Source of the DNA: Chloroflexota bacterium
GTDB taxonomy: Bacteria; Chloroflexota; Anaerolineae; Anaerolineales; Villigracilaceae
Direction of reading: 5' to 3'
Assembly: GCA_021824575.1 (NCBI GenBank)
Contig: JAKAKJ010000064.1
Coordinates: 1-64,000, forward strand
Length of the DNA: 64,000 nucleotides
Part shown: piece by piece, positions 1 through 64,000 of the stretch
Layout: the number at the start of each line of letters is the position of its first letter
How positions within the stretch are numbered: the first letter of the stretch is position 1
Program-made: the position numbers and the translations under genes
Notes under the pieces: model-generated
Told to the model about the DNA's origin: nothing
What the model saw: only the letters and a program-made list of their open reading frames with translations
Databases searched by the model: none

Positions 1-111
1 CTGGGCGAAAAACTCAAACGCCAGGAATGGTATAACGCGGCGCTGGCGGTCTGCTTCGCATTGCAGGTTATTTATTTTGCCGGATGGATCAATTATTACT
101 GGATCGCCTAA
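1..111 (+). CDS. C-terminal end of a membrane protein (5' truncated)
   Basis: Frame 1 is open from the first base to a TAA at 109-111 and encodes 36 residues. The tail has a charged start (GEKLKRQEW) followed by one hydrophobic aromatic-rich segment (ALAVCFALQVIYFAGW) that looks like a last transmembrane helix. The protein cannot be identified from this fragment. It is on the same strand as the next small membrane gene, and the next gene's first possible ATG (84) lies inside it. Confidence 0.5.
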   Translation: MGEKLKRQEWYNAALAVCFALQVIYFAGWINYYWIA

Positions 112-122
112 AAAAATCTCGC

Positions 123-461
123 ATGGTATCCCAATCCAACGAAGTTCACACGAATCGTATTGCAGTCATCAGCCTTGTCGCCGCGATATTGACGGTCGTC
201 TCATTTTGCGGCGGCGCGGCTCCGATTCCGCTCACGGGTTATGTATGCTTCCCCTCGAGCGCGGTGTTGGGTCTGATCGCTTTGGGGACGGGTTTAATTT
301 CCTTGAGGCAGATCCGCTCCAATGGCGAGAATGGACGCACCTTCGCGCTGATCGGTTCCATCGTCGGCGGATTGGCCGGTATCGCCATTCTGTGTGCAGT
401 CATCGCGGGAATTTTATTGCTTCCGGAAATCGCCAGTTTTGCGCGGCATTTCCTGAGATAA
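123..461 (+). CDS. Small membrane protein, DUF4190-like
   Basis: A 112-residue protein if started at the ATG at 123. An in-frame ATG at 84 would overlap the upstream gene and add 13 residues with no better ribosome binding site. It has two hydrophobic segments: one near residues 13-50, which contains a short loop with a PIPLTGYVCFP stretch, and one near 77-105. A polar segment (RQIRSNGENGR) lies between them. This two-helix pattern with a small polar hinge resembles DUF4190 membrane proteins. The function is unknown. It sits just upstream of the selenocysteine tRNA, but nothing links the two functionally. Confidence 0.5.
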   Translation: MVSQSNEVHTNRIAVISLVAAILTVVSFCGGAAPIPLTGYVCFPSSAVLGLIALGTGLISLRQIRSNGENGRTFALIGSIVGGLAGIAILCAVIAGILLLPEIASFARHFLR

Positions 462-498
462 CCAATATTAGAATTGCATTTGTTTCAGAAAGCGCGGC

Positions 499-527
499 TT
501 GCCAATCCTTATCGCTTCGATTATGCT
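499..527 (+). promoter_or_regulatory. Promoter of the tRNA-Sec gene
   Basis: TTGCCA (499-504), a 17-nt spacer and TATGCT (522-527) form a good housekeeping-type promoter. The tRNA begins 8 nt after the -10 box, so the transcript would carry almost no leader. Confidence 0.6.
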
Positions 528-534
528 TGCGGGC

Positions 535-628
535 GGGAGTGGTTAAGTCCCGGCGGGCTTCCTGGTCTTCAAAACCTGTGGCGGGTCGCGTTGCGGGCCG
601 CGGTGGGTTCGACTCCCATCCACTCCCG
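535..628 (+). tRNA. selC: tRNA-Sec (anticodon TCA)
   Basis: This 94-nt gene folds as a bacterial selenocysteine tRNA. It has an 8-bp acceptor stem (GGGAGTGG with CCACTCCC, then discriminator G at 628). The D stem is long (AAGTCC with GGGCTT) with only a 4-nt loop (CGGC). The anticodon loop CTTCAAA carries TCA at 569-571. A long GC-rich variable arm runs from about 579 to 602, and the T arm is GTGGG-TTCGACT-CCCAT. The anticodon stem has one T-T mismatch, and CCA is not encoded. The long D stem, 4-nt D loop and large variable arm separate it from a suppressor or tRNA-Ser. It implies that the genome reads UGA as selenocysteine in some genes. No selA, selB or selD gene is in the window. Confidence 0.9.
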
Positions 629-700
629 CTCCGCTCGATTCCTGATAATTTATTCGACTTGATTCGAGAATTCAAGTCTGTTGGCCGACAAAGGTGAACA

Positions 701-1894
701 ATGACAACCCCCGAAACCGAAATTCTAAGCAGTCTTGTGTCGCGTATTTTTCGCATTGACGATGTGACGCTGGGCGACCCAGCGCGCGGACTCATCGCGC
801 GTTATCGCGGTCAGCTAATTCCTGAAGACACGGAAGCGGCATACGACCAGCTTGCAGATGCGCTGAAACCTTATAACATCACACCGCTCTTTCGTTCCGA
901 AAAGGGCCAACAGATCATCTATCTCACGCCGACCAAACCCAGCCCCAAACCCGCGCGGGCTTCCACCAACATTATCCTTTTTATATTGACCGTGTTGAGC
1001 GTTTTGTTCGTTGGATCGCAGCCGCAGGGCACAATGCCCGGCGACCTGCCTGGACAGATTCTATATTTTGCAAAGGCTTTGCTGACAGGCTGGCCTTATG
1101 CGTTGAGTTTGATGTCCATCCTGCTGGCGCATGAGTTCGGTCATTATTTCATGAGTCGCCATCACAAGACGGCTGCGACCCTGCCCTATTTCATTCCGCT
1201 TCCCATTCCGCCGTTGGGGACCATGGGCGCGGCAATCCTGATGCAGGGCACACCAAAGAACAAACGCGTCCTGTTCGACATCGGCGTGGCCGGCCCGCTT
1301 GCGGGAATGATAATAGCGATCCCCGTGCTTTTTTATGGATTATCCCTCTCTCATTTGAGCGTCATCCAGCCCAGCGGTGGATTAATCGAACAGGAAGGCA
1401 ATTCATTGCTATACCTGCTTGCAAAGTATTTCATGTTTGGCAAATTGCTTCCCGACCCAGCCACCACGCATGGACTTTCGTACGCGCTTTATTGGCTCAA
1501 GTATTTCTTCACCGGCCAGCCGATACCGCTCGGCGCAACGGATGTGTTCGTTGATCCGGTGGCGTTCGCAGGCTGGGCCGGGCTGCTGGTCACGTCTCTT
1601 AATTTGATTCCCGCCGGGACATTGGATGGCGGACACGTGATCTACTCGCTGTTCGGCGACAAAGCCTCGAAAGCATTTCCGTTCATCTTTGTTGTTCTAA
1701 TTGGCCTTGGAATTTTTTGGAACGGATGGTGGCTGTGGGCCGTGCTTTTGCTTTGGCTTGGGCGCGTCCACGCTGAGCCGCTCGACCAGATCACGCCGCT
1801 CGACTCGCGCCGACGCTGGGTCGCCGCGTTGACGATCCTCATCTTCATTCTGACGTTCAGCCCCGTGCCGTTTGCCGTCTTCAGCGGATTATGA
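701..1894 (+). CDS. Site-2 protease family intramembrane metalloprotease (M50)
   Basis: A 397-residue polytopic membrane protein with the two zinc-site motifs of M50 proteases: HEFGH at residues 144-148 and LDGGH at about 308-312, where Asp309 is the third ligand. The N-terminal 75 residues form a soluble domain, as in the EGY/S2P-like subgroup. These enzymes cut within transmembrane helices of signalling or membrane proteins; the substrate here is unknown. The start ATG follows AGGTGA at a suitable distance. Its stop overlaps the start of the next gene by 4 bp (ATGA), so the two are probably translationally coupled. An ECF sigma/anti-sigma pair lies 4 kb downstream, but a regulatory link is only a guess. 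Confidence 0.88.
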   Translation: MTTPETEILSSLVSRIFRIDDVTLGDPARGLIARYRGQLIPEDTEAAYDQLADALKPYNITPLFRSEKGQQIIYLTPTKPSPKPARASTNIILFILTVLSVLFVGSQPQGTMPGDLPGQILYFAKALLTGWPYALSLMSILLAHEFGHYFMSRHHKTAATLPYFIPLPIPPLGTMGAAILMQGTPKNKRVLFDIGVAGPLAGMIIAIPVLFYGLSLSHLSVIQPSGGLIEQEGNSLLYLLAKYFMFGKLLPDPATTHGLSYALYWLKYFFTGQPIPLGATDVFVDPVAFAGWAGLLVTSLNLIPAGTLDGGHVIYSLFGDKASKAFPFIFVVLIGLGIFWNGWWLWAVLLLWLGRVHAEPLDQITPLDSRRRWVAALTILIFILTFSPVPFAVFSGL

Positions 1895-3336
1895 TCCATC
1901 GCCGCAGGCTAATCTTATTAGCCGCTCTGATCCTCTCCGCGTGCCAGCCCGCAACGGTGACGCCGACCGCGGTGCCATCCGCGACGGACGCGCCTCCAGC
2001 AACCTCCACGCCAAAGGTTGATGACTCAATTCAAATCCAGAAAGAGGCGTTGAAGGGGGTCACGATTCAAGTTTGGACTCCGTGGTTCGGCGTCGAGCAG
2101 AATCTTTTCGATTCGCAAGTCCAGGATTTCAATCAAACGAACGAATGGGGAATCAAGGTCCAGTCCACGAGTCAGATCAACTACACACAGCTTTATCAAA
2201 ACGTCGCGGCGTCGCTCAACTCACCGGACCAGCCTGATCTCGCCATCGCGTTCCCCGAACACGCGCTCGAATGGAACGCCAGCGGTTCGGTCGTTAACTT
2301 GAACAATTATGTGAACGACCCACGATACGGATTATCCAGCGCAGATATCAAAGACATTCCACCCGTTTTTTGGAATCAGGATTCCGTTAATGGGACACGC
2401 GTCGGTGCGCCTGCGGAACGTTCCGCCCGATTCATTCTTTACAACGTAAGCTGGGCGCGCGAACTTGGTTTTGACTCATCGCCGCAAACCTCGTCTGACT
2501 TTCAGCAACAGGCCTGCCGGGCGCATCAAACCATGTTGACCGATACCGACAAAACCAACGACGCGTACGGCGGCTGGCTGATTGATACAAACCCCATCGC
2601 CACATTATCCCAGTTGAAGGCCGATCAGCCATTGGATTGGTCGAATCTTGTAAACGATGCAGACTCGATAACCGCCCTTTCGTGGATGACGGCATTTGGC
2701 GGCGGCGTTTTGGAAGGCAATGGTTATCGCTTTTTGACGCCAAAGAATATTGCCGCGTTCACATTCATCAAGCAGCTTTACGATGACGGCTGTGCGTGGA
2801 CGGCACAGCCCAACGCCGACCTGCCTGCGGCGTTTGCGTCGCGCAAAGCCATCTTTGCCACCGCCGGGCTTGAAGAACTTCCCGATTATGCGCGGGCGAT
2901 GGCCGCCGCCGACAACAGCGATGAATGGACAGTTTTGAGTTTCCCCGGCGACGCACAAACCGGATTGATCGTTTACGGTTCATCGTATGTCGTCTTGAAA
3001 TCCACGCCGGAAAAACAACTGGCTTCCTGGCTGTTCGTGCGCTGGCTGTTATCGCCGGAGAATCAAACCAAATGGGTGCAGGTGACAAATCTATTCCCGC
3101 TGAGAACTTCGTCGCTGGACGCGTTGAGCGATTATAAAAATACGCATCCGCAATGGGCCGCGGCAGTTGCACTTTTGCCGCAGGCGCAAATGCAGCCGCA
3201 ACTGGCTTCGTGGCGCAACGTGCGTATCATGCTCGGCGACGGATTCAACAGCATGTTCAGGTTGAACATCCCCGCAGGTCAAGTTGCGGCGGTGCTGGCG
3301 CAAATGGAATCAATCTCGCGGGATTTGAGTAAATAG
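1891..3336 (+). CDS. Extracellular solute-binding lipoprotein (family 1, sugar type)
   Basis: A 481-residue lipoprotein. Residues 1-18 are a signal peptide with lipobox LSAC (Cys18), followed by a Thr/Pro/Ala-rich linker to about residue 45. The mature part has the features of family 1 solute-binding proteins: ITIQVWTPWFG-type first strand, an Asn/Gln-rich first domain and Trp-rich second domain. Such proteins deliver sugars or oligosaccharides to ABC permeases. No permease or ATPase gene is adjacent, so it is an orphan here. The start overlaps the protease stop by 4 bp. Confidence 0.85.
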   Translation: MIHRRRLILLAALILSACQPATVTPTAVPSATDAPPATSTPKVDDSIQIQKEALKGVTIQVWTPWFGVEQNLFDSQVQDFNQTNEWGIKVQSTSQINYTQLYQNVAASLNSPDQPDLAIAFPEHALEWNASGSVVNLNNYVNDPRYGLSSADIKDIPPVFWNQDSVNGTRVGAPAERSARFILYNVSWARELGFDSSPQTSSDFQQQACRAHQTMLTDTDKTNDAYGGWLIDTNPIATLSQLKADQPLDWSNLVNDADSITALSWMTAFGGGVLEGNGYRFLTPKNIAAFTFIKQLYDDGCAWTAQPNADLPAAFASRKAIFATAGLEELPDYARAMAAADNSDEWTVLSFPGDAQTGLIVYGSSYVVLKSTPEKQLASWLFVRWLLSPENQTKWVQVTNLFPLRTSSLDALSDYKNTHPQWAAAVALLPQAQMQPQLASWRNVRIMLGDGFNSMFRLNIPAGQVAAVLAQMESISRDLSK

Positions 3337-3345
3337 CGATTCATC

Positions 3346-3434
3346 GCGCTGAGCGGGGCAGAACGCCGTAGTCGAAGCGCAGATCACCAGAATTAAATTG
3401 CCCTTCGACTTCCCTTCGTTCCGCTCAGGGCTGA
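3346..3434 (+). repeat. Palindromic repeat of the TTCGA...CTCAGGG family
   Basis: Two inverted parts, GTAGTCGAAGCG near 3367 and CCCTTCGACTTCC plus CCGCTCAGGGC near 3400-3430, fill the gap between two genes. A related element (CCCTTCGACTCGCTCAGGGC) occurs inside the heparinase-like gene at 40069-40088, and a weaker one near 31750. Confidence 0.55.
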
Positions 3435-3444
3435 GCCCGTTTTT

Positions 3445-4197
3445 ATGTATCCGAAATATTCGTATCCGCGGGACGTCATTGCCGGACTCGTTCGTGACGC
3501 GATTCTGTCGCGTCACCGCGTCTTTCGAGACGATGCGCGGGCTTCCGTTTCGCGGCTTGATCCTCCCCTCCGCATTTTTGGCGAGGAGAACATTCCACAG
3601 GACGGCCCGTGTGTAATCACGGTCAATCATTATTTTCGTCCGGGCTTTGCCGCGCAATGGCTGGCAATTGCCATTTCTTCAGTTGTGTCGAAAGATATTC
3701 ACTGGATCATAACCGGCGAATTGACGTTTCCCGGCAATTGGTACGCGCCAATCGGAATGCCAATCTCGCGATTTATTTTGAATCGTGGCGCGCGCGTTTA
3801 TGGATTCACGACCATGCCGCCCATGCCACCGCGTCCGCGTGATGTGGAAGCGCGGGCAAAATCCGTGCGTGCGGTATTGGATTATGTGATGCGCGCCGAG
3901 AATCGGATTATTGGCTTGGCTCCTGAAGGCGGAGATCAACCCGGCGGAGTTTTAACGATGCCCGCTTCAGGCGTGGGACGCTTCGCTTTGCTGCTGGCCG
4001 CTCAACGCCTGAAGTTTGCGCCGGTTGGAATCTACGAAGAAGCTGGAAGACTTTGCCTGAACTTCGGCGAGACGTATAGTTTATCCATTCCGAATCATTT
4101 ATCTGCAAATGAAAAAGATAAACAAGCCGCGCGAATCATGATGGAACATATCGCGGGGTTGCTGCCATCAAACTTGCGAGGTGAGTTCGGAAGTTGA
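3445..4197 (+). CDS. PlsC-like lysophospholipid acyltransferase family protein
   Basis: A 250-residue protein of the glycerolipid acyltransferase fold. Motif I reads NHYFRPG, so the usual H-X4-D has Gly in place of the catalytic Asp. Motif III (FPEG in classic members) is APEGGDQPGG at about residues 153-162, and FAPVGIYEE resembles motif IV. It is therefore either a divergent acyltransferase or an inactive relative. No convincing ribosome binding site precedes the ATG, which comes directly after a repeat element. The gene overlaps the convergent MFS gene by 30 bp at the 3' ends. Confidence 0.7.
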   Translation: MYPKYSYPRDVIAGLVRDAILSRHRVFRDDARASVSRLDPPLRIFGEENIPQDGPCVITVNHYFRPGFAAQWLAIAISSVVSKDIHWIITGELTFPGNWYAPIGMPISRFILNRGARVYGFTTMPPMPPRPRDVEARAKSVRAVLDYVMRAENRIIGLAPEGGDQPGGVLTMPASGVGRFALLLAAQRLKFAPVGIYEEAGRLCLNFGETYSLSIPNHLSANEKDKQAARIMMEHIAGLLPSNLRGEFGS

Positions 4198-5649
4198 CGA
4201 TTCCGCGATCAAGCCAGCCTCGCGCACGCCAATCAGGCTGACAGCGCTCAGCGCAAAAAGCACCGCATAGCTTGCGAAGACTGCAAAATATCCCAGCCCC
4301 GGACGATAACCATTCAGATAATCGGCAATCAAGCCGCCGATGCCCGCACCGACAATTCCCGCGCCCGCGCCGGCCAAATTTGAAATGCCGAGATATCGCC
4401 CAGCTTCGGCAGCAGGGACAAGGTCCGTGCCGAGCGCCCAATTGGCTGTCATGAATAAACCGGTTGCCAATCCGATGATCGTGCCAGAAATATAAACCAT
4501 CGTCAGATTTGGAATCCAAATCGTGCTCAACAAAAGAAAATTACCAACCGCCGCAACGATTCCACTGATGCCAACCAAGCGTTTGCGTCCAATGCGGTCC
4601 GCCAGCCAGCCGCTGGCCAAAGCAGAGAACAGGATAAAGATTCCAATGACCGTTGTAAGGCTGCCAGTCAAAACGGACGAGTCTTTTTCGTTGAGCGTGA
4701 AGGCATACATCACAAAATAGAATACAGATCCTTGAAGCGACGTTGCCGCGGCGAGGAACATCAGGCGATTGACGATCCACCATGTAAACGAAGATTGACG
4801 CCGCGCATCCTGACCCAGCGTAGCCAACGCACCTGCCCAGACTCCCGCGATCACCGCCACGATCATTGCCACCGCGCCGCCCACGCCCACACCGACTTCC
4901 AAGGCGGTAACTTGATTTGCAAAGATCAAAGTAATCAAACCTGCGAGACCACCCAAAATACCACCGCCAAGAATTCCAGCAACTGCACCGATTGCGATTC
5001 CTGCCAACATTCCAAGCACGCGTAACATCGGGGGCCAGAATGGCGTGTTTGGTTTTTCTTTCAGCGGTTCTTCTTTTACAAAAAGCACGGTAATGACGGC
5101 GACAATCAACAAAGTTGCGCCGGTCGCAAAGACAGCCCAACCCAATTCTCCCGCGCCGACTAATTTTGCAATCGTCAAGCCGACAATAATGATCGGAAGC
5201 AATTCAAAAATGGCTTTGATCGCTGAAGCGCGTCCGCGTTCATCTTCCGGGACAAGATCGGGAATCAATCCCTGCAGCGGGCCGTGTGAAATGTTTGACG
5301 AAAATTGAATAAGAAGTACACCGATCAATAGTGACCAGTAGTTCCATGAAACAGCGATCAACGCTAGAAATACCAAGTCGAAAAATGCGCCGATCAAAAT
5401 GTATGGTCGGCGGCGGCCAAAGCGCGACATGGAACGGTCACTCAAGAGTCCGGCCGCGGGCTGCACCAGCATGGCGATGACCAAGCCTGCGGCGCGCATC
5501 CCGCCCAACGCGGAGTTCTTGACCGCCTCCGGCACAAATATCCCAACCAAATATGGCATGAAGATGGAACCCAGTGCGGTGTTGCGGATGTTCAATCCGA
5601 ACCAGAACAAATTCAGGGTAAGATAGTCGTACCAGCGAAGGCGTTTCAT
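4168..5649 (-). CDS. MFS transporter (SLC45/sugar-cation type)
   Basis: A 493-residue, 12-helix major facilitator protein. The loop after helix 2 carries SDRSMSRFGRRRPYI, a variant of the MFS signature A, and WLADRIGRKRLVG repeats it in the second half. A Gly-rich pair of helices (residues about 215-275) extends the centre. The pattern of RFGRRRPYI and a conserved first helix resembles the glycoside/SLC45-like subgroup, so sugar-proton transport is a possible role. The start is at 5649, preceded by GGAGGACA on the minus strand. It is divergent from the ECF sigma factor gene. Confidence 0.8.
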   Translation of the reverse strand: MKRLRWYDYLTLNLFWFGLNIRNTALGSIFMPYLVGIFVPEAVKNSALGGMRAAGLVIAMLVQPAAGLLSDRSMSRFGRRRPYILIGAFFDLVFLALIAVSWNYWSLLIGVLLIQFSSNISHGPLQGLIPDLVPEDERGRASAIKAIFELLPIIIVGLTIAKLVGAGELGWAVFATGATLLIVAVITVLFVKEEPLKEKPNTPFWPPMLRVLGMLAGIAIGAVAGILGGGILGGLAGLITLIFANQVTALEVGVGVGGAVAMIVAVIAGVWAGALATLGQDARRQSSFTWWIVNRLMFLAAATSLQGSVFYFVMYAFTLNEKDSSVLTGSLTTVIGIFILFSALASGWLADRIGRKRLVGISGIVAAVGNFLLLSTIWIPNLTMVYISGTIIGLATGLFMTANWALGTDLVPAAEAGRYLGISNLAGAGAGIVGAGIGGLIADYLNGYRPGLGYFAVFASYAVLFALSAVSLIGVREAGLIAESSTSELTSQV

Positions 5650-5754
5650 AAAAGTGTCCTCCCGACGATAGAATCGTTATTATACATTTCGCCAATTATA
5701 CAATCCGCAATGAATTTTCATACAATGTTGTAAAGTGTCCATGCAGAGAAGTTA

Positions 5755-5779
5755 GCAACTTTTCTCATCTTGTCTCGTA
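5755..5779 (+). promoter_or_regulatory. Candidate ECF-type autoregulatory promoter
   Basis: GCAAC (5755-5759), a 16-nt spacer and CGTA (5776-5779) match the AAC-N16/17-CGT pattern of many ECF sigma factors. It lies 29 nt before the GTG start of the ECF sigma gene. Autoregulation is inferred from the pattern and position. Confidence 0.45.
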
Positions 5780-5807
5780 AAGTAAGTAGAAAGTCCAAGG
5801 AGAACGC

Positions 5808-6407
5808 GTGAACGAAGAAATGGCCTGGGTAGCCCAGGCCCAGCAAGGCAATGACGAAGCATTCACGAAATTGGTCGAAGCCTACCAAACGCATGTGTAC
5901 AACCTGTGTTTTCGTATGTTAGGCGAACCAGAGTCGGCTGAAGACGCGGCGCAGGAGACGTTTCTGCGGGCGTATCAACACATCCATCGCTACGACAACA
6001 AACGTCCGTTCGCGACCTGGCTGTTGTCCATCGCCGCGCACTATTGCATTGACCGTTTGCGCCGCCGCAAGTTTTCCATGATCTCGGTTGATCAGGATGA
6101 GGACGAGGGCGGGTTCGAACTTCCTGACGCGGACGCGCCCAACCCGGAGTCCGAAGCGGTACGCGGCGAACAGCGCGAGCGGATGCAAGGCCTGCTCAAA
6201 CGTCTCGACTCAGTGGACCGTGCTGCGATCATCCTGCGCTACTGGCATGATTGCTCGGAAGCCGAAATCGCCGAGACGCTCAACCTGACCGTCAGTGCGG
6301 TCAAATCCCGACTTCATCGGGCGCGGCGCGAACTGGCAGGACTTTGGCAGGAAGAATCCCCGCGAGTCAAACATGAAAGGAGGCCCAATGAATCACCGGC
6401 CTTTTGA
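5808..6407 (+). CDS. RNA polymerase ECF sigma factor
   Basis: A 199-residue sigma-70 family protein of the RpoE/SigW type. Region 2 spans about residues 10-85, with QETFLRAYQHIHRY and PFATWLLSIAAHYCIDRLRRRK. Region 4 spans about 125-180, with LRYWHDCSEAEIAETL and SAVKSRLHRARREL as the helix-turn-helix. The start is GTG at 5808 after CAAGGAGAA. The anti-sigma gene starts inside its 3' end (20-bp overlap). It probably controls its own operon, given the ECF-like promoter upstream and the membrane anti-sigma partner. Confidence 0.92.
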   Translation: MNEEMAWVAQAQQGNDEAFTKLVEAYQTHVYNLCFRMLGEPESAEDAAQETFLRAYQHIHRYDNKRPFATWLLSIAAHYCIDRLRRRKFSMISVDQDEDEGGFELPDADAPNPESEAVRGEQRERMQGLLKRLDSVDRAAIILRYWHDCSEAEIAETLNLTVSAVKSRLHRARRELAGLWQEESPRVKHERRPNESPAF

Positions 6408-6912
6408 AGACTGGCTGCTCGATGACCAGCCTCTCACCCTCGAACAGGAACGCGAACTGCAAGCGCATCTACGGTCTTGCCCTGCTTGCTCCGCAATTGC
6501 CGAATCGAACCTGGCATTGCATTCCGTGCGCACGGTTTCACCGGCGGCAGGGTTTACAGAGCGGTTCCAGACGCGGCTCGTGCAGCGCCGGCAGGAACAA
6601 CGCTGGCGGCAAATTATCGGTACCCTGATTTTGGTTTTGGGCGGGTTGGCACTGCTGGCATGGCTGGCTGGCCCAGCGATCCAAGAAGTATTGCAATCGC
6701 CCGCCCAATGGCTGACCACCGCCGTGAGCTATTTCCTTTTTATCCTGACTTCAATTCAGGCGTTGAGCGAAGCTGGTTCTGTTTTAATGCGTGTGATACC
6801 GAACTTTATATCCCCTGCTGATTGGTTGGGCATGTTTTTGATGATAGTTGTGATTGGTGGATTGTGGGTAGTTTCAATATGGCGGGTCACTCGTGTCCCG
6901 CAAGGAGTATGA
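6388..6912 (+). CDS. Membrane anti-sigma factor with zinc-finger motif
   Basis: A 174-residue protein starting at ATG 6388, which is preceded by the strong site AAAGGAGG inside the sigma gene; longer in-frame starts lack this. The N-terminal domain has the zf-HC2 anti-sigma motif HLRSCPAC (H-x3-C-x2-C). Two or three transmembrane segments follow (about residues 74-95, 108-130 and 144-165). This is the usual partner of an ECF sigma factor, holding it at the membrane until a signal. It overlaps the sigma gene and is followed 3 nt later by the bactofilin-like gene, so the three form an operon. Confidence 0.85.
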   Translation: MNHRPFEDWLLDDQPLTLEQERELQAHLRSCPACSAIAESNLALHSVRTVSPAAGFTERFQTRLVQRRQEQRWRQIIGTLILVLGGLALLAWLAGPAIQEVLQSPAQWLTTAVSYFLFILTSIQALSEAGSVLMRVIPNFISPADWLGMFLMIVVIGGLWVVSIWRVTRVPQGV

Positions 6913-6915
6913 ACA

Positions 6916-7926
6916 ATGAAAAAAATTTTTTACACTTTGGCCCTGCTGATGATCTTGCTTGCGCCCGTTAGTTCAGCTTACGCGCAAACGAACGGCCATT
7001 TGGATGGCCGCGTGGTCATCGGTCAGGACTTTACCTTGAAAAGCGGAGAGACTCTCGAGGGTGATCTGGTTGTGATCGGCGGGCAGGCAGTCATTCAAGA
7101 TGGCGCAACTGTAAATGGAAACGTTGTCATCATCGGTGGAAGCCTGAATTTGGAAGGACAAGCCACCGGCGATGCAGTTGTCATTGGCGGATTGGCATCA
7201 CTAGGAACACATGCTTCACTCTCCGGCAACATGGTAACGCTGGGCGGCTCACTTCAACGAGCGGATGGCGCTTTCATTGGCGGCAATGTCGTAACCAACA
7301 TGCCTGCGCCATCGATTCAAATACCGGTCTCGCCTTCATCGCCTCAAACACCGCCTACTCCAAGATACGACTGGTTTTTCAATCCAGTTTGGACAGTCGC
7401 GAATATTTTCTTTCAAGCGATTGCCCTCGCAGCCTTGGCTATGCTGTTAACTGTTTTTCTGCATCCGCAGCTTGACCGTGTGGCGCAGGCCATTATCCGC
7501 CAGCCGTTCATTGCCGGGAGCCTCGGGCTGTTGACGGCTTTCCTGACCCCTATCACGCTGGTGATTTTAGTCATCACGTTGATTCTCATCCCGGTTGCAT
7601 TGGCGGCAGTAATCCTGCTCGTGCTTGCATGGTTGTTTGGTGTGATTGCGTTGGGCATGGAAGTTGGCGACCGCTTCACCCAAGCCATTCATCAAACCTG
7701 GGCGCCTGTGCTCTCTGCAGGATTCGGCACATTCCTGCTGATGATCGTGGTCGGTGCGCTGAATCAAGTGCCGTGCATCGGCTGGATGGCCGGTGTACTG
7801 GTTGGGTTGGTCGGAGTCGGTGCGGTGGTGATGACGCTTTTTGGCACGCGGCCCGTTCTCCATCCCGCGATGGCTGTTATTGCGCCTCCATCCGATTCGA
7901 GTCAGAACATTCCGCCTGCTTCATGA
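6916..7926 (+). CDS. Membrane protein with bactofilin-like beta-repeat domain
   Basis: A 336-residue protein with a signal peptide (residues 1-24, ending AYAQ). Residues about 30-135 are a right-handed beta-helix-like repeat domain (DLVVIGGQAVIQDGATVNG, NVVIIGGSLNLEGQATG and so on), like polymer-forming bactofilin domains but exported. A Pro-rich linker and four or five transmembrane helices (about 160-315) follow. It lies 3 nt after the anti-sigma stop and is the last gene of that operon. It could be a cell-envelope stress or shape protein under the sigma factor; this role is inferred. Confidence 0.75.
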   Translation: MKKIFYTLALLMILLAPVSSAYAQTNGHLDGRVVIGQDFTLKSGETLEGDLVVIGGQAVIQDGATVNGNVVIIGGSLNLEGQATGDAVVIGGLASLGTHASLSGNMVTLGGSLQRADGAFIGGNVVTNMPAPSIQIPVSPSSPQTPPTPRYDWFFNPVWTVANIFFQAIALAALAMLLTVFLHPQLDRVAQAIIRQPFIAGSLGLLTAFLTPITLVILVITLILIPVALAAVILLVLAWLFGVIALGMEVGDRFTQAIHQTWAPVLSAGFGTFLLMIVVGALNQVPCIGWMAGVLVGLVGVGAVVMTLFGTRPVLHPAMAVIAPPSDSSQNIPPAS

Positions 7927-7953
7927 GCGTTTTAGTCCCGAAAGGCTGCATGA

Positions 7954-7995
7954 TATAATCATCCCGCCTCGGCGCAAGTTTGCCGGGGCGGGTTT
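7954..7995 (+). promoter_or_regulatory. -10 box followed by GC-rich hairpin
   Basis: TATAAT at 7954-7959 could be the -10 element of the next gene; the -35 (TTTAGT, 17 nt upstream) is weak. A strong hairpin (CCCGCC at 7963 to GGGCGGG at 7992) follows, with only a short T run. It is either the terminator of the sigma operon or a stable structure in the leader of the C45 gene. Confidence 0.45.
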
Positions 7996-8011
7996 GATTT
8001 ATGGAGGAAGC

Positions 8012-9124
8012 ATGCTGCCAAAAGTTGATATTCCAAACACCCCCGTCCACCACGCGCCGCCGCCATTAATCGAAGTTTCCGGCAGTCACCGCGAAATGGG
8101 CCATCAGATTGGCGAAGCGCGTCGGGAGCAGATCCAACATAGCATTGCCAATGCGCATGTTTTGATCGAACAGACCTATGATCAGCTCGAGCTGACTTGG
8201 GACGGCGCGCGAATCCAGGCGCGCAAATACCGGCCGTTTGCTGAGGAGCGCTATCCGCAATATGTGGATGAAATGAGCGGCATTGCAGAAGGTGCGAACG
8301 TTGAATTGGATGATGTCATGGCGCTCAACGCCATGGAGGCCGTGACCACGGACGCCCTGCATCTGACACGCTGCACGAGTTTTGCTGTCAACGAACAACG
8401 CACGGCAGACGGACATACTCTCATCGCACACAACGAAGATTGGATTCCCGAAGATGAAGACGATGTATTCGTCATCTCAGCCAGACCAAAAGACGAACCG
8501 CCGTTCCTTGCCATGACGTATGGCGGGCTCCTGCCCAACGTGGGATTCAACGCTTATGGCATTGCCCAGCTAATCGACTCCGTTTATCCAACCGATTCGC
8601 GGATCGGCATACCGCGTCTGATTGTTGCGCGCGCGGTCCTGTCCTCCCGCCGCATCTCGGGTGCCATCGGGCGCGCGCTCGTCCCTCACCGCGCTGCCGG
8701 ATACAACCACCTGATCGCCCACGAGAGCGGCGAGATGTATTCCATCGAAGTCTCAGCGCGGCGCTTCGAGATTCATCACGGAACCGACGGCTATCTCGTC
8801 CACACCAATCATTATCTTGACAAACAGATGAAAGAAATCGAAAGCGATCCCGAAGAATTGATTTCTTCGCGTGTGAGATATTTCCGCGCAAATCGTTTAT
8901 TGAGGCAGAATTCAGCGCACACCATCAAGACGCTGCAAGCCATTCAGAAAGATCATGTCAATCTTCCAAACTCGATCTGCAACCACGCCATCGAACTGAC
9001 CGATCCGTTGGATCGCGAAAAAACGATCAATGCCATGGTCATTGATGTGACCGCGCGCGAAATGCACATCTGTTGGGGAAATCCATGCCAGAACGCGTAT
9101 CACACATATCATTTGAACGCGTAA
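8012..9124 (+). CDS. C45-family autoproteolytic acyltransferase/hydrolase
   Basis: A 370-residue protein of the peptidase C45 / acyl-CoA:6-APA acyltransferase family (Ntn-hydrolase fold). The nucleophile is probably Cys121 in RCTSFAV, where self-cleavage in this family exposes an N-terminal Cys; HNEDWIPEDED follows, as is typical. The start at 8012 is chosen because GGAGGAAG lies just before it; the frame is open upstream but overlaps the previous gene. The likely activity is hydrolysis or transfer of an amide-linked acyl group; the substrate is unknown. Confidence 0.82.
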   Translation: MLPKVDIPNTPVHHAPPPLIEVSGSHREMGHQIGEARREQIQHSIANAHVLIEQTYDQLELTWDGARIQARKYRPFAEERYPQYVDEMSGIAEGANVELDDVMALNAMEAVTTDALHLTRCTSFAVNEQRTADGHTLIAHNEDWIPEDEDDVFVISARPKDEPPFLAMTYGGLLPNVGFNAYGIAQLIDSVYPTDSRIGIPRLIVARAVLSSRRISGAIGRALVPHRAAGYNHLIAHESGEMYSIEVSARRFEIHHGTDGYLVHTNHYLDKQMKEIESDPEELISSRVRYFRANRLLRQNSAHTIKTLQAIQKDHVNLPNSICNHAIELTDPLDREKTINAMVIDVTAREMHICWGNPCQNAYHTYHLNA

Positions 9125-9182
9125 AGGTTCGCACATAGGTCAACGCCCTGCGCCCTAAGCCCTTTGCTCTGCGAGGGTTTAG

Positions 9183-9258
9183 GGTTGCGAGGAGCAGCAA
9201 TCTCATTGAGCATGAAAACATGAGGTTGCCGCAGCAGCTTCGCGGCTTCGCAATGACG
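9183..9258 (+). repeat. Dispersed palindromic repeat (TTGCGAGGAG...TCGCAATGAC family)
   Basis: The element starts TTGCGAGGAGCAGCAATCTC and ends GGCTTCGCAATGAC. Related copies lie at 18606-18748, 31922-32063 and 47798-47868. The preceding CAACGCCCTGCGCCCT near 9141 also precedes the 47798 copy. It is non-coding and fills the gap before the nuclease-family gene. Confidence 0.7.
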
Positions 9259-9365
9259 TGTAGTAGCGCATCATCGAAGATGAAAACGCAGCCCACTTTT
9301 TAAATATTCTCTGGCAATTTTCTCCAAATGTATGTATGATAGAATAAGATACTCTTGGAGCCAAA

Positions 9366-9995
9366 ATGATAGAAGTAACGATTGATAGCGTGCGAGTAAA
9401 CCTAATGTCGCCGCAAAGGCTCGTCATCCTGCGCGAGACAGGCGGCGACCGTTATCTGCCAATCTGGGTTGGCACTTATGAAGCGGAAGCGATTACGGTT
9501 GGATTGCAGGAAGTTGAAATGAACCGCCCACTGACTCATGATCTGTTGAAAAACGTCTTTACCACGTTCAACGCGAAGGTCAAACGCATCGAGATCATCT
9601 CCCTCAAAGAAGACATCTTTTACGGAAACATCGTGGCGGAAGCCAACGGAAAGGAAATCAACGTTGACTCACGGCCATCAGATGCCATTGCGCTCGCAGT
9701 CCGCGCTCACGTGCCAATCATGGTGGACGAAGACGTGATGAAGAACGCTGGGATCACGCCGGAAGCGGACATGGGTTCCTCGGCAGGCGCGCCCGCTCAA
9801 AGTCAAGGTTCGACGACGCGGCCGGCTCCCGCTCCAGATGTCAGCAGCGAGCGGCTGTCCGTCTTCGAAGATTTTCTTGGCAAGCTCGATCTCGATAGAC
9901 TGGACAGCAAAGACAAACCTGATGAGGAAGATAAAGGCGATAAACCTGACAAGCCAGATAAACCCAGCAAGCCGGGCAAGCCCAAGAAGAAATGA
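9366..9995 (+). CDS. Bifunctional nuclease family protein (DUF151/BFN)
   Basis: A 209-residue protein. Residues about 1-130 form the DUF151/BFN domain (ILRETGGDRYLPIWVG, EAEAITVGLQ, RPLTHDL, SRPSDAIALAVR), whose members have been reported to have RNase and DNase activity. The C-terminal 35 residues are a repetitive Asp/Lys/Pro tail (DKPDKPDKPSKPGKP) that looks disordered. TTGGAG precedes the start, and TATGAT near 9333 may be the -10 box. The stop overlaps the dnaB start by 4 bp (ATGA), so it is the first gene of the replication operon. Confidence 0.85.
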   Translation: MIEVTIDSVRVNLMSPQRLVILRETGGDRYLPIWVGTYEAEAITVGLQEVEMNRPLTHDLLKNVFTTFNAKVKRIEIISLKEDIFYGNIVAEANGKEINVDSRPSDAIALAVRAHVPIMVDEDVMKNAGITPEADMGSSAGAPAQSQGSTTRPAPAPDVSSERLSVFEDFLGKLDLDRLDSKDKPDEEDKGDKPDKPDKPSKPGKPKKK

Positions 9996-11365
9996 CCGAT
10001 TACATCCCTCCTGAAGAAACCACCGCCCCCGCCGCGCCAACGATCCCGCACAGCCGAGAAGCCGAAGAAGCCGTTGTAGGGGCGGTTCTCATTAACCCGG
10101 AAGTTTATTATGATGTCGCCCAATTTTTGCAGGCCGACGATTTTTACATTCATCGCCACAAGTGGATTTGGGAAGCTTTCACCGGCCTGCACGAACAACG
10201 AATTCCAATTGATCTGTTAACGCTTACGGAAGAGCTTGATCGAAAAGGTCAACTGGCCGAGATTGGCGGACCGGCTTATTTAACGTCGCTCGTTAATCAG
10301 GTGCCGACTTCGCTCAACGCCGAATCATACGGGCACATCGTCGAGAGTCATTCGATCCGCCGCAAGATGATTACTGCGGCAAACTCCATCGCTTCGATGG
10401 CATACAACGAAGATTCGACAATTGACAACGTGATGGATGAGGCGGAAAAGGCCGTATTCACCGTGAGTGAGCGCCGTCTCAAACATGACGTCGAGCCGAT
10501 TTCCGTTGTGTTGAGTGAATACTACGACCGGATTGATGATCTCGCCAAACGCGACGAAGAAATTTTCGGCGTCCCGACGGGGTTCATTGACCTCGATAAA
10601 TTGCTCAGCGGATTACAACCATCGGATTTGCTAATCATTGCAGGCCGACCAGGTCAGGGCAAAACCGGATTTCTGCTTTCCGTCGCAAAGAACGCGGCGC
10701 TGACCCATAAAAAGCATGTTGCAATTTTTTCTCTCGAAATGTCGAACGAGCAGGTTGTCCAGCGCTTGATCGCACAGGAAACCGGGATCGATTCGCAGCG
10801 TCTGCGGACAGGCAAGCTGCAGGAGAATGAATGGCCGCTGTTCACGCACGCGGTCGAAGTGATGTCGGACACACACATCTTCCTCGACGACACGCCCGCC
10901 ATCACGCCGCTCCAACTGCGGACGAAGTGCCGCCGTCTGCATCTCGAACATCATCTCGATTTGATTATCTTGGACTATCTCCAATTGATGGGCGGCGATA
11001 CGCGCACCGATAACCGTGTGCAGGAAGTTTCATATATTTCTCGTAACTTGAAAGTGCTGGCGCGTGAATTGAATGTACCCGTCCTTGCCGCGGCACAATT
11101 GAGCCGCGCCGTGGAACAGCGCTCGGATAAACGTCCCGTGCTTTCGGATTTGAGAGAATCGGGGAGTCTGGAACAAGATGCGGATATCGTGATGTTTATT
11201 TATCGCCCTGATCAGTACGAGAAGGATACTGTTAAACAAAACGTGGCTGAGATCATCGTGTCCAAACATCGCAACGGCCCGGTTGGAACGGTGGAATTGG
11301 TTTTCCGCAACGCGCTGGCAAAGTTCGAGAACGCCGCAACGAAGATATTCAATCCGAATGAATGA
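9992..11365 (+). CDS. dnaB: Replicative DNA helicase DnaB
   Basis: A 457-residue hexameric helicase of normal length. The N-terminal domain (PHSREAEEAVVGAVL) is followed by the RecA-like domain, with Walker A GRPGQGKT at residues 218-225 and Walker B LIILDYLQLM; SRAVEQRSDKRP and SGSLEQDADIVMF are typical DnaB motifs. It unwinds DNA at the replication fork. It overlaps the nuclease-family gene by 4 bp and precedes the DnaD-domain and tandem AAA+ genes, a primosome-type arrangement. Confidence 0.97.
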   Translation: MTDYIPPEETTAPAAPTIPHSREAEEAVVGAVLINPEVYYDVAQFLQADDFYIHRHKWIWEAFTGLHEQRIPIDLLTLTEELDRKGQLAEIGGPAYLTSLVNQVPTSLNAESYGHIVESHSIRRKMITAANSIASMAYNEDSTIDNVMDEAEKAVFTVSERRLKHDVEPISVVLSEYYDRIDDLAKRDEEIFGVPTGFIDLDKLLSGLQPSDLLIIAGRPGQGKTGFLLSVAKNAALTHKKHVAIFSLEMSNEQVVQRLIAQETGIDSQRLRTGKLQENEWPLFTHAVEVMSDTHIFLDDTPAITPLQLRTKCRRLHLEHHLDLIILDYLQLMGGDTRTDNRVQEVSYISRNLKVLARELNVPVLAAAQLSRAVEQRSDKRPVLSDLRESGSLEQDADIVMFIYRPDQYEKDTVKQNVAEIIVSKHRNGPVGTVELVFRNALAKFENAATKIFNPNE

Positions 11366-11373
11366 TTTTTGTA

Positions 11374-11402
11374 GTAGGAGCACAGCGTCACTGTGCCCCT
11401 AC
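11374..11402 (+). repeat. GTAGGGGC palindromic repeat, intra-operon copy
   Basis: GTAGGAGCACAG and CTGTGCCCCTAC form an imperfect palindrome around CGTCA, between dnaB and the dnaD-like gene. Other copies are at 16972, 20047, 45566, 48919 and 60878. Confidence 0.8.
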
Positions 11403-11410
11403 GCAACAAC

Positions 11411-12073
11411 ATGGAAAAATTCAAAGGCTTCACCGACTCTGAAACTTTCACCGAACTCCCCGACTCGTTCTTTCGTCAACTGTTGAACGAGATCACCGAC
11501 ACGGACGAGTTAAAGGTGACGTTGTATGCCATCTGGCGCATCGGTCACATGGACGGCCCATTCCACGCCATGTGCCAGACCGATTTCGACGCGAAGGATT
11601 TGGGTCTCGCGGCGGACGAGGTCGTTTCGGGATTGGGAAAAGCCGTCGAGCGCGGAACCCTGCTAAAGTCAGAGCATGAAGCGGACACATTTTATTTCTT
11701 GAATTCGCCGCGTGGACGCGCCGCCGCCGAGGCGTTCGCGAAAGGCAATTGGCGAGAGTCCGCAAAGATCATGTCCGCGCCGCCGGTCGAACGTCCGAAC
11801 ATTTTCAAGTTGTATGAAGAAAATATCGGCCCGCTTACGCCGATCATTGCCGATATGCTGCGCGAGGCTGAAAAAGAGTACCGCAACGAATGGTTTGAAG
11901 AAGCGTTCGAGATTGCGGTGACACGTAATGTACGAAACTGGAAATACGTGGAGGCGATCTTAAAACGGTGGAAGGAAAAAGGGAAAGATGAAAGAAAAGA
12001 TCAGCAAGACGCTGGCAAAGATTTCAAACGATACAGTGAAGGCGAGTTCGCCGACTACTTCAAACGAGACTAG
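11411..12073 (+). CDS. DnaD-domain primosome protein
   Basis: A 220-residue protein. The C-terminal part (about residues 130-200) is a clear DnaD/DnaB_2 domain, with YEENIGPLTPIIADML and a terminal ARNWKYVE-like motif (VRNWKYVEAILKRW). The N-terminal half is a winged-helix-like region (ELKVTLYAIWRIG). In Firmicutes, DnaD-type proteins help load the replicative helicase, and the neighbours dnaB and an AAA+ loader fit that role. The ATG at 11411 is chosen because the upstream GTG lies in the palindromic repeat; no good ribosome binding site is seen. Its 3' end overlaps the next gene by 86 bp in another frame. Confidence 0.85.
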   Translation: MEKFKGFTDSETFTELPDSFFRQLLNEITDTDELKVTLYAIWRIGHMDGPFHAMCQTDFDAKDLGLAADEVVSGLGKAVERGTLLKSEHEADTFYFLNSPRGRAAAEAFAKGNWRESAKIMSAPPVERPNIFKLYEENIGPLTPIIADMLREAEKEYRNEWFEEAFEIAVTRNVRNWKYVEAILKRWKEKGKDERKDQQDAGKDFKRYSEGEFADYFKRD

Positions 12074-13505
12074 AACGACGCTTGGCGATCCAAACTGCCC
12101 GCATTGCCACGGCGCGGGTTATGTGCGTTATGATGTTTCGATGGGCGATCCGCGCTTTGGCCGTTTGGAGCCGTGCGCATGCAGGAGCGCGGAAATTATT
12201 GATGGCGCACGCCAGCGCCTGTTCGAGTTGAGTCACCTTGACCGATTAAGTCATCTGACTTTTGAAAACTTCGATATACAGGGGAACAAGAACGCGAAAT
12301 TCATGATGCCACAAGATATGAACAGTTTGCAACTTGCAAAAGAGGAAGCCGAAAGTTTTGTGCGCACACATCAAGGCTGGCTATTACTCGAGGGCGGATA
12401 TGGCTGCGGAAAAACCCATCTCGCCGCGGCAATTGCCAATTTTGCTGTTTCAACTGGCACACCTACGCTGTTCATCACGGTTCCAGATTTGCTGGATATG
12501 CTGCGTTTTGCCTTTAGCGACCCTGAAACAACATTCGAGGCGCGCTTCGAGGAAATCCGCAACGCAAACTTGTTGATATTAGATGATTTCGGAACACAGA
12601 ATGCCACGGCATGGGCACAGGAGAAATTATTCCAGATCATCAATTATCGTTACATAAACAAACTGCCAACGGTCATTACAACCAACTTAATGCTGGATGA
12701 GATCGAGAGCCGCATCCGCTCGCGTTTGCAAGACGATGAATTCGTAAAACACATTACCATCACTGCGCCCGATTATCGTCGTCCAACCGAAACAAGCAAC
12801 CCCGGCATTTCGATGTTGTCCCTGCCTGAAATCAAAACGATGACTTTTAAGAATTTCGAGACGCGTGAGGACGAGATTGGCAAGGAAGTGATAACAACCA
12901 CGACCACCGAGAAACAGGACCGATTTGGCAACAAGATCAAGGATAAGGAAATTACACGCGTCAAAGTAACCCAGGAGGATATAAAAACCCTGCATAAGGC
13001 GGTCAACGCGGCGGTGACGTTTGCAGAGGAACCCGAAGGCTGGTTGGTTCTACTTGGCGGCTCGTTCTCTGGCAAGACGCATCTGGCGGCCGCCATTGGC
13101 AACTATCGCATTGACTTGGGCGGGCAGGCTGTCCTCGTGGAAGTAGCTGATTTGCTCGACTACATGCGTCAGACCTTCCGCCCCGCCTCTGATGTTTCCT
13201 TCGATCGTCGATTCAACGAAATCAAAACCACTCCGATGCTGATCCTCGACGACCTGAAGGAAAGCGGCACCAGTTCTGTTTGGGCGGAGGACAAACTGTA
13301 CCAAATCCTTAATCATCGCTACTATGCGCGCCTCCCAACTGTCATCACTTCCACGCTTAAGCCCGATTCATTTGCGATCAATTATCCGGGGTTATGGAAT
13401 AAGGTGCTTGACGCGTCAAAGCAGCAAGTTTACGTAATTGACATGCCGCCATACCGCAGGATGACAAAAGGAAATAAGTCCGCGGGGCACAAAAAGGCAC
13501 GCTAA
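11988..13505 (+). CDS. Tandem DnaC/DnaI-like AAA+ ATPase (helicase loader-like)
   Basis: A 505-residue protein with two consecutive DnaC/DnaI/IstB-type ATPase units. The N-terminus has a zinc-finger-like CPHCHGAG with CAC about 25 residues later. Unit 1 has Walker A GGYGCGKT (136-143), Walker B LLILDDFG and an Arg-finger-like SRIRSRL. Unit 2 has Walker A GGSFSGKT (357-364) and MLILDDLKES, but its end (LWNKVLD) lacks the arginine segment. Normal loaders have one ATPase domain and about 250-300 residues. The start ATG follows AAAAAGGGAAAG inside the dnaD-like gene. It probably loads or remodels DnaB, judged by the operon. Confidence 0.82.
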   Translation: MKEKISKTLAKISNDTVKASSPTTSNETRTTLGDPNCPHCHGAGYVRYDVSMGDPRFGRLEPCACRSAEIIDGARQRLFELSHLDRLSHLTFENFDIQGNKNAKFMMPQDMNSLQLAKEEAESFVRTHQGWLLLEGGYGCGKTHLAAAIANFAVSTGTPTLFITVPDLLDMLRFAFSDPETTFEARFEEIRNANLLILDDFGTQNATAWAQEKLFQIINYRYINKLPTVITTNLMLDEIESRIRSRLQDDEFVKHITITAPDYRRPTETSNPGISMLSLPEIKTMTFKNFETREDEIGKEVITTTTTEKQDRFGNKIKDKEITRVKVTQEDIKTLHKAVNAAVTFAEEPEGWLVLLGGSFSGKTHLAAAIGNYRIDLGGQAVLVEVADLLDYMRQTFRPASDVSFDRRFNEIKTTPMLILDDLKESGTSSVWAEDKLYQILNHRYYARLPTVITSTLKPDSFAINYPGLWNKVLDASKQQVYVIDMPPYRRMTKGNKSAGHKKAR

Positions 13506-13622
13506 AAACTTTTTTATCTGCGCTCATTCGCGTTTACCCTGCGCTCTTCCAGGGTCCATGGTTAAAACCACCTCCGATTTTTTCATTCCCAATTTCATAA
13601 CCCCATGTTAGACTTTTTCAAG

Positions 13623-13646
13623 GTCAGCCCGACGGCTGACTTTTTT
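13623..13646 (+). terminator. Rho-independent terminator of the replication operon
   Basis: A 7-bp perfect stem (GTCAGCC, loop CGAC, GGCTGAC) is followed directly by six T. It ends the dnaB operon just before the ZIP gene. Confidence 0.85.
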
Positions 13647-13672
13647 ATGACAAAAGGAATGGAGATTGATTT

Positions 13673-14452
13673 ATGAGTTTTGTCCAAACTGTATTGCTGG
13701 GCGCCATTGCAGGTTTTACCATTTATCTTGGACTTCCTTTCGGAAGACTCAAAAAACTTACGGAAGGAACCCGCACATTCTTTTCGATGATGTCGGCAGG
13801 CATCTTGCTTTTTCTCCTGTTCGACATTTTGTCCAAGCTGACGGAGCCAATCGAAGCAGCAATTACAGGAACCAAAGACTTTACCGGGTTTTATGTTTTG
13901 CTCGCCGTCTTCATCATCGGGTTTGGAATCGGCCTGCTCGGTCTGATCGCGTTTGAGCAGCGCTTCATGCGCTCCCGGCCAGGCATGGTTCAGGTATTAG
14001 CACCGACACGCCTGGCGCTGATGATTGCAACGGGAATCGGACTGCATAATTTTTCTGAAGGACTAGCCATTGGCCAATCGGCGGGACGCGGGGAAATCGG
14101 CTTTGCCGCGCTTTTGATCATCGGCTTTGGATTGCACAATGCGACTGAAGGCTTCGGCATCGTCGGCCCGCTCGTGGGAGAGAATCGCCCCTCGTGGGGA
14201 TTCATCGGCCTCGCGGGATTGATCGGCGGCGGTCCAACTTTTCTTGGTACGATGGTTGGATATTATCTGATCTCTGATGCGATGTCGGTTCTCTTCCTAT
14301 CGCTTGCCGCAGGCGCGCTGGTTTATATCATCGGTGAATTGCTCAACTTGAATCGCCGCACCGGCATGAAATTCTACGCGGGCTGGGGATTGTTTATCGG
14401 GTTCATTTTTGGTTATCTCACGGATTTGATTCTTACCATCGCTGGTGTCTAA
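13673..14452 (+). CDS. ZIP family metal transporter
   Basis: A 259-residue, 8-helix protein with the two ZIP metal-site helices: GLHNFSEGLAIG (His125, Glu129) and GLHNATEGFGI (His155, Glu159). It probably imports zinc or another divalent metal. The start is supported by GGAG 7-10 nt upstream. A strong terminator lies on each side, so it is a single-gene unit. Confidence 0.9.
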   Translation: MSFVQTVLLGAIAGFTIYLGLPFGRLKKLTEGTRTFFSMMSAGILLFLLFDILSKLTEPIEAAITGTKDFTGFYVLLAVFIIGFGIGLLGLIAFEQRFMRSRPGMVQVLAPTRLALMIATGIGLHNFSEGLAIGQSAGRGEIGFAALLIIGFGLHNATEGFGIVGPLVGENRPSWGFIGLAGLIGGGPTFLGTMVGYYLISDAMSVLFLSLAAGALVYIIGELLNLNRRTGMKFYAGWGLFIGFIFGYLTDLILTIAGV

Positions 14453-14472
14453 AAATATTCGATTGCATCATC

Positions 14473-14503
14473 AAAGCCGGGTGAGACACCCGGCTTTTTC
14501 TCT
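14473..14503 (+). terminator. Terminator of the ZIP gene
   Basis: AAAGCCGGGTG and CACCCGGCTTT form an 11-bp stem with an AGA loop, followed by TTCTCTT. Confidence 0.85.
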
Positions 14504-14530
14504 TGCAAAACCCAACCAAAAGATTACAAT
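14503..14530 (+). promoter_or_regulatory. Promoter for a leaderless transcript of the hydrolase gene
   Basis: TTGCAA (14503-14508), a 16-nt spacer and TACAAT (14525-14530) lie so close that the start codon at 14538 is only 7 nt past the -10 box. No Shine-Dalgarno site is present, so the message is probably leaderless. Confidence 0.55.
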
Positions 14531-14537
14531 CATTGGC

Positions 14538-15545
14538 ATGACGAATCTTCCCATCCCTTCTTTTTTCGACGCGCAGAAAGTCGGCGAAGTATGGCGCGTG
14601 CCTTATGAGGAACGCGCAAAGCAGGCGAGCGACTGGGCGCGTCAACACGGACTTGAAGCGGCCGCGGCCTCGAAGCGCCGCATCTGGCTCCTGCTGGTGG
14701 ATGTGCAGAACACATTCTGCATCCCGGACTTTGAACTGTTTGTGGCTGGCCGCAGCGGACGCGGCGCGGTCGAAGACAATGTGCGTTTGTGTCAATTCAT
14801 CTATCACAATCTTGGTGTCATCACGCACATCTCTGCCACGATGGATACGCATTTATCACAGCAGGTCTTCCATGCCATCTTCTTCGTTGATAACGACGGC
14901 AATCATCCCGCGCCGTACACAAATATCCAGGCCAGCGAATTGAAAACCGGCAAATGGAAATTTAATCCTGCACTCGCGCCGCGCTTTGGTATCACAGCCG
15001 AATACGGCCGGCAGATGATGATCCATTATGCAGATGAGCTGGAGAAGAAAGGCAAATACGCGCTGACCATCTGGCCGTATCATGCCATGCTGGGCGGGAT
15101 CGGACATGCGCTGGTCTCATCGGTTGAAGAAGCCATCTTCTTCCATTCGATGGCGAGGCTCACGCAGCCGGAATTCGAAGTCAAGGGCGATAGACCCTTC
15201 ACGGAGCATTACTCCGTTATCGGTCCGGAAGTGACGCGTGGGCCAAGGGGCGAAGTGCTGGGCGAGCGCAATTCCAAATTCATCGAAACGCTCAAGCAAG
15301 TGGACGCCGTCATCATCGCGGGTCAGGCCAAATCACATTGCGTGGCGTGGACGATTTCCGATCTGCTCGACGACATCCAAGCAGAAGACAAATCGCTTGC
15401 AAATAAAGTTTACCTGCTCGAAGATTGCACGTCGCCCGTTGTCGTCCCCGGCGCGGACTTCACTGACGCGGCCAACGAGGCTTTCGACAAATTTGCAAAA
15501 GCAGGAATGCGCCGCGTAAAATCCACAGACAACTTCTTATCATAA
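14538..15545 (+). CDS. Nicotinamidase-like cysteine hydrolase (isochorismatase family)
   Basis: A 335-residue protein of the isochorismatase-like hydrolase fold. Asp55 (LLLVDVQNTF) and Cys268 (AKSHCVAWT) fit the catalytic Asp and Cys. It is longer than the usual 200-residue nicotinamidase because of an insertion of about 100 residues in the middle. The next gene, 79 nt downstream, is nicotinate phosphoribosyltransferase, so hydrolysis of nicotinamide to nicotinate for NAD salvage is likely. The start at 14538 is preferred over an in-frame start in the terminator region. Confidence 0.82.
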   Translation: MTNLPIPSFFDAQKVGEVWRVPYEERAKQASDWARQHGLEAAAASKRRIWLLLVDVQNTFCIPDFELFVAGRSGRGAVEDNVRLCQFIYHNLGVITHISATMDTHLSQQVFHAIFFVDNDGNHPAPYTNIQASELKTGKWKFNPALAPRFGITAEYGRQMMIHYADELEKKGKYALTIWPYHAMLGGIGHALVSSVEEAIFFHSMARLTQPEFEVKGDRPFTEHYSVIGPEVTRGPRGEVLGERNSKFIETLKQVDAVIIAGQAKSHCVAWTISDLLDDIQAEDKSLANKVYLLEDCTSPVVVPGADFTDAANEAFDKFAKAGMRRVKSTDNFLS

Positions 15546-15624
15546 TGGCCTAAAATATTTTGTCGCTTGAACATCAAGATTCAGACTTGATAACCTGTAA
15601 GACGGATTAGACCTGGAGACCTTC

Positions 15625-16968
15625 ATGAGCATCTTTGACGGCAAACGTCTCACCAACGAAACATTCAAGCTCGATGTCGAGCGCATGAGGCGCGGCTGGT
15701 ATTCGGATAAATACTTCGAGAACATCGGACGAATGCTCACCGCACTCTCTGCGGAAGGTTATACATTCGCGGGTCATCATCACAACCTGCCCACTGACAT
15801 TTCTCCCGATGACATTTCGGTTGGCGATATCGAAGTCGAGATGCAATGGTTTACGCGCCGGATCGGGCAGACCATCGTGGTTGGTGTGGATAAATCGCTC
15901 GAAATGCTCAGGCATTGCACGGGTTATTTCAACGGCGATAAATTCGTTGACACTTCGGACAAACTCGAAGTCTGGGCGGTTCAGGATGGATCAACCGTAA
16001 CCTATGACGGCGACCCGGCAAATATTTTGCCCGTGATCAAAGTCCGCGGACGCTACCGGGATTTTGCCCTGCTCGAAACGCCAACGCTCGGCATTTTGAC
16101 TCGTTCGAGCCGCGTGGCCACCAACGTTTACGAAACGTTCGTGGCAGCGCGCGGCAAACCGGTTTTGTTCTTCCCCGCCCGCTTTGATCTGCACGAAGTC
16201 CAGGCTGCGGATGGATACGCATACAACATCGCAGTCAAACGATTCAATCTCGACCACGAAAAAGACCTCGGCCCATTCATCTCAACTGACGCTCAGGGCG
16301 ACTGGTGGGGCGGCGCGGGCGGCGGGACGGTGGCTCACGCTGCCATTGCTTCCTTCCTCGGCGACACGGCCGAAGCCATGATGCAGTTTGCACGTGTTTT
16401 GCCAGCTTCGATTCCGCGCATCGCACTGGTAGACTTCAACAATGATTCGGTGCGCGATTCGCTTCGCACATTGGACGCCACGTTTGCGAAATATCGCGAG
16501 TTGAAAGACTCGGGTCAAAATACCGAAGCGGAAAAATATAGACTCTACGGCGTGCGTCTCGACACAGCCGGAAGCATCCGCGATGTTTCCGTTCCGCCAT
16601 TGGGCGATTCGAGTCTCGATCTGGGAGTTACGCCGAGGCTGGTGTTCAATGTCCGTCAGGGATTGGATTCAGCCTGGGAACGGTGGGACCTGCCAACGTC
16701 GTGGGAAGAGGCGGCAAAGGAATTTTGCCGGAACGTGAAGATCGTCGTCTCAGGCGGATTTAATCCGGATCGGATTCGCAAGTTCGAACGATTGGGCGTC
16801 CCGGTTGATATTTACGCAGTCGGTTCATATTTATTCAATAACAATGGCGCAACCATCACCGATTTCACCGCTGACGTGGTGCGCGTGAACGTACACGGCC
16901 AATGGATGGACATGGCGAAGGTTGGCCGCAAGCCGTGCGATAATCCCGATCTCGAACGTGTTTGGTAA
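15625..16968 (+). CDS. pncB: Nicotinate phosphoribosyltransferase
   Basis: A 447-residue enzyme that converts nicotinate and PRPP to nicotinate mononucleotide in NAD salvage. The N-terminus (LTNETFKLDVERMRRGWYSD) is typical. Central motifs include LLETPTLGIL, FFPARFDLHEVQ, GVRLDTAGSIRDVS and IVVSGGFNPDRI. The phosphate-binding end region is PVDIYAVGSYLFNN. GGAG precedes the ATG. It follows the nicotinamidase-like gene, which would supply its substrate. Confidence 0.92.
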   Translation: MSIFDGKRLTNETFKLDVERMRRGWYSDKYFENIGRMLTALSAEGYTFAGHHHNLPTDISPDDISVGDIEVEMQWFTRRIGQTIVVGVDKSLEMLRHCTGYFNGDKFVDTSDKLEVWAVQDGSTVTYDGDPANILPVIKVRGRYRDFALLETPTLGILTRSSRVATNVYETFVAARGKPVLFFPARFDLHEVQAADGYAYNIAVKRFNLDHEKDLGPFISTDAQGDWWGGAGGGTVAHAAIASFLGDTAEAMMQFARVLPASIPRIALVDFNNDSVRDSLRTLDATFAKYRELKDSGQNTEAEKYRLYGVRLDTAGSIRDVSVPPLGDSSLDLGVTPRLVFNVRQGLDSAWERWDLPTSWEEAAKEFCRNVKIVVSGGFNPDRIRKFERLGVPVDIYAVGSYLFNNNGATITDFTADVVRVNVHGQWMDMAKVGRKPCDNPDLERVW

Positions 16969-16971
16969 ATT

Positions 16972-17000
16972 GTAGGGGCGGAGCGTTGCTCCGCCCCTAC
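16972..17000 (+). repeat. GTAGGGGC palindromic repeat
   Basis: A 13-bp perfect inverted repeat (GTAGGGGCGGAGC and GCTCCGCCCCTAC around GTT) 3 nt after the pncB stop. It may also act as a transcription barrier. Confidence 0.85.
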
Positions 17001-17075
17001 GCGTTTTACAAAGAATTTACAACGGGGTAACCAACAGGTCAAAATCCAATCCTACAATGACGGCGAGGTGTTGAT

Positions 17076-18602
17076 ATGACAATCTCGCGTCGTGACTTTA
17101 TAAAAACTTCCAGCGTGTTCGCGGCCTTTGCCGCGCTTTCGGCTTGCACCCCGCAACTGCCAACCGCCGCAAAAATTACCGGTCATTCCACCGGCGCAAG
17201 CAGCGTTGGAACAGTTCCGCTGACAATTGCAAATTCGGTGACAGCCGATGATCCCTTAACGGTTTTGACTCTCAACCGAATCAGCTTTGGTCCAACCCCG
17301 GAAATGTACGCCCGCGTCGATCAGATCGGACTCAACGCATTCATTGACGAGCAGCTCAACCCGCAGAACATCAATGATGATGCAACCGATCAACTCATGA
17401 CCCGCTTCCCAACTCTGACAATGACACCGACGCAGCGCCTGCAGCTTCCCCAATTCAGCCAACCTATTCAGGAATTGGTCGCGGCGACAATTCTTCGCCA
17501 ATGGCACAGCAATCGTCAACTCAATGAAGTCATGGTTGATTTCTGGTCGAATCATTTCAATATTTACATTGGCAAAACTCTATGCCGCGTGCTGAAAACG
17601 GACGATGATTTAAAGGTGATTCGTCCGAATGCATTTGCAAAATTCGGTGACATTCTAAATGCTTCCGCGCACAGCCCGGCCATGTTGATTTTCCTCGATA
17701 ACGCGGAAAGCCAGAAGTCCGCGCCGAACGAAAATTATGGCCGCGAGTTGATGGAACTTCACACCATCAGCGTCAACGGCGGCTATACACAAAAAGATGT
17801 CACCGAGGTTGCGCGCGCTTTCACCGGCTGGACAATTTATGGTCCCAAAAGCATCCTCGGCGAATTCGGGACATATCATTTTGCGGAACGGATCCACGAC
17901 ACGGGTGAAAAACATATTTTGAATTTGGATATTCCCGCGGGCGGCGGCGAAGACGACGGGACAAAAGTGTTGGATATGCTGGCGCACCATCCGATGACGG
18001 CGCAATTCATCAGCACTAAACTCGCCCGCCGCTTCGTCTCCGACAACCCGGACCCGGCGCTGGTCAGCGCGCTGGCGAATGTCTTCACCCAGTCTGACGG
18101 CGACACACGCGCGGTGCTCAAAGCCATTTTCCAGTCGGATCAATTCAAGAATTCTGCCGGGCAAAAATTCAAACGTCCGCTTGAATTTCTTGCATCCACA
18201 TTGCGATTGACCGGTGCGACACTTACAGGTCAATCGCAGCAATTGGTTCAACACGTAAGACTTCTCGGACAGATTCCATTCGATTGGGAATTTCCAAATG
18301 GCTTTCCCGACACAGCTTCGTTTTGGGCAACGACCAGCGGCCTGCTCGAACGTTGGAATTTTGGAAATCTTTTGACATCCAACAAAATTGCGGGTGTACG
18401 CGTGGACGTGAAATCCTTGACCGCTGACGCGCAATCTGCTCAAGATGTTGTGGATGTTTTGAGTCAACGTTTTCTTGGATCGAAGTTGCCTGATAACGCA
18501 CGCAATATTCTGCTTGACTTTGCTTCGAGCGGCGATCTCGGCAGCAAGCTCGCCAGCATTGCCGGATTGATCCTGGGTTCACCGCATTTTCAAGTTCGTT
18601 GA
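17076..18602 (+). CDS. DUF1800 family protein, Tat-exported lipoprotein
   Basis: A 508-residue protein with a twin-arginine signal (SRRDFIK at residues 4-10) and a lipobox (LSAC, Cys24). The body shows DUF1800 features: LNRISFGPTPE, EVMVDFWSNHFN, NYGRELMELHTISVNGGYTQ and ARAFTGWT. The family is widespread and usually pairs with DUF1501, as it does here; its biochemical function is not known. A possible TACAAT -10 box lies at 17052-17057, and GCGAGGTG precedes the start. Confidence 0.88.
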   Translation: MTISRRDFIKTSSVFAAFAALSACTPQLPTAAKITGHSTGASSVGTVPLTIANSVTADDPLTVLTLNRISFGPTPEMYARVDQIGLNAFIDEQLNPQNINDDATDQLMTRFPTLTMTPTQRLQLPQFSQPIQELVAATILRQWHSNRQLNEVMVDFWSNHFNIYIGKTLCRVLKTDDDLKVIRPNAFAKFGDILNASAHSPAMLIFLDNAESQKSAPNENYGRELMELHTISVNGGYTQKDVTEVARAFTGWTIYGPKSILGEFGTYHFAERIHDTGEKHILNLDIPAGGGEDDGTKVLDMLAHHPMTAQFISTKLARRFVSDNPDPALVSALANVFTQSDGDTRAVLKAIFQSDQFKNSAGQKFKRPLEFLASTLRLTGATLTGQSQQLVQHVRLLGQIPFDWEFPNGFPDTASFWATTSGLLERWNFGNLLTSNKIAGVRVDVKSLTADAQSAQDVVDVLSQRFLGSKLPDNARNILLDFASSGDLGSKLASIAGLILGSPHFQVR

Positions 18603-18605
18603 TGA

Positions 18606-18748
18606 TGTCATTGTGAGGAGCCGCATTGGTTGAGTAGCGAGCGAAGCGAGTGTATTGGAACCAAGCGGCAGCGTAGCAACCTCAAGTTTTGAATCAAATT
18701 ACTTGTTTACAGGTTACTTGAGATTGCTTCGCTTCGCTCACAATGACA
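18606..18748 (+). repeat. Dispersed palindromic repeat (GAGCGAAGCGAG / CTTCGCTTCGCTC family)
   Basis: A 143-bp element filling the gap between the DUF1800 and DUF1501 genes. It begins TCATTGTGAGGAG and ends GCTTCGCTCACAATGA, so the ends are inverted repeats of each other. It belongs to the same family as the copies at 9183, 31922 and 47798. Confidence 0.75.
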
Positions 18749-18774
18749 TTTAGATATAAAAAAGGAGTTTAGAA

Positions 18775-20040
18775 ATGGACACGAAACTTTCCCGCCGTGA
18801 TTTTATGAAAGTCGCCACAACCGCCGTGGGCGGCGTCGCAGTTTCCTCCGCTTTGCCATCATGGATGCCGCGCATGGCCTTCGCGCCGGACGGCGTCGAA
18901 CCGCCGGGCGATTTATTGGTAGTCATTTTTCAGCGCGGCGGCATGGATGGTCTGAACGCGGTCATTCCGCATGGCGATGCGGATTATTATCATCTGCGAA
19001 CCAGCCTGGCAATTGCCGAGCCTTCGACTGGCAACGATAAAACAGGAATTGACCTCGATGGATTCTTCGGTCTGCATCCATCGCTTCAGCCGCTCAAAGA
19101 TTTGTGGGATGAAAAAGCTTTGGCGATTGTCCACGCTGTCGGTTCGCCCGACCCGACCCATTCCCACTTCGACGCGATGGATTACATGGAACGCGGCACA
19201 CCCGGCGAGAAAACCATCGAGACGGGCTGGATCGGTCGTCACTTGCAATCCGCGTCGTGGCAGAATACGTCTCCATTCCGAGCCATCGGGATGGGAGGCA
19301 TCATGCAGGCTTCTCTGCGCGGACCCATCCCGGTCACCACGCTTCAATCCATCGCGGATTTTCACCTGCAAGGTGACATAAGTCAACTTGCAGAAATTCG
19401 CAAACGACTCGAAGCGCTTTACAGCCTCGGCGGCAGTTTGGATGCGGATGCGAAAGACACATTCAACGCCGTTGATCTGCTTTCGAAAATTGATATCTCA
19501 CATTACACACCCACCGGCAACGCTCAATATCCGCAGACCGAATATGGCATGGCGTTAAAACAAGTCGCGCAAATCTCCAAAGCTGATATCGGCCTTGAAG
19601 TGGCTTGCATTGACATCGGCGGTTGGGATACACATAATGCCGAAGGCGCAACCGATGGCGATATGCCGAAACTTCTCAATGAATTGAGTTCGGGCCTCGC
19701 CGCACTTTATACCGACATGGGTGACCTCGCCAAGAAGATGACCATCGTGACAATGTCCGAGTTTGGGCGGCGCGCGCAGGAAAACGGTTCTGGCGGAACC
19801 GACCACGGACACGGAAACTGCATGTTCATCGTCGGCGGAGGAGTCAACGGCGGCAAGGTTTACACTCAATGGCCCGGCCTCGCCCCCAATCAACTTTACG
19901 GCCCCGGCGATCTAAACGTCACAACCGATTACCGCGATGTGTTGGCGGAGATTGTCGAGAAGCGAATTAAGAATCAAAACATCACGCAGGTATTCCCCGA
20001 TTACACAGTCGCGAAAACATTGGGAATTGTTCAAGGATGA
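18775..20040 (+). CDS. DUF1501 family protein, Tat-exported
   Basis: A 421-residue protein with a twin-arginine signal (SRRDFMK) and a cleavage region near residue 36. The body has sulfatase/alkaline-phosphatase-like features of DUF1501: VIFQRGGMDGLNAVIP, HAVGSPDPTHSHFDAMDYME, DIGGWDTHN and TMSEFGRRAQENGSGGTDHGHG. Function is unknown. AAAAAAGGAG precedes the ATG. It follows the DUF1800 gene across a repeat element and probably works with it at the cell surface. Confidence 0.88.
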   Translation: MDTKLSRRDFMKVATTAVGGVAVSSALPSWMPRMAFAPDGVEPPGDLLVVIFQRGGMDGLNAVIPHGDADYYHLRTSLAIAEPSTGNDKTGIDLDGFFGLHPSLQPLKDLWDEKALAIVHAVGSPDPTHSHFDAMDYMERGTPGEKTIETGWIGRHLQSASWQNTSPFRAIGMGGIMQASLRGPIPVTTLQSIADFHLQGDISQLAEIRKRLEALYSLGGSLDADAKDTFNAVDLLSKIDISHYTPTGNAQYPQTEYGMALKQVAQISKADIGLEVACIDIGGWDTHNAEGATDGDMPKLLNELSSGLAALYTDMGDLAKKMTIVTMSEFGRRAQENGSGGTDHGHGNCMFIVGGGVNGGKVYTQWPGLAPNQLYGPGDLNVTTDYRDVLAEIVEKRIKNQNITQVFPDYTVAKTLGIVQG

Positions 20041-20046
20041 CTATGT

Positions 20047-20108
20047 TGTGGGGGCACAGCGCGTGCCTTGACTAGCGAAGACGTGTGGAAGGGTCGCCGT
20101 GCCCCTAC
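20047..20108 (+). repeat. GTAGGGGC palindromic repeat, enlarged variant
   Basis: GTGGGGGCACAGCG at 20047 and CGCCGTGCCCCTAC ending at 20108 bracket a longer internal segment. It lies between the convergent ends of the DUF1501 gene and arsC. Confidence 0.65.
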
Positions 20109-20112
20109 AAAT

Positions 20113-20520
20113 TCATTTCAACAGATTTGGGATTTTCTCCAGCATCTCGTCGCGCACTTGACGAAAAACAGCCAGCCGTTCCTCGGCATTTCCCTCCGCC
20201 TTGGCCGGGTCGCGGAATCCCTCGTGGACGCGTTTCCCTTTTCCCAGCCACATGGGACACTCCTCGTTGGCATCATCGCAAACCGTAACAACAAGATCGA
20301 AATCGTCATTGCGAAAATGCTCGACGCTTTTCGATTCGCCGTGATGTTCGATGCCGATTTCACGTAAAACCCGGATCGCCATCGGATGCACAAGGCCGGT
20401 TGGTCGAGTGCCCGCGGAAAATGCCTGCCATTCGTTCGAGTAATGGGCATTAACGATGGCTTCAGCCATCTGCGAACGGCATGAATTACCGGTGCAAAGA
20501 AAAAGCACTTTTCTATTCAT
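20113..20520 (-). CDS. arsC: Thioredoxin-coupled arsenate reductase ArsC (LMW phosphatase fold)
   Basis: A 135-residue protein. The phosphate loop is C9-TGNSC-R15 followed by SQMAEA, and Cys81 and Cys88 (VCDDANEEC) are spaced as the redox relay of thioredoxin-linked arsenate reductases. It reduces arsenate to arsenite. The start at 20520 is chosen because the longer frame runs into phoU. The gene overlaps the phoU end by 8 bp and is last in the pst operon. This makes sense because phosphate importers also take up arsenate. No arsenite exporter or ArsR is adjacent. Confidence 0.85.
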   Translation of the reverse strand: MNRKVLFLCTGNSCRSQMAEAIVNAHYSNEWQAFSAGTRPTGLVHPMAIRVLREIGIEHHGESKSVEHFRNDDFDLVVTVCDDANEECPMWLGKGKRVHEGFRDPAKAEGNAEERLAVFRQVRDEMLEKIPNLLK

Positions 20521-21208
20521 CTTTTTTATGCGGATGCCAGAATTCGTTATCCGTGTCATTGATCTCGGTCAACTCGCCGGTGACAATAAATACCGTCCGC
20601 TCGCAGATATTCGTCACGCGGTCCGCGACGCGTTCGAGATTATGCGCCACCCACAAAAGCCAGTTGGCGCGCTCGATGGTTTTTGGATCCTGGATGACAA
20701 ACAACATCAACTCGTGATAGACCTGATTATAGAGCGCATCCACTTCATCATCTTCGATTGGTATCCTGCGCGCCGCCTCCACATCCTCGTTGACAAATGC
20801 GGTCAGCGCGCGGTGAAGCATATCCACACCTTTTTCAGCCATGCGCGGGACGTCAATCAACGGCTTAAGCAGCGGTTCATCGCCCATGCGGATGTTTATG
20901 TTGGCAATGCCTTTGGCATAATCGCCCATGCGCTCCAACTCTGAGATGATCTCCATGATCGAAGCCAGCAGGCGCAGATCATGCGCCATCGGCTGCTGCG
21001 TGGCGATCAGAATCATCAACTGGCTTTCGATGGCAAAACGTTTTTTGTTGATTTCACGGTCAGCTTCGAGAATTTTCTGTGCTGCTTTTAGATCCCGCTT
21101 CTTGAGCGCATCAACGGATTTCAGAATGGACTCTTCGACCATACTGCCAAGCAAAAGCACATCATCTTTGACTTGCTTGATTTCTGCTTCAAAAGCTTTT
21201 CGTAACAT
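20513..21208 (-). CDS. phoU: Phosphate signalling protein PhoU
   Basis: A 231-residue two-repeat helical bundle protein. Metal-binding-type PhoU repeats are visible (AFEAEIKQVKDDVLLLGSMV, RDLKAAQKILEADREINKKR, LERMGDYAKGIANIN, LERVADRVTNICERTVF). It links the Pst transporter state to the PhoR kinase. The ATG at 21208 has GAGG upstream; a GTG two codons earlier is also possible. It lies 50 nt after pstB. Confidence 0.93.
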   Translation of the reverse strand: MLRKAFEAEIKQVKDDVLLLGSMVEESILKSVDALKKRDLKAAQKILEADREINKKRFAIESQLMILIATQQPMAHDLRLLASIMEIISELERMGDYAKGIANINIRMGDEPLLKPLIDVPRMAEKGVDMLHRALTAFVNEDVEAARRIPIEDDEVDALYNQVYHELMLFVIQDPKTIERANWLLWVAHNLERVADRVTNICERTVFIVTGELTEINDTDNEFWHPHKKDE

Positions 21209-21258
21209 AATCACCTCGCTTGCTGCGGATTGAAATCCGCACTCTTCTTATTCTACAT

Positions 21259-22077
21259 TTATCCGAACCGGCCCGTCACGTAATCTTCCGTGCGTTTGTC
21301 TTTCGGGTTGGTAAAGATCACCTGGGTCTCATTGAACTCGATCAACCGCCCGATGCGGTGATCATCAATCATCATCATGGCCGTGTAATCAGAAACGCGC
21401 GCGGCCTGCTGCATGTTGTGCGTCACGATGATAATCGTGTAATTCTTGACGATGTCATGCATCAATTCTTCGATGCGAAGAGTCGAGATCGGGTCGAGGG
21501 CCGAAGCGGGTTCATCCATCAGAATGACTTCCGGTTCGACGGCTAAGGCGCGTGCGATGCATAATCGCTGCTGCTGTCCGCCGGATAAAGAGAAACCGCT
21601 TTGATGCAGCTTATCCCTCACTTCGTCCCAAAGTGCGGCCTGATGAAGGGATTTCTCCACGATTTCGTCAAGATCACTTTTGCGCCGAATCCCATATAAG
21701 CGCGGACCAAACGCCACGTTGTCGTAAATGCTTTTTGGAAACGGATTCGGACGCTGAAAAACCATGCCGACCCGGCGGCGGACATCCACCACGTCCACGC
21801 CCGGGGCATTGATGTTCTCGCCATCCAGGAGGATTTCCCCATCCATGCGCGCATTAGGCGTCAGGTCATTCATGCGGTTGAACGAACGCAGCAAGGTTGA
21901 CTTTCCACAACCGGACGGGCCGATGATGGCGGTGATCTTATTGGATCGAATAGCAATGTTGATTTCGGCCAACGCGCGAAATTTTCCATAGTAAACAGAA
22001 AGGTTCTTCACAGCGACCTTGATTTCAGATATTGCTTCTGCAGCTGTAATTTTTGATACAGAAATTTTGGTTTCCAT
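21259..22077 (-). CDS. pstB: Phosphate ABC transporter ATPase PstB
   Basis: A 272-residue ABC ATPase. It has Walker [10 protein letters not shown], a Q-loop [15 protein letters not shown] that is diagnostic for PstB, signature [15 protein letters not shown] and Walker [14 protein letters not shown]. It powers high-affinity phosphate import. It starts 3 nt after the pstA stop. Confidence 0.96.
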
Positions 22078-22080
22078 GTT

Positions 22081-23025
22081 TTATCCTTGCAAGGCGCGTT
22101 TGCGGGCTTCGATCCACATGCGGGCAACGATCTCGATCAGCAGCACAAAGATCATCAGCACCAATGCCACACCCCACGATTGGTCAATTCGTTCCTGATA
22201 CGGCTGCATGGCATACGTCCAGAGCGTGAGGGGCAGGGAGTCGATGGGCTGGTTGATAATGCGGCCGATCACAGCGAAAATGCTCTGGTGCGCCTGTATG
22301 CCGCTCTGGATGATTGCGCCAATATCAAATCGTTCATTGCCCAAAGCGGTAAATAACAAGGGCGCAGTTTCTCCAGTGGCGCGGGCGATCGCCAGCAGAA
22401 AGCCGGTGATGATCCCATCCAACGCGGCTGGAAACACAACGCTTAAATTTGTTTTCCATTCCGGCGCGCCCAAACCCAAAGAACCCTCGCGTAAAGTATG
22501 CGGGACGAGCTTCAGCATTTCCTCTGTTGTGCGAATAATGGTGGGCAGCATCAGAATACTCAACGCCAACCCGCCCGCGAAGCCCGAAAAATGTTTCATT
22601 GGGACGACGACCAGGCCATAGATAAAGAGTCCCATCACAATGGATGGAACACCCGCCAATACATCCGTGCTAAAACGCAAAGCGATACCAAGGGGCGTGT
22701 TGGGATTGCGCGCTGCATAAAAGGCCGCCAGCACACCGGGCGGAATGGCAAACAGACAGGCTAGAATCGCAAGCACGGCTGTGCCTTCGATGGCAAACAA
22801 AACGCCACCGCCGCGCATTCCAATCGGACGCGCAAGCTGCGTAAAGAAATTCAGATTGAGGACCGGCGCGCCGCGATAGATCACATAACCGATGATCCAA
22901 AATAATGGCACGAGAGCCATCAATGTCAATAATCCGGTCAATGAGAGCATTACGCCGTTGACGATTCGGCGGTGACGGCGATGCCTGGCTCCATTCTTCG
23001 CAATCAATTGCTGGAAACGGGTCAT
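22081..23025 (-). CDS. pstA: Phosphate ABC transporter permease PstA
   Basis: A 314-residue membrane protein with six transmembrane helices and the binding-protein-dependent permease loop LREGSLGLGAPEWKT. GETAPLLFTALG is a characteristic PstA segment. The start at 23025 overlaps the pstC stop (ATGA). A much longer frame runs upstream through pstC but is only its shadow. Confidence 0.94.
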   Translation of the reverse strand: MTRFQQLIAKNGARHRRHRRIVNGVMLSLTGLLTLMALVPLFWIIGYVIYRGAPVLNLNFFTQLARPIGMRGGGVLFAIEGTAVLAILACLFAIPPGVLAAFYAARNPNTPLGIALRFSTDVLAGVPSIVMGLFIYGLVVVPMKHFSGFAGGLALSILMLPTIIRTTEEMLKLVPHTLREGSLGLGAPEWKTNLSVVFPAALDGIITGFLLAIARATGETAPLLFTALGNERFDIGAIIQSGIQAHQSIFAVIGRIINQPIDSLPLTLWTYAMQPYQERIDQSWGVALVLMIFVLLIEIVARMWIEARKRALQG

Positions 23026-24026
23026 GCGCGCGCCTCCTGCGGAGTGCGCCGCGCCACCTGCCAGACGAGGAAGCGGGCCAACAGGTTCAAGATGAGCGTA
23101 ATGGCAAACAACGTCAATCCAAGCTCGATCATGGCATCGGTGTGCAGCGGAGTGACCGCCTCTTTGAATTGAAGAGCGAGCAGGCTGGCCATCGTATATC
23201 CGGCTTTCAGAAGCGAGCCAGTTGCTTCGTTGGCATTCCCCATCACCATGGTTACAGCCATTGTCTCTCCCAAAGCGCGGCCTAAACCAAGAATGATAGC
23301 GCCCAGGATTCCAGAGAGACCATATGGCAGAAGCACCTGCCAAATCATTTCCCAACGCGTCGATCCCAAGCCCATGGCGGCCTCGCGTTGTGTGTCGGGA
23401 ATAGCCAGCAGCACATCGCGACTGATCGCCGTAATGGTTGGAATAATCATAATGGTCAGGATCAGTCCCGCCGCCAGGCGGGAAGTACCGTCTTCTGAGA
23501 TTGGCCCCGTGAAAAGTGTTCCAGCAAAGGATGGCAGGCTGCTCAACGGGGCAAGAAATTTTCCTATTGGCGCGACGACCACGGGAAGAAAAACGAAGAT
23601 TCCCCACAAACCATAGACTACGCTGGGAATGGCAGCCAGCATCTCGATCATCCAGTTGAGCGGCAAACGCAAACGTTCCGGGCAAAGTTCCGCCAGAAAA
23701 ACGGCAATACCAATGCTGATGGGAACTGCGAGGATGATTGCCACCAGAGAAGTAATCAAAGTGCCGTAGATGAAAGGCCAGGCCTGATAAATATCTTTCG
23801 CTGGATTCCACGTCGCGTCGAGCGTGGGGCGAAAGAAATCCCATCCAATTTTGGCACGCGCATCTGCGGATTCCGTCCAGAGCATCCAGGCAATGGCAAG
23901 GACCACAACGAGAACAAGAATTGCCATCGCACCGACAAGCAGCGACCAGGGAATATCCCCGTGACGCGTGGAACGGTTCAGCCGCTCCCGCCATGTATTT
24001 CTTTTCAAGACAGATGTGTTTTTCAT
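23022..24026 (-). CDS. pstC: Phosphate ABC transporter permease PstC
   Basis: A 334-residue permease with six predicted helices. The EAA-type loop is TQREAAMGLGSTRWEMIW, and GRALGETMAVTMVMGN is a PstC hallmark. The start at 24026 is chosen for the AAAAGGGAC site upstream; an in-frame start 15 codons earlier has none. It is separated from pstS by 165 nt that include a hairpin. Confidence 0.94.
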   Translation of the reverse strand: MKNTSVLKRNTWRERLNRSTRHGDIPWSLLVGAMAILVLVVVLAIAWMLWTESADARAKIGWDFFRPTLDATWNPAKDIYQAWPFIYGTLITSLVAIILAVPISIGIAVFLAELCPERLRLPLNWMIEMLAAIPSVVYGLWGIFVFLPVVVAPIGKFLAPLSSLPSFAGTLFTGPISEDGTSRLAAGLILTIMIIPTITAISRDVLLAIPDTQREAAMGLGSTRWEMIWQVLLPYGLSGILGAIILGLGRALGETMAVTMVMGNANEATGSLLKAGYTMASLLALQFKEAVTPLHTDAMIELGLTLFAITLILNLLARFLVWQVARRTPQEARA

Positions 24027-24129
24027 GTCGGTCCCTTTTCCAGTCCGACAAGCGCAAGAAATTTTTGCCACCGTGTAGTCCCGACACCATGGAAAAAATT
24101 TCCCGGCTTGTCGTGATTATAAAGTCAAT

Positions 24130-24164
24130 GGAGGGCCGCTCAATTTATAACATGAGGGCCCTCC
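24130..24164 (-). promoter_or_regulatory. Hairpin between pstS and pstC
   Basis: GGAGGGCC and GGCCCTCC form an 8-bp GC-rich stem with a 19-nt AT-rich loop, without a T run. It may protect or partly terminate the pstS message, giving more binding protein than permease. That role is inferred from position. Confidence 0.45.
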
Positions 24165-24191
24165 GGGGACTAGGGAAGTTGTCGAGTTATT

Positions 24192-25319
24192 TTACCAATG
24201 GACAGGCTGGCCGTTGCACGTAACCTGACTCAGCGTACCCAGAACCTTCTGCTGAACAGCATCAGGCAATGGGATGAAACCCAGATCGGTGGCGTATTTG
24301 ATAGCGGCAGGGTTGGTCAAAATCCAATGAATGTACTCAACCAGTTTCTGCGCTTTGACGCAATCTGTCATGCTGGTTTGGTGAATGATGATGTATGTAT
24401 AACCAGCAATCGGCCAGGATTGAGCTCCGGGAGCGTCCACGATGACAGCAGTCAACTGCGGGGTAAAAGCGTTGGCAAAATCTGTCATGGCTGCTTTGGT
24501 GCTATCGGGTGAAGCCGTGACAACATTACCGGCCTTGTTAACCATCTGTGCGAAGGGCAAATTATTCTGCACCGCGTAAGCGTATTCAACGTAGCCGAGG
24601 GAATACTGATTTTTCGCGATCTCAGCAGTCACACCCGGATTGCCGTTGCCGCCTTTGCCCGTTCCAGCCTTATCAGTCGGCCAGTCAATGACTGTTCCGT
24701 GCCCGGCAGTCCAGTCGCTGCTAAAAGCAGTCAACGCGTTTGTGAAAATCTCGGTCGTGCCCGAGCCATCCGCGCGATGCACCGTGAAGATTGGCTGGGC
24801 AGGCAGCTTGCTGGCGATCTTCGGATTGAGCGCCAGGATCGCGGGATCGTTCCACATCGTGATCTTGCCCATATAGATATCAGCAAGAGTCTTTCCATCC
24901 AGAATCAATTTCGGATCATTCTTGGGATCCAAACTGGGCAGGTTGTAGGCCATGACTGTAGCACCTGCCAGGAATGGATAGATTTGCAGATCCTTCCCGG
25001 CGGTTATTTCATCGGGATTGAGGACTGCGTCGGAACCAGCAAAATCAACGGTTCCATCAATGATCGCTTTCTTACCTGCGCCGGAGCCAGTGCCCGTATA
25101 GTTGATCACAACCGATGGGTCAACAGCCGGGAAAAATTCCGCGTACGCTTGTTCAGCAGGGAACTGGAAAGTGCTGCCCGTACCAGTGAGTGTAACAGAG
25201 CCGGGAGCCTGAGTCGCGGGCGCGCCAGCGGCCGCTGGCGTTGATGCTGTTCCGCAGGCGGCCAACAGAAAGCTGAAAGCGACCGCGACGAACACAAATG
25301 CACGAGTGAATTTAAACAT
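24192..25319 (-). CDS. pstS: Phosphate-binding lipoprotein PstS
   Basis: A 375-residue lipoprotein: signal peptide with lipobox LAAC (Cys22), an Ala/Pro/Thr linker, then the PstS fold. Phosphate-contact motifs are visible: TGTGSTFQFPAEQAY, NYTGTGSGAGKKAI, DFAGSDA and HRADGSGTTEIFTNAL. It captures phosphate outside the membrane for PstCAB. It is the first gene of the operon pstS-pstC-pstA-pstB-phoU-arsC and has a Pho-box-like site 72-89 bp upstream. Confidence 0.95.
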   Translation of the reverse strand: MFKFTRAFVFVAVAFSFLLAACGTASTPAAAGAPATQAPGSVTLTGTGSTFQFPAEQAYAEFFPAVDPSVVINYTGTGSGAGKKAIIDGTVDFAGSDAVLNPDEITAGKDLQIYPFLAGATVMAYNLPSLDPKNDPKLILDGKTLADIYMGKITMWNDPAILALNPKIASKLPAQPIFTVHRADGSGTTEIFTNALTAFSSDWTAGHGTVIDWPTDKAGTGKGGNGNPGVTAEIAKNQYSLGYVEYAYAVQNNLPFAQMVNKAGNVVTASPDSTKAAMTDFANAFTPQLTAVIVDAPGAQSWPIAGYTYIIIHQTSMTDCVKAQKLVEYIHWILTNPAAIKYATDLGFIPLPDAVQQKVLGTLSQVTCNGQPVHW

Positions 25320-25390
25320 TTTTCTTTTCTTCTCCTTTTGAATTCTGATTACATCTTATCAATCCGCTTTTAAGGGCGTGGGAAGAACAA

Positions 25391-25408
25391 GTTAACGTCT
25401 CGTTAAAT
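25391..25408 (-). promoter_or_regulatory. Pho-box-like direct repeat upstream of pstS
   Basis: On the minus strand the site reads TTTAAC-GAGAC-GTTAAC, two hexamers with 11-bp periodicity, as in PhoP/PhoB binding sites. The same spacing and second hexamer occur at 26478-26494 and 28706-28722. The site overlaps the T run of the surE terminator. Confidence 0.6.
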
Positions 25409-25444
25409 AAAAACTGCCCGCCAGCCAAAGGCGTGGGCGGGCAG
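25405..25444 (-). terminator. Terminator after surE
   Basis: On the minus strand, CTGCCCGCC and GGCGGGCAG form a 9-bp stem followed by TTTTTATTT, 35 nt after the surE stop. Confidence 0.85.
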
Positions 25445-25478
25445 CGTCTCCAAAGGAGACTCAAGGAGAATAATCAAA

Positions 25479-26303
25479 CTAAATTTTCTTTCCCTGTACT
25501 GGCATCTCAAAGAACGGCATTGTCAGATTTTCATCCCAAGGCCAGGTATTGAGATCAGTCAAAGCGCGATACGCAGTCAAGTCCAAATGAAGCGGCGTGA
25601 CGGAGACAAAACCTTCGGCCAACGCACCGATGTCGGTGCCGCGCTCCGGGACGCCGGTTGGTGCGTCGCCAGCGATCCAATAATAAGGACGGCCGCGCGG
25701 ATCAACACCTTCGTCGAGGCGGCTGTGATAAACACGCAAGCCCTGACGCGTCAAACGAAAGCCGCGAATCTTTTCATCCGACAAAAACGGTACGTTGACG
25801 TTCAATAAAATTTCGGGCGGCGCGCCGTTTTCGATCACATGCTGGACGACTTTTCCCGCCGCGTGAGCCGCGGGACCAAAATCAATATTGCCCACATGAC
25901 CTTCAGCAACTTCCAGCGAAACCGCAATGCCGGGAATATTCGCGATCACCGCTTCCATCGCGGCAGTCACGGTTCCAGAGTACGTTACATCGTGGCCTAG
26001 ATTCGCGCCAACATTGATTCCCGAAACCACCAAATCAATTGGTTCTTTGAAATATCCCAACGCGGCTAATGCCACGCAATCTGATGGCGCACCATCGCTG
26101 GCAAAAGCCGGTGTGCCATCCGCCAATTGAACTTCCTTGACGCGCAACGCGCGGTCGAGCGTTTTCACATGTCCGCCGCCAGACCAGTTGCGATCCGGCG
26201 CGAGAACGCTGACCTTTCCAAGCTTACGCATTTCCTGAACAAGCGCCAGCAAGCCAGGCGCAAGCACACCGTCATCATTAGTGACCAGAATATGTTTGCC
26301 CAT
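25479..26303 (-). CDS. surE: 5'/3'-nucleotidase SurE
   Basis: A 274-residue survival protein SurE. The catalytic metal motif is VTNDDG (residues 7-12), with APDRNWSGGG, SGINVGANLGHDVTYSGTVTAAMEA and the late SVTPLHLDLT segment all matching the family. It removes phosphate from nucleotides and possibly short polyphosphates. It lies between pst and phoBR and has a Pho-box-like site upstream, so it is probably part of the phosphate response. A small membrane ORF overlaps its start. Confidence 0.92.
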   Translation of the reverse strand: MGKHILVTNDDGVLAPGLLALVQEMRKLGKVSVLAPDRNWSGGGHVKTLDRALRVKEVQLADGTPAFASDGAPSDCVALAALGYFKEPIDLVVSGINVGANLGHDVTYSGTVTAAMEAVIANIPGIAVSLEVAEGHVGNIDFGPAAHAAGKVVQHVIENGAPPEILLNVNVPFLSDEKIRGFRLTRQGLRVYHSRLDEGVDPRGRPYYWIAGDAPTGVPERGTDIGALAEGFVSVTPLHLDLTAYRALTDLNTWPWDENLTMPFFEMPVQGKKI

Positions 26304-26409
26304 CGAGGGTTTGTCCGTTCAAATATTGGCGGCGTTTTCTGGAAATGTCAACGCCAAAGACAGCCAGTATGGAGGCTATTATCACGATCAGGAACACAAA
26401 GATGTCCAT
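26278..26409 (-). CDS. Putative 43-residue membrane protein ahead of surE
   Basis: An ORF too short for normal gene calling. It starts at ATG 26409 after AAAGGAG (11 nt away) and encodes one hydrophobic helix (IFVFLIVIIASILAVFGV) followed by a positive cluster (SRKRRQ) and a polar tail. It overlaps the first 26 bp of surE in another frame, which suggests coupled translation. It lies between the Pho-box-like site and surE. Its function is unknown. Confidence 0.45.
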   Translation of the reverse strand: MDIFVFLIVIIASILAVFGVDISRKRRQYLNGQTLDGQTYSGH

Positions 26410-26771
26410 TCCAAAAATCACTCCTTTGATTCCAAAACAATCCTAAGCCCGTAACTTTAAAGACGAACTAAAAACCGGTTAACGTTTTGTGAATGCGCGG
26501 TCAGGCTGCGATATTAAGCGCAAGAACCCGGCATCAATGCCAGGCTCTTGCACAAAGGAGGAGAAAGGAATAGGGCGGCGAACATCGGGGTTCCGCATCA
26601 CGCCACCGGATGGAGCGGGAAGCCTTGCCGCTTCTGCCCCGCGTTCGCGCTAAACGCCATCAGCATGAGCACCGTTCCGATGGATCGTTTCTTCACATTC
26701 ACAGAATAACATGGAATGTAAAAATCGCGCTTTAGAGCGGACTAACAAACGCGAAACAAAAATGAAAGCTT
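26410..26771. other. Intergenic region between surE unit and phoR
   Basis: This 362-bp stretch holds the Pho-box-like site (26478-26494) and a hairpin at 26520-26551 built from GCAAGA/TCTTGC and GGCAT/ATGCC. The rest has no convincing gene. A 34-codon frame at 26598-26702 on the minus strand lacks a ribosome binding site. Confidence 0.5.
26478..26494 (-). promoter_or_regulatory. Pho-box-like direct repeat upstream of the small ORF and surE
   Basis: On the minus strand the site reads ATTCAC-AAAAC-GTTAAC, two hexamers with 11-bp periodicity. TTCACA and TTAAC-type hexamers are the classic PhoP-box forms. The site is about 70 bp before the small ORF. Confidence 0.55.
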
Positions 26772-27947
26772 TCAGCTTTGCGGAATCGTAAAGAAAAACG
26801 TACTGCCCTGCCCCTCGATGCTATCCGCCCAAATCTTTCCGTGATGTGCTTCGACAATATGCCGCGCGATGGACAACCCCAGCCCGGTTCCACTTCCAGA
26901 GCGCGACTTGTCGACGCGATAGAAACGTTCGAAGATGCGCGGCAGGTCATCCGCCGGGATTCCGATTCCCGTATCCCTGACTCCGAATCGGACTCCGCTG
27001 CCATCGGCCTCCGCCAAAAGAGCCACCTCCCCGCCCGGGCGCGTGAACTTGACCGCGTTGTGAATCAGATTCACCAGCACTTGCTCCAACCGCATATCGT
27101 CAGCGCGAACACTGGGAAGATCGTCCGCACATTCGACCCGCAAATTCAAGCCGGCGCGTTCGGTCTGCATCTTCATACGATCCGCTGCGGACGCAAGCAA
27201 TTCCTTTGGCGACACAGACGCGAATTTCAATTCCACTTGTCCCGATTCGATGCGCGAGAGGTCGAGCAATTCCTGGGTCATCTGGTTCAACGCGTCGACT
27301 TCGGTGACGATTCGGCTCAGAAAACGCGGCCCCGCCTCCGGGTCCGAAAGAGCGCCATTCTGCAAGGTCTCCGTCAATGCTTTGAGCGAAGCCAAAGGCG
27401 TTCGCAATTCATGCGAAATATTGGAGACGAAATCGCGTCGCACTGTCTCAAGTCGTCGGACGCGCGTCAAATCCTGCACGAGTAAAAGGCTGCCGCCTGC
27501 ATGTTCATCCGGCATGACAACCAACTGCAAGAATTGGCGGCGCGCCGGGATCTCAACCGACTCGCTTTGCAACTCGCCAATTTGTTGTGAACGCCGCCAG
27601 GCTTCGACGAGTTGATGGCTGCGAACGATTTCTGTCACCGTTCTGCCAATCGGATTCGGAGAACTGAACAATCGTTTTGCAGCCGGATTAGCAAACTGAA
27701 TTTTGCCCTGAGCGTCTGCGATCAAAACGCCGTCGGTCAATTGATCCAACACAGTGGCGAGGCGGTCACGTTCGGAGCTCAAAGTTGAAAGTTGAAGATT
27801 GAAACTCTTGACAAGATTGTCCTGTTCATCAACGCGCCGACGCAAAACAAAATAACGCCATGCAAGGAACAAAGCAAGAAGGAAGAAGAGAGAAAGTGCA
27901 ATCTCAAGCGCAAGGGACATTTTCGACCTGAAGGCTTTCCAACTCAC
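26772..27947 (-). CDS. phoR: Phosphate-sensing histidine kinase PhoR-like
   Basis: A 391-residue kinase with one N-terminal transmembrane helix (about 15-32), a coiled-coil stretch, a PAS domain (about 60-165), HisKA with SNISHELRTPLASLKAL, and HATPase motifs NLIHNAVKFT, DTGIGI and GTGLGLSIARHIVEAH. A PAS-containing kinase with only one membrane helix fits PhoR, which senses through PhoU/Pst. The start is a GTG that shares its first base with the phoB TAG stop. Confidence 0.9.
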   Translation of the reverse strand: MSWKAFRSKMSLALEIALSLFFLLALFLAWRYFVLRRRVDEQDNLVKSFNLQLSTLSSERDRLATVLDQLTDGVLIADAQGKIQFANPAAKRLFSSPNPIGRTVTEIVRSHQLVEAWRRSQQIGELQSESVEIPARRQFLQLVVMPDEHAGGSLLLVQDLTRVRRLETVRRDFVSNISHELRTPLASLKALTETLQNGALSDPEAGPRFLSRIVTEVDALNQMTQELLDLSRIESGQVELKFASVSPKELLASAADRMKMQTERAGLNLRVECADDLPSVRADDMRLEQVLVNLIHNAVKFTRPGGEVALLAEADGSGVRFGVRDTGIGIPADDLPRIFERFYRVDKSRSGSGTGLGLSIARHIVEAHHGKIWADSIEGQGSTFFFTIPQS

Positions 27948-28657
27948 TAACCTTCGAACCGATATCCCCCGCCGCGCACTGTGACAATTCGCGTTGGATT
28001 GGCCGAATCGGATTCTATTTTTTGCCTAAGCCATCTAACATGGACGTCCACCGTCCGGCTGTCACCGATGAAGTCCCAGCCCCAAACGCGTTCGAGGATG
28101 AACTCGCGCGAAAGCATCTGGCCGCGGTGTTCCGCAAGGAAGAGCAGCAATTCATATTCCTTCGGTTTCAATTGCAAAGGCTGATTTTTCAACGTTACCT
28201 CGCGGCGCGTCAGATCAATGACGAGATTTCCAAATTTCAAAGTTTCGTGCGCGGGCACGGACTCACCGATCTTTTCCATTTCCTCGCGCAGCATACGTGT
28301 GCGGCGCAACTGCGCCTTGACGCGCGCAATCAACTCGCGCATGGAAAATGGCTTGGTCAGATAATCGTCTGCGCCGACCTCGAGGCCGACCACGCGGTCA
28401 ATTTCATCGTCGCGGGCGGTCAGCATCAAGATAGCGGTCGTCATTTCCTTGCGGAGAACACGGGCGACCTCGAAACCGTCAATTTCGGGCAGCATCAAAT
28501 CCAACAGGATCAAATCCGGCTTTAAACGACGGGCCGCTTCGAGGGCGGAACGACCGTCGCCGACCGCTTCAACGGCATAACCTTCCTTTTTCAGGTTATA
28601 CGTCAGCGTGTCCTGCAAGGAGGGTTCGTCTTCAACAACGAGAACGATTTCGCTCAT
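27947..28657 (-). CDS. phoB: Response regulator PhoB-like
   Basis: A 236-residue OmpR/PhoB-type regulator. The receiver domain has EDEPSLQD, the phospho-Asp in [13 protein letters not shown] and the Lys in DYLTKPFS. The C-terminal winged helix shows [21 protein letters not shown] and [16 protein letters not shown]. It would bind the Pho-box-like repeats near pstS, surE and its own promoter. It overlaps phoR by one base. Confidence 0.92.
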
Positions 28658-28705
28658 AATTCAATTTCTTCCTGTTCGATTATAAGCGAGACAAACACGA
28701 TTCTT

Positions 28706-28722
28706 TTTAACGCGAGGTTAAC
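28706..28722 (+). promoter_or_regulatory. Pho-box-like direct repeat in the phoB-YHYH intergenic region
   Basis: TTTAAC-GCGAG-GTTAAC on the plus strand, nearly the same as the pstS site (TTTAAC-GAGAC-GTTAAC). It lies 49 bp from the phoB start, so autoregulation of phoBR is likely; it may also serve the divergent gene. Confidence 0.55.
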
Positions 28723-28829
28723 GCTGCGATAAATGTTTGGGCGGGATTCGTTTGTGTGCAAAGGCATTATTTTGAGAACCGCATCCGTTTTTTATGGCGG
28801 CAGAATTCACCCAAAATGGGCTCGAAAAA

Positions 28830-28847
28830 TTTACAGTGATTTTACAG
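28830..28847 (+). promoter_or_regulatory. Direct repeat TTTACAG x2 upstream of the YHYH gene
   Basis: TTTACAG-TGAT-TTTACAG, an 11-bp-periodic repeat with the TTTACA hexamer of PhoP boxes, 55 bp before the lipoprotein gene. It suggests phosphate control of that gene. Confidence 0.5.
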
Positions 28848-28901
28848 TCCTCCTAAAACTTTGTTCCCATACTTTGGCGACTCAGGGATAAAGGAGAGAT
28901 T

Positions 28902-30110
28902 ATGAAAAATCAACTGCATAAATCTTTATTCGTATTTGCCATAATGGCTATCGTCGTCACAGCCTGTGCACCGCAAAGCGCGCAGCCGCCCAATCCTGCC
29001 GCTCTGCCGCAGCCCAGCACGCAGTCCGCGGCACCCAATCCAACTGCATCCACTTCCAATACGTCCAACAATGCCCCGCATGTAAATGTGCTGGATCCAA
29101 CGCACCTGCCATTGGGTGATGGGAAAATCTCATCCAGCCCGCAGCGCGGTTATGTATTTGCCTGTCAAACGCAATTCAATGGGAGAGGCGCATCAGGCGC
29201 AGAATCGTGGATCAACAGCGATGGCACATGGGATTCGACCAAAAAGCCGGTTGTGGAAGGTTCGGTCAATTGGCCGCAGCATTCGTTCAACATGACCGTG
29301 AACGGAGACCAACGCACATTTACCACCAACGATTTGCCGGATCATCCCACAGGAGTTTTCCCGATCAGCCTCAGCGATCCCGCTTATCAAGCAGATCGGA
29401 ATCCCAATTCGATCAAGGCGCAATCCATCACCTTCAGCGTTCCAGCCAATCCAACCGTCGCGGCGCAGCCAACCTGCGTGGGTGGGGAGATCGGCATCAT
29501 GCTTTCAGGCGTATTGATCTTCAGCGCGTTCGATGCGGAGGGCCGCGACGCGCCCGCTCACGAAGTGCAGGATCAATGCAGCGGTCATCCGCAAGAGGGC
29601 GGATACTATCATTACCATGATCTCAGTCCCTGCATCAAGGACAATGCCACCGGTCAATCGGCTTTGCTCGGTTACGCATTCGATGGATTCGGAATCTACG
29701 GGCCGTATGATACGAACGGCAAAGAATTAACCAATGCCGACCTCGATGAATGTCACGGCATTACATCCCAAGTGGAATGGAACGGAAAGGAAGTGGTGAT
29801 GTATCATTACGTAGCCACGCGTGAATTTCCCTATGTGGTTGGGTGTTTTCGCGGCACGCCCTCCGTCCGCGCACTGACCGTTCCCAGCGGCGGACAAGGT
29901 CAACAAAGCGGGCAGCAACTCGGAGGTCAGCCGCAGGCCGGACAGAACGGACAGCCTCCGCTGGCAGCCATCAATGCCTGCGCGAGTTTATCTGCGGGCG
30001 CGGCCTGTTCCTTCAACGCGCCAAATGGACAAATCAATGGAACGTGTCAAATTCCGCTGCAACTGCAACAACTCATTTGTGTGCCGCAAGGCGGGGCGCA
30101 CGGCCCATAA
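28902..30110 (+). CDS. YHYH-domain lipoprotein
   Basis: A 402-residue lipoprotein (lipobox TAC, Cys22) with a long Pro/Ser/Asn linker. The central domain has the YHYH motif (GGYYHYHDLSPC) and LGYAFDGFGIYGPYD, typical of the YHYH family. The C-terminus is a Gln/Gly-rich stretch and a Cys-containing tail. The family's function is unknown. AAAGGAGAG precedes the start. The TTTACAG repeats upstream suggest that it is induced with the phosphate regulon. Confidence 0.82.
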   Translation: MKNQLHKSLFVFAIMAIVVTACAPQSAQPPNPAALPQPSTQSAAPNPTASTSNTSNNAPHVNVLDPTHLPLGDGKISSSPQRGYVFACQTQFNGRGASGAESWINSDGTWDSTKKPVVEGSVNWPQHSFNMTVNGDQRTFTTNDLPDHPTGVFPISLSDPAYQADRNPNSIKAQSITFSVPANPTVAAQPTCVGGEIGIMLSGVLIFSAFDAEGRDAPAHEVQDQCSGHPQEGGYYHYHDLSPCIKDNATGQSALLGYAFDGFGIYGPYDTNGKELTNADLDECHGITSQVEWNGKEVVMYHYVATREFPYVVGCFRGTPSVRALTVPSGGQGQQSGQQLGGQPQAGQNGQPPLAAINACASLSAGAACSFNAPNGQINGTCQIPLQLQQLICVPQGGAHGP

Positions 30111-30130
30111 TGGCGCGCGAACATTTATTG

Positions 30131-30163
30131 AATAAAAAGAGAGAGCGGCTCAACGCCGCTCTC
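30131..30163 (-). terminator. Terminator of the secreted HExxE protein gene (bidirectional stem)
   Basis: A 9-bp stem (GAGAGCGGC and GCCGCTCTC, loop TCAAC). On the minus strand it is followed by TCTTTTTATT, ending the gene at 30196. It may also serve the plus-strand lipoprotein gene. Confidence 0.8.
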
Positions 30164-30195
30164 CTTGTGTCAAACTATCGAACGCGGCTGCCTGA

Positions 30196-31530
30196 TCAGC
30201 AGCCGGTTGCAGGCTGGCGGAAGCCCACGAACGGATTCAAGTCGCCCATGAACGTGTAACGCCCGATGTTGGCGGAACTACTCTGTGTAGGTTCTGACAC
30301 AGTGTTCGGAGCCGTACGCATGAACCATGGCAGGAATGTTTCATCCTCCGGGTGATAATAACCATCTGCGCTTTGTGAACCATCCGGATTCGGTCCTTGT
30401 TCGTAGGTGTTGGTTCCCATCGCAAAGCCGATCGAAACAACGGGATCACCTGTCTCAAGAATTCCTGTACATCCATACTGCGGTGCAGTCGGTGTGAGCC
30501 ACGGTTCGACCGTATTGTTTACAAATGGGTCATCCGCCCATTCGGAAATTTCATGGCTGAGCGCATGGATATCCTGCAATGCCCAATCCGTGCCGCCATT
30601 TGCGCGTGAGTAAAGTCCGGGCTGAACCCATGAAGCCCAGGCGAATGTCTGCACTACGGCATTACCGTTACTGTTGTTCGAGCCGCCGCCGTTGCCAGCT
30701 GCGCGCGTGCCGTGGAAACCAATAACGCAGCAGTTATACACATTCTTGCCGATATGTAGCAACACATTGTTGGTCAGGTAGATCGGCAAATGGGTTGGGT
30801 CTGCTTTGGTCTCGAGATTCTGGATCTGCGCGGCCCACCAACTGATGTTAATATCCGCAAAGACCACACCGCGGCCGCTTTGCAGCAGTACGCCCTGGTT
30901 GTTCGGGACATTGATCGTGACGGTTGGCAAAACGTTTGGATGCAGAATCAGGTGGTAGTTGCTGGAGCCTGTCTGGTTGAATTGCGCTCGCATGGTTGCG
31001 TCCTCGAGTTGGAGCATGTTGCCCGCGTCGTTCTGCGACAATACACCCCCTGCGCCTTCGACCAGCGCAGGAGCATTCGGAAACGAACCAGCCGCGGTTG
31101 CAGCCGGAGTCGAGCCGTAATCATTCAAAGCAAACTGCGGGGATGCAAGTGTCGGAGCAAGAACATCGCTGCCGCTGAAAGTCAAGCCATCAATGTTGAC
31201 GATGATGGGCGTGATGTCCGCTTCGATCGTGACCGAGCATCCTGATCCGGAGCAATTGTTCGGATCCGCGCCGACCATGTTGTAGCCGTATGTGACGCCA
31301 TTGTCGGGATCAACAGTTGATCCCCACCAATGCGCCACGGTTCGCGTCGTCGGGAGAACGGATGCGCCGCCGATCGTTGTCGTCAGCGCTTGCAGGGACG
31401 AATCAGGAATGACCGGTATGGCAGGCGCTGATGCGCTGGCCGGCATAACCCCCAGAGCCGTGACCATCATCATCAGGATTGCGCCAACACGTATTACAAA
31501 ACCAGAAGACCGAAACATACTTTTAAACAT
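30196..31530 (-). CDS. Secreted protein with an HExxE motif, possible metalloprotease
   Basis: A 444-residue protein with a signal peptide ending near ASASA (about residue 34). No family is recognised with confidence. The motif ALSHEISEWADDP (His326, Glu327, Glu330) resembles the HExxE-x-x-DP site of some extracellular proteins in the phosphate-induced/EXORDIUM-like group. YGYNMVGADPNNCSG and VYNCCVIGFHG contain paired Cys. The C-terminal half is rich in Pro, Gly and Trp. AAAGGATCC precedes the start. Confidence 0.55.
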   Translation of the reverse strand: MFKSMFRSSGFVIRVGAILMMMVTALGVMPASASAPAIPVIPDSSLQALTTTIGGASVLPTTRTVAHWWGSTVDPDNGVTYGYNMVGADPNNCSGSGCSVTIEADITPIIVNIDGLTFSGSDVLAPTLASPQFALNDYGSTPAATAAGSFPNAPALVEGAGGVLSQNDAGNMLQLEDATMRAQFNQTGSSNYHLILHPNVLPTVTINVPNNQGVLLQSGRGVVFADINISWWAAQIQNLETKADPTHLPIYLTNNVLLHIGKNVYNCCVIGFHGTRAAGNGGGSNNSNGNAVVQTFAWASWVQPGLYSRANGGTDWALQDIHALSHEISEWADDPFVNNTVEPWLTPTAPQYGCTGILETGDPVVSIGFAMGTNTYEQGPNPDGSQSADGYYHPEDETFLPWFMRTAPNTVSEPTQSSSANIGRYTFMGDLNPFVGFRQPATGC

Positions 31531-31814
31531 AACTGGATCCTTTCTTGTTTTGGAATAAAGTGGTTTGGTGGGGCCAACAAACCGGACAATTATACTCTGA
31601 ATATTTAGCGCAACGGGCAGCCAGTTATAAACGGCAGGTGGAATTCGCGGCGGAATAACTCAAATCAGCGACACAAGTTTCCATTACGTAGCTTGACCTC
31701 GATTTCCAAGACCGGTCCCCCTATTCTGTGGTAAACTCTGTCCGCACTCTCCTTCGGCTTTACTCAGGATGAGAGTCCGTGTTCTGGGAAATTGTTTTGA
31801 TCACTCTGAATAGT

Positions 31815-31845
31815 AGCCCGACGCAACATGTCGGGCTTTTTTGTT
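31815..31845 (+). terminator. Terminator-like hairpin upstream of the DEAD-box gene
   Basis: AGCCCGAC and GTCGGGCT form an 8-bp stem with a GCAACAT loop, followed by TTTTTGTT. No plus-strand gene ends nearby, so it may be a leader attenuator or end of an unseen small transcript. Confidence 0.7.
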
Positions 31846-31921
31846 GGGCGAGCCGATCTGCAAAGAAAGGCTTTGGTTGGCAAGAAGGCAGTTAAACGGA
31901 GTCATCAGAACAACCCATATC

Positions 31922-32063
31922 ATGTCGTTGCGAGGAGGGTTGAGCAAGCGGTGTTTTTCCGCTGTACAAAAACCCGACGACCGCGAAGCGTGCTTTTGGC
32001 AAGCAATCTCAACTTACTTGCAAACATGAGATTGCCACGCTCGCTTTGCTCGCTCGCAATGAC
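31922..32063 (+). repeat. Dispersed palindromic repeat (TTGCGAGGAG / CTCGCAATGAC family)
   Basis: It begins TCGTTGCGAGGAGG and ends GCTCGCTCGCAATGAC, with an internal CAATCTC. It is the same family as at 9183, 18606 and 47798, and lies directly before the helicase ribosome binding site. Confidence 0.75.
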
Positions 32064-32081
32064 AGAAATAAAAGGAAAATG

Positions 32082-33749
32082 ATGACAACCGAATTTACTT
32101 CCCTCAACCTGCGTCCAGAATTGATGCAGGCCATTACCGAACTTGGCTACACCGAACCGACGCCCATTCAAGAGGGCATGATTCCGCTCATGCTCACCGG
32201 CGTGGATGTGATCGGCCAGGCCCAAACCGGGACCGGCAAGACCGCCGCATTTGCCTTCCCCATTCTCAACAACTTCACACACGAACGTCACGTGCAAAGC
32301 TTGATCCTCGCGCCGACGCGCGAACTCGCTTTGCAGGTTGCGGATTCAATCATCGAATATGGCAAGCATCTCAACGTGCGCGTGCTCGCCGTCTACGGCG
32401 GTCAACCATACGGCCCGCAAATTTCAAGTCTCAATCGCGGCGTGGACATCGTCGTTGGCACACCGGGACGTTTGCTCGATCTCATCGAACGCAAAGCGCT
32501 CAACATCAAACATGTCCGCGTCGTTGTGCTCGACGAAGCCGATGAAATGCTCAACATGGGCTTTATCGAAGATGTGGAAAAGATTCTCAGTGAGACTCCT
32601 GCGGAACGTCAGACCGCTTTATTCAGCGCGACGTTGCCCGCGCGCATCCGTTCATTAGCCAGCCGCTTCATGCGGGACCCGCAAGCGGTCACCATTAAAC
32701 GCGACACACTCACCCTGACAACGACTGAACAACGCTATTACCTCGTCCACGAAAATGACAAGACCAATGCGCTGACGCGTCTGTTCGAGATCGAGCCGAT
32801 CCATTCCGCACTGATCTTTGCGCGCACGCGCGCGGAAACCAGTCAACTCGCAAATGAATTGGTCGTGCGCGGCATCCCCGCGGAAGCCATCCACGGCGAC
32901 CTCGACCAGCAGGCACGCGAACGCGTGCTTGGACGGTTCAGAGCGAACCAGCTCAAAGTCTTGGTCGCAACCGATGTCGCGGCGCGTGGACTCGATATCG
33001 AAGACATATCGCATGTCTTCAACTATCACCTGCCCGACGATGCTGAAGTCTACATTCATCGCATTGGACGCACTGGACGCGCAGGTAAAACCGGCATTGC
33101 AATCACTTTATTATCTCCGCGCGAGAAACGCCGTCTGCGCGAAGTGGAAGCACTCACCAAGCAAAACATCACGAAGATGGAACTTCCCACGATCGAAGAC
33201 ATCACCCGCCATCGTGAAGCGCAGGTGGTCGAGAACATGAAAATCTGGCTGGGGCGCGGACGTTACAAGCGCGAGCTCGAAATGGCCCAGCAGTTGGTCG
33301 AAGCTGGTTATGAACCGTTGAATATTGCAGCCGCAGCACTCAAGCTGGCGCGCGGCGATGAAAAGCAAAGACCGATTGCAGAGATTGCAGATGTCAAAGT
33401 CGAGGCGAAGCACGAAGCCCCGCGTAAGTCCGGGAAAGATTTCGGGCGCGGTCAACACGGCTCGGGTAAACGCGAGTTCGTCAGGTCATCAAATCGTCGA
33501 GGCGGTTCGCATGAAGAAGGCATGATCCGCCTGAAGATCAACAAAGGCAAAGCCAATGGCATCCGCCCGAACGACATCGTCGGCACGATTGCTTTTCATG
33601 CCAATATTCCCGGCCACGTGATCGGCAAAATCCGCATCGAAGATAAATTGACGTACGTGGACATCCCCGAAGATTTGGTGGATCAGGTGCTGAAGCACAA
33701 TGGCAACTACAACGTTGGGAAAGAAAAGTTTAGTTTACAAAAAGCGTAA
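32082..33749 (+). CDS. DEAD-box RNA helicase with DbpA-type RNA-binding domain (DeaD/CsdA-like)
   Basis: A 555-residue ATP-dependent RNA helicase. Motifs: Q-motif GYTEPTPIQEGMIP, AQTGTGKT, PTRELALQ, LDEADEML, SATLP, VATDVAARGLDIE and HRIGRTGRAG. A middle region rich in charged residues leads to a C-terminal DbpA RNA-binding domain (about 480-555, RLKINKGKANGIRPNDIVG). Such proteins remodel rRNA and mRNA, often in the cold. Two ATGs are in tandem; 32082 has the better spacing (6 nt) to AAAGG. Confidence 0.93.
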   Translation: MTTEFTSLNLRPELMQAITELGYTEPTPIQEGMIPLMLTGVDVIGQAQTGTGKTAAFAFPILNNFTHERHVQSLILAPTRELALQVADSIIEYGKHLNVRVLAVYGGQPYGPQISSLNRGVDIVVGTPGRLLDLIERKALNIKHVRVVVLDEADEMLNMGFIEDVEKILSETPAERQTALFSATLPARIRSLASRFMRDPQAVTIKRDTLTLTTTEQRYYLVHENDKTNALTRLFEIEPIHSALIFARTRAETSQLANELVVRGIPAEAIHGDLDQQARERVLGRFRANQLKVLVATDVAARGLDIEDISHVFNYHLPDDAEVYIHRIGRTGRAGKTGIAITLLSPREKRRLREVEALTKQNITKMELPTIEDITRHREAQVVENMKIWLGRGRYKRELEMAQQLVEAGYEPLNIAAAALKLARGDEKQRPIAEIADVKVEAKHEAPRKSGKDFGRGQHGSGKREFVRSSNRRGGSHEEGMIRLKINKGKANGIRPNDIVGTIAFHANIPGHVIGKIRIEDKLTYVDIPEDLVDQVLKHNGNYNVGKEKFSLQKA

Positions 33750-33873
33750 TGCCATTGCAAGCCGCGTCGCCGCTCGGTCTCGATATAGCGGCGGTAATTG
33801 AGTGAGCCGAAGGCCATATCGAAATCCTGCCGCCTACTCGACCAGCGGCTCCTCGCAATGATATTCGAAATTT
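33750..33873. repeat. Degenerate dispersed repeat between convergent genes
   Basis: CCATTGCAAGCCGCGTCGCCG at the left (33752) and GGCTCCTCGCAATGATATTC at the right (near 33848) look like inverted ends of the CTCGCAATGA repeat family. GCGGCGG/CCGCCTACTC lies between. No gene is seen. Confidence 0.4.
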
Positions 33874-34233
33874 TCAAATCCACTCGGCTTCGACGGTTCT
33901 CTCGTTTTGCACATTACCGGTGTTGGATGTGGACTTTGGCTCCAACAATAAAACCTGGACTTCTTCCTCGGCCACCGGCAAATGTTCCACGCCCTTTGGA
34001 ATGATGGCAAACTCTCCTTCGTGGATCGTCAAATCGCGGTCGCGTAATTTGATGACCAGCGTCCCTTTGACGACCAAAAATAATTCATCTTCATTATCGT
34101 GATGATGCCAGACGAATTCGCCTTTGAGCTTCGCCAGTTTGACGTACGAGTCGTTTAGCTTTCCCACGATTTTGGGATGCCAGGGTTCCTGGAATAAGTT
34201 GAATTTGTTGGCAAGGTTGATTACATCGGACAT
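33874..34233 (-). CDS. Cupin-domain protein
   Basis: A 119-residue single-domain cupin. Motif 1 is WHHHDNEDELFLVVKG (His residues plus Glu for metal), and motif 2 is EFAIIPKGVEHLPVAEE. It could be a small metal-dependent enzyme or a sugar/ligand-binding protein; the substrate is unknown. CAGGAGAATAGAG precedes the start. A terminator separates it from the upstream DUF5131 gene. Confidence 0.85.
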   Translation of the reverse strand: MSDVINLANKFNLFQEPWHPKIVGKLNDSYVKLAKLKGEFVWHHHDNEDELFLVVKGTLVIKLRDRDLTIHEGEFAIIPKGVEHLPVAEEEVQVLLLEPKSTSNTGNVQNERTVEAEWI

Positions 34234-34249
34234 TCTCTATTCTCCTGAA

Positions 34250-34285
34250 GAAAAAGCGAAGGTGATTGATTTTACACCTTCGCTT
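34250..34285 (-). terminator. Terminator after the DUF5131 gene
   Basis: GCGAAGGTG and CACCTTCGC form a 9-bp stem followed by TTTTTC on the minus strand, 17 nt past the DUF5131 stop. It closes the TIR-TcmP-DUF5131 unit. Confidence 0.85.
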
Positions 34286-34301
34286 TGTATCCAGAATTCA
34301 A

Positions 34302-35030
34302 CTATGCTTTTACCAAGTTTATATCCGCAGGCATTTCATCCCACGTTCTTCCATCTAAAATTCTGCCAGCTTTCTTCTTTTGTACGCCGCCCCATTGTTT
34401 GAAAAAGAATGGAACCCTTGCTTTAAGGCATTGATCACGCACGCCTGTTACCCATTCTTTTTGAAGCGGGCGCGCGCCGGGTCCAGATTCGCCTCCCACA
34501 ATCACCCAATTAATTCCTTTGAGATTCATTTTCGGCATCGGCCCGAGCAAAGGCTCAACCGACAAAAACTTTATCTTTGCGCCTGTTCTACGCAGATCAT
34601 CAATTCGGTATACATATTTTTCATTCTCAACGCTGACGCCCATCCAAATATTTTCCGTCCACTCCAAACGGGAACTTAATTCGGCCAATCGTTCAGAGCG
34701 TTTTGTGAGAACTTGGAACTGATGCCAATGAGCGCGTTTCATTACATCGAACACGCGCTGAATAAATTCCAAAGGTACATCCTTGTGGAACAAGTCGCTC
34801 ATTGAATTGACGAAAATAACCTGCGGAGTCTTCCATTCCAACGGCTTTTCAAGAACATGCTCATGCATGGTTAGCTTGAAACCATTGGCATAATTTGGCT
34901 GTCCCATCGCTTTGAGACGCTTCGCCATGCGCTCTGCGTAGCAATGTTTACAACCCGGACTAATTTTTGTACAACCAGTAAGCGGATTCCAAGTGGATTC
35001 TGTCCACTCGATCCGAGATTGGGTAGCCAT
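34302..35030 (-). CDS. Three-Cys-motif protein, Gp37/Gp68 family (DUF5131)
   Basis: A 242-residue protein of the phage Gp37/Gp68 family. The N-terminus carries [18 protein letters not shown] and the three-Cys motif C20-x6-C27-x2-C30 (HCYAERMA follows), which suggests an Fe-S cluster. Later motifs are [11 protein letters not shown]-like ([12 protein letters not shown]), [26 protein letters not shown] and [11 protein letters not shown]. The barrel-like motif order resembles radical SAM proteins, but the Cys spacing is not CX3CX2C. GGAGGAG precedes the start. It follows tcmP by 49 nt and is AT-richer than the flanking genes. Confidence 0.88.
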
Positions 35031-35079
35031 TTCTCCTCCGATGAACCAAGCAAATCATAGCACGTATGTTCTTCTTTGT

Positions 35080-35958
35080 CTACCAGAGCTCTGCTTGCCC
35101 TGAGGCATCCCGTTTAATGACTTCCTTCCAGAAATCATGACCTCTTTCGTGCTTACTGGCAAAAAGCAAACGATACAAAGGGGCTTGCTTTGTATTTCGC
35201 ATCACAGGTTCGGTAGTTTCATAATCTTCCACATCTTTTACTTCTGCATACCCAAGATCAACCAATTTTGATTTGTAGTAATCAATAAGATGTTTATGCA
35301 CACTTGATGGCTCTTTCAAATGATATTTTTGATATATCCTCCGCCACTCAGGGCCCCCAAAAAATCTATCAAGTATCGTTTCGTCATTGGCATTCACATA
35401 ATTTTCAAAATTCCTTGTGAGTCCGCTCTGGGAGTAATGAATGATTAAGTCCATTTTTCTGATCTTTGCAAGTTTTTCGACGGTCTTCCACTCCAGCTCT
35501 AATCCATCGGGATCCAAAAATGCGAGGTTTAGGGAAGTCCAAGTATTCTCTGGCCTATTTTGTTCAATTGACTTAATTTCGGCAACGATCTTATCTACTA
35601 TTTGATTGGCATCACCAACATAGAATCTTTTAGGCACATTAGAAAAGGCATTACACCTTTTACTCAGAATTTCGACATTTTCTTGTTCAGTATCTACAAA
35701 GAAATAATGCGTAAAAGGATGTTTTGTAGTCAAGGCAATTAACGGAGAACCGAGATAAACTTCTTTTTGATGCTCAATACGGTATTTGCCTTTTCCAGAA
35801 AACAAATCAATGTAACATCTTGCACACCATTTCTTTTGGCGCATGGATGTCTCAAACATGCTTATGTAGCTTTCGAGATAATGAAGCTTATCTCGTGTCC
35901 AATTTCCAAATGATCGAATTGGCAAGCCATCGTCTTCCAAAAGCAAATCGTTATCCAT
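35080..35958 (-). CDS. tcmP: Three-Cys-motif partner protein TcmP
   Basis: A 292-residue protein recognised as TcmP, the usual neighbour of DUF5131 three-Cys proteins. DLFSGKG (residues 51-57) resembles motif I of Rossmann methyltransferases, FVDTEQENV the following acidic strand end, and AFLDPDGLELEW (146-157) a motif IV-like site; it may be a methyltransferase-fold enzyme. WCARC (44-48) adds a possible metal site. It starts after GAGGAGAATGGG. The region is clearly AT-rich against its surroundings, so the tcmP-DUF5131 pair was probably acquired by transfer. Confidence 0.87.
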   Translation of the reverse strand: MDNDLLLEDDGLPIRSFGNWTRDKLHYLESYISMFETSMRQKKWCARCYIDLFSGKGKYRIEHQKEVYLGSPLIALTTKHPFTHYFFVDTEQENVEILSKRCNAFSNVPKRFYVGDANQIVDKIVAEIKSIEQNRPENTWTSLNLAFLDPDGLELEWKTVEKLAKIRKMDLIIHYSQSGLTRNFENYVNANDETILDRFFGGPEWRRIYQKYHLKEPSSVHKHLIDYYKSKLVDLGYAEVKDVEDYETTEPVMRNTKQAPLYRLLFASKHERGHDFWKEVIKRDASGQAELW

Positions 35959-35984
35959 CCCATTCTCCTCAATGTATTTTCAAT

Positions 35985-37397
35985 CTACGGATTCTTCGCG
36001 CATCGAAACCCAATATACACATTCGCGCTCGATGGATCATTCCAACTGCGGCGCGAGGAACGCAAGGTAAAGCCGTTGCTCTGCCATGAACCGCCGCGGA
36101 TCACGCGGAATTGTCCCGTTGTTGGCCCAAGCGGGTTCGCGATCGGCGCGGTCAACGACGCGTAATAGTTGGCATCGTAAATATCCGCCACCCATTCCCA
36201 AACATTCCCGGCCATATCGAACGCGCCATACGCGCTCACGCCGTTCGGATACGCGTCCACCTTGCTCGTATCGCCCACAAAATTGGGATCGTTATTATTG
36301 TTGTAATTGGCGCGGCTTTGGTCAATGCCTTCGCCCCACGGATACGTGCGACCATCCGGGCCGCGCGCGGCCTTTTCCCATTCCGCTTCGGTTGGCAGTC
36401 GCGCGCCGCGCCATTGACAATATGTTTTCGCCATATACCAGTCCACGCCGATGACGGGATAATCATCGTAGCGCGGGTCGCCGTAATACGTCGGGCGCAA
36501 AAACGAATTCTTGAACTTCGGCGCGGCGCACACCGACGCGTCCACGCACAATTTGTATAACGCGTTCGTCACCTTGTATTTGTCAAAATAAAACGCATCC
36601 AGAAAAACCGTGTGGACGGGTTTTTCATCGGCGTTGCCGCTGTCGCTGCCCATGATGAAATCACCGGCGGGCACAAGCACCATCTCCGCGCTTAGGTCAA
36701 CGCTGGCGGCTGAAGTCGCAGCGGGTGTTTGCGAAGCAGTCAACGCGGGTGCGGATGTTTGCGATGGAACAGCCGTTGGTGAAAGATAAAGCGTCGCTGT
36801 GACCGTTTGAGTCGGCGCGGGGCTGGATGGCTGGAATAGCTGGCTCAATCCATACCCAGATGCAATGATGACGAGTCCAATGATCACGATCAACGCGATG
36901 ATTTTGGGGCTGAGACTCGACTTCGGTTTGACGGGAGCCGCTTCGGGTCCCGGATTTGAAGCGGGCGCGGCCTTCGCGATTTTTTCCGCATCTGATTCGG
37001 GAGTCCGCTCGCTTTGCTCGCCGCGCGGTGTGACGCGTGATAACCGCTGATAAAATTTTTCAGGCGGCAGACTTCCGTCAGTGACATCCACATATTGCGT
37101 CGACTCGATGGACAGCCACGGACTGCCGTTCAGCAGAAGAGGAAAGAACGGTTTGCCAATTCTTTTCGCGCGCGTGACTTCGTTCTGCACCCATTCCGAC
37201 TCGAACGAGTTTTCGCTGACGATCACGATGAACGCATCGCAATTATCCAAATGATCCTGGATGACTTTGGGCCAGCGCGTGCCGTAATCAATGCGGTCGT
37301 CAATCCAAACATTGAAACCCTGCCGCAGAAGATCGTCCTGTAATTTGTGGACGTATTCTTTGTCTTTGTGACTGTAACTGATGAAGATATGTCCCAT
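35985..37397 (-). CDS. Membrane TIR-domain protein with external SUMF1/FGE-type domain
   Basis: A 470-residue protein. Residues 1-125 are a TIR domain (HIFISYSHKDKEYV, FNVWIDDRIDYGTRW, VIVSENSFESEWVQNE; the putative NADase Glu is E73). A Pro/Ala linker, one transmembrane helix (about 164-187) and a Thr/Pro/Ser-rich linker follow. Residues about 238-470 are a SUMF1/formylglycine-enzyme-type (C-type-lectin-like) domain: MVLVPAGDFIMGS, VTNALYKLC, CQWRGARLPTEAEWEKAARG, GNVWEWVADIYD and RVIRGGSW. The layout puts TIR inside and the sensor-like domain outside. It begins the unit with tcmP (26 nt) and DUF5131. TATAAT at 37428-37433 may be its -10 box. Confidence 0.88.
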   Translation of the reverse strand: MGHIFISYSHKDKEYVHKLQDDLLRQGFNVWIDDRIDYGTRWPKVIQDHLDNCDAFIVIVSENSFESEWVQNEVTRAKRIGKPFFPLLLNGSPWLSIESTQYVDVTDGSLPPEKFYQRLSRVTPRGEQSERTPESDAEKIAKAAPASNPGPEAAPVKPKSSLSPKIIALIVIIGLVIIASGYGLSQLFQPSSPAPTQTVTATLYLSPTAVPSQTSAPALTASQTPAATSAASVDLSAEMVLVPAGDFIMGSDSGNADEKPVHTVFLDAFYFDKYKVTNALYKLCVDASVCAAPKFKNSFLRPTYYGDPRYDDYPVIGVDWYMAKTYCQWRGARLPTEAEWEKAARGPDGRTYPWGEGIDQSRANYNNNNDPNFVGDTSKVDAYPNGVSAYGAFDMAGNVWEWVADIYDANYYASLTAPIANPLGPTTGQFRVIRGGSWQSNGFTLRSSRRSWNDPSSANVYIGFRCAKNP

Positions 37398-37433
37398 CTT
37401 TTCCGCCGTGCGTTGAAGTTTTACAAAATTATA

Positions 37434-37478
37434 TGCCCAAACAAAATGAGACGCACTTTACAAGCGCATCTCATTTTT
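37434..37478 (-). terminator. Terminator after the GT4 gene
   Basis: On the minus strand ATGAGATGCGC and GTGCGTCTCAT pair over 11 bp with one wobble, followed by TTTGTTT. It overlaps the GT4 stop codon and separates this operon from the TIR unit. Confidence 0.8.
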
Positions 37479-38688
37479 GCTTTTTGACCATTTCTTCCAG
37501 CAATTCGACCAGTTTTTCCCCGATTGCCGCACGGCTAAAATTTTTCTCCAGATATTTTCGGCCATTCAACCCCATCGCCCGCCTTTTTTGCGGATCACTT
37601 TCCAGTTTGCGAATCGCATCCGCCATCGCGGATGGATTTCCCGGTTCAATAAACAGTCCACATTCCGCGGCTTCGACCACTTCGCGGATCACACCGTCAA
37701 TCGCCAGCACCACGGCGCGCCCCGCCGCCATGTAATCGAAGACTTTATTCGGATACGTTGTTTTGTATTCTTCAAGCGGCTTCAAAATTGCGATGCACAC
37801 GTCCGAGGCGGCCAGCGCGTTCGGCATTTCCGATTTTGGCACAGATGAAACAAATGTTACGTTGGTCAACTTCATTTCTTCTGCGCGCTTTTGCAAAGCA
37901 GTTTTTTCTTTTCCATCGCCGAGCAAAACAATTTGGATTTTCTTTTCATCCGCCAGCAACTTCGCCGCGTCGAGCAGGACATCCAAATCGTTCGACATGC
38001 CATGCGCACCCGCATACAACGCAACGAATTTATCTTCGAGATGATGCGCGCGGCGGAAGTCCGCGCCATCGTCTGACGGGTCGAACATGGACGGGTCCGC
38101 GCCGTTGGGAATCAATTCCACTCGCTTCGCGCCTCGACTGGAAACGTGCGCGATAAATCCGGGGCTGTTGACCATCACCCGGTCCGCGCGGCGATAGAGG
38201 AATCGCTCCAGCCATTCGGACATGCGAATGATCACAGGATTCTTCAACACGCCCACCGCGATTGCAAACTGCGGCCACAAGTCGCGCACCTCGAACAAGA
38301 ACTTCGCACCTTTGAGCCGAGCCAATAACCAAGCCGTCACGCCCTGAAAGATTGGCGGCGACGTGCCCCAGACCAAATCCACATTCTTCACGCTGAGACC
38401 AATCCAAAAGGAGGAGATCATGAATGAGAAGAACGCAATGATGCGATGGAAAAAGGATTTGTGGTGGGCTTCATAGACTGAGGCGCGAATCACCCTCACC
38501 CCTTGCCCCTCTCCCAACTTTGGGAGAGGGGTTGGGGTGAGGGGGGCTCCCGTTATATAACTCACCGGGCTCGCGATCACCGTCACCTGATGCCCGCGCG
38601 ATGCCAGCAGACGCGCAAACTCATGATGACGCGTCCCGCCGGGCTCGTCGAGTGAGGCAAAGGCTTGATGGATAATGAGAATATGCAT
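37471..38688 (-). CDS. Glycosyltransferase family 4 (WcaI/WbuB-like)
   Basis: A 405-residue GT-B glycosyltransferase. N-terminal motifs: HILIIHQAFASLDEPGGTRHHEFARLLASRGHQVTVIA; C-terminal motifs: VALYAGAHGMSNDLDVLLDAA, SSVPKSEMPNALAASDVCIA and the sugar-nucleotide EYKTTYPNKVFDYMAAGRAVV. It probably adds a sugar to an outer-surface polysaccharide. The start at 38688 fits the first beta strand; there is no clear ribosome binding site. A palindromic repeat inside (38493-38543) inserts about 18 residues (PLTPTPLPKLGEGQGVR) after the segment VIASPVSYITG. Confidence 0.88.
   Translation of the reverse strand: MHILIIHQAFASLDEPGGTRHHEFARLLASRGHQVTVIASPVSYITGAPLTPTPLPKLGEGQGVRVIRASVYEAHHKSFFHRIIAFFSFMISSFWIGLSVKNVDLVWGTSPPIFQGVTAWLLARLKGAKFLFEVRDLWPQFAIAVGVLKNPVIIRMSEWLERFLYRRADRVMVNSPGFIAHVSSRGAKRVELIPNGADPSMFDPSDDGADFRRAHHLEDKFVALYAGAHGMSNDLDVLLDAAKLLADEKKIQIVLLGDGKEKTALQKRAEEMKLTNVTFVSSVPKSEMPNALAASDVCIAILKPLEEYKTTYPNKVFDYMAAGRAVVLAIDGVIREVVEAAECGLFIEPGNPSAMADAIRKLESDPQKRRAMGLNGRKYLEKNFSRAAIGEKLVELLEEMVKKQK
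38493..38543 (-). repeat. In-frame palindromic repeat in the GT4 gene
   Basis: CCCTCACCCC...CTCCCAA / TTGGGAG...GGGGTGAGGG forms a near-perfect 51-bp palindrome within coding sequence. Its translated peptide PLTPTPLPKLGEGQG is unrelated to the GT4 fold, so this is an inserted element tolerated in a loop. Confidence 0.85.
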
Positions 38689-38728
38689 GTTTGGTCGTGG
38701 ACGGCAGACGATGAACGTAGATAACGGT

Positions 38729-40717
38729 CTATGGTTTATCGTCCGCTGTCGGGAAGACAAATTCGCTTGTAAATTTTATAGATTCTGAAGAATTCACTTC
38801 AACCGCCAATGATAACGCAGGGACTTTCTGTCCGTACGTTGGTGAAACCCAACCTTCAAACGATTTCGCATCGCGTTGACCGTAAACCAATTCGCCGGCA
38901 CGGACGAGAGAAGTTACAGGTTGCAAATCGGAAGGTTCAAGACTGACTCTCAAGGTAATCCATCCAAAAGAAGACTTTACCCGAATCCCCACTCCCCATT
39001 CTCCATTCTCTATCTTCCATTCCCCATCCAATAAAAGCCAGTGAAGTCGGAACGTTCTTAACTTTTCAAAATCCAAACCTGTAACCTTCAAACCATCTTC
39101 AATAACCCATCGTTCATCCCGATAAACCGCGACCGTCCGTTCGTGGCGAACGCCGTGATAACCGCTGTGATAAGCCTTGATTTGGCCGACGATGTTTTCA
39201 TCCGTAGGAATTTCCGACTTTGAATAGGCATTGACCCAGTCCAGCGTCAGGAATTTTCCGCCGCGCGTCATTTGATCGCGGCCATCAACCGTCACTGTGT
39301 TATGCACGCGCGTCGAGACCAGCGGATTGTCCCAAGGCGGCTCGGCATTATAAAGATAGGTTCCCGCGTCCTGCGCGATGTTAAGTCCGCGCCACCAAAG
39401 ATCGAAATGCAATTGGTCCATGTGCGACAAACGCGATTTGAATCGCGAGGCTCGCAAATAGGCCCATGAATTTTTTCCGCGCACATGATCGGTTAGATAC
39501 GCGTCGGAATCAGAAGTCCGTTCAGATGCGGGCAGGTCAAGCCATAAAGATAATTCATCCCAAACGCCTGCGGGCAAGCCTGTCCGCAAAAATGCGCGCG
39601 CCGCGGCTTGAACCGTCGGGCGGAAATCATTGACCGGTGCAGAACTCAAAGGCAGGATCAAAGCTCCATCGTTCGCGCCCAGGTTCGGCGTCCGACCCGA
39701 AGCGGGATCAATCATCGAGAATAGCCAATGCGCGGCACGCGTCAAGGCCTGCGTCGTGGCGCGCGGCCACTCGTCTTTCTTGATCGAATGAATCCACAAC
39801 GCTGCTTGCAGCATCACGCGATGATAGTTGGTCGAATGCTGAATGTATTCGCCGTAACCGCTGATCTGATTTTGGAACGCCCGGTTGAGCCAGCGCCATC
39901 CAAGCGCGCGCCATTTCGATTCATTGAAAAGCAAACCTGCTGTGTAAAGCGCGGCGGCTTCGGTGACGAGATGATTATTATTTTGCGAGCGCGCATAGAT
40001 GAGCGTGGGCGGGATGCGATTCGCATGAACATAAATACTTTGGATGAGTTGCCCGCGTCTTTCTCGCCCCTTCGACTCGCTCAGGGCAGGGCTCGAAGCG
40101 GACGCCGTTTCAAAAACCTGCGCGGCCCACACCAGCGACATCATCCGAATCGCGACCTCCTGACCGTTCATCCAATGCGGGCCGAGGTATGGAGGATTCG
40201 ACTCATTGAATGTTTCAAAATATTTCCAGAAGGCTTCGGCGTATTTATTATCTTGCGTGATGTGATAGGCGCGGCCCAATGTGAAAGCCCAACCGAAGCG
40301 CGCAGGTTCCCAGATGAATTTGATATCAGAGACTTGAGAATAGAAAGTAGTGAGTAGTCGAGGATGGAATTCGTATTCTGTCCAATGCTTAAGCGGCTCA
40401 TTGAATGTAAGTTGAAGCGGCACAGGCTCGCCACCGAATATGCGGAATTTGCCACCTTCGGCAATTTCATCGGCTTCTTTGATAAGCGCGGCTTGGCCAT
40501 CCTCGCCAAGGGTTTGGAGGAGTAGGTCTCGTGGAGGAAGAGAGAATAGATGAACAGAGAGCAGAGAACCAGTCTCTATTTCTCTACTCTCTGCTCGTTT
40601 ATAATGCCCCGTCCACAAGCCAAACTTATATAATGCATTCAAGGCTAGTGGTTCAATGCCCAACTGCATCAAAGCTCTTAGAGCAATGGAGATGCGATGG
40701 ATTCCACTGTTGGGCAT
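38729..40717 (-). CDS. Heparinase II/III family protein
   Basis: A 662-residue alginate-lyase/heparinase-like protein: an alpha/alpha toroid N-terminal half (FNEPLKHWTEYEFHPRLL, NNNHLVTEAAALYTAGL, YGEYIQHSTNYHRVML) and a beta-rich C-terminal heparinase II/III half (DQLHFDLWWRGLNIAQDAGTYLYN, RVHNTVTVDGRDQM). Asn, Tyr and His residues in these motifs fit the lyase active site. The gene starts 3 nt after the hydrolase stop. Three low-complexity or palindromic stretches inside the gene look like inserted repeats (40063-40100, 40552-40596, 38985-39029). Confidence 0.87.
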   Translation of the reverse strand: MPNSGIHRISIALRALMQLGIEPLALNALYKFGLWTGHYKRAESREIETGSLLSVHLFSLPPRDLLLQTLGEDGQAALIKEADEIAEGGKFRIFGGEPVPLQLTFNEPLKHWTEYEFHPRLLTTFYSQVSDIKFIWEPARFGWAFTLGRAYHITQDNKYAEAFWKYFETFNESNPPYLGPHWMNGQEVAIRMMSLVWAAQVFETASASSPALSESKGRERRGQLIQSIYVHANRIPPTLIYARSQNNNHLVTEAAALYTAGLLFNESKWRALGWRWLNRAFQNQISGYGEYIQHSTNYHRVMLQAALWIHSIKKDEWPRATTQALTRAAHWLFSMIDPASGRTPNLGANDGALILPLSSAPVNDFRPTVQAAARAFLRTGLPAGVWDELSLWLDLPASERTSDSDAYLTDHVRGKNSWAYLRASRFKSRLSHMDQLHFDLWWRGLNIAQDAGTYLYNAEPPWDNPLVSTRVHNTVTVDGRDQMTRGGKFLTLDWVNAYSKSEIPTDENIVGQIKAYHSGYHGVRHERTVAVYRDERWVIEDGLKVTGLDFEKLRTFRLHWLLLDGEWKIENGEWGVGIRVKSSFGWITLRVSLEPSDLQPVTSLVRAGELVYGQRDAKSFEGWVSPTYGQKVPALSLAVEVNSSESIKFTSEFVFPTADDKP
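38985..39029 (-). repeat. Low-complexity repeat inside the heparinase-like gene
   Basis: CCCCACTCCCCATTCTCCATTCTC-type tandem units encode DGEWKIENGEWGVG. The WKIENGEW-type peptide looks like a translated repeat rather than part of the enzyme fold. Confidence 0.5.
40063..40100 (-). repeat. In-frame repeat element encoding PALSESKG
   Basis: CCCCTTCGACTCGCTCAGGG with an inverted GGGCTCGAAG end lies in the heparinase-like gene and adds SSPALSESKGRE between two helices. A related element is in the intergenic stretch 3346-3434. Confidence 0.65.
40552..40596 (-). repeat. Palindromic element near the N-terminus of the heparinase-like gene
   Basis: GAGCAGAGA and TCTCTGCTC form an inverted repeat around a CT-rich centre. 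The encoded ESREIETGSLLSVHLFSL interrupts the N-terminal helical region. Confidence 0.5.
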
Positions 40718-40720
40718 ATT

Positions 40721-41395
40721 CTAGGAGAAAACGCTCCGGTCAAGAAAATTCTTGACAACCAACATAATATCTTTCATTGTGCCGATGGAACGCAGAATGT
40801 CGTTATCGAATTCCAAGCTGTGATTGACACCATCCAGAATCAACGTCTCAAATCCAGCATGAGTCCTGATGCTTTCGAACGCATCGGCGCTATAAGTTCG
40901 ATCCGCGGTTCCTCCGAGGAACAAGCCTGGATTCCGAAGACGGAGGGCGCCATCCAAAACAAATCGGAAGCCAAACAATGGCGTAAACCAGATCGTGTAA
41001 ATATTGGAAAGTGTCCGATCTTCTAAAAGCAATTTACCTATTGTCACCGTGCCCAATGACTTGCCCACCAGAATAAGTTTTTGATATTCGCGTTGAGATT
41101 GCCCAACCCGGATCATGGCATTGGCGTCACCTACCAGCCATTCCAACTGTTTCTCTTTCGACCGCGATTGATAATCAGAAATTGTGTAATCAGACCAAAG
41201 TTGCAGCACATCTGTGGAGCGCTCCAGCAAAAGATTGGACGTGTAATATAAAAGCGGATCATCACAGGAATACAGTATGCCAGGCAAAATGAGGGCAAGC
41301 GCCGAGGCATTGTCCCTTAATCGAATGAAGCGATTTTTCACAGGAAGATGTTCGTATCCCTTGATTTCGAGGAATAACATATCATAAGCCGGCAT
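40721..41395 (-). CDS. Alpha/beta-hydrolase fold protein
   Basis: A 224-residue protein with a hydrolase fold. The strand before the nucleophile elbow is KLILVGKSLGTVTIG, giving Ser in G-K-S-L-G. A late GVNHSLEFD supplies the likely catalytic His; the acid may be the Asp in LGGTADRTY. The substrate is unknown. It lies between the oxidoreductase (60 nt) and the heparinase-like gene (3 nt), so it is co-transcribed with them. Base composition is somewhat AT-richer than its neighbours. Confidence 0.7.
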   Translation of the reverse strand: MPAYDMLFLEIKGYEHLPVKNRFIRLRDNASALALILPGILYSCDDPLLYYTSNLLLERSTDVLQLWSDYTISDYQSRSKEKQLEWLVGDANAMIRVGQSQREYQKLILVGKSLGTVTIGKLLLEDRTLSNIYTIWFTPLFGFRFVLDGALRLRNPGLFLGGTADRTYSADAFESIRTHAGFETLILDGVNHSLEFDNDILRSIGTMKDIMLVVKNFLDRSVFS

Positions 41396-41455
41396 TCTTC
41401 AATCCTTTTTGTCAGGCGAGTTGTAAGCGCCAGGCAATGCCGAAGGGAAAAGCAA

Positions 41456-43600
41456 TCACCGAATCAAACTTGTTTTGTTCGTTCGCAGCGACTCCACCGC
41501 CGCAAATGTGGTCTTCGTCACGCCAATCAATTGCTCATAGGAAATCGGCGGCTGGCCACCTTCGCGAACGGCTTTGGCAAAAGCAATTATTTCATTCTTC
41601 CAGCCTTTGTCTTGTGCGCCACCTACTTCTTTCTTCTTTCCATCTTCCACCATTTCCAATTTTCTAAAATCATCCAGCACCGCGATCTTTCCACCGCAGA
41701 AAATTTCGACACGTTCCTTCGGGAAGGATTTATCGCCGTTGGCTAGATAATCTACGACGCCAATCGAGCCATCAGGAAAAATGAAAGTCATGCTGACGTT
41801 ATCTTCGCGATATTTGCCATTATCAGGCAACGCATGAGCCGTCACACTGACAGGCGACGCGCCGACCAGAAAAGTAATGAAATCAATGAAGTGACAGGCT
41901 TCGCCGATGATTCGTCCGCCACCCTGCTCGGGATTTTGAGTCCAGTGATTCAAAGGAATATAACCCGCGTTGACGCGGTAATGAACGTAAAGTGGTTCTT
42001 TACGATCTTGGTAGAAAGTAGAAAGTAGTTGAGCAAGCGAAGCAAACCGACGATTGAAGCCGACCGTTAATAGTTGGCGGTTGGCGGTTGACAGTGTCTT
42101 AATGACCGCTGCCAACTGTCTACTATCAACCGCCAACGGCTTTTCGACAAAAATATTCTTCCCAGCCTTCAAAGCTTTGATAACCAAATCCGCGTGCGTG
42201 TCGTGGCGAGTCAGAATGGCAATCGTGTTGATGTTCGGATCATTGATGATTTCGTCATCCGATGAAGTTGCATATTTGAATCCAAACTTTTTGCCGGAAT
42301 GCTGAGCGTGGAGTCCGCCGGAAGAAGCGATGCCGACAAGTTCGATGTCTTTTATGTTTTTGATAGCGGGCAATAAAGTTGCGTTGGCGTAAAGTCCAGC
42401 GCCGAGAACACCCAATTTAACAACGGATGATGAATCACGGATAATGTTAGGAAATTCAATCTTCTTGCTTCTTTCTTCTTTCTTCTCATCGTAAGTTAGT
42501 AAAACGCCCAAGAAAGATTCTCTTTTCTTGCCAGTAATCACTTCATACGCGGTTTCCGCTTTTTCAATTGGGAAACGATGCGTGATGAGCGGTGCGGTTT
42601 TCAATTTGCCACCCGCCATCAATTCAACGACAGATTCAAAGTTGCGGCCTTCCGTCCAACGCACGTAGCCAAGCGGATAATCTTTGCCGTCTTCTTCATA
42701 AGAAGAATCGTAACGGCCCGGCCCATAAGATCGCGAGTTGATAAAGGATAGTTCTTTTTCGTAATAAATCTTGCGTGGGATGGTGAGTCCGACCGCGCCG
42801 GTTGCGACGACGCGCGCCCTGTCACGTGCAATAACCGCCGCTAATTCAACCGGATCATTCGAGGAAGTGTCCGCACAGATAAGAATCACGTCGAAGCCGC
42901 GGTTGGCGGTGAAGGCCGCAGACGAGTCAACGGCTTTTGTGCGGCGAACCGCTTCAAGTCCGAGGGACGAAGCGAGGGCGACACGCTTCGGATTAATGTC
43001 AATACCCAGAACATTACATCCCGCGGCAGACGCAATTTGAATCGCCAACAATCCTAATAAGCCCAAACCAATGATCGCGACGCGCTCACCCACTTGCGGA
43101 TCACTCAAACGGAATCCGTGCATGGCAATCGCGCCGAGCGTGGCAAACGCCGCGGATTCAAAGTCAACATTTTTCGGAAGCGGGGTCAAAAGATTGCGCG
43201 GCACAACCGCATATTCCGCGTGAACCGCAAAGCCGCCGCCCGCGCACGCCACGCGCTGGCCAACCTTGAAACCTTGCATATTCGCGCCGAGCGTCACGAT
43301 GGTTCCCGCCGACGAATAACCGAGCGCCATCGGCTGGTCGAGGCGATTGAACGCGGCCTGAACCGTTGGCGCCAGTCCTTCGCGGTGCGCTTTATCGAGG
43401 ACTTGTTTTACGAGATCAGGACGCGAGCGCGCTTTGCCAACCAGACTTTTTTCCGCAAACTCGACAACCATGCGTTCGGTTCCCGCGGACACGAGGCTGG
43501 CCGCGGTTTTGACGAGCGCCATTCCCGCCCGCGGCGTTGGAATCGGCACATCTTCCACAATTGCTTTGCCGTTTTTCATGTTCTGGAGTAATTGTTTCAT
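41456..43600 (-). CDS. Bi-domain oxidoreductase (Zn-ADH-like plus Gfo/Idh/MocA)
   Basis: A 714-residue fusion. The first half (about 1-365) is a medium-chain dehydrogenase-like unit (LGYSSAGTIVTLG, VACAGGGFAVHAEY, VAIIGLGLLGLLAIQ) without an obvious full zinc ligand set. The second half (about 385-714) is a Gfo/Idh/MocA oxidoreductase (KLGVLGAGLYANATLLPAI, KNIFVEKPLAVD, GGGRIIGEACHFIDF). Such fusions are typical of surface-polysaccharide clusters and probably modify a nucleotide sugar or saccharide. The start at 43600 drops 17 residues encoded by repeat-like DNA. A palindrome at 42073-42136 lies inside. Confidence 0.85.
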   Translation of the reverse strand: MKQLLQNMKNGKAIVEDVPIPTPRAGMALVKTAASLVSAGTERMVVEFAEKSLVGKARSRPDLVKQVLDKAHREGLAPTVQAAFNRLDQPMALGYSSAGTIVTLGANMQGFKVGQRVACAGGGFAVHAEYAVVPRNLLTPLPKNVDFESAAFATLGAIAMHGFRLSDPQVGERVAIIGLGLLGLLAIQIASAAGCNVLGIDINPKRVALASSLGLEAVRRTKAVDSSAAFTANRGFDVILICADTSSNDPVELAAVIARDRARVVATGAVGLTIPRKIYYEKELSFINSRSYGPGRYDSSYEEDGKDYPLGYVRWTEGRNFESVVELMAGGKLKTAPLITHRFPIEKAETAYEVITGKKRESFLGVLLTYDEKKEERSKKIEFPNIIRDSSSVVKLGVLGAGLYANATLLPAIKNIKDIELVGIASSGGLHAQHSGKKFGFKYATSSDDEIINDPNINTIAILTRHDTHADLVIKALKAGKNIFVEKPLAVDSRQLAAVIKTLSTANRQLLTVGFNRRFASLAQLLSTFYQDRKEPLYVHYRVNAGYIPLNHWTQNPEQGGGRIIGEACHFIDFITFLVGASPVSVTAHALPDNGKYREDNVSMTFIFPDGSIGVVDYLANGDKSFPKERVEIFCGGKIAVLDDFRKLEMVEDGKKKEVGGAQDKGWKNEIIAFAKAVREGGQPPISYEQLIGVTKTTFAAVESLRTNKTSLIR
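42073..42136 (-). repeat. Palindromic element inside the bi-domain oxidoreductase
   Basis: TTGGCGGTTGA and TCAACCGCCAA, with inner ACAGT/ACTGT, form an inverted repeat in the coding sequence. It encodes VDSRQLAAVIKTLSTANRQL just after the conserved EKPLAVD motif. Confidence 0.6.
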
Positions 43601-43757
43601 GGGTATCCGTGAGTCGTTATTCGGTATTCGGGAATCGGCAATGTAAGGCAAAGAGTCTGATTTCTGACTCCCGATTCGCGATTCCCGCCGCGGAAAGTAT
43701 ACCCTAACTTACCGGTGATATAATCGGCAAGGTTTTATCTCATCGTAGGAGAATTCC

Positions 43758-44882
43758 GTGTCCGACTTACGCGTTCAGAAATTTGCAAAAATCCTTGTGG
43801 AACATTCCACCCGCGTTGTTCCCGGTGACCGCATCTTGATCGAAGCGACCACCGCCGCCGAGCCGCTCATCCGTGAGCTTTACATTCAGATTTTGGAAAA
43901 AGGCGGGATTCCGCATCCGATGATCGCCCTGCCCGGCATGATGCCGTTCAGCCAGGACGAGATGTATCTCACCTATGCCAAAGACACGCAGCTCGATTTC
44001 GTGCCGACTTTCTACAAGCTGGCTTACGACCAGTTCGAGGGGCGCATCCGCGTTCATTCCGCGACAAACACGCACGGGACGACAAACATTGACGGAGCCA
44101 AAGCACAGCGACGCGGCAAAGCCCTCAGCCCGATCACCGAGGCTCAGTTCAGGCGCGGCGCCGAAGGAACGTTCAAGTGGGTCACCACACTCTACCCCAC
44201 GGACGGTTATGCCCAGGATGCAGGCATGAGCCTGAAGGAATACGAAGACTTTGTCTTCGGTGCGGTACACGCGCAGGAGGCTGATCCGATTGCATATTGG
44301 AACAGCACAGCGGCTTCGCAGCAAAAGGCGATTGATTTTCTTTCCAATAAAAGCCAGGTCATTCTGCGCGGTCCAAATGTAGATTTGACTCTTTCCATCA
44401 AAGGCCGCAAGTTCATGAACTCCATCGGCGTCTACAACATGCCGGATGGCGAAATTTATACCGGCCCGGTGGAAGAATCAGTCAATGGCTGGGTGAAGTT
44501 TACCTACCCAGCGATCTATGGCGGCGTGTCCGTCGAAGGCGCGGAGTTGACCTTCAGCAATGGCCGCGTCAGCCAGGCGAAAGCAGAGAAGAACGAGTCG
44601 TATTTGCTTAAGATGCTTGAAACTGACGCAGGCTCGCGTTATCTTGGTGAGTTCGCCATCGGCACCAACTTCGACATCAATAAGTTTACTGGCAATATTC
44701 TCTTCGATGAAAAGATTGGCGGCTCCTTCCATATGGCGCTCGGCGCGGGCTATCCCGAAACGGGATCAAAGAATCACGGCGCCATTCACTGGGATATGAT
44801 CTGCGATCTGCGTACTGATTCGGAGATCACAGTTGATGGGCAGCCCTTCTATAAGAACGGTCAATTCGTTTTCAAGAGTTAG
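43758..44882 (+). CDS. M29-family metal-dependent aminopeptidase
   Basis: A 374-residue protein of the thermophilic aminopeptidase family. Likely metal ligands are the Glu of VEGAELTF, the Glu of RYLGEFAIG, the His of GSFHMALG, the Tyr of GAGYPET and His/Asp of AIHWDMICDLR, all in the usual order. It removes N-terminal residues from peptides using cobalt or zinc. The start is GTG at 43758 after AGGAG; TATAAT at 43719-43724 is a likely -10 box. It is divergent from the polysaccharide operon and ends in a terminator. Confidence 0.92.
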   Translation: MSDLRVQKFAKILVEHSTRVVPGDRILIEATTAAEPLIRELYIQILEKGGIPHPMIALPGMMPFSQDEMYLTYAKDTQLDFVPTFYKLAYDQFEGRIRVHSATNTHGTTNIDGAKAQRRGKALSPITEAQFRRGAEGTFKWVTTLYPTDGYAQDAGMSLKEYEDFVFGAVHAQEADPIAYWNSTAASQQKAIDFLSNKSQVILRGPNVDLTLSIKGRKFMNSIGVYNMPDGEIYTGPVEESVNGWVKFTYPAIYGGVSVEGAELTFSNGRVSQAKAEKNESYLLKMLETDAGSRYLGEFAIGTNFDINKFTGNILFDEKIGGSFHMALGAGYPETGSKNHGAIHWDMICDLRTDSEITVDGQPFYKNGQFVFKS

Positions 44883-44907
44883 TAAGAGCTTGCAGGTTTA
44901 AATGTCC

Positions 44908-44950
44908 GAAGGTTGAGAGTCGCTCAATGCGTTCTCAACCTTCTTCGTTT
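44908..44950 (+). terminator. Terminator of the aminopeptidase gene
   Basis: GAAGGTTGAGA and TCTCAACCTTC form an 11-bp stem with a 15-nt loop, followed by TTCGTTT. Confidence 0.75.
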
Positions 44951-45018
44951 AACTTGATAACCGTCAAACCTGGCAATGATCAATAAATCCCTCGCGGACA
45001 CTTCGCCCCTGCAAATAT

Positions 45019-45549
45019 TTACGCGCGCCAATATCCGCGTCGGATCGGTCTGACATCCTCCGATGTGATGAATGCGTGCTCATCCGTTTGATGGACGATC
45101 TCTTCAGCGTGCGCCACATCCTTCCGCAGAACGCTGACGCTCAAAAGATGAACCATGCCATCTTTGCCGCGCGCTGGGATTTCTGTCACCGCATAACCGG
45201 CTTCGCGCAAAGCCTGAGCCAGCGCCACGCCGCGCGCCGAACTGACGATACTCAAATGGATGTGCCCAATCGCGAGGCGCTCTTCGATCAACATCCCAAC
45301 CACATTACCAGTCGCAAATCCTGCTGCATAGCCGAGAATCGTCAGCGGGTTGTTCAAATTTGATAATACGCGCGAGATGGCGACAATGTAAACCGCAGAT
45401 TCAAAAAAGCCGAGAGTCCACGCGATTCCCTTGCGGCCGCGCACCACGAACAACATGCGTAATGTATCCAGCGACATGTCGGTGACGCGCAGTCCAAAGA
45501 TCATCAGCGCGATCAACCAATCTGTGGGAGAAAAAGCAAAAGAGAACAT
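45019..45549 (-). CDS. DUF2179/UPF0316 membrane protein
   Basis: A 176-residue protein: three hydrophobic helices (about 10-95) of the DUF5698 type with GLRVTDMSLDTLRMLFVVRG, then a cytoplasmic DUF2179 domain (about 100-170, LREAGYAVTEIPARGKDG, VSVLRKDVAHAEEIV). This is the UPF0316 layout. DUF2179 domains bind small ligands or nucleotides in some relatives, but the role here is unknown. A palindromic repeat lies just upstream. Confidence 0.88.
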   Translation of the reverse strand: MFSFAFSPTDWLIALMIFGLRVTDMSLDTLRMLFVVRGRKGIAWTLGFFESAVYIVAISRVLSNLNNPLTILGYAAGFATGNVVGMLIEERLAIGHIHLSIVSSARGVALAQALREAGYAVTEIPARGKDGMVHLLSVSVLRKDVAHAEEIVHQTDEHAFITSEDVRPIRRGYWRA

Positions 45550-45565
45550 GGTTGATTTTGATAAT

Positions 45566-45594
45566 GTAGGGGCACAGCGTCGCTGTGCCCCTAC
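45566..45594 (-). repeat. GTAGGGGC palindromic repeat
   Basis: A 13-bp perfect inverted repeat (GTAGGGGCACAGC and GCTGTGCCCCTAC around GTC) 4 nt after the phosphorylase stop and 17 nt before the DUF2179 start. Confidence 0.85.
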
Positions 45595-45598
45595 GCGT

Positions 45599-47740
45599 TC
45601 ATTTCACCGCGGGCACGTACAGCCTTTCCACATATTCCTTGACCATGCGCCGCGTGCCAAATTGCGGAATGACCGTCTTCATGGAATCTTTTATGCGGGC
45701 AATCCAGTCATGCGGAATCTCTTTCACATCGCGGTCATAATACATCGGAATGATTTCGTTCTCCAGCGTGTCGTATAAACTCCCGGCGTCTTCCCCATCC
45801 TGAACTTCAGGCGAGTCAATATCTTTGTCATCGCCAATTGCCCAACCGTTTTGTCCGTTGAACGCTTCGCGCCACCAGCCATCCAGCACGGAAAAATTCA
45901 ACGCACCGTTCAACGCAGCCTTCATGCCTGACGTTCCACTGGCTTCCATAGGGCGGCGCGGCGTGTTCATCCAAACATCCACGCCCTGGACGAGATAACG
46001 CGCCAGATTCATATCGTAATCTTCGAGGAAAACCAAACGTCCGCTCGTTTCGGCGCGCTTGACCTGGCGATAAACCTGCTGAATCAATTGCTTGCCCGCT
46101 TCATCGGCAGGATGCGCCTTGCCCGCAAAGATGATCTGCACCGGCATGTTCGGACGATTGATGATGTTCAATAATCGGTCAACATCAGATAAAACAAGGC
46201 CGGCGCGTTTATACGTCGCAAAGCGGCGCGCAAACCCAATTGTCAGTGCGTACGGATTGATCATCACACCGGATGAAACCACTTGAACCGGATGATATCC
46301 GCCCGCCTTCCACCGATCTCGGACGCGCTCGCGCATGTAGAAAGCCAGTTTGCGCTTGAGGTGCATTCGCACTTCCCACAAAGCGGGGTCGGGAATCTTA
46401 TCCAACCTCGACCACAGATCGGGATCATCGAGGTGATCCATCCAATCTTCGCCGAGGTGCAAGCCAATCAAAATTCGCAGGCGGCGCGCCATCCAATTTG
46501 CGGTGTGGACACCGTTGGTGACGTACGTGATCGGCACATCGTCTTCGGCGCGGTCGGGCCATAGAAAATGCCACATGCGCCGCGCCACGCGTCCATGCAA
46601 TTCGGAGACGGCGTTCCGTCCCTGTGCATTACGCAAAGCCAGCACGCCCATGCTGAATGTTTCACCCGATGGCACATGATGCCGCGCAATATCAAAGAAT
46701 TTTTCGCGAGGCACTTTTAGTTCAGGCCATAACGCCGCAAGATATTTATCAATCAACCAAAGCGGGAATTCGTCGTTGCCTGCGGGGACCGGCGTATGCG
46801 TGGTGAATATATTTTGTCCGCGCGTCTTTTCGAGAGCCTGCTCAAAGGTGCGGCCTGAAGCCACGAGTTCGCGCGCCCGCTCCAAAGTCAGGAAAGCCGC
46901 GTGACCTTCGTTCATGTGCCAGACCGACGGATTGTATCCAAGTGCGCGCAACATGCGGACGCCGCCGACGCCCAGCAGCACCTCCTGCATGACCCGATGA
47001 TCGAGGTCGGACCAATATAAACGCGCTGTCAGGCTCTTGTCAAAATCAGAATTGGATTCAACGTTCGAATCGAGCAGATAAAGCGGCACACGTCCGACGC
47101 GGATTTCCCACAGCGCAAGCGACACATTCCGGTCAGGGAATTCCACTTCCACCGTCATGCGATTGCCATCGTCCGCGAAAACCTGCAATGCGGGCAGGTC
47201 AACAAAATCGAGTTCATTGTTGAGCGCATCCTGCCAGCCGTCTTCGCTGATGCGCTGCGTAAAGAAACCCTGGGCATACATGAAGCCAACGCCGACCAGC
47301 GGCAGACCAAGATCGGAGGCTTCCTTCAAATGATCGCCCGCCAGCACGCCGAGGCCGCCTGAATAGATCGGCAGCGTTTCATGCAGACCAAACTCCATCG
47401 AGAAATACGCGATGGGACGATTGATCAATTCCGGATGAGTTATCAATGCCCATGTTTCGGTCTCTGACATGTAGGCATCGAAGCCTTCAAAGACGCGGTC
47501 GTACAACGCGAGATAATCTTTATCATCCGCAGCCTGGTTGAGGCGCGGCCGTCCAATCTCGCGCAAAAGCCGGATCGGGTTATGGCCGAGGCGTTCCCAC
47601 AAGTCATAATCGAGCCGGCCAAACACACGCGCCGCTTCGGGCTGCCATGTCCACCAAAGATTGTAGGCAAGCTCACCAAGCCGGTGGATGCGTTTGGGCA
47701 AATCGAAATGATTAGGTAATCTAGAACGAAAATTATTCAT
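45599..47740 (-). CDS. Alpha-glucan (glycogen/maltodextrin) phosphorylase, GT35
   Basis: A 713-residue enzyme of the short GT35 type with an N-terminal DUF3417 region (LPKRIHRLGELAYNLWWTWQPEA). Conserved segments: AYFSMEFGLHETLPIYSGGLGVLAGDH, MNEGHAAF, FTTHTPVPAGND, VTNGVH, FARRFATYKRA and the PLP/phosphate region EASGTSGMKAALNG. It releases glucose 1-phosphate from glucans. The start at 47740 has no ribosome binding site, but an extended -10 box (TGGTATGAT) ends 9 nt before it, so the transcript may be leaderless. The longer upstream frame lies in repeat DNA and in antisense lutA. Confidence 0.93.
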   Translation of the reverse strand: MNNFRSRLPNHFDLPKRIHRLGELAYNLWWTWQPEAARVFGRLDYDLWERLGHNPIRLLREIGRPRLNQAADDKDYLALYDRVFEGFDAYMSETETWALITHPELINRPIAYFSMEFGLHETLPIYSGGLGVLAGDHLKEASDLGLPLVGVGFMYAQGFFTQRISEDGWQDALNNELDFVDLPALQVFADDGNRMTVEVEFPDRNVSLALWEIRVGRVPLYLLDSNVESNSDFDKSLTARLYWSDLDHRVMQEVLLGVGGVRMLRALGYNPSVWHMNEGHAAFLTLERARELVASGRTFEQALEKTRGQNIFTTHTPVPAGNDEFPLWLIDKYLAALWPELKVPREKFFDIARHHVPSGETFSMGVLALRNAQGRNAVSELHGRVARRMWHFLWPDRAEDDVPITYVTNGVHTANWMARRLRILIGLHLGEDWMDHLDDPDLWSRLDKIPDPALWEVRMHLKRKLAFYMRERVRDRWKAGGYHPVQVVSSGVMINPYALTIGFARRFATYKRAGLVLSDVDRLLNIINRPNMPVQIIFAGKAHPADEAGKQLIQQVYRQVKRAETSGRLVFLEDYDMNLARYLVQGVDVWMNTPRRPMEASGTSGMKAALNGALNFSVLDGWWREAFNGQNGWAIGDDKDIDSPEVQDGEDAGSLYDTLENEIIPMYYDRDVKEIPHDWIARIKDSMKTVIPQFGTRRMVKEYVERLYVPAVK

Positions 47741-47797
47741 GGCGGCGGAATCATACCATAACAGGCAAATGTCAACGCCCTGCGCCCTTTCAGGGTT

Positions 47798-47868
47798 GCA
47801 ATGGCGTTCCTCCCGAAACAATCTCTTCCTGAATACAGGAGATTGCTTTGCTTCGCTCGCAATGACAT
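47798..47868 (+). repeat. Dispersed palindromic repeat
   Basis: GGTTGCAATGGCGTTCC at the left and TTCGCTCGCAATGACA at the right are inverted ends, with CAATCTC/GAGATTG inside. It lies in the divergent promoter region of the phosphorylase and lutA. Confidence 0.7.
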
Positions 47869-47893
47869 AAAGCTTTTGGAATACAATAAAGCC

Positions 47894-48625
47894 ATGCGAA
47901 CCGTTCAACTCTTCATCACCTGCCTTGTTGACAGTTTCTTTCCCGAAGTGGGTGAAGCGATGGTGGATGTGCTTCGCCGCGCAGGTGCGGATGTGGATTT
48001 CCCGCGCGATCAAACCTGCTGCGGGCAGCCCACGTTCAACGCGGGACTTCGAGCGGAGGCGCGTCAAATTGCCGAACACACCATCCGAGTCTTTGAATCC
48101 GTTAAAGGCGAAGTGGTGATTCCATCCGGTTCGTGTGCGCACATGATTCGTCACAACTATGAAGAATTATTTGCAGACGATCCAACCTGGCTCTCGCGTG
48201 CAAAAGCATTGGCAGCGCGGACTTATGAATTCACCGAATATCTCGTTGACGTTTTAGGCATCACCGATTTCGGCGCGCGCTGGGATGGTACGTTGACCTA
48301 TCACCCAACCTGTCACCTGCACCGCGGCCTAGGCATTGACCGTCAGCCGCGCGAATTGCTGGCAAATGTACGCGGCGCAGAAATCCGCGAATTGCCCGAA
48401 GCCGAAGATTGCTGCGGCTTTGGCGGAATCTTTTCAGTCGAGCATCCCGAACTTTCAGCAGAGATGCTGAAGCGCAAGATCAAAAATCTCGAAGCCACCC
48501 AATCCCCCACTTTGGTTGTGTGCGACGCGGGCTGTCTCATGCATATCCAAGGCGGACTGCATCGAAACAAGATGAAACAAAAAGTCGTGCACATTGCTGA
48601 AATCCTTGCTGCAAAACAGTCATGA
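47894..48625 (+). CDS. lutA: Lactate utilisation Fe-S protein LutA
   Basis: A 243-residue protein with two CCG domains: TCLVDSFFPEVG with DQTCCGQPTFNAG, and TYHPTCHLHRGLG with EDCCGFGGIFS. These Cys-rich motifs bind Fe-S clusters in LutA/YkgE proteins, which with LutB and LutC oxidise L-lactate to pyruvate. TACAAT at 47882-47887 lies only 6 nt before the ATG and no ribosome binding site is present, so it is probably leaderless. It overlaps the lutBC gene by 4 bp. Confidence 0.9.
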   Translation: MRTVQLFITCLVDSFFPEVGEAMVDVLRRAGADVDFPRDQTCCGQPTFNAGLRAEARQIAEHTIRVFESVKGEVVIPSGSCAHMIRHNYEELFADDPTWLSRAKALAARTYEFTEYLVDVLGITDFGARWDGTLTYHPTCHLHRGLGIDRQPRELLANVRGAEIRELPEAEDCCGFGGIFSVEHPELSAEMLKRKIKNLEATQSPTLVVCDAGCLMHIQGGLHRNKMKQKVVHIAEILAAKQS

Positions 48626-50655
48626 CACCGACCCGATTCAAAGAACGCATTCGAACATCCATTGCAAACGAAGCTTTGCAAATCGCGTTGGATAATAACG
48701 CCCAACGCCGCGTGAACGGACGCATCGCGGCGTTCGCATCGCTGCCTGATTGGAAGGAACGACGCCAACGCGCGCACGCCGTCCGTGCGGATGTCATTTC
48801 ACATTTGGATGAATATCTCAATCAGTTCATTGCAAAGGTTTCAGGGAATGGCATCATCGTCCATCGCGCCAAAGACGCGGCAGAAGCTGTGAAGACTGTA
48901 CTAGAAATTGTAAACCGCGTAGGGGCGGATGGCCATCCGCCCCTACCGAAATTGATCGCCAAATCCAAATCCATGGTTTCGGAAGAGATCGAACTGAATC
49001 ATTTCCTCGGGGCGGCAGGGCATCGCGTGGCCGAAACCGATCTCGGCGAATACATCGTTCAATTGCGCGGCGAAAAGCCCGCACACATCATCACGCCTGC
49101 GGTTCATCTGCGCCGTCATCAAGTGGGACAACTCTTTCACGAAAAACTTGGCATTCCATATACAGAAGATATTCCAACGCTGACGAATACGGCCCGCAAA
49201 GTTTTGCGCGAAGTTTTTCTCACGGCGGATGTTGGAATCAGCGGCGTCAATTTCGGTGTGGCAGAAACGGGAACGCTGTGCATCGTCACGAACGAAGGCA
49301 ACGGGCGCATGGTTACAACCATGCCGCCGATTCACATTGCCCTGATGGGAATGGAACGAATCGTCCCAACGCTTGATGATCTGGCATTGATGCTTTCACT
49401 CTTGCCGCGTTCCGCGACGGGACAAAAGATCACCGTATACACACAACTCATCCACTCGCCTCGCCGCGCAGACGAATTGGATGGCGCGCGCGAACGCCAT
49501 CTTGTCATCGTCGATAACGGCCGCTCGCGCTTGCAGCATTCCGCATTACAGGAAGCCTTATATTGCATCCGCTGCGGCGCGTGTTTGAATGCCTGTCCCG
49601 TTTTCCGCGAATTAGGCGGACACGCTTACGTTGGCGATGATGACTCGATTGCGCCGTATCCAGGACCGATCGGTTCTATTGTTTCACCCGGATTATTAGG
49701 CTTGGAACAATTCGGACATTTGGCCCAGGCATCATCGTTGTGTGGTGCTTGCAAAGACGCGTGTCCGGTTGATATTGATCTGCCGAAATTGCTAACGAGG
49801 GTCAGGGCTGGAAATCCATCGAGCAAAAAGCAAAACGAAAGGCACGATGGCATTGGGCTTTCGTTTATGAGTCGAATCGGTTTACATGCATACGGCGTGA
49901 TTGCATCGTCACCGCGACTATTTAGGCTTTCTCAAAAGTTGGCAGGGATTGGAACGAGAATCGTTTCACCGTTTTCGCAATGGCTGTGGATTCCATCATT
50001 CACCGGCTGGGGATATAGCAAGGATTTTCCGCGATTTGCAACGAAAACTTTTCGCGAGAGGTTTCACCGCGAAGACACGAAGGGCGCTGAGATTTTTAGT
50101 AAGAAGAAAGAAGAAAGAATAGAGGAAGAGCCATCGAAAGTGCAAAGCGCAAATGGAGTGGGAAGATTCACAGAAGAGTTGACGGCGCTTGGCGGAAATG
50201 TTTACCGCGTGTCAAAAGCCGAATTGAATGATAAGTTGATTGAATTCCTGAAATCGAGGAACATCGACGCGGCTTTGATGTGGGATCAAGTCGAGGGCGT
50301 GGATGAAGTCCGTTTGACGGAAGCCGGCGTGAGGGCGGTCCGAAGCGTTGATCCAACTTTGAAAGCAGGCATCACGGGCGCGGTATCCGCCATCGCCGAG
50401 ACCGGAACGCTGGTCATTCCATCCGGAAAGGGACAACCTTTGAGTGCGTCGTTGTTGTCAGAAACTCACATTGCAGTCGTAAAATCATCACAGGTCGTTT
50501 TGTCGCTGGAAGAAGCATTGCTGAGAAATGAAGTGCGTGATGCTTCAGCGGTCGCGCTCGTGACCGGGCCATCGCGCACTGCCGATATCGAAATGACACT
50601 GACCATCGGTGTTCACGGCCCAAAAGAATTACACGTGTTCGTTGTTGACGGTTGA
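48622..50655 (+). CDS. lutB: Fused LutB-LutC lactate utilisation protein
   Basis: A 677-residue fusion. Residues about 1-300 are the LutB LUD domain (AETDLGEYIVQLRGEKPAHIITPAVH, GVNFGVAETGTLCIVTNEGNGR). Two 4Fe-4S motifs follow at about 315-400 (CIRCGACLNACPVF and CGACKDACPVDIDLP). A charged linker leads to a C-terminal LUD domain of LutC type (about 535-677, GAVSAIAETGTLVIPSGKG, GPSRTADIEMTLTIGVHGP). LutB and LutC are normally separate. A perfect palindromic repeat is inserted in frame near residue 100. The linker peptide REDTKGAEIF near residue 483 also looks repeat-derived. Confidence 0.9.
   Translation: MTPTRFKERIRTSIANEALQIALDNNAQRRVNGRIAAFASLPDWKERRQRAHAVRADVISHLDEYLNQFIAKVSGNGIIVHRAKDAAEAVKTVLEIVNRVGADGHPPLPKLIAKSKSMVSEEIELNHFLGAAGHRVAETDLGEYIVQLRGEKPAHIITPAVHLRRHQVGQLFHEKLGIPYTEDIPTLTNTARKVLREVFLTADVGISGVNFGVAETGTLCIVTNEGNGRMVTTMPPIHIALMGMERIVPTLDDLALMLSLLPRSATGQKITVYTQLIHSPRRADELDGARERHLVIVDNGRSRLQHSALQEALYCIRCGACLNACPVFRELGGHAYVGDDDSIAPYPGPIGSIVSPGLLGLEQFGHLAQASSLCGACKDACPVDIDLPKLLTRVRAGNPSSKKQNERHDGIGLSFMSRIGLHAYGVIASSPRLFRLSQKLAGIGTRIVSPFSQWLWIPSFTGWGYSKDFPRFATKTFRERFHREDTKGAEIFSKKKEERIEEEPSKVQSANGVGRFTEELTALGGNVYRVSKAELNDKLIEFLKSRNIDAALMWDQVEGVDEVRLTEAGVRAVRSVDPTLKAGITGAVSAIAETGTLVIPSGKGQPLSASLLSETHIAVVKSSQVVLSLEEALLRNEVRDASAVALVTGPSRTADIEMTLTIGVHGPKELHVFVVDG
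48919..48946 (+). repeat. Perfect GTAGGGGC palindrome inside lutB
   Basis: A 28-bp perfect palindrome (GTAGGGGCGGATGG joined to its inverse) in coding sequence. It encodes VGADGHPPLP and keeps the frame open. It is the same family as the intergenic copies at 16972 and 45566. Confidence 0.92.
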
Positions 50656-50673
50656 TTAGTGGGATGATACAAT
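50645..50673 (+). promoter_or_regulatory. Promoter for tRNA-Glu
   Basis: TTGACG (50645-50650), 17-nt spacer, TACAAT (50668-50673), within the end of lutBC and just after it. Two hairpins (GGCGGC/GCCGCC near 50690, CACCGCTGA/TCAGCGGTG near 50718-50740) lie in the leader. Confidence 0.6.
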
Positions 50674-50753
50674 CTCGCCCGCTTCGGCATAGGCGGCCTC
50701 ACGCCGCCCTATGCCACACCGCTGACACAATCAGCGGTGCATACCGTGTGCTC

Positions 50754-50826
50754 GCCCCCATCGTCTAGGGGCCCAGGACGAAGCCCTCTCAAGGCTTAAA
50801 CTGGAGTTCGAATCTCCATGGGGGCA
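50754..50826 (+). tRNA. tRNA-Glu (anticodon CTC)
   Basis: A 73-nt cloverleaf: acceptor GCCCCCA with TGGGGGC, D arm GTCTAGGGGCCCAGGAC, anticodon stem AAGCC/GGCTT with loop CTCTCAA (anticodon CTC), T arm TGGAG-TTCGAAT-CTCCA, discriminator A. CCA is not encoded. It reads GAG glutamate codons. Confidence 0.95.
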
Positions 50827-50831
50827 CTATC

Positions 50832-50860
50832 AAGGCCCATCGTTCAGGTGGGCCTTCTTA
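50832..50860 (+). terminator. Hairpin after tRNA-Glu
   Basis: AAGGCCCA and TGGGCCTT form an 8-bp stem followed by CTTAAAT, 6 nt past the tRNA. Confidence 0.65.
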
Positions 50861-50883
50861 AATCGGAGTCCCCAGTGGGGATG

Positions 50884-50906
50884 ATATTCAAATCTCCATG
50901 GGGCAC
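50884..50906 (+). repeat. Partial copy of the tRNA-Glu 3' end
   Basis: TTCAAATCTCCATGGGGCAC repeats the tRNA T-loop to acceptor end (TTCGAATCTCCATGGGGGCAC) with one substitution and one missing G. It has no 5' half, so it is not a tRNA gene. It looks like a scar of duplication or of an integration/excision event. Confidence 0.7.
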
Positions 50907-50912
50907 TGACCC

Positions 50913-50942
50913 AAAGCCCTGCGCTTGCAGGGCTTTTCTTTT
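50913..50942 (+). terminator. Strong terminator before the EamA gene
   Basis: A 10-bp stem (AAAGCCCTGC, loop GCTT, GCAGGGCTTT) followed by TCTTTT. It ends 11 nt before the EamA start, so it either closes the tRNA region or attenuates the transporter gene. Confidence 0.8.
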
Positions 50943-50953
50943 GAGGAGAATGT

Positions 50954-51898
50954 ATGAATGCAAAGAATTCTTCGCGGGGATATTTGATTGGCATTTTCGC
51001 AACCGTGCTTCTATCGTTCACCGGCATTCTGATCAGCTATTTGAACAAGACCTACAATCTTCCGTCATTGGTGCTGGCTTTTTGGAGGGATTGTTTTGTA
51101 GTCTTCGGGCTGGTGATTGCGTTCATTTTATTCAGCCGGGGGCGCTTTTCTTTGAATGGCTCGCACTGGAAGTTTTTCATTTTATACGGCTTGACGCTGG
51201 CTTTATTCAATTCGATGTGGACGTTCTCAGTTCAATTCAATGGCGCGGCGGTCGCGACGGTGCTGGCATTCAGTTCGCCGGCGATGACAGCCATCCTTGC
51301 CCATTTCATTCTCAAGGAACAGATCAACGGCGTCAAAATAGTTTCGATCGTTTTGAGTCTGCTCGGCACAGCTCTCGTTTCCGGCGCGGTGGACCCATCG
51401 GCATGGAAGGTCAACGCAGCGGGGATTTTGTTCGGCCTGCTGACCGGTTTCTTCTTCGCCTGCTATAACATGATGGGCAAGACTTCTGCAAACAAATCCA
51501 TTGACCCGTGGACGACAATGTTGTACGGTTTCGGTGGCGCAATCGTCTTTCTCTTTCTTTTCAATGTCGTGATGAATCTTTTTGGCGGGCAAAGTCTGTT
51601 CGCGAATTTCATGTGGCTTGGAACGTCCGCCAGCGGCTGGACAATTTTATTCTTTCTCGGCATCGGCCCAACAGTCGGAGGTTTCGGACTCTATTTGGTC
51701 AGCCTTAACTATTTACCGGCAACCGTCGCCAATTTGATCGGCGCGCTCGAACCTGCCTTCACCACCATTTGGGCTTATTTTCTCCTGCATGAACAACTGA
51801 CCTTCATTCAAATCATGGGCAGTCTTTTGGTCTTTGCAAGTGTGATTCTGTTACGCCTCGGTGAAGATCAGGCAAGCCCGGAAATGGTTCTGGAATAA
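50954..51898 (+). CDS. EamA/DMT-family transporter
   Basis: A 314-residue, 10-helix protein with two EamA repeats (first about 8-140, second about 155-300). FSSPAMTAILAHFILKEQI and IGALEPAFTTIWAYFLLHEQL are the conserved repeat ends. It is a metabolite exporter or importer of unknown substrate. GAGGAGAATGT precedes the start, right after the terminator hairpin. Confidence 0.88.
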   Translation: MNAKNSSRGYLIGIFATVLLSFTGILISYLNKTYNLPSLVLAFWRDCFVVFGLVIAFILFSRGRFSLNGSHWKFFILYGLTLALFNSMWTFSVQFNGAAVATVLAFSSPAMTAILAHFILKEQINGVKIVSIVLSLLGTALVSGAVDPSAWKVNAAGILFGLLTGFFFACYNMMGKTSANKSIDPWTTMLYGFGGAIVFLFLFNVVMNLFGGQSLFANFMWLGTSASGWTILFFLGIGPTVGGFGLYLVSLNYLPATVANLIGALEPAFTTIWAYFLLHEQLTFIQIMGSLLVFASVILLRLGEDQASPEMVLE

Positions 51899-51948
51899 TC
51901 CATCATCGGCTCGTTTTGTTGTAAAATCTCAGCAAGGGAACCATCAAA

Positions 51949-52668
51949 TTGACCCGCGCCGCAAAGTTCTTCATCATCGCTTCAACGTTCGCGTTTGCCT
52001 TGGCCGCCTGCGCTGCCAATGTGCCCAAGGCGTTTCTGCCAACAGCGACCTCGCCTGCACCGTGGGCCAGAGTCATTATTCCAAAGCCGACCTACACGGC
52101 TTCTCCTTTCCCATCTCCATTGCCAACATTTACAAGCACATCAACAAGTATTCCAACAAGTATCCCGACCAGCACCGCCACAAACACGCCGCCCGCCCTC
52201 TCAATGGAAATTGTGGCAGATACGCCCATCCCCGCGTATTCCGCGTCGAATAACTTAGCCAATGCTGCTGACTCGCCGCAAGTTAATGCGGGCGGAAAGT
52301 ACATTCTCGTTTCCATTTCCACCCAGCATTTATACGCGTACGATAATGGGCAGATCGTTTATAGTTTTGTCGCGTCCACGGGCATGGGCAATTCCACGCG
52401 CGTTGGCAAATTCAGCGTGCTGGACAAAATTCCCAACGCGTACGGAGCAACCTGGAACATTTGGATGCCGGATTGGCTCGGCATTTATTGGTCGGGCAGT
52501 CTTGAAAATGGAATCCATGCTTTGCCGATTCTCTCCGGCGGGACGCGACTCTGGGCTGGTTATCTCGGAACGCCAATCTCCTTCGGATGTGTGGTGCTTG
52601 GCATCAACGAGGCTCATGAACTTTATAACTGGGCGGAAGTCGGCACGCCGGTGGAGATTCAACGATAA
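51949..52668 (+). CDS. L,D-transpeptidase (YkuD) lipoprotein
   Basis: A 239-residue protein with a lipoprotein signal (LAAC, Cys21), a long Thr/Ser/Pro linker (about 30-85) and a YkuD domain (about 115-238). The active site is His190 in GIHALP and Cys214 in TPISFGCVVL, where SFGC replaces the common SHGC. It would cross-link or modify peptidoglycan or attach proteins to it. The start is TTG at 51949 with AAGGGAA about 10 nt upstream. Confidence 0.85.
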   Translation: MTRAAKFFIIASTFAFALAACAANVPKAFLPTATSPAPWARVIIPKPTYTASPFPSPLPTFTSTSTSIPTSIPTSTATNTPPALSMEIVADTPIPAYSASNNLANAADSPQVNAGGKYILVSISTQHLYAYDNGQIVYSFVASTGMGNSTRVGKFSVLDKIPNAYGATWNIWMPDWLGIYWSGSLENGIHALPILSGGTRLWAGYLGTPISFGCVVLGINEAHELYNWAEVGTPVEIQR

Positions 52669-52689
52669 TCAATCTGGTAACATAACCAC

Positions 52690-52806
52690 ATGGCAGACAT
52701 CCTTGTCGTTGGACATTTCAACGCAGATTTGGTTGTCCGTGCGCCGCGCTTTCCTGCGCCGGGCGACAAAGCTCGATATCGCAGCTGGTCAAGACTCGAC
52801 AATTAA
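52690..52806 (+). pseudogene. Remnant of a PfkB/ribokinase-family gene
   Basis: The 38-codon frame begins MADILVVGHFNADLVVRAPR, the first strand and NxDLV motif of ribokinase-type sugar kinases, and FPAPGDKA fits the next segment. It then leaves the family and stops. About 270 residues of the usual kinase are missing and nothing similar follows before the terminator, so it is a deletion remnant. TAACAT lies 7 nt before the ATG. Confidence 0.65.
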
Positions 52807-52829
52807 TTACGCAAGAACCAATAACCAGA

Positions 52830-52856
52830 GTGCGCCTTTCGGCGCACTTCTTTTCT
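52830..52856 (+). terminator. Terminator between convergent units
   Basis: A 7-bp stem (GTGCGCC, loop TTTC, GGCGCAC) followed by TTCTTTTCT. Confidence 0.8.
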
Positions 52857-54426
52857 AATCATTGCCACGATAACATCCGTACAAAACGCTCCCGGGCGTG
52901 AGAAATTCCTGTTGACTGTTAACCATGTGATACTGAGCCAATTGACCCTGCACCTTCTTCAGAGCCCGTTCTGCCTGCCATTGGATAAGAGTCAAAGAAC
53001 GCCAATCCGTGTTTGCATGACTCGCATCAGACTGCAAGCGGCAAAAAAGGACGGCGCCAACCGCGTCACGAGTGAGGCCCGGATAGGATGGAGATTGATA
53101 AATATCCACCAGCACAGGAACTGAATCAGTCGAGAGCGAAACCAAATAAGGCACATCCAACCCTTTGCCTTGCGCGGCGCGCCAGACATTTTGCCTCACG
53201 ATAAATCCATCCACGTTCAAAAGGCTAAGGGAAATCGCAAATCCAAGCGATGCCGTTAATATAGCCAAAGCCATGAAGCGTTCGCGTCGCAGGATTTCCA
53301 ACACAACAGCCGCAGAAAGTAAAAGTCCAATCCAAATCAAGGCGACGTGTGTATACGTCCGCAAGCGGGAAAAGCCATAAGCAGTTTCGTAAAGATTCAA
53401 ACGCTGATATGCAGACACAAGCATGACCATCACCAACACGACGATAACAACGCTCAGACCAGAATAAACGCGACGTTGCACTTCGTTTTCCCGGCGGGTG
53501 ATGACGCCCAGTCCAAGGATCATGAGCAAGCTGAACAAGGCAACCGCCACCAATTCGCCGAAACCGCGGCGCGCATATTCTGAATACGTAAAACCTTGAA
53601 TATTGATGTTCGCCTGTCCGCCGAAGAAATATCGGAATTGAACAATGACAAAGGCCGCAAAGAGAACAGCGACACTTCCAAGCACAATCGTGGTTTCTGT
53701 AAAACCAAGGAATGGGGAGACAAACGGTTTATCCTCGCCAGCCAGCTTTTCATCCTTGCTCTGTGAAGCGGCGTGGAGAAATGTCCCGGCCAGCCCATAA
53801 GCGATGATGAGAATATAGCAAAGGCGGAAAATGTATTCGGGAAGATTTTCCAAATTGAAGAATAGTTTGAGAAACGAGTTGAGTTCATTGCTAAAGATGG
53901 TGTCCGCTGAAGCAAGCAAAGCGGCGAAGATTGCCACAATAGGAAGCGCGATCACAAGGCCGCGCACGATTGGCCATGGATTGATCTTCGGACGTGACAC
54001 TCCATTTTCTTTTTGTTCGCGGTGAGTTTCGGAATTGAAAACAATTGGCCGCGCGATCATGCTCCCGATAAGTTTAAGAAAGTTGTTGAAGTAATCAGCC
54101 ACGCCATACTTGAACCAGCGTCCGCCGAGGAAGCTGACAGCCAACACCCCCATCAGAAAAAGCGTGAACACGACGCCGAGCAACACGGTCATCGGTTCGG
54201 CGCGGACGAATGTGATGGCCGCGAAAAATAAAATCAACGGGATCAGCCATAACGTCCCGCGCGCCGCGTGCTTTTGATCCATCCATAAAATAAGAAATCC
54301 ACCAACCAGGCAAAGCACGGTAAAGATCGCAAAGTTGACTCCGAAAGATTGCTTCCAGAAAAGGAAGTCGAATAGCCAGCCTAACACAATGACGGTGATC
54401 CAGAGCAGGTTCGAATTTTTCTTCAT
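52855..54426 (-). CDS. DUF4173 membrane protein
   Basis: A 523-residue protein with about 11-12 transmembrane helices. The FTYSEYARRGFGELVAVALFS and LRTYTHVALIWIG segments are typical of DUF4173. The C-terminal 110 residues are soluble and presumably external (VRQNVWRAAQGKGLDVPYLVSLSTDSVP). The function is unknown. The start at 54426 follows GGGAGAG; the longer frame has no such site. Confidence 0.82.
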   Translation of the reverse strand: MKKNSNLLWITVIVLGWLFDFLFWKQSFGVNFAIFTVLCLVGGFLILWMDQKHAARGTLWLIPLILFFAAITFVRAEPMTVLLGVVFTLFLMGVLAVSFLGGRWFKYGVADYFNNFLKLIGSMIARPIVFNSETHREQKENGVSRPKINPWPIVRGLVIALPIVAIFAALLASADTIFSNELNSFLKLFFNLENLPEYIFRLCYILIIAYGLAGTFLHAASQSKDEKLAGEDKPFVSPFLGFTETTIVLGSVAVLFAAFVIVQFRYFFGGQANINIQGFTYSEYARRGFGELVAVALFSLLMILGLGVITRRENEVQRRVYSGLSVVIVVLVMVMLVSAYQRLNLYETAYGFSRLRTYTHVALIWIGLLLSAAVVLEILRRERFMALAILTASLGFAISLSLLNVDGFIVRQNVWRAAQGKGLDVPYLVSLSTDSVPVLVDIYQSPSYPGLTRDAVGAVLFCRLQSDASHANTDWRSLTLIQWQAERALKKVQGQLAQYHMVNSQQEFLTPGSVLYGCYRGND

Positions 54427-54540
54427 GGTTCTCTCCCAAATGGATTTCCCACAGGATAGCAGATCATCCCTTGCAAAGTTTATCAAATCCTATCATCATT
54501 TCTTATCAATTACAATTTCCTTAGAAAGCAATTCGGCCTA

Positions 54541-54569
54541 TTGACATCCGATTAAAGGTATGCGATACT
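54541..54569 (+). promoter_or_regulatory. Strong housekeeping promoter of a small structured transcript
   Basis: TTGACA (54541-54546), 17-nt spacer, GATACT (54564-54569). It points into the 54576-54735 RNA and is not linked to any long ORF on the plus strand. Confidence 0.65.
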
Positions 54570-54575
54570 CTTGTC

Positions 54576-54735
54576 ATCATTCAGCGGGGATTACACATTC
54601 AATAGCCATCCTATAGAAAGGAGGAGGTGATGTCCCCCATGGATAGTAGTATCAAACCCAGCGCTGTGGCATCCCTCCTCAAGTAAGAAGGAAGCCGCAG
54701 CGCGCTACGGATGCCGTCCAATTTGGGCGGCATCC
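54576..54735 (+). ncRNA. Candidate structured RNA with alternative hairpins and a small ORF
   Basis: Three pairings are visible. GAGGAGG-T-GATG (54621-54632) can pair with CATC-CCTCCTC (54670-54680) over 11 bp with one bulge, hiding a strong ribosome binding site and its ATG. GCGCTGTGGC (54661-54670) pairs with GCCGCAGCGC (54694-54703), which conflicts with the first stem. GGATGCCGTCC (54709-54719) pairs with GGGCGGCATCC (54725-54735) as a terminal hairpin. It lies between the divergent start of the DUF4173 gene and the 3' end of pfkA. No known RNA family is recognised. Confidence 0.5.
54630..54686 (+). CDS. 18-codon ORF inside the structured RNA
   Basis: The ORF follows the very strong site AAAGGAGGAGGTG and encodes MSPMDSSIKPSAVASLLK. 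A second ATG (54639) is in frame. The last codons overlap the CCCTCCTC segment that can pair with the ribosome binding site, so ribosome movement could change the RNA fold. It may be a leader peptide or a small protein. Confidence 0.45.
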   Translation: MSPMDSSIKPSAVASLLK

Positions 54736-54767
54736 TGGTTTAATAACCCGCCTGTTAAAAGCCGGGA

Positions 54768-55850
54768 CTATTCATCTCCAAATGAAATGCCCATGCCGCG
54801 CGCCGTGATGACTGCATCCTCGTTGAGATCAACTCTGCGAGGAACAGCCAATGCTTCTTCAAGCGCTACGTCTGTAATCTGGCCAGCGCTCAAGGAAACC
54901 ATGCGATCAAAACCGCCGCGCGCCGCAAGACGAACGGCAGCCGCACCGTAACGCGTTGCCAGCCAGCGATCAAATGCAGTCGGTGTTCCACCGCGTTGCA
55001 AATGACCCAGAACCGTTACACGCGCTTCATATCCTTGCTTCTCAACATAATCCCCTACAATCTGACCAATGCCGCCTAAACGCGGCACATAGATTTCATC
55101 CCCGCCGCGTGAAAAGACTTCGGTTCCGCCCAATGGTTTTGCTCCTTCTGAAACCGCAAGTATGCTGAACAAACTGCCGCGTTCCACGCGCTGACGTATT
55201 TTCGCTATGATCGAATCAAACCTAAATGGAATTTCAGGAATCAAGATCACGTCTGCGCCGCCGGAGACACCAGCGTGTAAAGCGATAAAACCCGCTTCGC
55301 GTCCCATTAATTCAAGCACCATCACGCGATGATGCGCCTCCGCGGTGGTATGCAGCCGGTCAATGGCGTCTGTGGCAACGTTGAGCGCAGTATCAAAACC
55401 AAAGGTTACTTCGGTGCCGCCAATGTCATTATCAATTGTCTTTGGCACTCCGATTACTGGAATTCCCTTTTGATACAACTCGTGGGCAATCCGCAATGTG
55501 CCATCTCCACCAAGGACGAGCAAAGCGTCCATTCCAGAATGTCTCATGGAGTCGACAAGCTCGTTCGACATGTCAACAACAACTTCCCTGCCATCCCGAA
55601 TGACCTTGCGGGCAAATGGATTTCCGCGGTTGGCCGCGCCAAGGATGGTTCCACCGCGCGGCAAAATTCCACTTACTTCATTAAGACCCAACGGGATGAT
55701 TCCATGCTTGCTCAGAAATCCATCATAACCATCGCGCACGCCAAAGACTTCACAGCCACATTGCAGGATGGCCGTTTTCACTGCCGCACGGATAACCGCA
55801 TTCAGACCCGGCGCGTCGCCGCCGCCCGTCAAAATCCCGATTCGCTTCAT
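54768..55850 (-). CDS. pfkA: 6-phosphofructokinase
   Basis: A 360-residue phosphofructokinase of the A family. Motifs: ILTGGGDAPGLNAVIR, ILPRGGTILG, GGDGT (114-118), PKTIDNDI (136-143), RLHTTAEAHHRVMVLELMGR and VLGHLQRGGTPTAFDR. Gly at the GGDG position with Lys in PKTIDND matches the group III pattern of ATP-dependent enzymes; PPi enzymes have Asp in the first site. It commits fructose 6-phosphate to glycolysis. AAGGAGGAAAC precedes the start. Confidence 0.94.
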   Translation of the reverse strand: MKRIGILTGGGDAPGLNAVIRAAVKTAILQCGCEVFGVRDGYDGFLSKHGIIPLGLNEVSGILPRGGTILGAANRGNPFARKVIRDGREVVVDMSNELVDSMRHSGMDALLVLGGDGTLRIAHELYQKGIPVIGVPKTIDNDIGGTEVTFGFDTALNVATDAIDRLHTTAEAHHRVMVLELMGREAGFIALHAGVSGGADVILIPEIPFRFDSIIAKIRQRVERGSLFSILAVSEGAKPLGGTEVFSRGGDEIYVPRLGGIGQIVGDYVEKQGYEARVTVLGHLQRGGTPTAFDRWLATRYGAAAVRLAARGGFDRMVSLSAGQITDVALEEALAVPRRVDLNEDAVITARGMGISFGDE

Positions 55851-55910
55851 GAAAGTTTCCTCCTTGCCAATGTGCTATCATTCCAATCATACACCCACGC
55901 GTCATCTTTC

Positions 55911-55939
55911 TTGCGTTTCGCAGACAATGCCCATATAAT
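55911..55939 (+). promoter_or_regulatory. Promoter for a leaderless DUF2085 transcript
   Basis: TTGCGT (55911-55916), 17-nt spacer, TATAAT (55934-55939). The ATG at 55946 is only 6 nt past the -10 box. Confidence 0.65.
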
Positions 55940-55945
55940 CAACTC

Positions 55946-56788
55946 ATGACAGAATTAACATCGGCCTCACATACGAAGACATGGGTCAAATGGCTGGTTC
56001 TCATTGCGGCCATTATCGCTTTAGCGGCATGGATTTACATTGCACCGCCCGGATTGATGGGAAAACTCGATGCGGTTGGTTATGCGGTCTGCCATCGGCT
56101 TCCATCGCATTCATTATTTGTTGGTGATACGCAGCTTCCGTTATGCGCGCGCTGCACGGGCGAGTTCAATGCCGCGGCTGTCGCATTGCTCTTTCAGGGA
56201 TTCGTCAGCCGCAGGAAAAGCAAACTTCCCAATCGCGGCATCATTGCCATCCTGGTCATTTTCTTCCTCGCCTTCGGCATTGACGGTTCAAATTCTTATC
56301 TCGCTTTGTTGAAACAGAGTTACGCAGGCGCATTTGCAAACATTCCCAACCTGTATGTCACCAACAATATTACAAGAGTATTTACTGGAAGCGGCATGGG
56401 AATTGCAATGGCAAGCGTGCTCTTTCCAATGTATAACCAAAGTATATGGCGCGTCCCCGATGAAAAGCCCGCCCTCAGTTGGCGTCAATTTGGAATTCTG
56501 GTTGGCATCGTATTTTTGTTCGATCTGGCCGCCATCAGCAATGTGGACATTTTCCTTTATTTCATCGCACTGCTCAGCACACTCGGAGTGCTTGCCTTGC
56601 TAAGCATGGTATTCAGTATTGTCTGGGTCATGACAATGAAACAGGATAATGCGTTTGACCATCCACGCCAGCTTTGGCTCCCCGCTGTGGCAGGCCTGAC
56701 GTTGGCTTTTATCCTCATCTTGAGCATTGACCTATTCCGCTTCAATCTCACACATACCTGGACCGGTTTTCCCGGTCTAACAGGCTAA
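55946..56788 (+). CDS. DUF2085 membrane protein
   Basis: A 280-residue protein with about seven hydrophobic helices. The DUF2085 hallmark is present: AVCHRLPSHSLFVGDTQLPLCARCTGEF, with Cys-His and C-x2-C that may bind a metal. FGIDGSNSYL and NNITRVFTGSGMG are further family segments. The function is unknown. It lacks a ribosome binding site and is probably leaderless. The DUF4126 gene follows after 4 nt. Confidence 0.85.
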   Translation: MTELTSASHTKTWVKWLVLIAAIIALAAWIYIAPPGLMGKLDAVGYAVCHRLPSHSLFVGDTQLPLCARCTGEFNAAAVALLFQGFVSRRKSKLPNRGIIAILVIFFLAFGIDGSNSYLALLKQSYAGAFANIPNLYVTNNITRVFTGSGMGIAMASVLFPMYNQSIWRVPDEKPALSWRQFGILVGIVFLFDLAAISNVDIFLYFIALLSTLGVLALLSMVFSIVWVMTMKQDNAFDHPRQLWLPAVAGLTLAFILILSIDLFRFNLTHTWTGFPGLTG

Positions 56789-56792
56789 GGAA

Positions 56793-57371
56793 ATGGAAAC
56801 ACTGCTCAGCATCTTTTCCGCTTTTGGACTTTCGGCCAGCGCCGGACTCAACGCGTATATTCCGCTGATGGTGGTCGGCGTGCTGGCGCATTATACGAAT
56901 CTGATCAAGCTCAACTCGCCGTGGGACACGTTGGCAAATCCATGGATTCTGATTTTGATCGGCATCCTGCTCATCATTGAAATGCTGGCAGATAAGTTCC
57001 CGGTTGTGAATCACATCAACGATGGGATCCAAACTTTTGTGCGGCCCGTTGCGGGCGCAATTGTTTTCGCTGCCAGCACGAATGTGATCGGAAACGTTAA
57101 TCCCATTCTCGCGCTGGCTTGCGGATTGCTGGTGGCTGGAAGTGTCCACGCTGTCAAATCGGCGGCAGTCCGCCCACTCGTCACAGCCACGACCGCTGGA
57201 ACCGCAAACGTGCCCGTCAGCATTGCCGAGGATGTCACATCCACTGCCGTATCTTTATTGTCTGTCATCGTGCCGATTGCAATTGCCGTTCTCGTTGGAA
57301 TTCTGATTCTTTCCCTGCTCTGGTGGTGGGCGCATCGCACGAGCAAAAAGGAATCTGCTCAACAGCAATAG
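56793..57371 (+). CDS. DUF4126 membrane protein
   Basis: A 192-residue protein with about five hydrophobic segments. The N-terminus FSAFGLSASAGLNAYIPLMVVG and the RPVAGAIVFAAS and GSVHAVKSAAVRP segments match DUF4126. The function is unknown. Its ribosome binding site (TAAGGAA) overlaps the DUF2085 stop, so the two are coupled. Confidence 0.85.
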   Translation: METLLSIFSAFGLSASAGLNAYIPLMVVGVLAHYTNLIKLNSPWDTLANPWILILIGILLIIEMLADKFPVVNHINDGIQTFVRPVAGAIVFAASTNVIGNVNPILALACGLLVAGSVHAVKSAAVRPLVTATTAGTANVPVSIAEDVTSTAVSLLSVIVPIAIAVLVGILILSLLWWWAHRTSKKESAQQQ

Positions 57372-57418
57372 GTCTCATTGCAGACGTTTCATATTCCATT
57401 TTCAAGAAGGAGCGAGAA

Positions 57419-57661
57419 ATGAATCAAGATTTTTCATCCCAAACGCCAAGTGATCCGAATATGGGCACAGGTACCCCAATGTCATCGCAAATGCCAGGTG
57501 CGCCAAAGAAAAACAATACGACACTCATCATCGTCATCGTTGTTCTCGTTGTATTATGCTGCTGCTGCGCCGCGGCTGCCGGCGGGTATTACTTGTACCA
57601 GAACGGCGACCAGATCTTTGGTCTCAACAGCACCGGCGCCCTGCTCGCACAATTCATATAA
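57419..57661 (+). CDS. 80-residue single-helix protein with a CCCC motif
   Basis: A short protein with a Pro/Met/Ser/Gln-rich N-terminus (about 1-33), one transmembrane helix (TTLIIVIVVLVVLCCCCAAAAGGYYL) with four adjacent Cys at its end, and a polar C-terminal tail. AAGGAGCG lies 4 nt upstream of the ATG. It is 47 nt after the DUF4126 gene and ends at a terminator. No family is recognised; the Cys cluster could be acylated or bind a metal. Confidence 0.7.
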   Translation: MNQDFSSQTPSDPNMGTGTPMSSQMPGAPKKNNTTLIIVIVVLVVLCCCCAAAAGGYYLYQNGDQIFGLNSTGALLAQFI

Positions 57662-57681
57662 AATCATTTTTCCAAACGCCG

Positions 57682-57715
57682 CGGCCCTCGTCTAAAACGG
57701 GGGCCGTTGTGTTTT
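57682..57715 (+). terminator. Terminator of the DUF2085 operon
   Basis: CGGCCCTCGT and ACGGGGGCCG form a 10-bp stem with one wobble and a CTAAA loop, then TTGTGTTTT. It overlaps the end of the convergent DUF402 gene. Confidence 0.8.
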
Positions 57716-58153
57716 AAAAATTCTTTGAAGTTCGGACAAAGCACCAAGAGCTTTATCGCGTTCTTTTGCCTCGAGTTTTAGTTCTTCAAATTCATCTTCG
57801 TCCAAAACAGTTTGTTTGCCGCTTGCGTTGACCCATAAATCGAGAGCCAAATCCACATACGAAACACTTCCATCCTCGATCATCGCGGGACGGCCAACGT
57901 TGCAGTACCAGCCCTTGAGCTTGTCATCATCACGATCGTGAATTTCAAAGATGTTATACCAGCGGTCGCTGTAAAATGTTTCAATGAAGCGATCAGCCTT
58001 TTTGAATATCACATCAACAAACGGCATATCGGGACGATTGAAAAAAGCCTCGAGCGTCACCGAGTTCGATTCGCGCTGCAACACGCGGCCATCATATTGC
58101 CATGTCACTTCGCCGTTCAAATTGCGTTTCAACACTTTGATCGGTTTATTCAT
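57692..58153 (-). CDS. DUF402 family protein
   Basis: A 153-residue DUF402 protein: KADRFIETFYSDRWYNIFEIHDRDDDKLKGWYCNVGRPA and YVDLALDLWV contain the conserved Asp/Lys residues of the family, some members of which are nucleoside-diphosphate phosphohydrolases. The C-terminal helix region is charged. The start at 58153 overlaps the thiQ stop (ATGA), so it is the last gene of the thiamine operon. Its role there is unknown; a phosphohydrolase step is conceivable. Confidence 0.82.
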   Translation of the reverse strand: MNKPIKVLKRNLNGEVTWQYDGRVLQRESNSVTLEAFFNRPDMPFVDVIFKKADRFIETFYSDRWYNIFEIHDRDDDKLKGWYCNVGRPAMIEDGSVSYVDLALDLWVNASGKQTVLDEDEFEELKLEAKERDKALGALSELQRIFKTQRPPF

Positions 58154-59145
58154 CCCAAACATTCCATCTTAACCTTGACTTCGATCTTCTGGCCGACCTT
58201 CGGCTCTTCATCGAGATAAACGAACAGACCGTTATCGAGCGTGACTTTGAAACGATCCGATTGAAAGATGACATCATTGACTCGTCCCCGAATCATGTTC
58301 GCTTCATTCCGGGACCCAAGCGGGCGCGCCAGCAAATGAACTTTATCTCCAACCTGATGCTTGTGTCCGCACTTCACTGCGAAGACGCCGAACTCCGTTC
58401 TAACTTTTAAACCTTCAACCGTCAAACCTTCGAACAAATTCCCCAATCCCAAAAACTCCGCGGCCCAAACAGACTCCGGATTCGCCCACACCTCGGCGGG
58501 ACTCCCCTCGCGAACAATTAGCCCATCGTGCAACAATAAAACGCGGTCTGCTATCGTGAAGGCTTCCTCCTGATCATGCGTGACGTAAATGGCAGGAATT
58601 CTGGTCCGATGAAGAATGCCGCGCAATTCATTCAGCAAATCTTCGCGCAAAGCACGGTCCAACGCGCCGAGCGGCTCATCGAACATCAGCAATCGCGGAC
58701 GCGGCGCAAGCGCGCGCGCCAGCGCCACACGCTGCTGCTCGCCGCCGGATAAGTCGGTCACTTTGCGATCTTCGAATTCAGTCAGATTGACAATTTCCAA
58801 AACTTCCGCAACGCGCTTTTTTATTTTTTCCTTTGATTGATTCTGCATCTTCAAACCAAAAGCGACGTTGTCGAAAACATTCAGATGCGGAAAAAGCGCG
58901 TAATCTTGAAAGACCAGTCCAAAGTCCCGGAGGTGAGGCGGAATGAAGGCAAGGTCATTCCCATCCCACAGAATTTGTCCCGCGTCAGGGGATTCGAGTC
59001 CCGCAATCATCCGCAGTAACGTTGACTTCCCGCTTCCCGACGCGCCCAGCAAACAAATTGTTTCAGCGTTATCAACGGCAAATGAGATGCCCAGCAACAA
59101 TGGCTGGCCTTCGTATGTTTTATGAATGCCGCGAAGTTCCAACAT
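58150..59145 (-). CDS. thiQ: Thiamine ABC transporter ATPase (ThiQ-like)
   Basis: A 331-residue ABC ATPase with Walker A GASGSGKST, signature LSGGEQQRVALARAL, Walker B LLMFDEPLGALD and a C-terminal TOBE-like domain (about 240-331). On its own it resembles FbpC/PotA-type importers; the thiamine assignment comes from the operon with a TPP riboswitch, thiN and thiB. The ATG at 59145 shares a base with the thiP stop (TGATG) and has GGAGAG upstream. Confidence 0.85.
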   Translation of the reverse strand: MLELRGIHKTYEGQPLLLGISFAVDNAETICLLGASGSGKSTLLRMIAGLESPDAGQILWDGNDLAFIPPHLRDFGLVFQDYALFPHLNVFDNVAFGLKMQNQSKEKIKKRVAEVLEIVNLTEFEDRKVTDLSGGEQQRVALARALAPRPRLLMFDEPLGALDRALREDLLNELRGILHRTRIPAIYVTHDQEEAFTIADRVLLLHDGLIVREGSPAEVWANPESVWAAEFLGLGNLFEGLTVEGLKVRTEFGVFAVKCGHKHQVGDKVHLLARPLGSRNEANMIRGRVNDVIFQSDRFKVTLDNGLFVYLDEEPKVGQKIEVKVKMECLG

Positions 59146-60860
59146 CAAAACTCTCCGGCGCCGGGCAGGCGCATTTTCTCAATGACAAAAATTCCCGCGG
59201 CCGTGAGCGCCATCAAAATCGTCGCCATCGCCATTGCCTGACCATAATTCAAACCGCCGGGCTGGGAGAGGAAACGATAGATTGCAATCGGGATGGTCGG
59301 ATAATCGGGCCGCGTGAGCAGGGATGTCGCGCCAAACTCACCGAGTGAGATCGTGAATGCAAACATCGCGGCGGATAACGTCGCGCGGCGGAGGATGGGC
59401 CAGTCCACATTTTGCCAGACGCGAAACGGCGACGCGCCCAACGAAGCTGCGGCCTGGCGCAATCGGTCTGGGATGGAAGCAAGTGCGGGTTGAAGAATGC
59501 GGATCACAAACGGCAAAGCCACCAGCGTGTGAGCCAGCGGCACCAGCCATGGATACGTCAGCAGGCGGCCAAACGAAATGATGAAGCCGAGTCCGAGCGT
59601 GACCGCGGACGCGCCCAATGGAAGAATCAAAATTGGATCGAGAATCTTTTCGAGGCGTCCCGGTTTTGCCAACGCCGACGCGGCGGGAAATCCAAGCAAG
59701 AGCGAAAGAACAATGGTCGCGCCAGCGTAAATCAACGAATTGAGCGCAGCATCAAACGGCGGGACATAAAAGATCGAGCCGCGCGCGTTGATAAACAACG
59801 CACTGTAATAATCCAATGTGAGGCCGGTTTGGATGGGGCCAAGCTGGGCGCGGTCTGCATCGAGACGCGAAATGGAACGAAGAGGAAGCGCAAGCATGGG
59901 TAAGATGAAAAGAACCGAAAGAAGAAGGATGAAAGAAGCGACAAAGATTTTTTCGCGCCCGGTTTTGGCTTTATGAGTCAATAACGAACGCGGCGCGGTT
60001 TGGACAACGGAACGTTCGACGACGCGCGTGTACAGAATCGAAAAGATCAACGTGCAAAGCAATTGAATGAATGCAAGCAAAGCCGCCAGCGGCAAATTCA
60101 AAAACTGCAGAGCCTGAGTATAAATGGCGACTTCGAGCGTCGAAAAGCGCGGCCCGCCCAATAAAAGGATGACGCCGAAGCTGGTGAAGTCGAACAAAAA
60201 AACCAACAACGAAGCGGCCAGCATGGATGGACGAAGCAAAGGCAGAGTGACGCTCCACCACACGCGCGGGCCATTTGCGCCAAGCGAACGCGCGGCATGT
60301 TCCAACTTTGGATCGAGCCGCGAAAGCGTGTTGCCAACCAGGCGCGTGACAATCGTCGTGTTGTAAAAAACGTGTGCCAGCAGAATCGCGCCGAGTGTGC
60401 CGATGAATTGAATCGGCGGCGCGGACAATCCAAATGAATTCATCAGCGTCAAATTGATCCAGCCGCGCGGCCCGAGCAGCGCGCTGAAGCCCGCCGCCAC
60501 GACCACCGTCGGCAGCATGAACGGGACAGCCGTCAGCGCGCGCAAAATGGATTTGCCGGGAAAATCGAATCGCGCAAAAAGATAAGCAGATGGGAAGCCG
60601 ATGACAAGCGTAAGAAGAGTCGAGAGAATCGCTTGATAAAAAGTAAAAAGTAAAACGGAAGCCGCAAAGTTGAGATTATCTGCCGTCAAGGTGTTGACAT
60701 TAAAACTATAAGCGAGAATGCGGAAGAATGGGTAAAAGAAAAGAATAAGAAGAAAGGAAAGAGGAAAGAACCAAAGTAGTGGACGATCCAGCCACAACGG
60801 CACAAAGGCGCGAAGATTTGATTTTCTTCGCATCTTTGAATCATCGTGATAAGAAATCAT
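59145..60860 (-). CDS. thiP: Thiamine ABC transporter permease (ThiP-like, double MetI)
   Basis: A 571-residue permease made of two MetI-type halves with 12 helices. The EAA loops are LEHAARSLGANGPRVWW and LRQAAASLGASPFRVWQ. This duplicated layout is that of ThiP and iron permeases. The start at 60860 has no clear ribosome binding site; another ATG nine codons later is equally possible. A GTAGGGGC repeat separates it from thiB. Confidence 0.85.
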   Translation of the reverse strand: MISYHDDSKMRRKSNLRAFVPLWLDRPLLWFFPLSFLLILFFYPFFRILAYSFNVNTLTADNLNFAASVLLFTFYQAILSTLLTLVIGFPSAYLFARFDFPGKSILRALTAVPFMLPTVVVAAGFSALLGPRGWINLTLMNSFGLSAPPIQFIGTLGAILLAHVFYNTTIVTRLVGNTLSRLDPKLEHAARSLGANGPRVWWSVTLPLLRPSMLAASLLVFLFDFTSFGVILLLGGPRFSTLEVAIYTQALQFLNLPLAALLAFIQLLCTLIFSILYTRVVERSVVQTAPRSLLTHKAKTGREKIFVASFILLLSVLFILPMLALPLRSISRLDADRAQLGPIQTGLTLDYYSALFINARGSIFYVPPFDAALNSLIYAGATIVLSLLLGFPAASALAKPGRLEKILDPILILPLGASAVTLGLGFIISFGRLLTYPWLVPLAHTLVALPFVIRILQPALASIPDRLRQAAASLGASPFRVWQNVDWPILRRATLSAAMFAFTISLGEFGATSLLTRPDYPTIPIAIYRFLSQPGGLNYGQAMAMATILMALTAAGIFVIEKMRLPGAGEF

Positions 60861-60877
60861 TGAATTCTTTGTCTTCG

Positions 60878-60906
60878 TAGGGGCACAGCGACGCTGTGCC
60901 CTTACG
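60878..60906 (-). repeat. GTAGGGGC palindromic repeat in the thi operon
   Basis: GTAGGGGCACAGC and GCTGTGCCCTTAC around GAC, with one mismatch, lie between thiB and thiP, where they could lower readthrough into thiP. Confidence 0.8.
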
Positions 60907-60911
60907 AATTA

Positions 60912-61946
60912 TTAATGCAAAACGGCGTCCGTCCAGGCTTGAATCCAACCGTCGCGGCCCTTGGCAATTTCACCGGGCGTAAGCGTCGCAGGCTGGGATG
61001 GAATTTGCGCGTACTTCGTGAACGCATCGGGTAATGTAATGTTTGGAACTACAGGATACACATACATTTGCCCGGGCATATCGGCCTGGAATTGTGCGCT
61101 CAGCATAAAGTCCACAAACTTTTGGGCGAGCGCAAGTTCTTTCGTCCCTTTGAGGATGCCGACAAATTCAATTTGCTGGAAGCAGGTATCGGGTCCGAGA
61201 ACGACACCGACTGGAGAATCAGCCGGAGGCGTCTGCGCACCCATCACTTCCGCGGCCGGATCGGTCGCATACGAAACCACAAGCGGCTGGGCGCCTTTGC
61301 CGGATGATCCGCTGAAGTTGGTGTAATACGCGGTCTCCCATCCATCCACAACCGTCAGGCTGTTTTGACGCAGGTTCTTCCAATAGCCGAGGTAATTCGG
61401 GTCGCCGAAATGTTTGACAGTGGCAAGTAGAAAGACAAGCCCCGGTGATGAAGTGGCAGGATTTTCCATCACGAGCAAACCTTTGTATTCGGGTTTGACC
61501 AAATCCTCCAGCGTTTGCGGCACAGCCAGATTATGCGATGCAAAATAAGCCTTGTCGTAAACGACACACACATAACTTTGGTCCACCGGTAACGCTTGGT
61601 TTGACGAATCAAGCTGGAATTCAGCCGGGATATTTTTAAGCGCGGGCGAATCATACGGCTGATAAATCCCCGCGGCAAGCGCGCGCGAAAGAAACGTATT
61701 GTCCACGCCATAGAAGACATCAGCCAGCGGCGCATCTTTCGACAGGATGGCTTTGTTCAACGCCGCGCCCGCGTCGCCGCTTTTGATGAAAGTCACCTTG
61801 GCGTTGTTGGCTTGTTCGAACGCCTTGATGACCGAGTCGCTCGCGGCAAACGAGTCATGCGTCATCACGGTCAATGTAGCGGGCTGCTGCGGCGCACATG
61901 CGGCAACAAGCAGCAAGAAGATCGCAAAAAGTAAAAAGCGTTTCAT
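60912..61946 (-). CDS. thiB: Thiamine-binding lipoprotein (ThiB-like)
   Basis: A 344-residue lipoprotein (VAAC, Cys17) of the thiamine/iron binding family: LTVMTHDSFAASDSVIKAFEQAN, DVFYGVDNTFLSRAL, YVCVVYDKAYF and VDGWETAYYTNFSG. TVMTHDSF is typical of TbpA/ThiB. AAGGAG precedes the start. It follows thiN by 16 nt in the TPP-regulated operon. Confidence 0.9.
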   Translation of the reverse strand: MKRFLLFAIFLLLVAACAPQQPATLTVMTHDSFAASDSVIKAFEQANNAKVTFIKSGDAGAALNKAILSKDAPLADVFYGVDNTFLSRALAAGIYQPYDSPALKNIPAEFQLDSSNQALPVDQSYVCVVYDKAYFASHNLAVPQTLEDLVKPEYKGLLVMENPATSSPGLVFLLATVKHFGDPNYLGYWKNLRQNSLTVVDGWETAYYTNFSGSSGKGAQPLVVSYATDPAAEVMGAQTPPADSPVGVVLGPDTCFQQIEFVGILKGTKELALAQKFVDFMLSAQFQADMPGQMYVYPVVPNITLPDAFTKYAQIPSQPATLTPGEIAKGRDGWIQAWTDAVLH

Positions 61947-61962
61947 TTTTCTCCTTCAAAAA

Positions 61963-62610
61963 TTATTTGCGTTGATGAATAACAAGCAGCAACCCGGACT
62001 CAATCGAAACGGACGCTTTTGTATCCACCATTTCATTGCTGATGCCGCGCGTCTTTTCGGGATACAGCGTCTCGCCGCGCAAGGACCATTTGAGTCCTTC
62101 CGTGCGGACGCCGTGGGCTGCGCCGTTCCACGGAATCAACGAGACAATGTCACCGCTTCTTCCTCGGATCTCGACCTGCTTCCGGCAAAAAGAGATTTCC
62201 TCCGCCCCATCATCAAACCGGCAATCGATTGAGGCAAGCCGCGCATTAGAAAACAATGCGATGTTGCCGAGTATTTGGTCAACACGCCCGCCCAGCGCGC
62301 CGATGATAAGAATTGAATCCGGATTCATTTCGATGGCGCGGCGGATGGCAAGTTCCAAATCCGTCTCATCCTTATCGCGCGGATGCAATTCGATTTGGAT
62401 ATTGGCTTGTTCAAGTTTTTTCCACGCGTCTTTGGATAACGAGTCCATATCGCCGACAACCAGATTCGGCTGGAGTCCGAGCGCGAGCGCGTGATGTGTT
62501 CCACCGTCCGCGCAAAGGATGGTATCGTCCGCGCGAAGAAGTCCGCGGGCTTTTTCAAGATCGGGCAATTCGCCGTTGGCGAAGATAACGATGCGTTTGG
62601 ATTGACACAA
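61963..62610 (-). CDS. thiN: Thiamine diphosphokinase
   Basis: A 215-residue enzyme that converts thiamine to thiamine diphosphate. Motifs: IFANGELPD, ILCADGGTHHALALGL, VVGDMDSL, RDKDETDLELAI, IIGALGGRVDQILGNI and the late TRGISNEM. The only in-frame start fitting the N-terminus is TTG at 62610, inside the T run of the riboswitch terminator. The Shine-Dalgarno-like AGGA is part of the terminator's 3' arm. Import by ThiBPQ plus this kinase gives the cofactor from salvaged thiamine. Confidence 0.9.
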   Translation of the reverse strand: MCQSKRIVIFANGELPDLEKARGLLRADDTILCADGGTHHALALGLQPNLVVGDMDSLSKDAWKKLEQANIQIELHPRDKDETDLELAIRRAIEMNPDSILIIGALGGRVDQILGNIALFSNARLASIDCRFDDGAEEISFCRKQVEIRGRSGDIVSLIPWNGAAHGVRTEGLKWSLRGETLYPEKTRGISNEMVDTKASVSIESGLLLVIHQRK

Positions 62611-62640
62611 AACAAAACCATCCTCGCCGGAGGAGGATGG
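62606..62640 (-). terminator. Riboswitch-controlled terminator before thiN
   Basis: CCATCCTC and GAGGATGG form an 8-bp stem with a CTCCGGC loop, then TTTTGTTTTG. The 3' arm contains the AGGA that would serve thiN, so the hairpin can block both transcription and translation. Confidence 0.85.
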
Positions 62641-62656
62641 TTGAATTAAATCTTAT

Positions 62657-62746
62657 GTTCCCTCCGCCGGCATAATCCGGATCAGGTAATGCGGGTCGAG
62701 CGCTTCACGCTCCTCTCAGCCTGTCATCGAGCAGGCTCCCCGTTCT
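62657..62746 (-). ncRNA. TPP riboswitch (THI box)
   Basis: On the minus strand the aptamer shows the THI-box core in order: GGGGAGCCTG at the 5' side, CAGGCTGAGAGGA, then GACCCGCATTACCTGATC and CCGGATTATGCCGGCGGAGGGAA. The CTGAGA and ACCTGATC segments are the pyrimidine- and phosphate-sensing loops. It precedes thiN and the transporter genes and would switch them off when TPP is abundant. Confidence 0.96.
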
Positions 62747-62765
62747 ATTGGTTATGACGAATGCA

Positions 62766-62793
62766 AATATACTCCAAACTTACAGCATGTCAA
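62766..62793 (-). promoter_or_regulatory. Promoter of the thiamine operon
   Basis: TTGACA (62793-62788), 16-nt spacer, TATATT (62771-62766) on the minus strand, about 20 nt before the riboswitch. The -35 box lies in the 3' end of the upstream gene. Confidence 0.75.
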
Positions 62794-63215
62794 CCTTTAT
62801 TTCGTTGGTTTTTGAATCAACCTTTTCCCACGTCACCTTGACCAGCCATGCCGCACCCAAGCCAACCAGCAGGGACAAAACGATTACCATGCCGATACCC
62901 CCAGCCGTTGACCAATGGACTCGTCATCGCCACGACGATTTGTACCAGCACGACGGACAGGGCAATGGTAATCAGCAGTCCCAATGTTTCAAAAAAGATG
63001 TTGCGGAGCATGTAGGCGCAGTCAATATGCTCTGTATGATGGGCTTTTACTTGCCTGTTTACGATGAACGCGATTGCCGTGCCGGGACCCAGCACGAACA
63101 TGAAGCTTGCCAACGCGCTTGCTGATGCAGGAAAAAAGACCAGCCCTGCGAGCAGGACAAGCAAGAGCAGAACAGAGATGAAGGATTGATATTTTTGGAC
63201 GATTTTCGACAACAT
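62780..63215 (-). pseudogene. Small membrane protein with a single-base frameshift
   Basis: The frame from 63215 encodes two or three hydrophobic helices (FISVLLLLVLLAGLVFF, SFMFVLGPGTAIAFIVN, TLGLLITIALSVVLVQIV) and reaches TSPLVNGWG. At a run of five G (near 62900) the open frame turns into a non-hydrophobic tail ending at 62817. In the next frame a natural membrane end continues (IGMVIVLSLLVGLGAAWLV, then VTWEKVDSK) to a TAA at 62780. Four G instead of five would restore it. This is a real mutation, a slippage site or a sequencing error. The family is not recognised. Confidence 0.65.
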
Positions 63216-63248
63216 AATTTCTAGCCGAAATCAGCATGCATAATGTTA

Positions 63249-64000
63249 TTATGGGCAAGTCTGTGGTCTATAAGAATTTGATAATATTTTAGGATCAGGG
63301 TATCCATCAAAAGAGTAGTTAAAGAATGGGTTGGTTGCTAGTGATTTGTAAGCTATTCTGGTTGCAGAAAACTCTAGCACACCGGCTTGTCTTGGCCCGA
63401 CCTTATATTCATATGCTTGATCCCCATTCCAATATAAAGGCGTAATCGTTAACCATAATTGTTTTCCGTCCTGACTCCAGCTAAAAGGTTCTATGTATAG
63501 ATTATCCCTTTCTCCATGGGGGATTTCGAAAGGATCGTTTTTGCTTTCTTCTATATTGAAAACTTTATACAGATCAGGAAAAGGTTTATCAGACAGGAAA
63601 TCATACCCGCCTATTTCTTTCACGCAAACATCCGCACCATACTCGCCCCTATGTGTGGTATAAAAGGCTGATTTCTGTAGATTCCAATGTAGATCATCGC
63701 CTTTTCCCGTTCTTGCTCTAACCAATATCATATCCTTAACTGGGTCATAAATGGAAATCACTCCCGGTCCTTCCCAGACATACTCCCAAATAATGAGCTG
63801 TCCGGTCATACTCCATTCAAGCGCCCCAATGTAATCCATGCTATGTGCGATGTATACTTCCTTATCGTTTTCATTAGTGCCGACTTTTATTATTTTGACA
63901 GCATCCACGAAATAAATGCTCGTTCCCTTTTCTTGGCGTATCAGGGTCACGTAGGCTAAGTGTTTTCCGTCAGGTGAGAGAACAGGTAGCTTGCATCCTT
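63249..64000 (-). CDS. TolB/PD40-like beta-propeller protein, N-terminus beyond the window
   Basis: The frame is open to the window edge, so the start is missing; at least 250 residues are present. Two WD40-like PD40 repeats are visible: LSPDGKHLAYVTLIRQ and FSWSQDGKQLWLTITP, with strand-rich stretches between (GALEWSMTGQLIIWEY). It may be a secreted or membrane-anchored propeller; no signal can be seen. It is markedly AT-richer than the rest of the window, suggesting transfer. Confidence 0.65.
   Translation of the reverse strand, partial: GCKLPVLSPDGKHLAYVTLIRQEKGTSIYFVDAVKIIKVGTNENDKEVYIAHSMDYIGALEWSMTGQLIIWEYVWEGPGVISIYDPVKDMILVRARTGKGDDLHWNLQKSAFYTTHRGEYGADVCVKEIGGYDFLSDKPFPDLYKVFNIEESKNDPFEIPHGERDNLYIEPFSWSQDGKQLWLTITPLYWNGDQAYEYKVGPRQAGVLEFSATRIAYKSLATNPFFNYSFDGYPDPKILSNSYRPQTCP

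Follow-up and report, generated by a model that had tools for sequence, protein, structure and literature searches.

Among the systems closest to the element described here, erm-type leaders combine a short ORF with mutually exclusive hairpins and a hidden ribosome binding site, SgrS, RNAIII, and Spot 42 are dual-function sRNAs, and CcsR and Yfr1 are sRNAs with an anti-Shine-Dalgarno sequence in a C-rich loop. To our knowledge, no attenuator of this kind occurs without a gene. The ORFs found in sRNAs have been surveyed with respect to dual function (PMC5521070). In Sinorhizobium meliloti, the trp attenuator gives rise to two products, the RNA rnTrpL and the peptide peTrpL, both of which act in trans; rnTrpL comes from a cis attenuator ahead of trpE(G) and is leaderless, starting at the ATG (PMC7298713).

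We analyzed a stretch of 64,000 nucleotides from a Chloroflexota genome (the window) that contains an element sharing some of these properties. Where erm leaders hide the site of a downstream gene, the element hides the site of its own short ORF, and only a terminator follows. Of what characterizes an attenuator, it has the alternative hairpins and the short ORF but not the regulated gene downstream. It is small and free-standing with a selected short ORF, like the dual-function sRNAs, and as far as sequence can tell it has those of their features that are testable in this way; unlike them, it is conserved as a single copy phylum-wide, and its coding sequence is one strand of the putative switch. 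With CcsR and Yfr1 it shares a CU-rich strand in a hairpin loop that is complementary to Shine-Dalgarno sites, whereas in the element this strand is part of the ORF and has the element's own Shine-Dalgarno sequence as its partner. By analogy, rnTrpL/peTrpL appears to be the leader-peptide attenuator most like the element, both being short terminated RNAs with a short ORF, in rnTrpL a 14-aa leader ORF (PMC7298713), but the element differs in having no cis gene, a very strong Shine-Dalgarno sequence, and the anti-Shine-Dalgarno sequence within the ORF. The element lies at positions 54541-54745 of the plus strand and comprises the following features.

54541-54569, plus strand: sigma-70-type promoter, with -35 hexamer TTGACA at 54541-54546, a 17-nt spacer, and extended -10 TGCGATACT
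54564-54569, plus strand: -10 hexamer GATACT (promoter match 10/12)
54605-54611, plus strand: GCCATCC box (class consensus GCYATCC, nearly invariant)
54617-54632, plus strand: extended Shine-Dalgarno sequence AAAGGAGGAGGTGATG, complementary to the 16S 3' tail, which is GGATCACCTCCTTTCT in relatives
54621-54634, plus strand: 5' strand of stem A, containing the Shine-Dalgarno sequence and the first ATG
54630-54686, plus strand: short ORF MSPMDSSIKPSAVASLLK, 18 aa from the ATG at 54630
From the ATG at 54639, plus strand: alternative short ORF MDSSIKPSAVASLLK, 15 aa
54645-54650, plus strand: two AGU serine codons in the motif UAGUAGUA, the second being four codons before the codon at which stem B starts
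54661-54670, plus strand: 5' arm of stem B, GCGCTGTGGC, within the ORF
54668-54680, plus strand: 3' strand of stem A, the anti-Shine-Dalgarno sequence GGCATCCCTCCTC, within the ORF
54684-54686, plus strand: stop codon TAA of the short ORF
54694-54703, plus strand: 3' arm of stem B, GCCGCAGCGC, past the stop codon
54709-54745, plus strand: terminal hairpin C and tail TGGTTTAATA, with stem 54709-54719 paired to 54725-54735 and an intrinsic-terminator-like end

The preliminary description of this DNA, made from its letters alone, had reported a strong promoter, a very strong ribosome binding site, an ORF of 18 codons, a pairing that hides the site and its ATG, a competing 10-bp stem, and an 11-bp terminal hairpin with no long gene downstream on the same strand, and our analysis bears out each of these. 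The promoter is the one promoter-like site in the element region, and transcription would start near 54576. The hiding pairing, stem A, has 13 bp with one bulge (-19.1 kcal/mol) and is isoenergetic in the window with the 10-bp stem B (-19.5 kcal/mol), while hairpin C reaches -22.5 kcal/mol over 11 bp. The fold of the 170-nt RNA as a whole has a z-score of -7.1 compared with dinucleotide shuffles. Hairpin C is followed in the window by a weak U-tract, which most homologues have in better form. The next gene downstream is a convergent phosphofructokinase on the minus strand (54768-55850), and the upstream neighbor is a divergent DUF4153 protein. AGGAGGTGATG occurs a single time in the 3.6-Mb genome, at the element, with about 1.7 occurrences expected by base counting. 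No 16S rRNA gene was found in this genome (G000), a 98-contig assembly; its relatives have one.

Conservation of the stems in relatives, on which the preliminary description had made its reading depend, is evident and is accompanied by strong covariation. In a 36-sequence alignment, stem B is 100% paired, with five pairs changed on both sides, and hairpin C covaries in 10 of its 11 pairs. A 96-sequence alignment (A4), whose pair counts are tilted toward stems B and C because the fit was made to them, has 99.5% of stem B cells and 98.7% of hairpin C cells paired, both-side changes in 9/10 and 11/11 pairs, respectively, and 519 double-changed cells versus 121 in shuffles, a signal that collapses when the register is slid. 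In an anchored alignment of 143 homologues, the top mutual-information pairs are those of stem B, and the stem A pair 26-63 is recovered as well (A-U, G-C, and G-U), an exchange of ATG for GTG being matched on the opposite strand. Furthermore, ORF columns 62 and 63 covary both with the Shine-Dalgarno sequence and with the 3' arm of stem B (62-88 and 63-87), as is expected where two helices compete for one strand. Duplex energies of cognate and permuted partners, a comparison that needs no alignment of stem A, indicate that cognate Shine-Dalgarno/anti-Shine-Dalgarno duplexes are the more stable ones (z = -6.3 among 31 cluster representatives; z = -5.1 for stem A outside the class), with z = -13.8 for stem B in the same test. 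Stem A coevolves with its partner strand.

With respect to the competition between the two stems, we observe that outside the class the anti-Shine-Dalgarno strand is fully shared between A and B; in L207 and L214, for example, AGGGCATCACC has two alternative partners, GGTGATGCCC at the start site and GGTGATGCCC past the stop codon. In the window, the stems overlap by only about 3 nt, around 54668-54670, so that in the window's family the remainder may coexist as an H-type pseudoknot. The mutually exclusive hairpins of the preliminary description are thus right for the phylum, being strict in other families, and approximate in the window's own family. The anti-Shine-Dalgarno strand is GCATCACCTCC in most of the class, where it mimics the 16S 3' tail GGATCACCTCC, and has drifted to CATCCCTCCTC in the window's family along with the family's own Shine-Dalgarno sequence. 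Several members of the family (L012, L013, L016, and L045) have 24-26 nt of GCAGGAAGTRCACCTGCACCTYCGGGA-like sequence inserted downstream of the stop codon, ahead of stem B's 3' arm.

The short ORF keeps the same frame from its second start to stem B in 140 of 143 homologues, despite four different lengths, and ranges from 14 to 22 codons. The first RTG is in the stem-B frame in only 112 of the 143; being out of frame in the other 31, it is the less likely translation start, with a spacing that is acceptable in the window's family, and homologues outside that family favor the second ATG (54639). Measured from where stem B begins, the stop codon falls 23-32 nt downstream in nearly all homologues, and the distance left to the 3' arm is usually 4-7 nt. 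Within the 5' arm of stem B, variability at third codon positions is roughly double that at first and second positions (1.08 bits versus 0.59 and 0.52 in 31 cluster representatives), notwithstanding that every position of the arm is paired. The ORF is under coding selection, and the selection on its frame suggests that it is translated. In its second half, the peptide contains SAVASP or SLL in the class; elsewhere a different frame is used to read the anti-Shine-Dalgarno sequence, which gives GIT.EV or TTEAV instead. This inconstancy across the phylum weakens a function of the peptide alone; common to all are only the AGU codons and an MD/MSS-like start. The RNA pairing is thus an older constant than the peptide sequence. 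In comparison with hok-like type I toxins, the homologue peptides are short and not membrane-spanning in character.

In most homologues, the GCYATCC box, which is at 54605-54611 in the window and occurs in all class homologues, begins 25-28 nt before the first RTG ends. Mutual information over the 143 anchored homologues revealed no covarying partner for it, and its exact complement is absent from four 16S genes. Mimicry of the 16S-ITS precursor, with the box and the Shine-Dalgarno sequence copying the 3' flank of 16S, was rejected, as the 16S 3' flanks do not match. The box may serve as a site for a protein or for a standby ribosome.

We compared about 40 loci, each with its 4-kb flanks, and found no neighbor to be conserved. 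The nearest downstream ORF is on the minus strand in 22 cases and on the plus strand in 19, and the neighbors are assorted (PFK, DUF4153, AIR synthase-related, homoserine dehydrogenase, HNH, and response regulator). This lack of conserved neighbors indicates a free-standing gene rather than an attenuator of a downstream gene, and a riboswitch for such a gene was likewise rejected on context, there being no conserved same-strand gene downstream. In addition, a promoter matching at least 9/12 positions lies within 130 nt upstream of the GCYATCC box in 118 of 142 homologues, versus 13 of 800 random stretches, and at least four T occur in the 10 nt after the hairpin C stem in 85 of 96. The element is predicted to be a free-standing transcript with its own promoter and terminator. 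An attenuator or a regulatory sRNA had been proposed in the preliminary description; the classical attenuator falls away, no downstream gene being conserved in the roughly 40 loci, and the better fit is a regulatory or dual-function RNA that stands by itself.

A blastn search with a 215-nt query matched 44 of 61 related genomes, and a covariance model (R1) built from 36 of these 44 matched 183 of 298 genomes of the class. A broader model (R2) found matches in 252/397 genomes of the class and in 167/399 at the phylum level (in genomes of good quality, 199/331 and 162/364, respectively), including many families outside the class and usually with one match per genome; the E-values of these models are rough. 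A covariance search of this kind had been named in the preliminary description as the way to check its reading. Homologues outside the class share their layout with those of the class. A strict DNA pattern run against 84,980 species genomes gave 11 hits, in Chloroflexota only, among them Chloroflexus, Oscillochloris, Roseiflexaceae, Caldilineaceae, Ardenticatenales, and Thermoflexia, the pattern being so stringent that relatives may also occur in other phyla. The gene, about 170 bases long and present in single copy, recurs across Chloroflexota. About 40% of class genomes gave no match in the model searches, e.g., one genus of family f13 and family f8, which reflects either loss or divergence beyond the models. 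Clades wholly without a match in the class and order tallies are nine listed species of genus g368 (family f13), family f8, and family f12, where the element may have been lost. One genome (G004:C212) holds a second copy, L045, that is 5'-truncated and has no Shine-Dalgarno region, and is either a degenerate duplicate or an assembly artifact.

A search of Rfam 15 with the window element and ten divergent homologues returned no family at the gathering cut-off, in line with the earlier statement that no known RNA family could be recognized. Full-length, sub-threshold matches were each obtained from a single homologue to Leu_leader (RF00512; 31.0 bits, gathering 50) and Scr3202 (RF02833; 33.9 bits, gathering 52). 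What these families share with the homologues is a hairpin followed by a terminator, but the element has no leu genes downstream and no conserved core sequence in common with them. 6S RNA (RF00013) and tmRNA (RF00023) were rejected, since the genome has its own copies apart from the element (G000:C79 and G000:C46, respectively); these two genes also lie elsewhere in the element-bearing genomes. The element did not match Chloroflexi-1 (Weinberg 2010, RF01698), and nothing relevant was found in the literature on small RNAs in Chloroflexi and Chloroflexus. The element thus appears to be an undescribed translated RNA switch without an attached gene.

We consider it fairly probable that the element is a self-regulated, free-standing, translated RNA gene, either a mini-mRNA or a dual-function sRNA, with a two-state switch. 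The promoter would give a transcript of about 170 nt ending at hairpin C, on which the near-perfect Shine-Dalgarno sequence would drive an ORF of 14-22 codons whose second half carries the anti-Shine-Dalgarno strand. In state A, translation would be turned off by this strand pairing to the first ATG and the ribosome binding site, and in state B, the 3' arm past the stop codon would hold the strand or a segment overlapping it and leave the binding site open. Stem A would form first on the nascent RNA and stem B once the molecule is complete; stem A need not wait for the 3' arm to be transcribed, and the nascent RNA may thus stay silenced up to completion. By covering the foot of the 3' arm as well as the anti-Shine-Dalgarno strand, a ribosome reaching the stop codon would reset the choice between A and B, whereby the fold state would report translation, i.e., the supply of 30S subunits and perhaps the speed of decoding at the conserved AGU serine codons. 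Both the ribosome-driven switching and the order of folding are what we infer from the sequences. As no gene is conserved in cis, the output would have to act in trans, through the micropeptide, the anti-Shine-Dalgarno strand, or both, and any one of these outputs, taken singly, is rather unlikely.

Among other explanations, an ordinary intergenic structure, with the terminator of a convergent pfkA and a spurious ORF, would suit the position of hairpin C between convergent genes in the window, but it is refuted by the deep conservation and covariation despite different neighbors and has a practically negligible probability. A trans-acting sRNA, possible though doubtful, would use the anti-Shine-Dalgarno seed in loop B (GCAUCACCUCC in most of the class) to pair with the Shine-Dalgarno sequences of other mRNAs, with stem A as an intramolecular lock that is opened by the 30S subunit at the element's own binding site and the ORF serving mainly to load ribosomes. 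Such a role would be consistent with a strand that mimics the 16S 3' tail GGATCACCTCC, lies in a hairpin loop, and stays complementary to its own Shine-Dalgarno sequence phylum-wide, and with a free-standing gene that has a terminator; the self-pairing explains the strand too, however, its drift to CATCCCTCCTC together with its own site in the window's family argues against such a role, and the frame and third-position signals call for an added role of the ORF.

Those signals, i.e., the frame kept in 140/143 homologues, the fixed position of the stop codon, and the synonymous-site excess in a base-paired arm, would be accounted for by a micropeptide gene, with the conserved peptide of 14-22 aa as its product and an RNA structure that does no more than set the dose of the peptide. 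We regard this as improbable, given that the second half of the peptide differs outside the class and that so little besides the start and the AGU codons is common. The serine codons themselves could point to an attenuator-like sensor of serine or translation rate: ribosomes would slow at AGU codons set at a constant distance ahead of stem B, and this slowing would decide between A and B. AGT makes up 222 of 271 serine codons in the N-terminal part, versus 8% in neighboring genes, occurs 220 times in frame and 4 times out of frame, and in 98 of 140 homologues occupies codon -4 relative to stem B, its distance from the start being variable. The AGU at this fixed distance could be a control codon, but an RNA motif UAGUA could explain it equally well, and classical attenuators regulate a downstream gene, none of which is conserved here; this sensor, too, is an unlikely explanation. 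Returning to the self-regulated RNA gene, a wider and more speculative reading, which we hold to be possible at best, is a phylum-wide ribosome-operated sensor in which the mini-mRNA, with a near-perfect Shine-Dalgarno sequence and a mimic of the 16S 3' tail on one molecule, would by its fold report free 30S subunits or serine decoding, and the exposed anti-Shine-Dalgarno strand or the peptide would adjust translation in trans.

In its conservation, the element resembles a housekeeping RNA, being single-copy across much of a phylum, and yet it is absent from Rfam. The same nucleotides join a selected ORF and a selected two-state fold without a cis gene, which makes the element an unusual test case for the interplay of ribosomes and RNA folding, compact enough to be tested outright. 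Elsewhere in the window, we observe a TPP riboswitch above the gathering cut-off (62642-62752, minus strand) and a selenocysteine tRNA gene (535-629), on which Rfam (RF01852) and ARAGORN agree.
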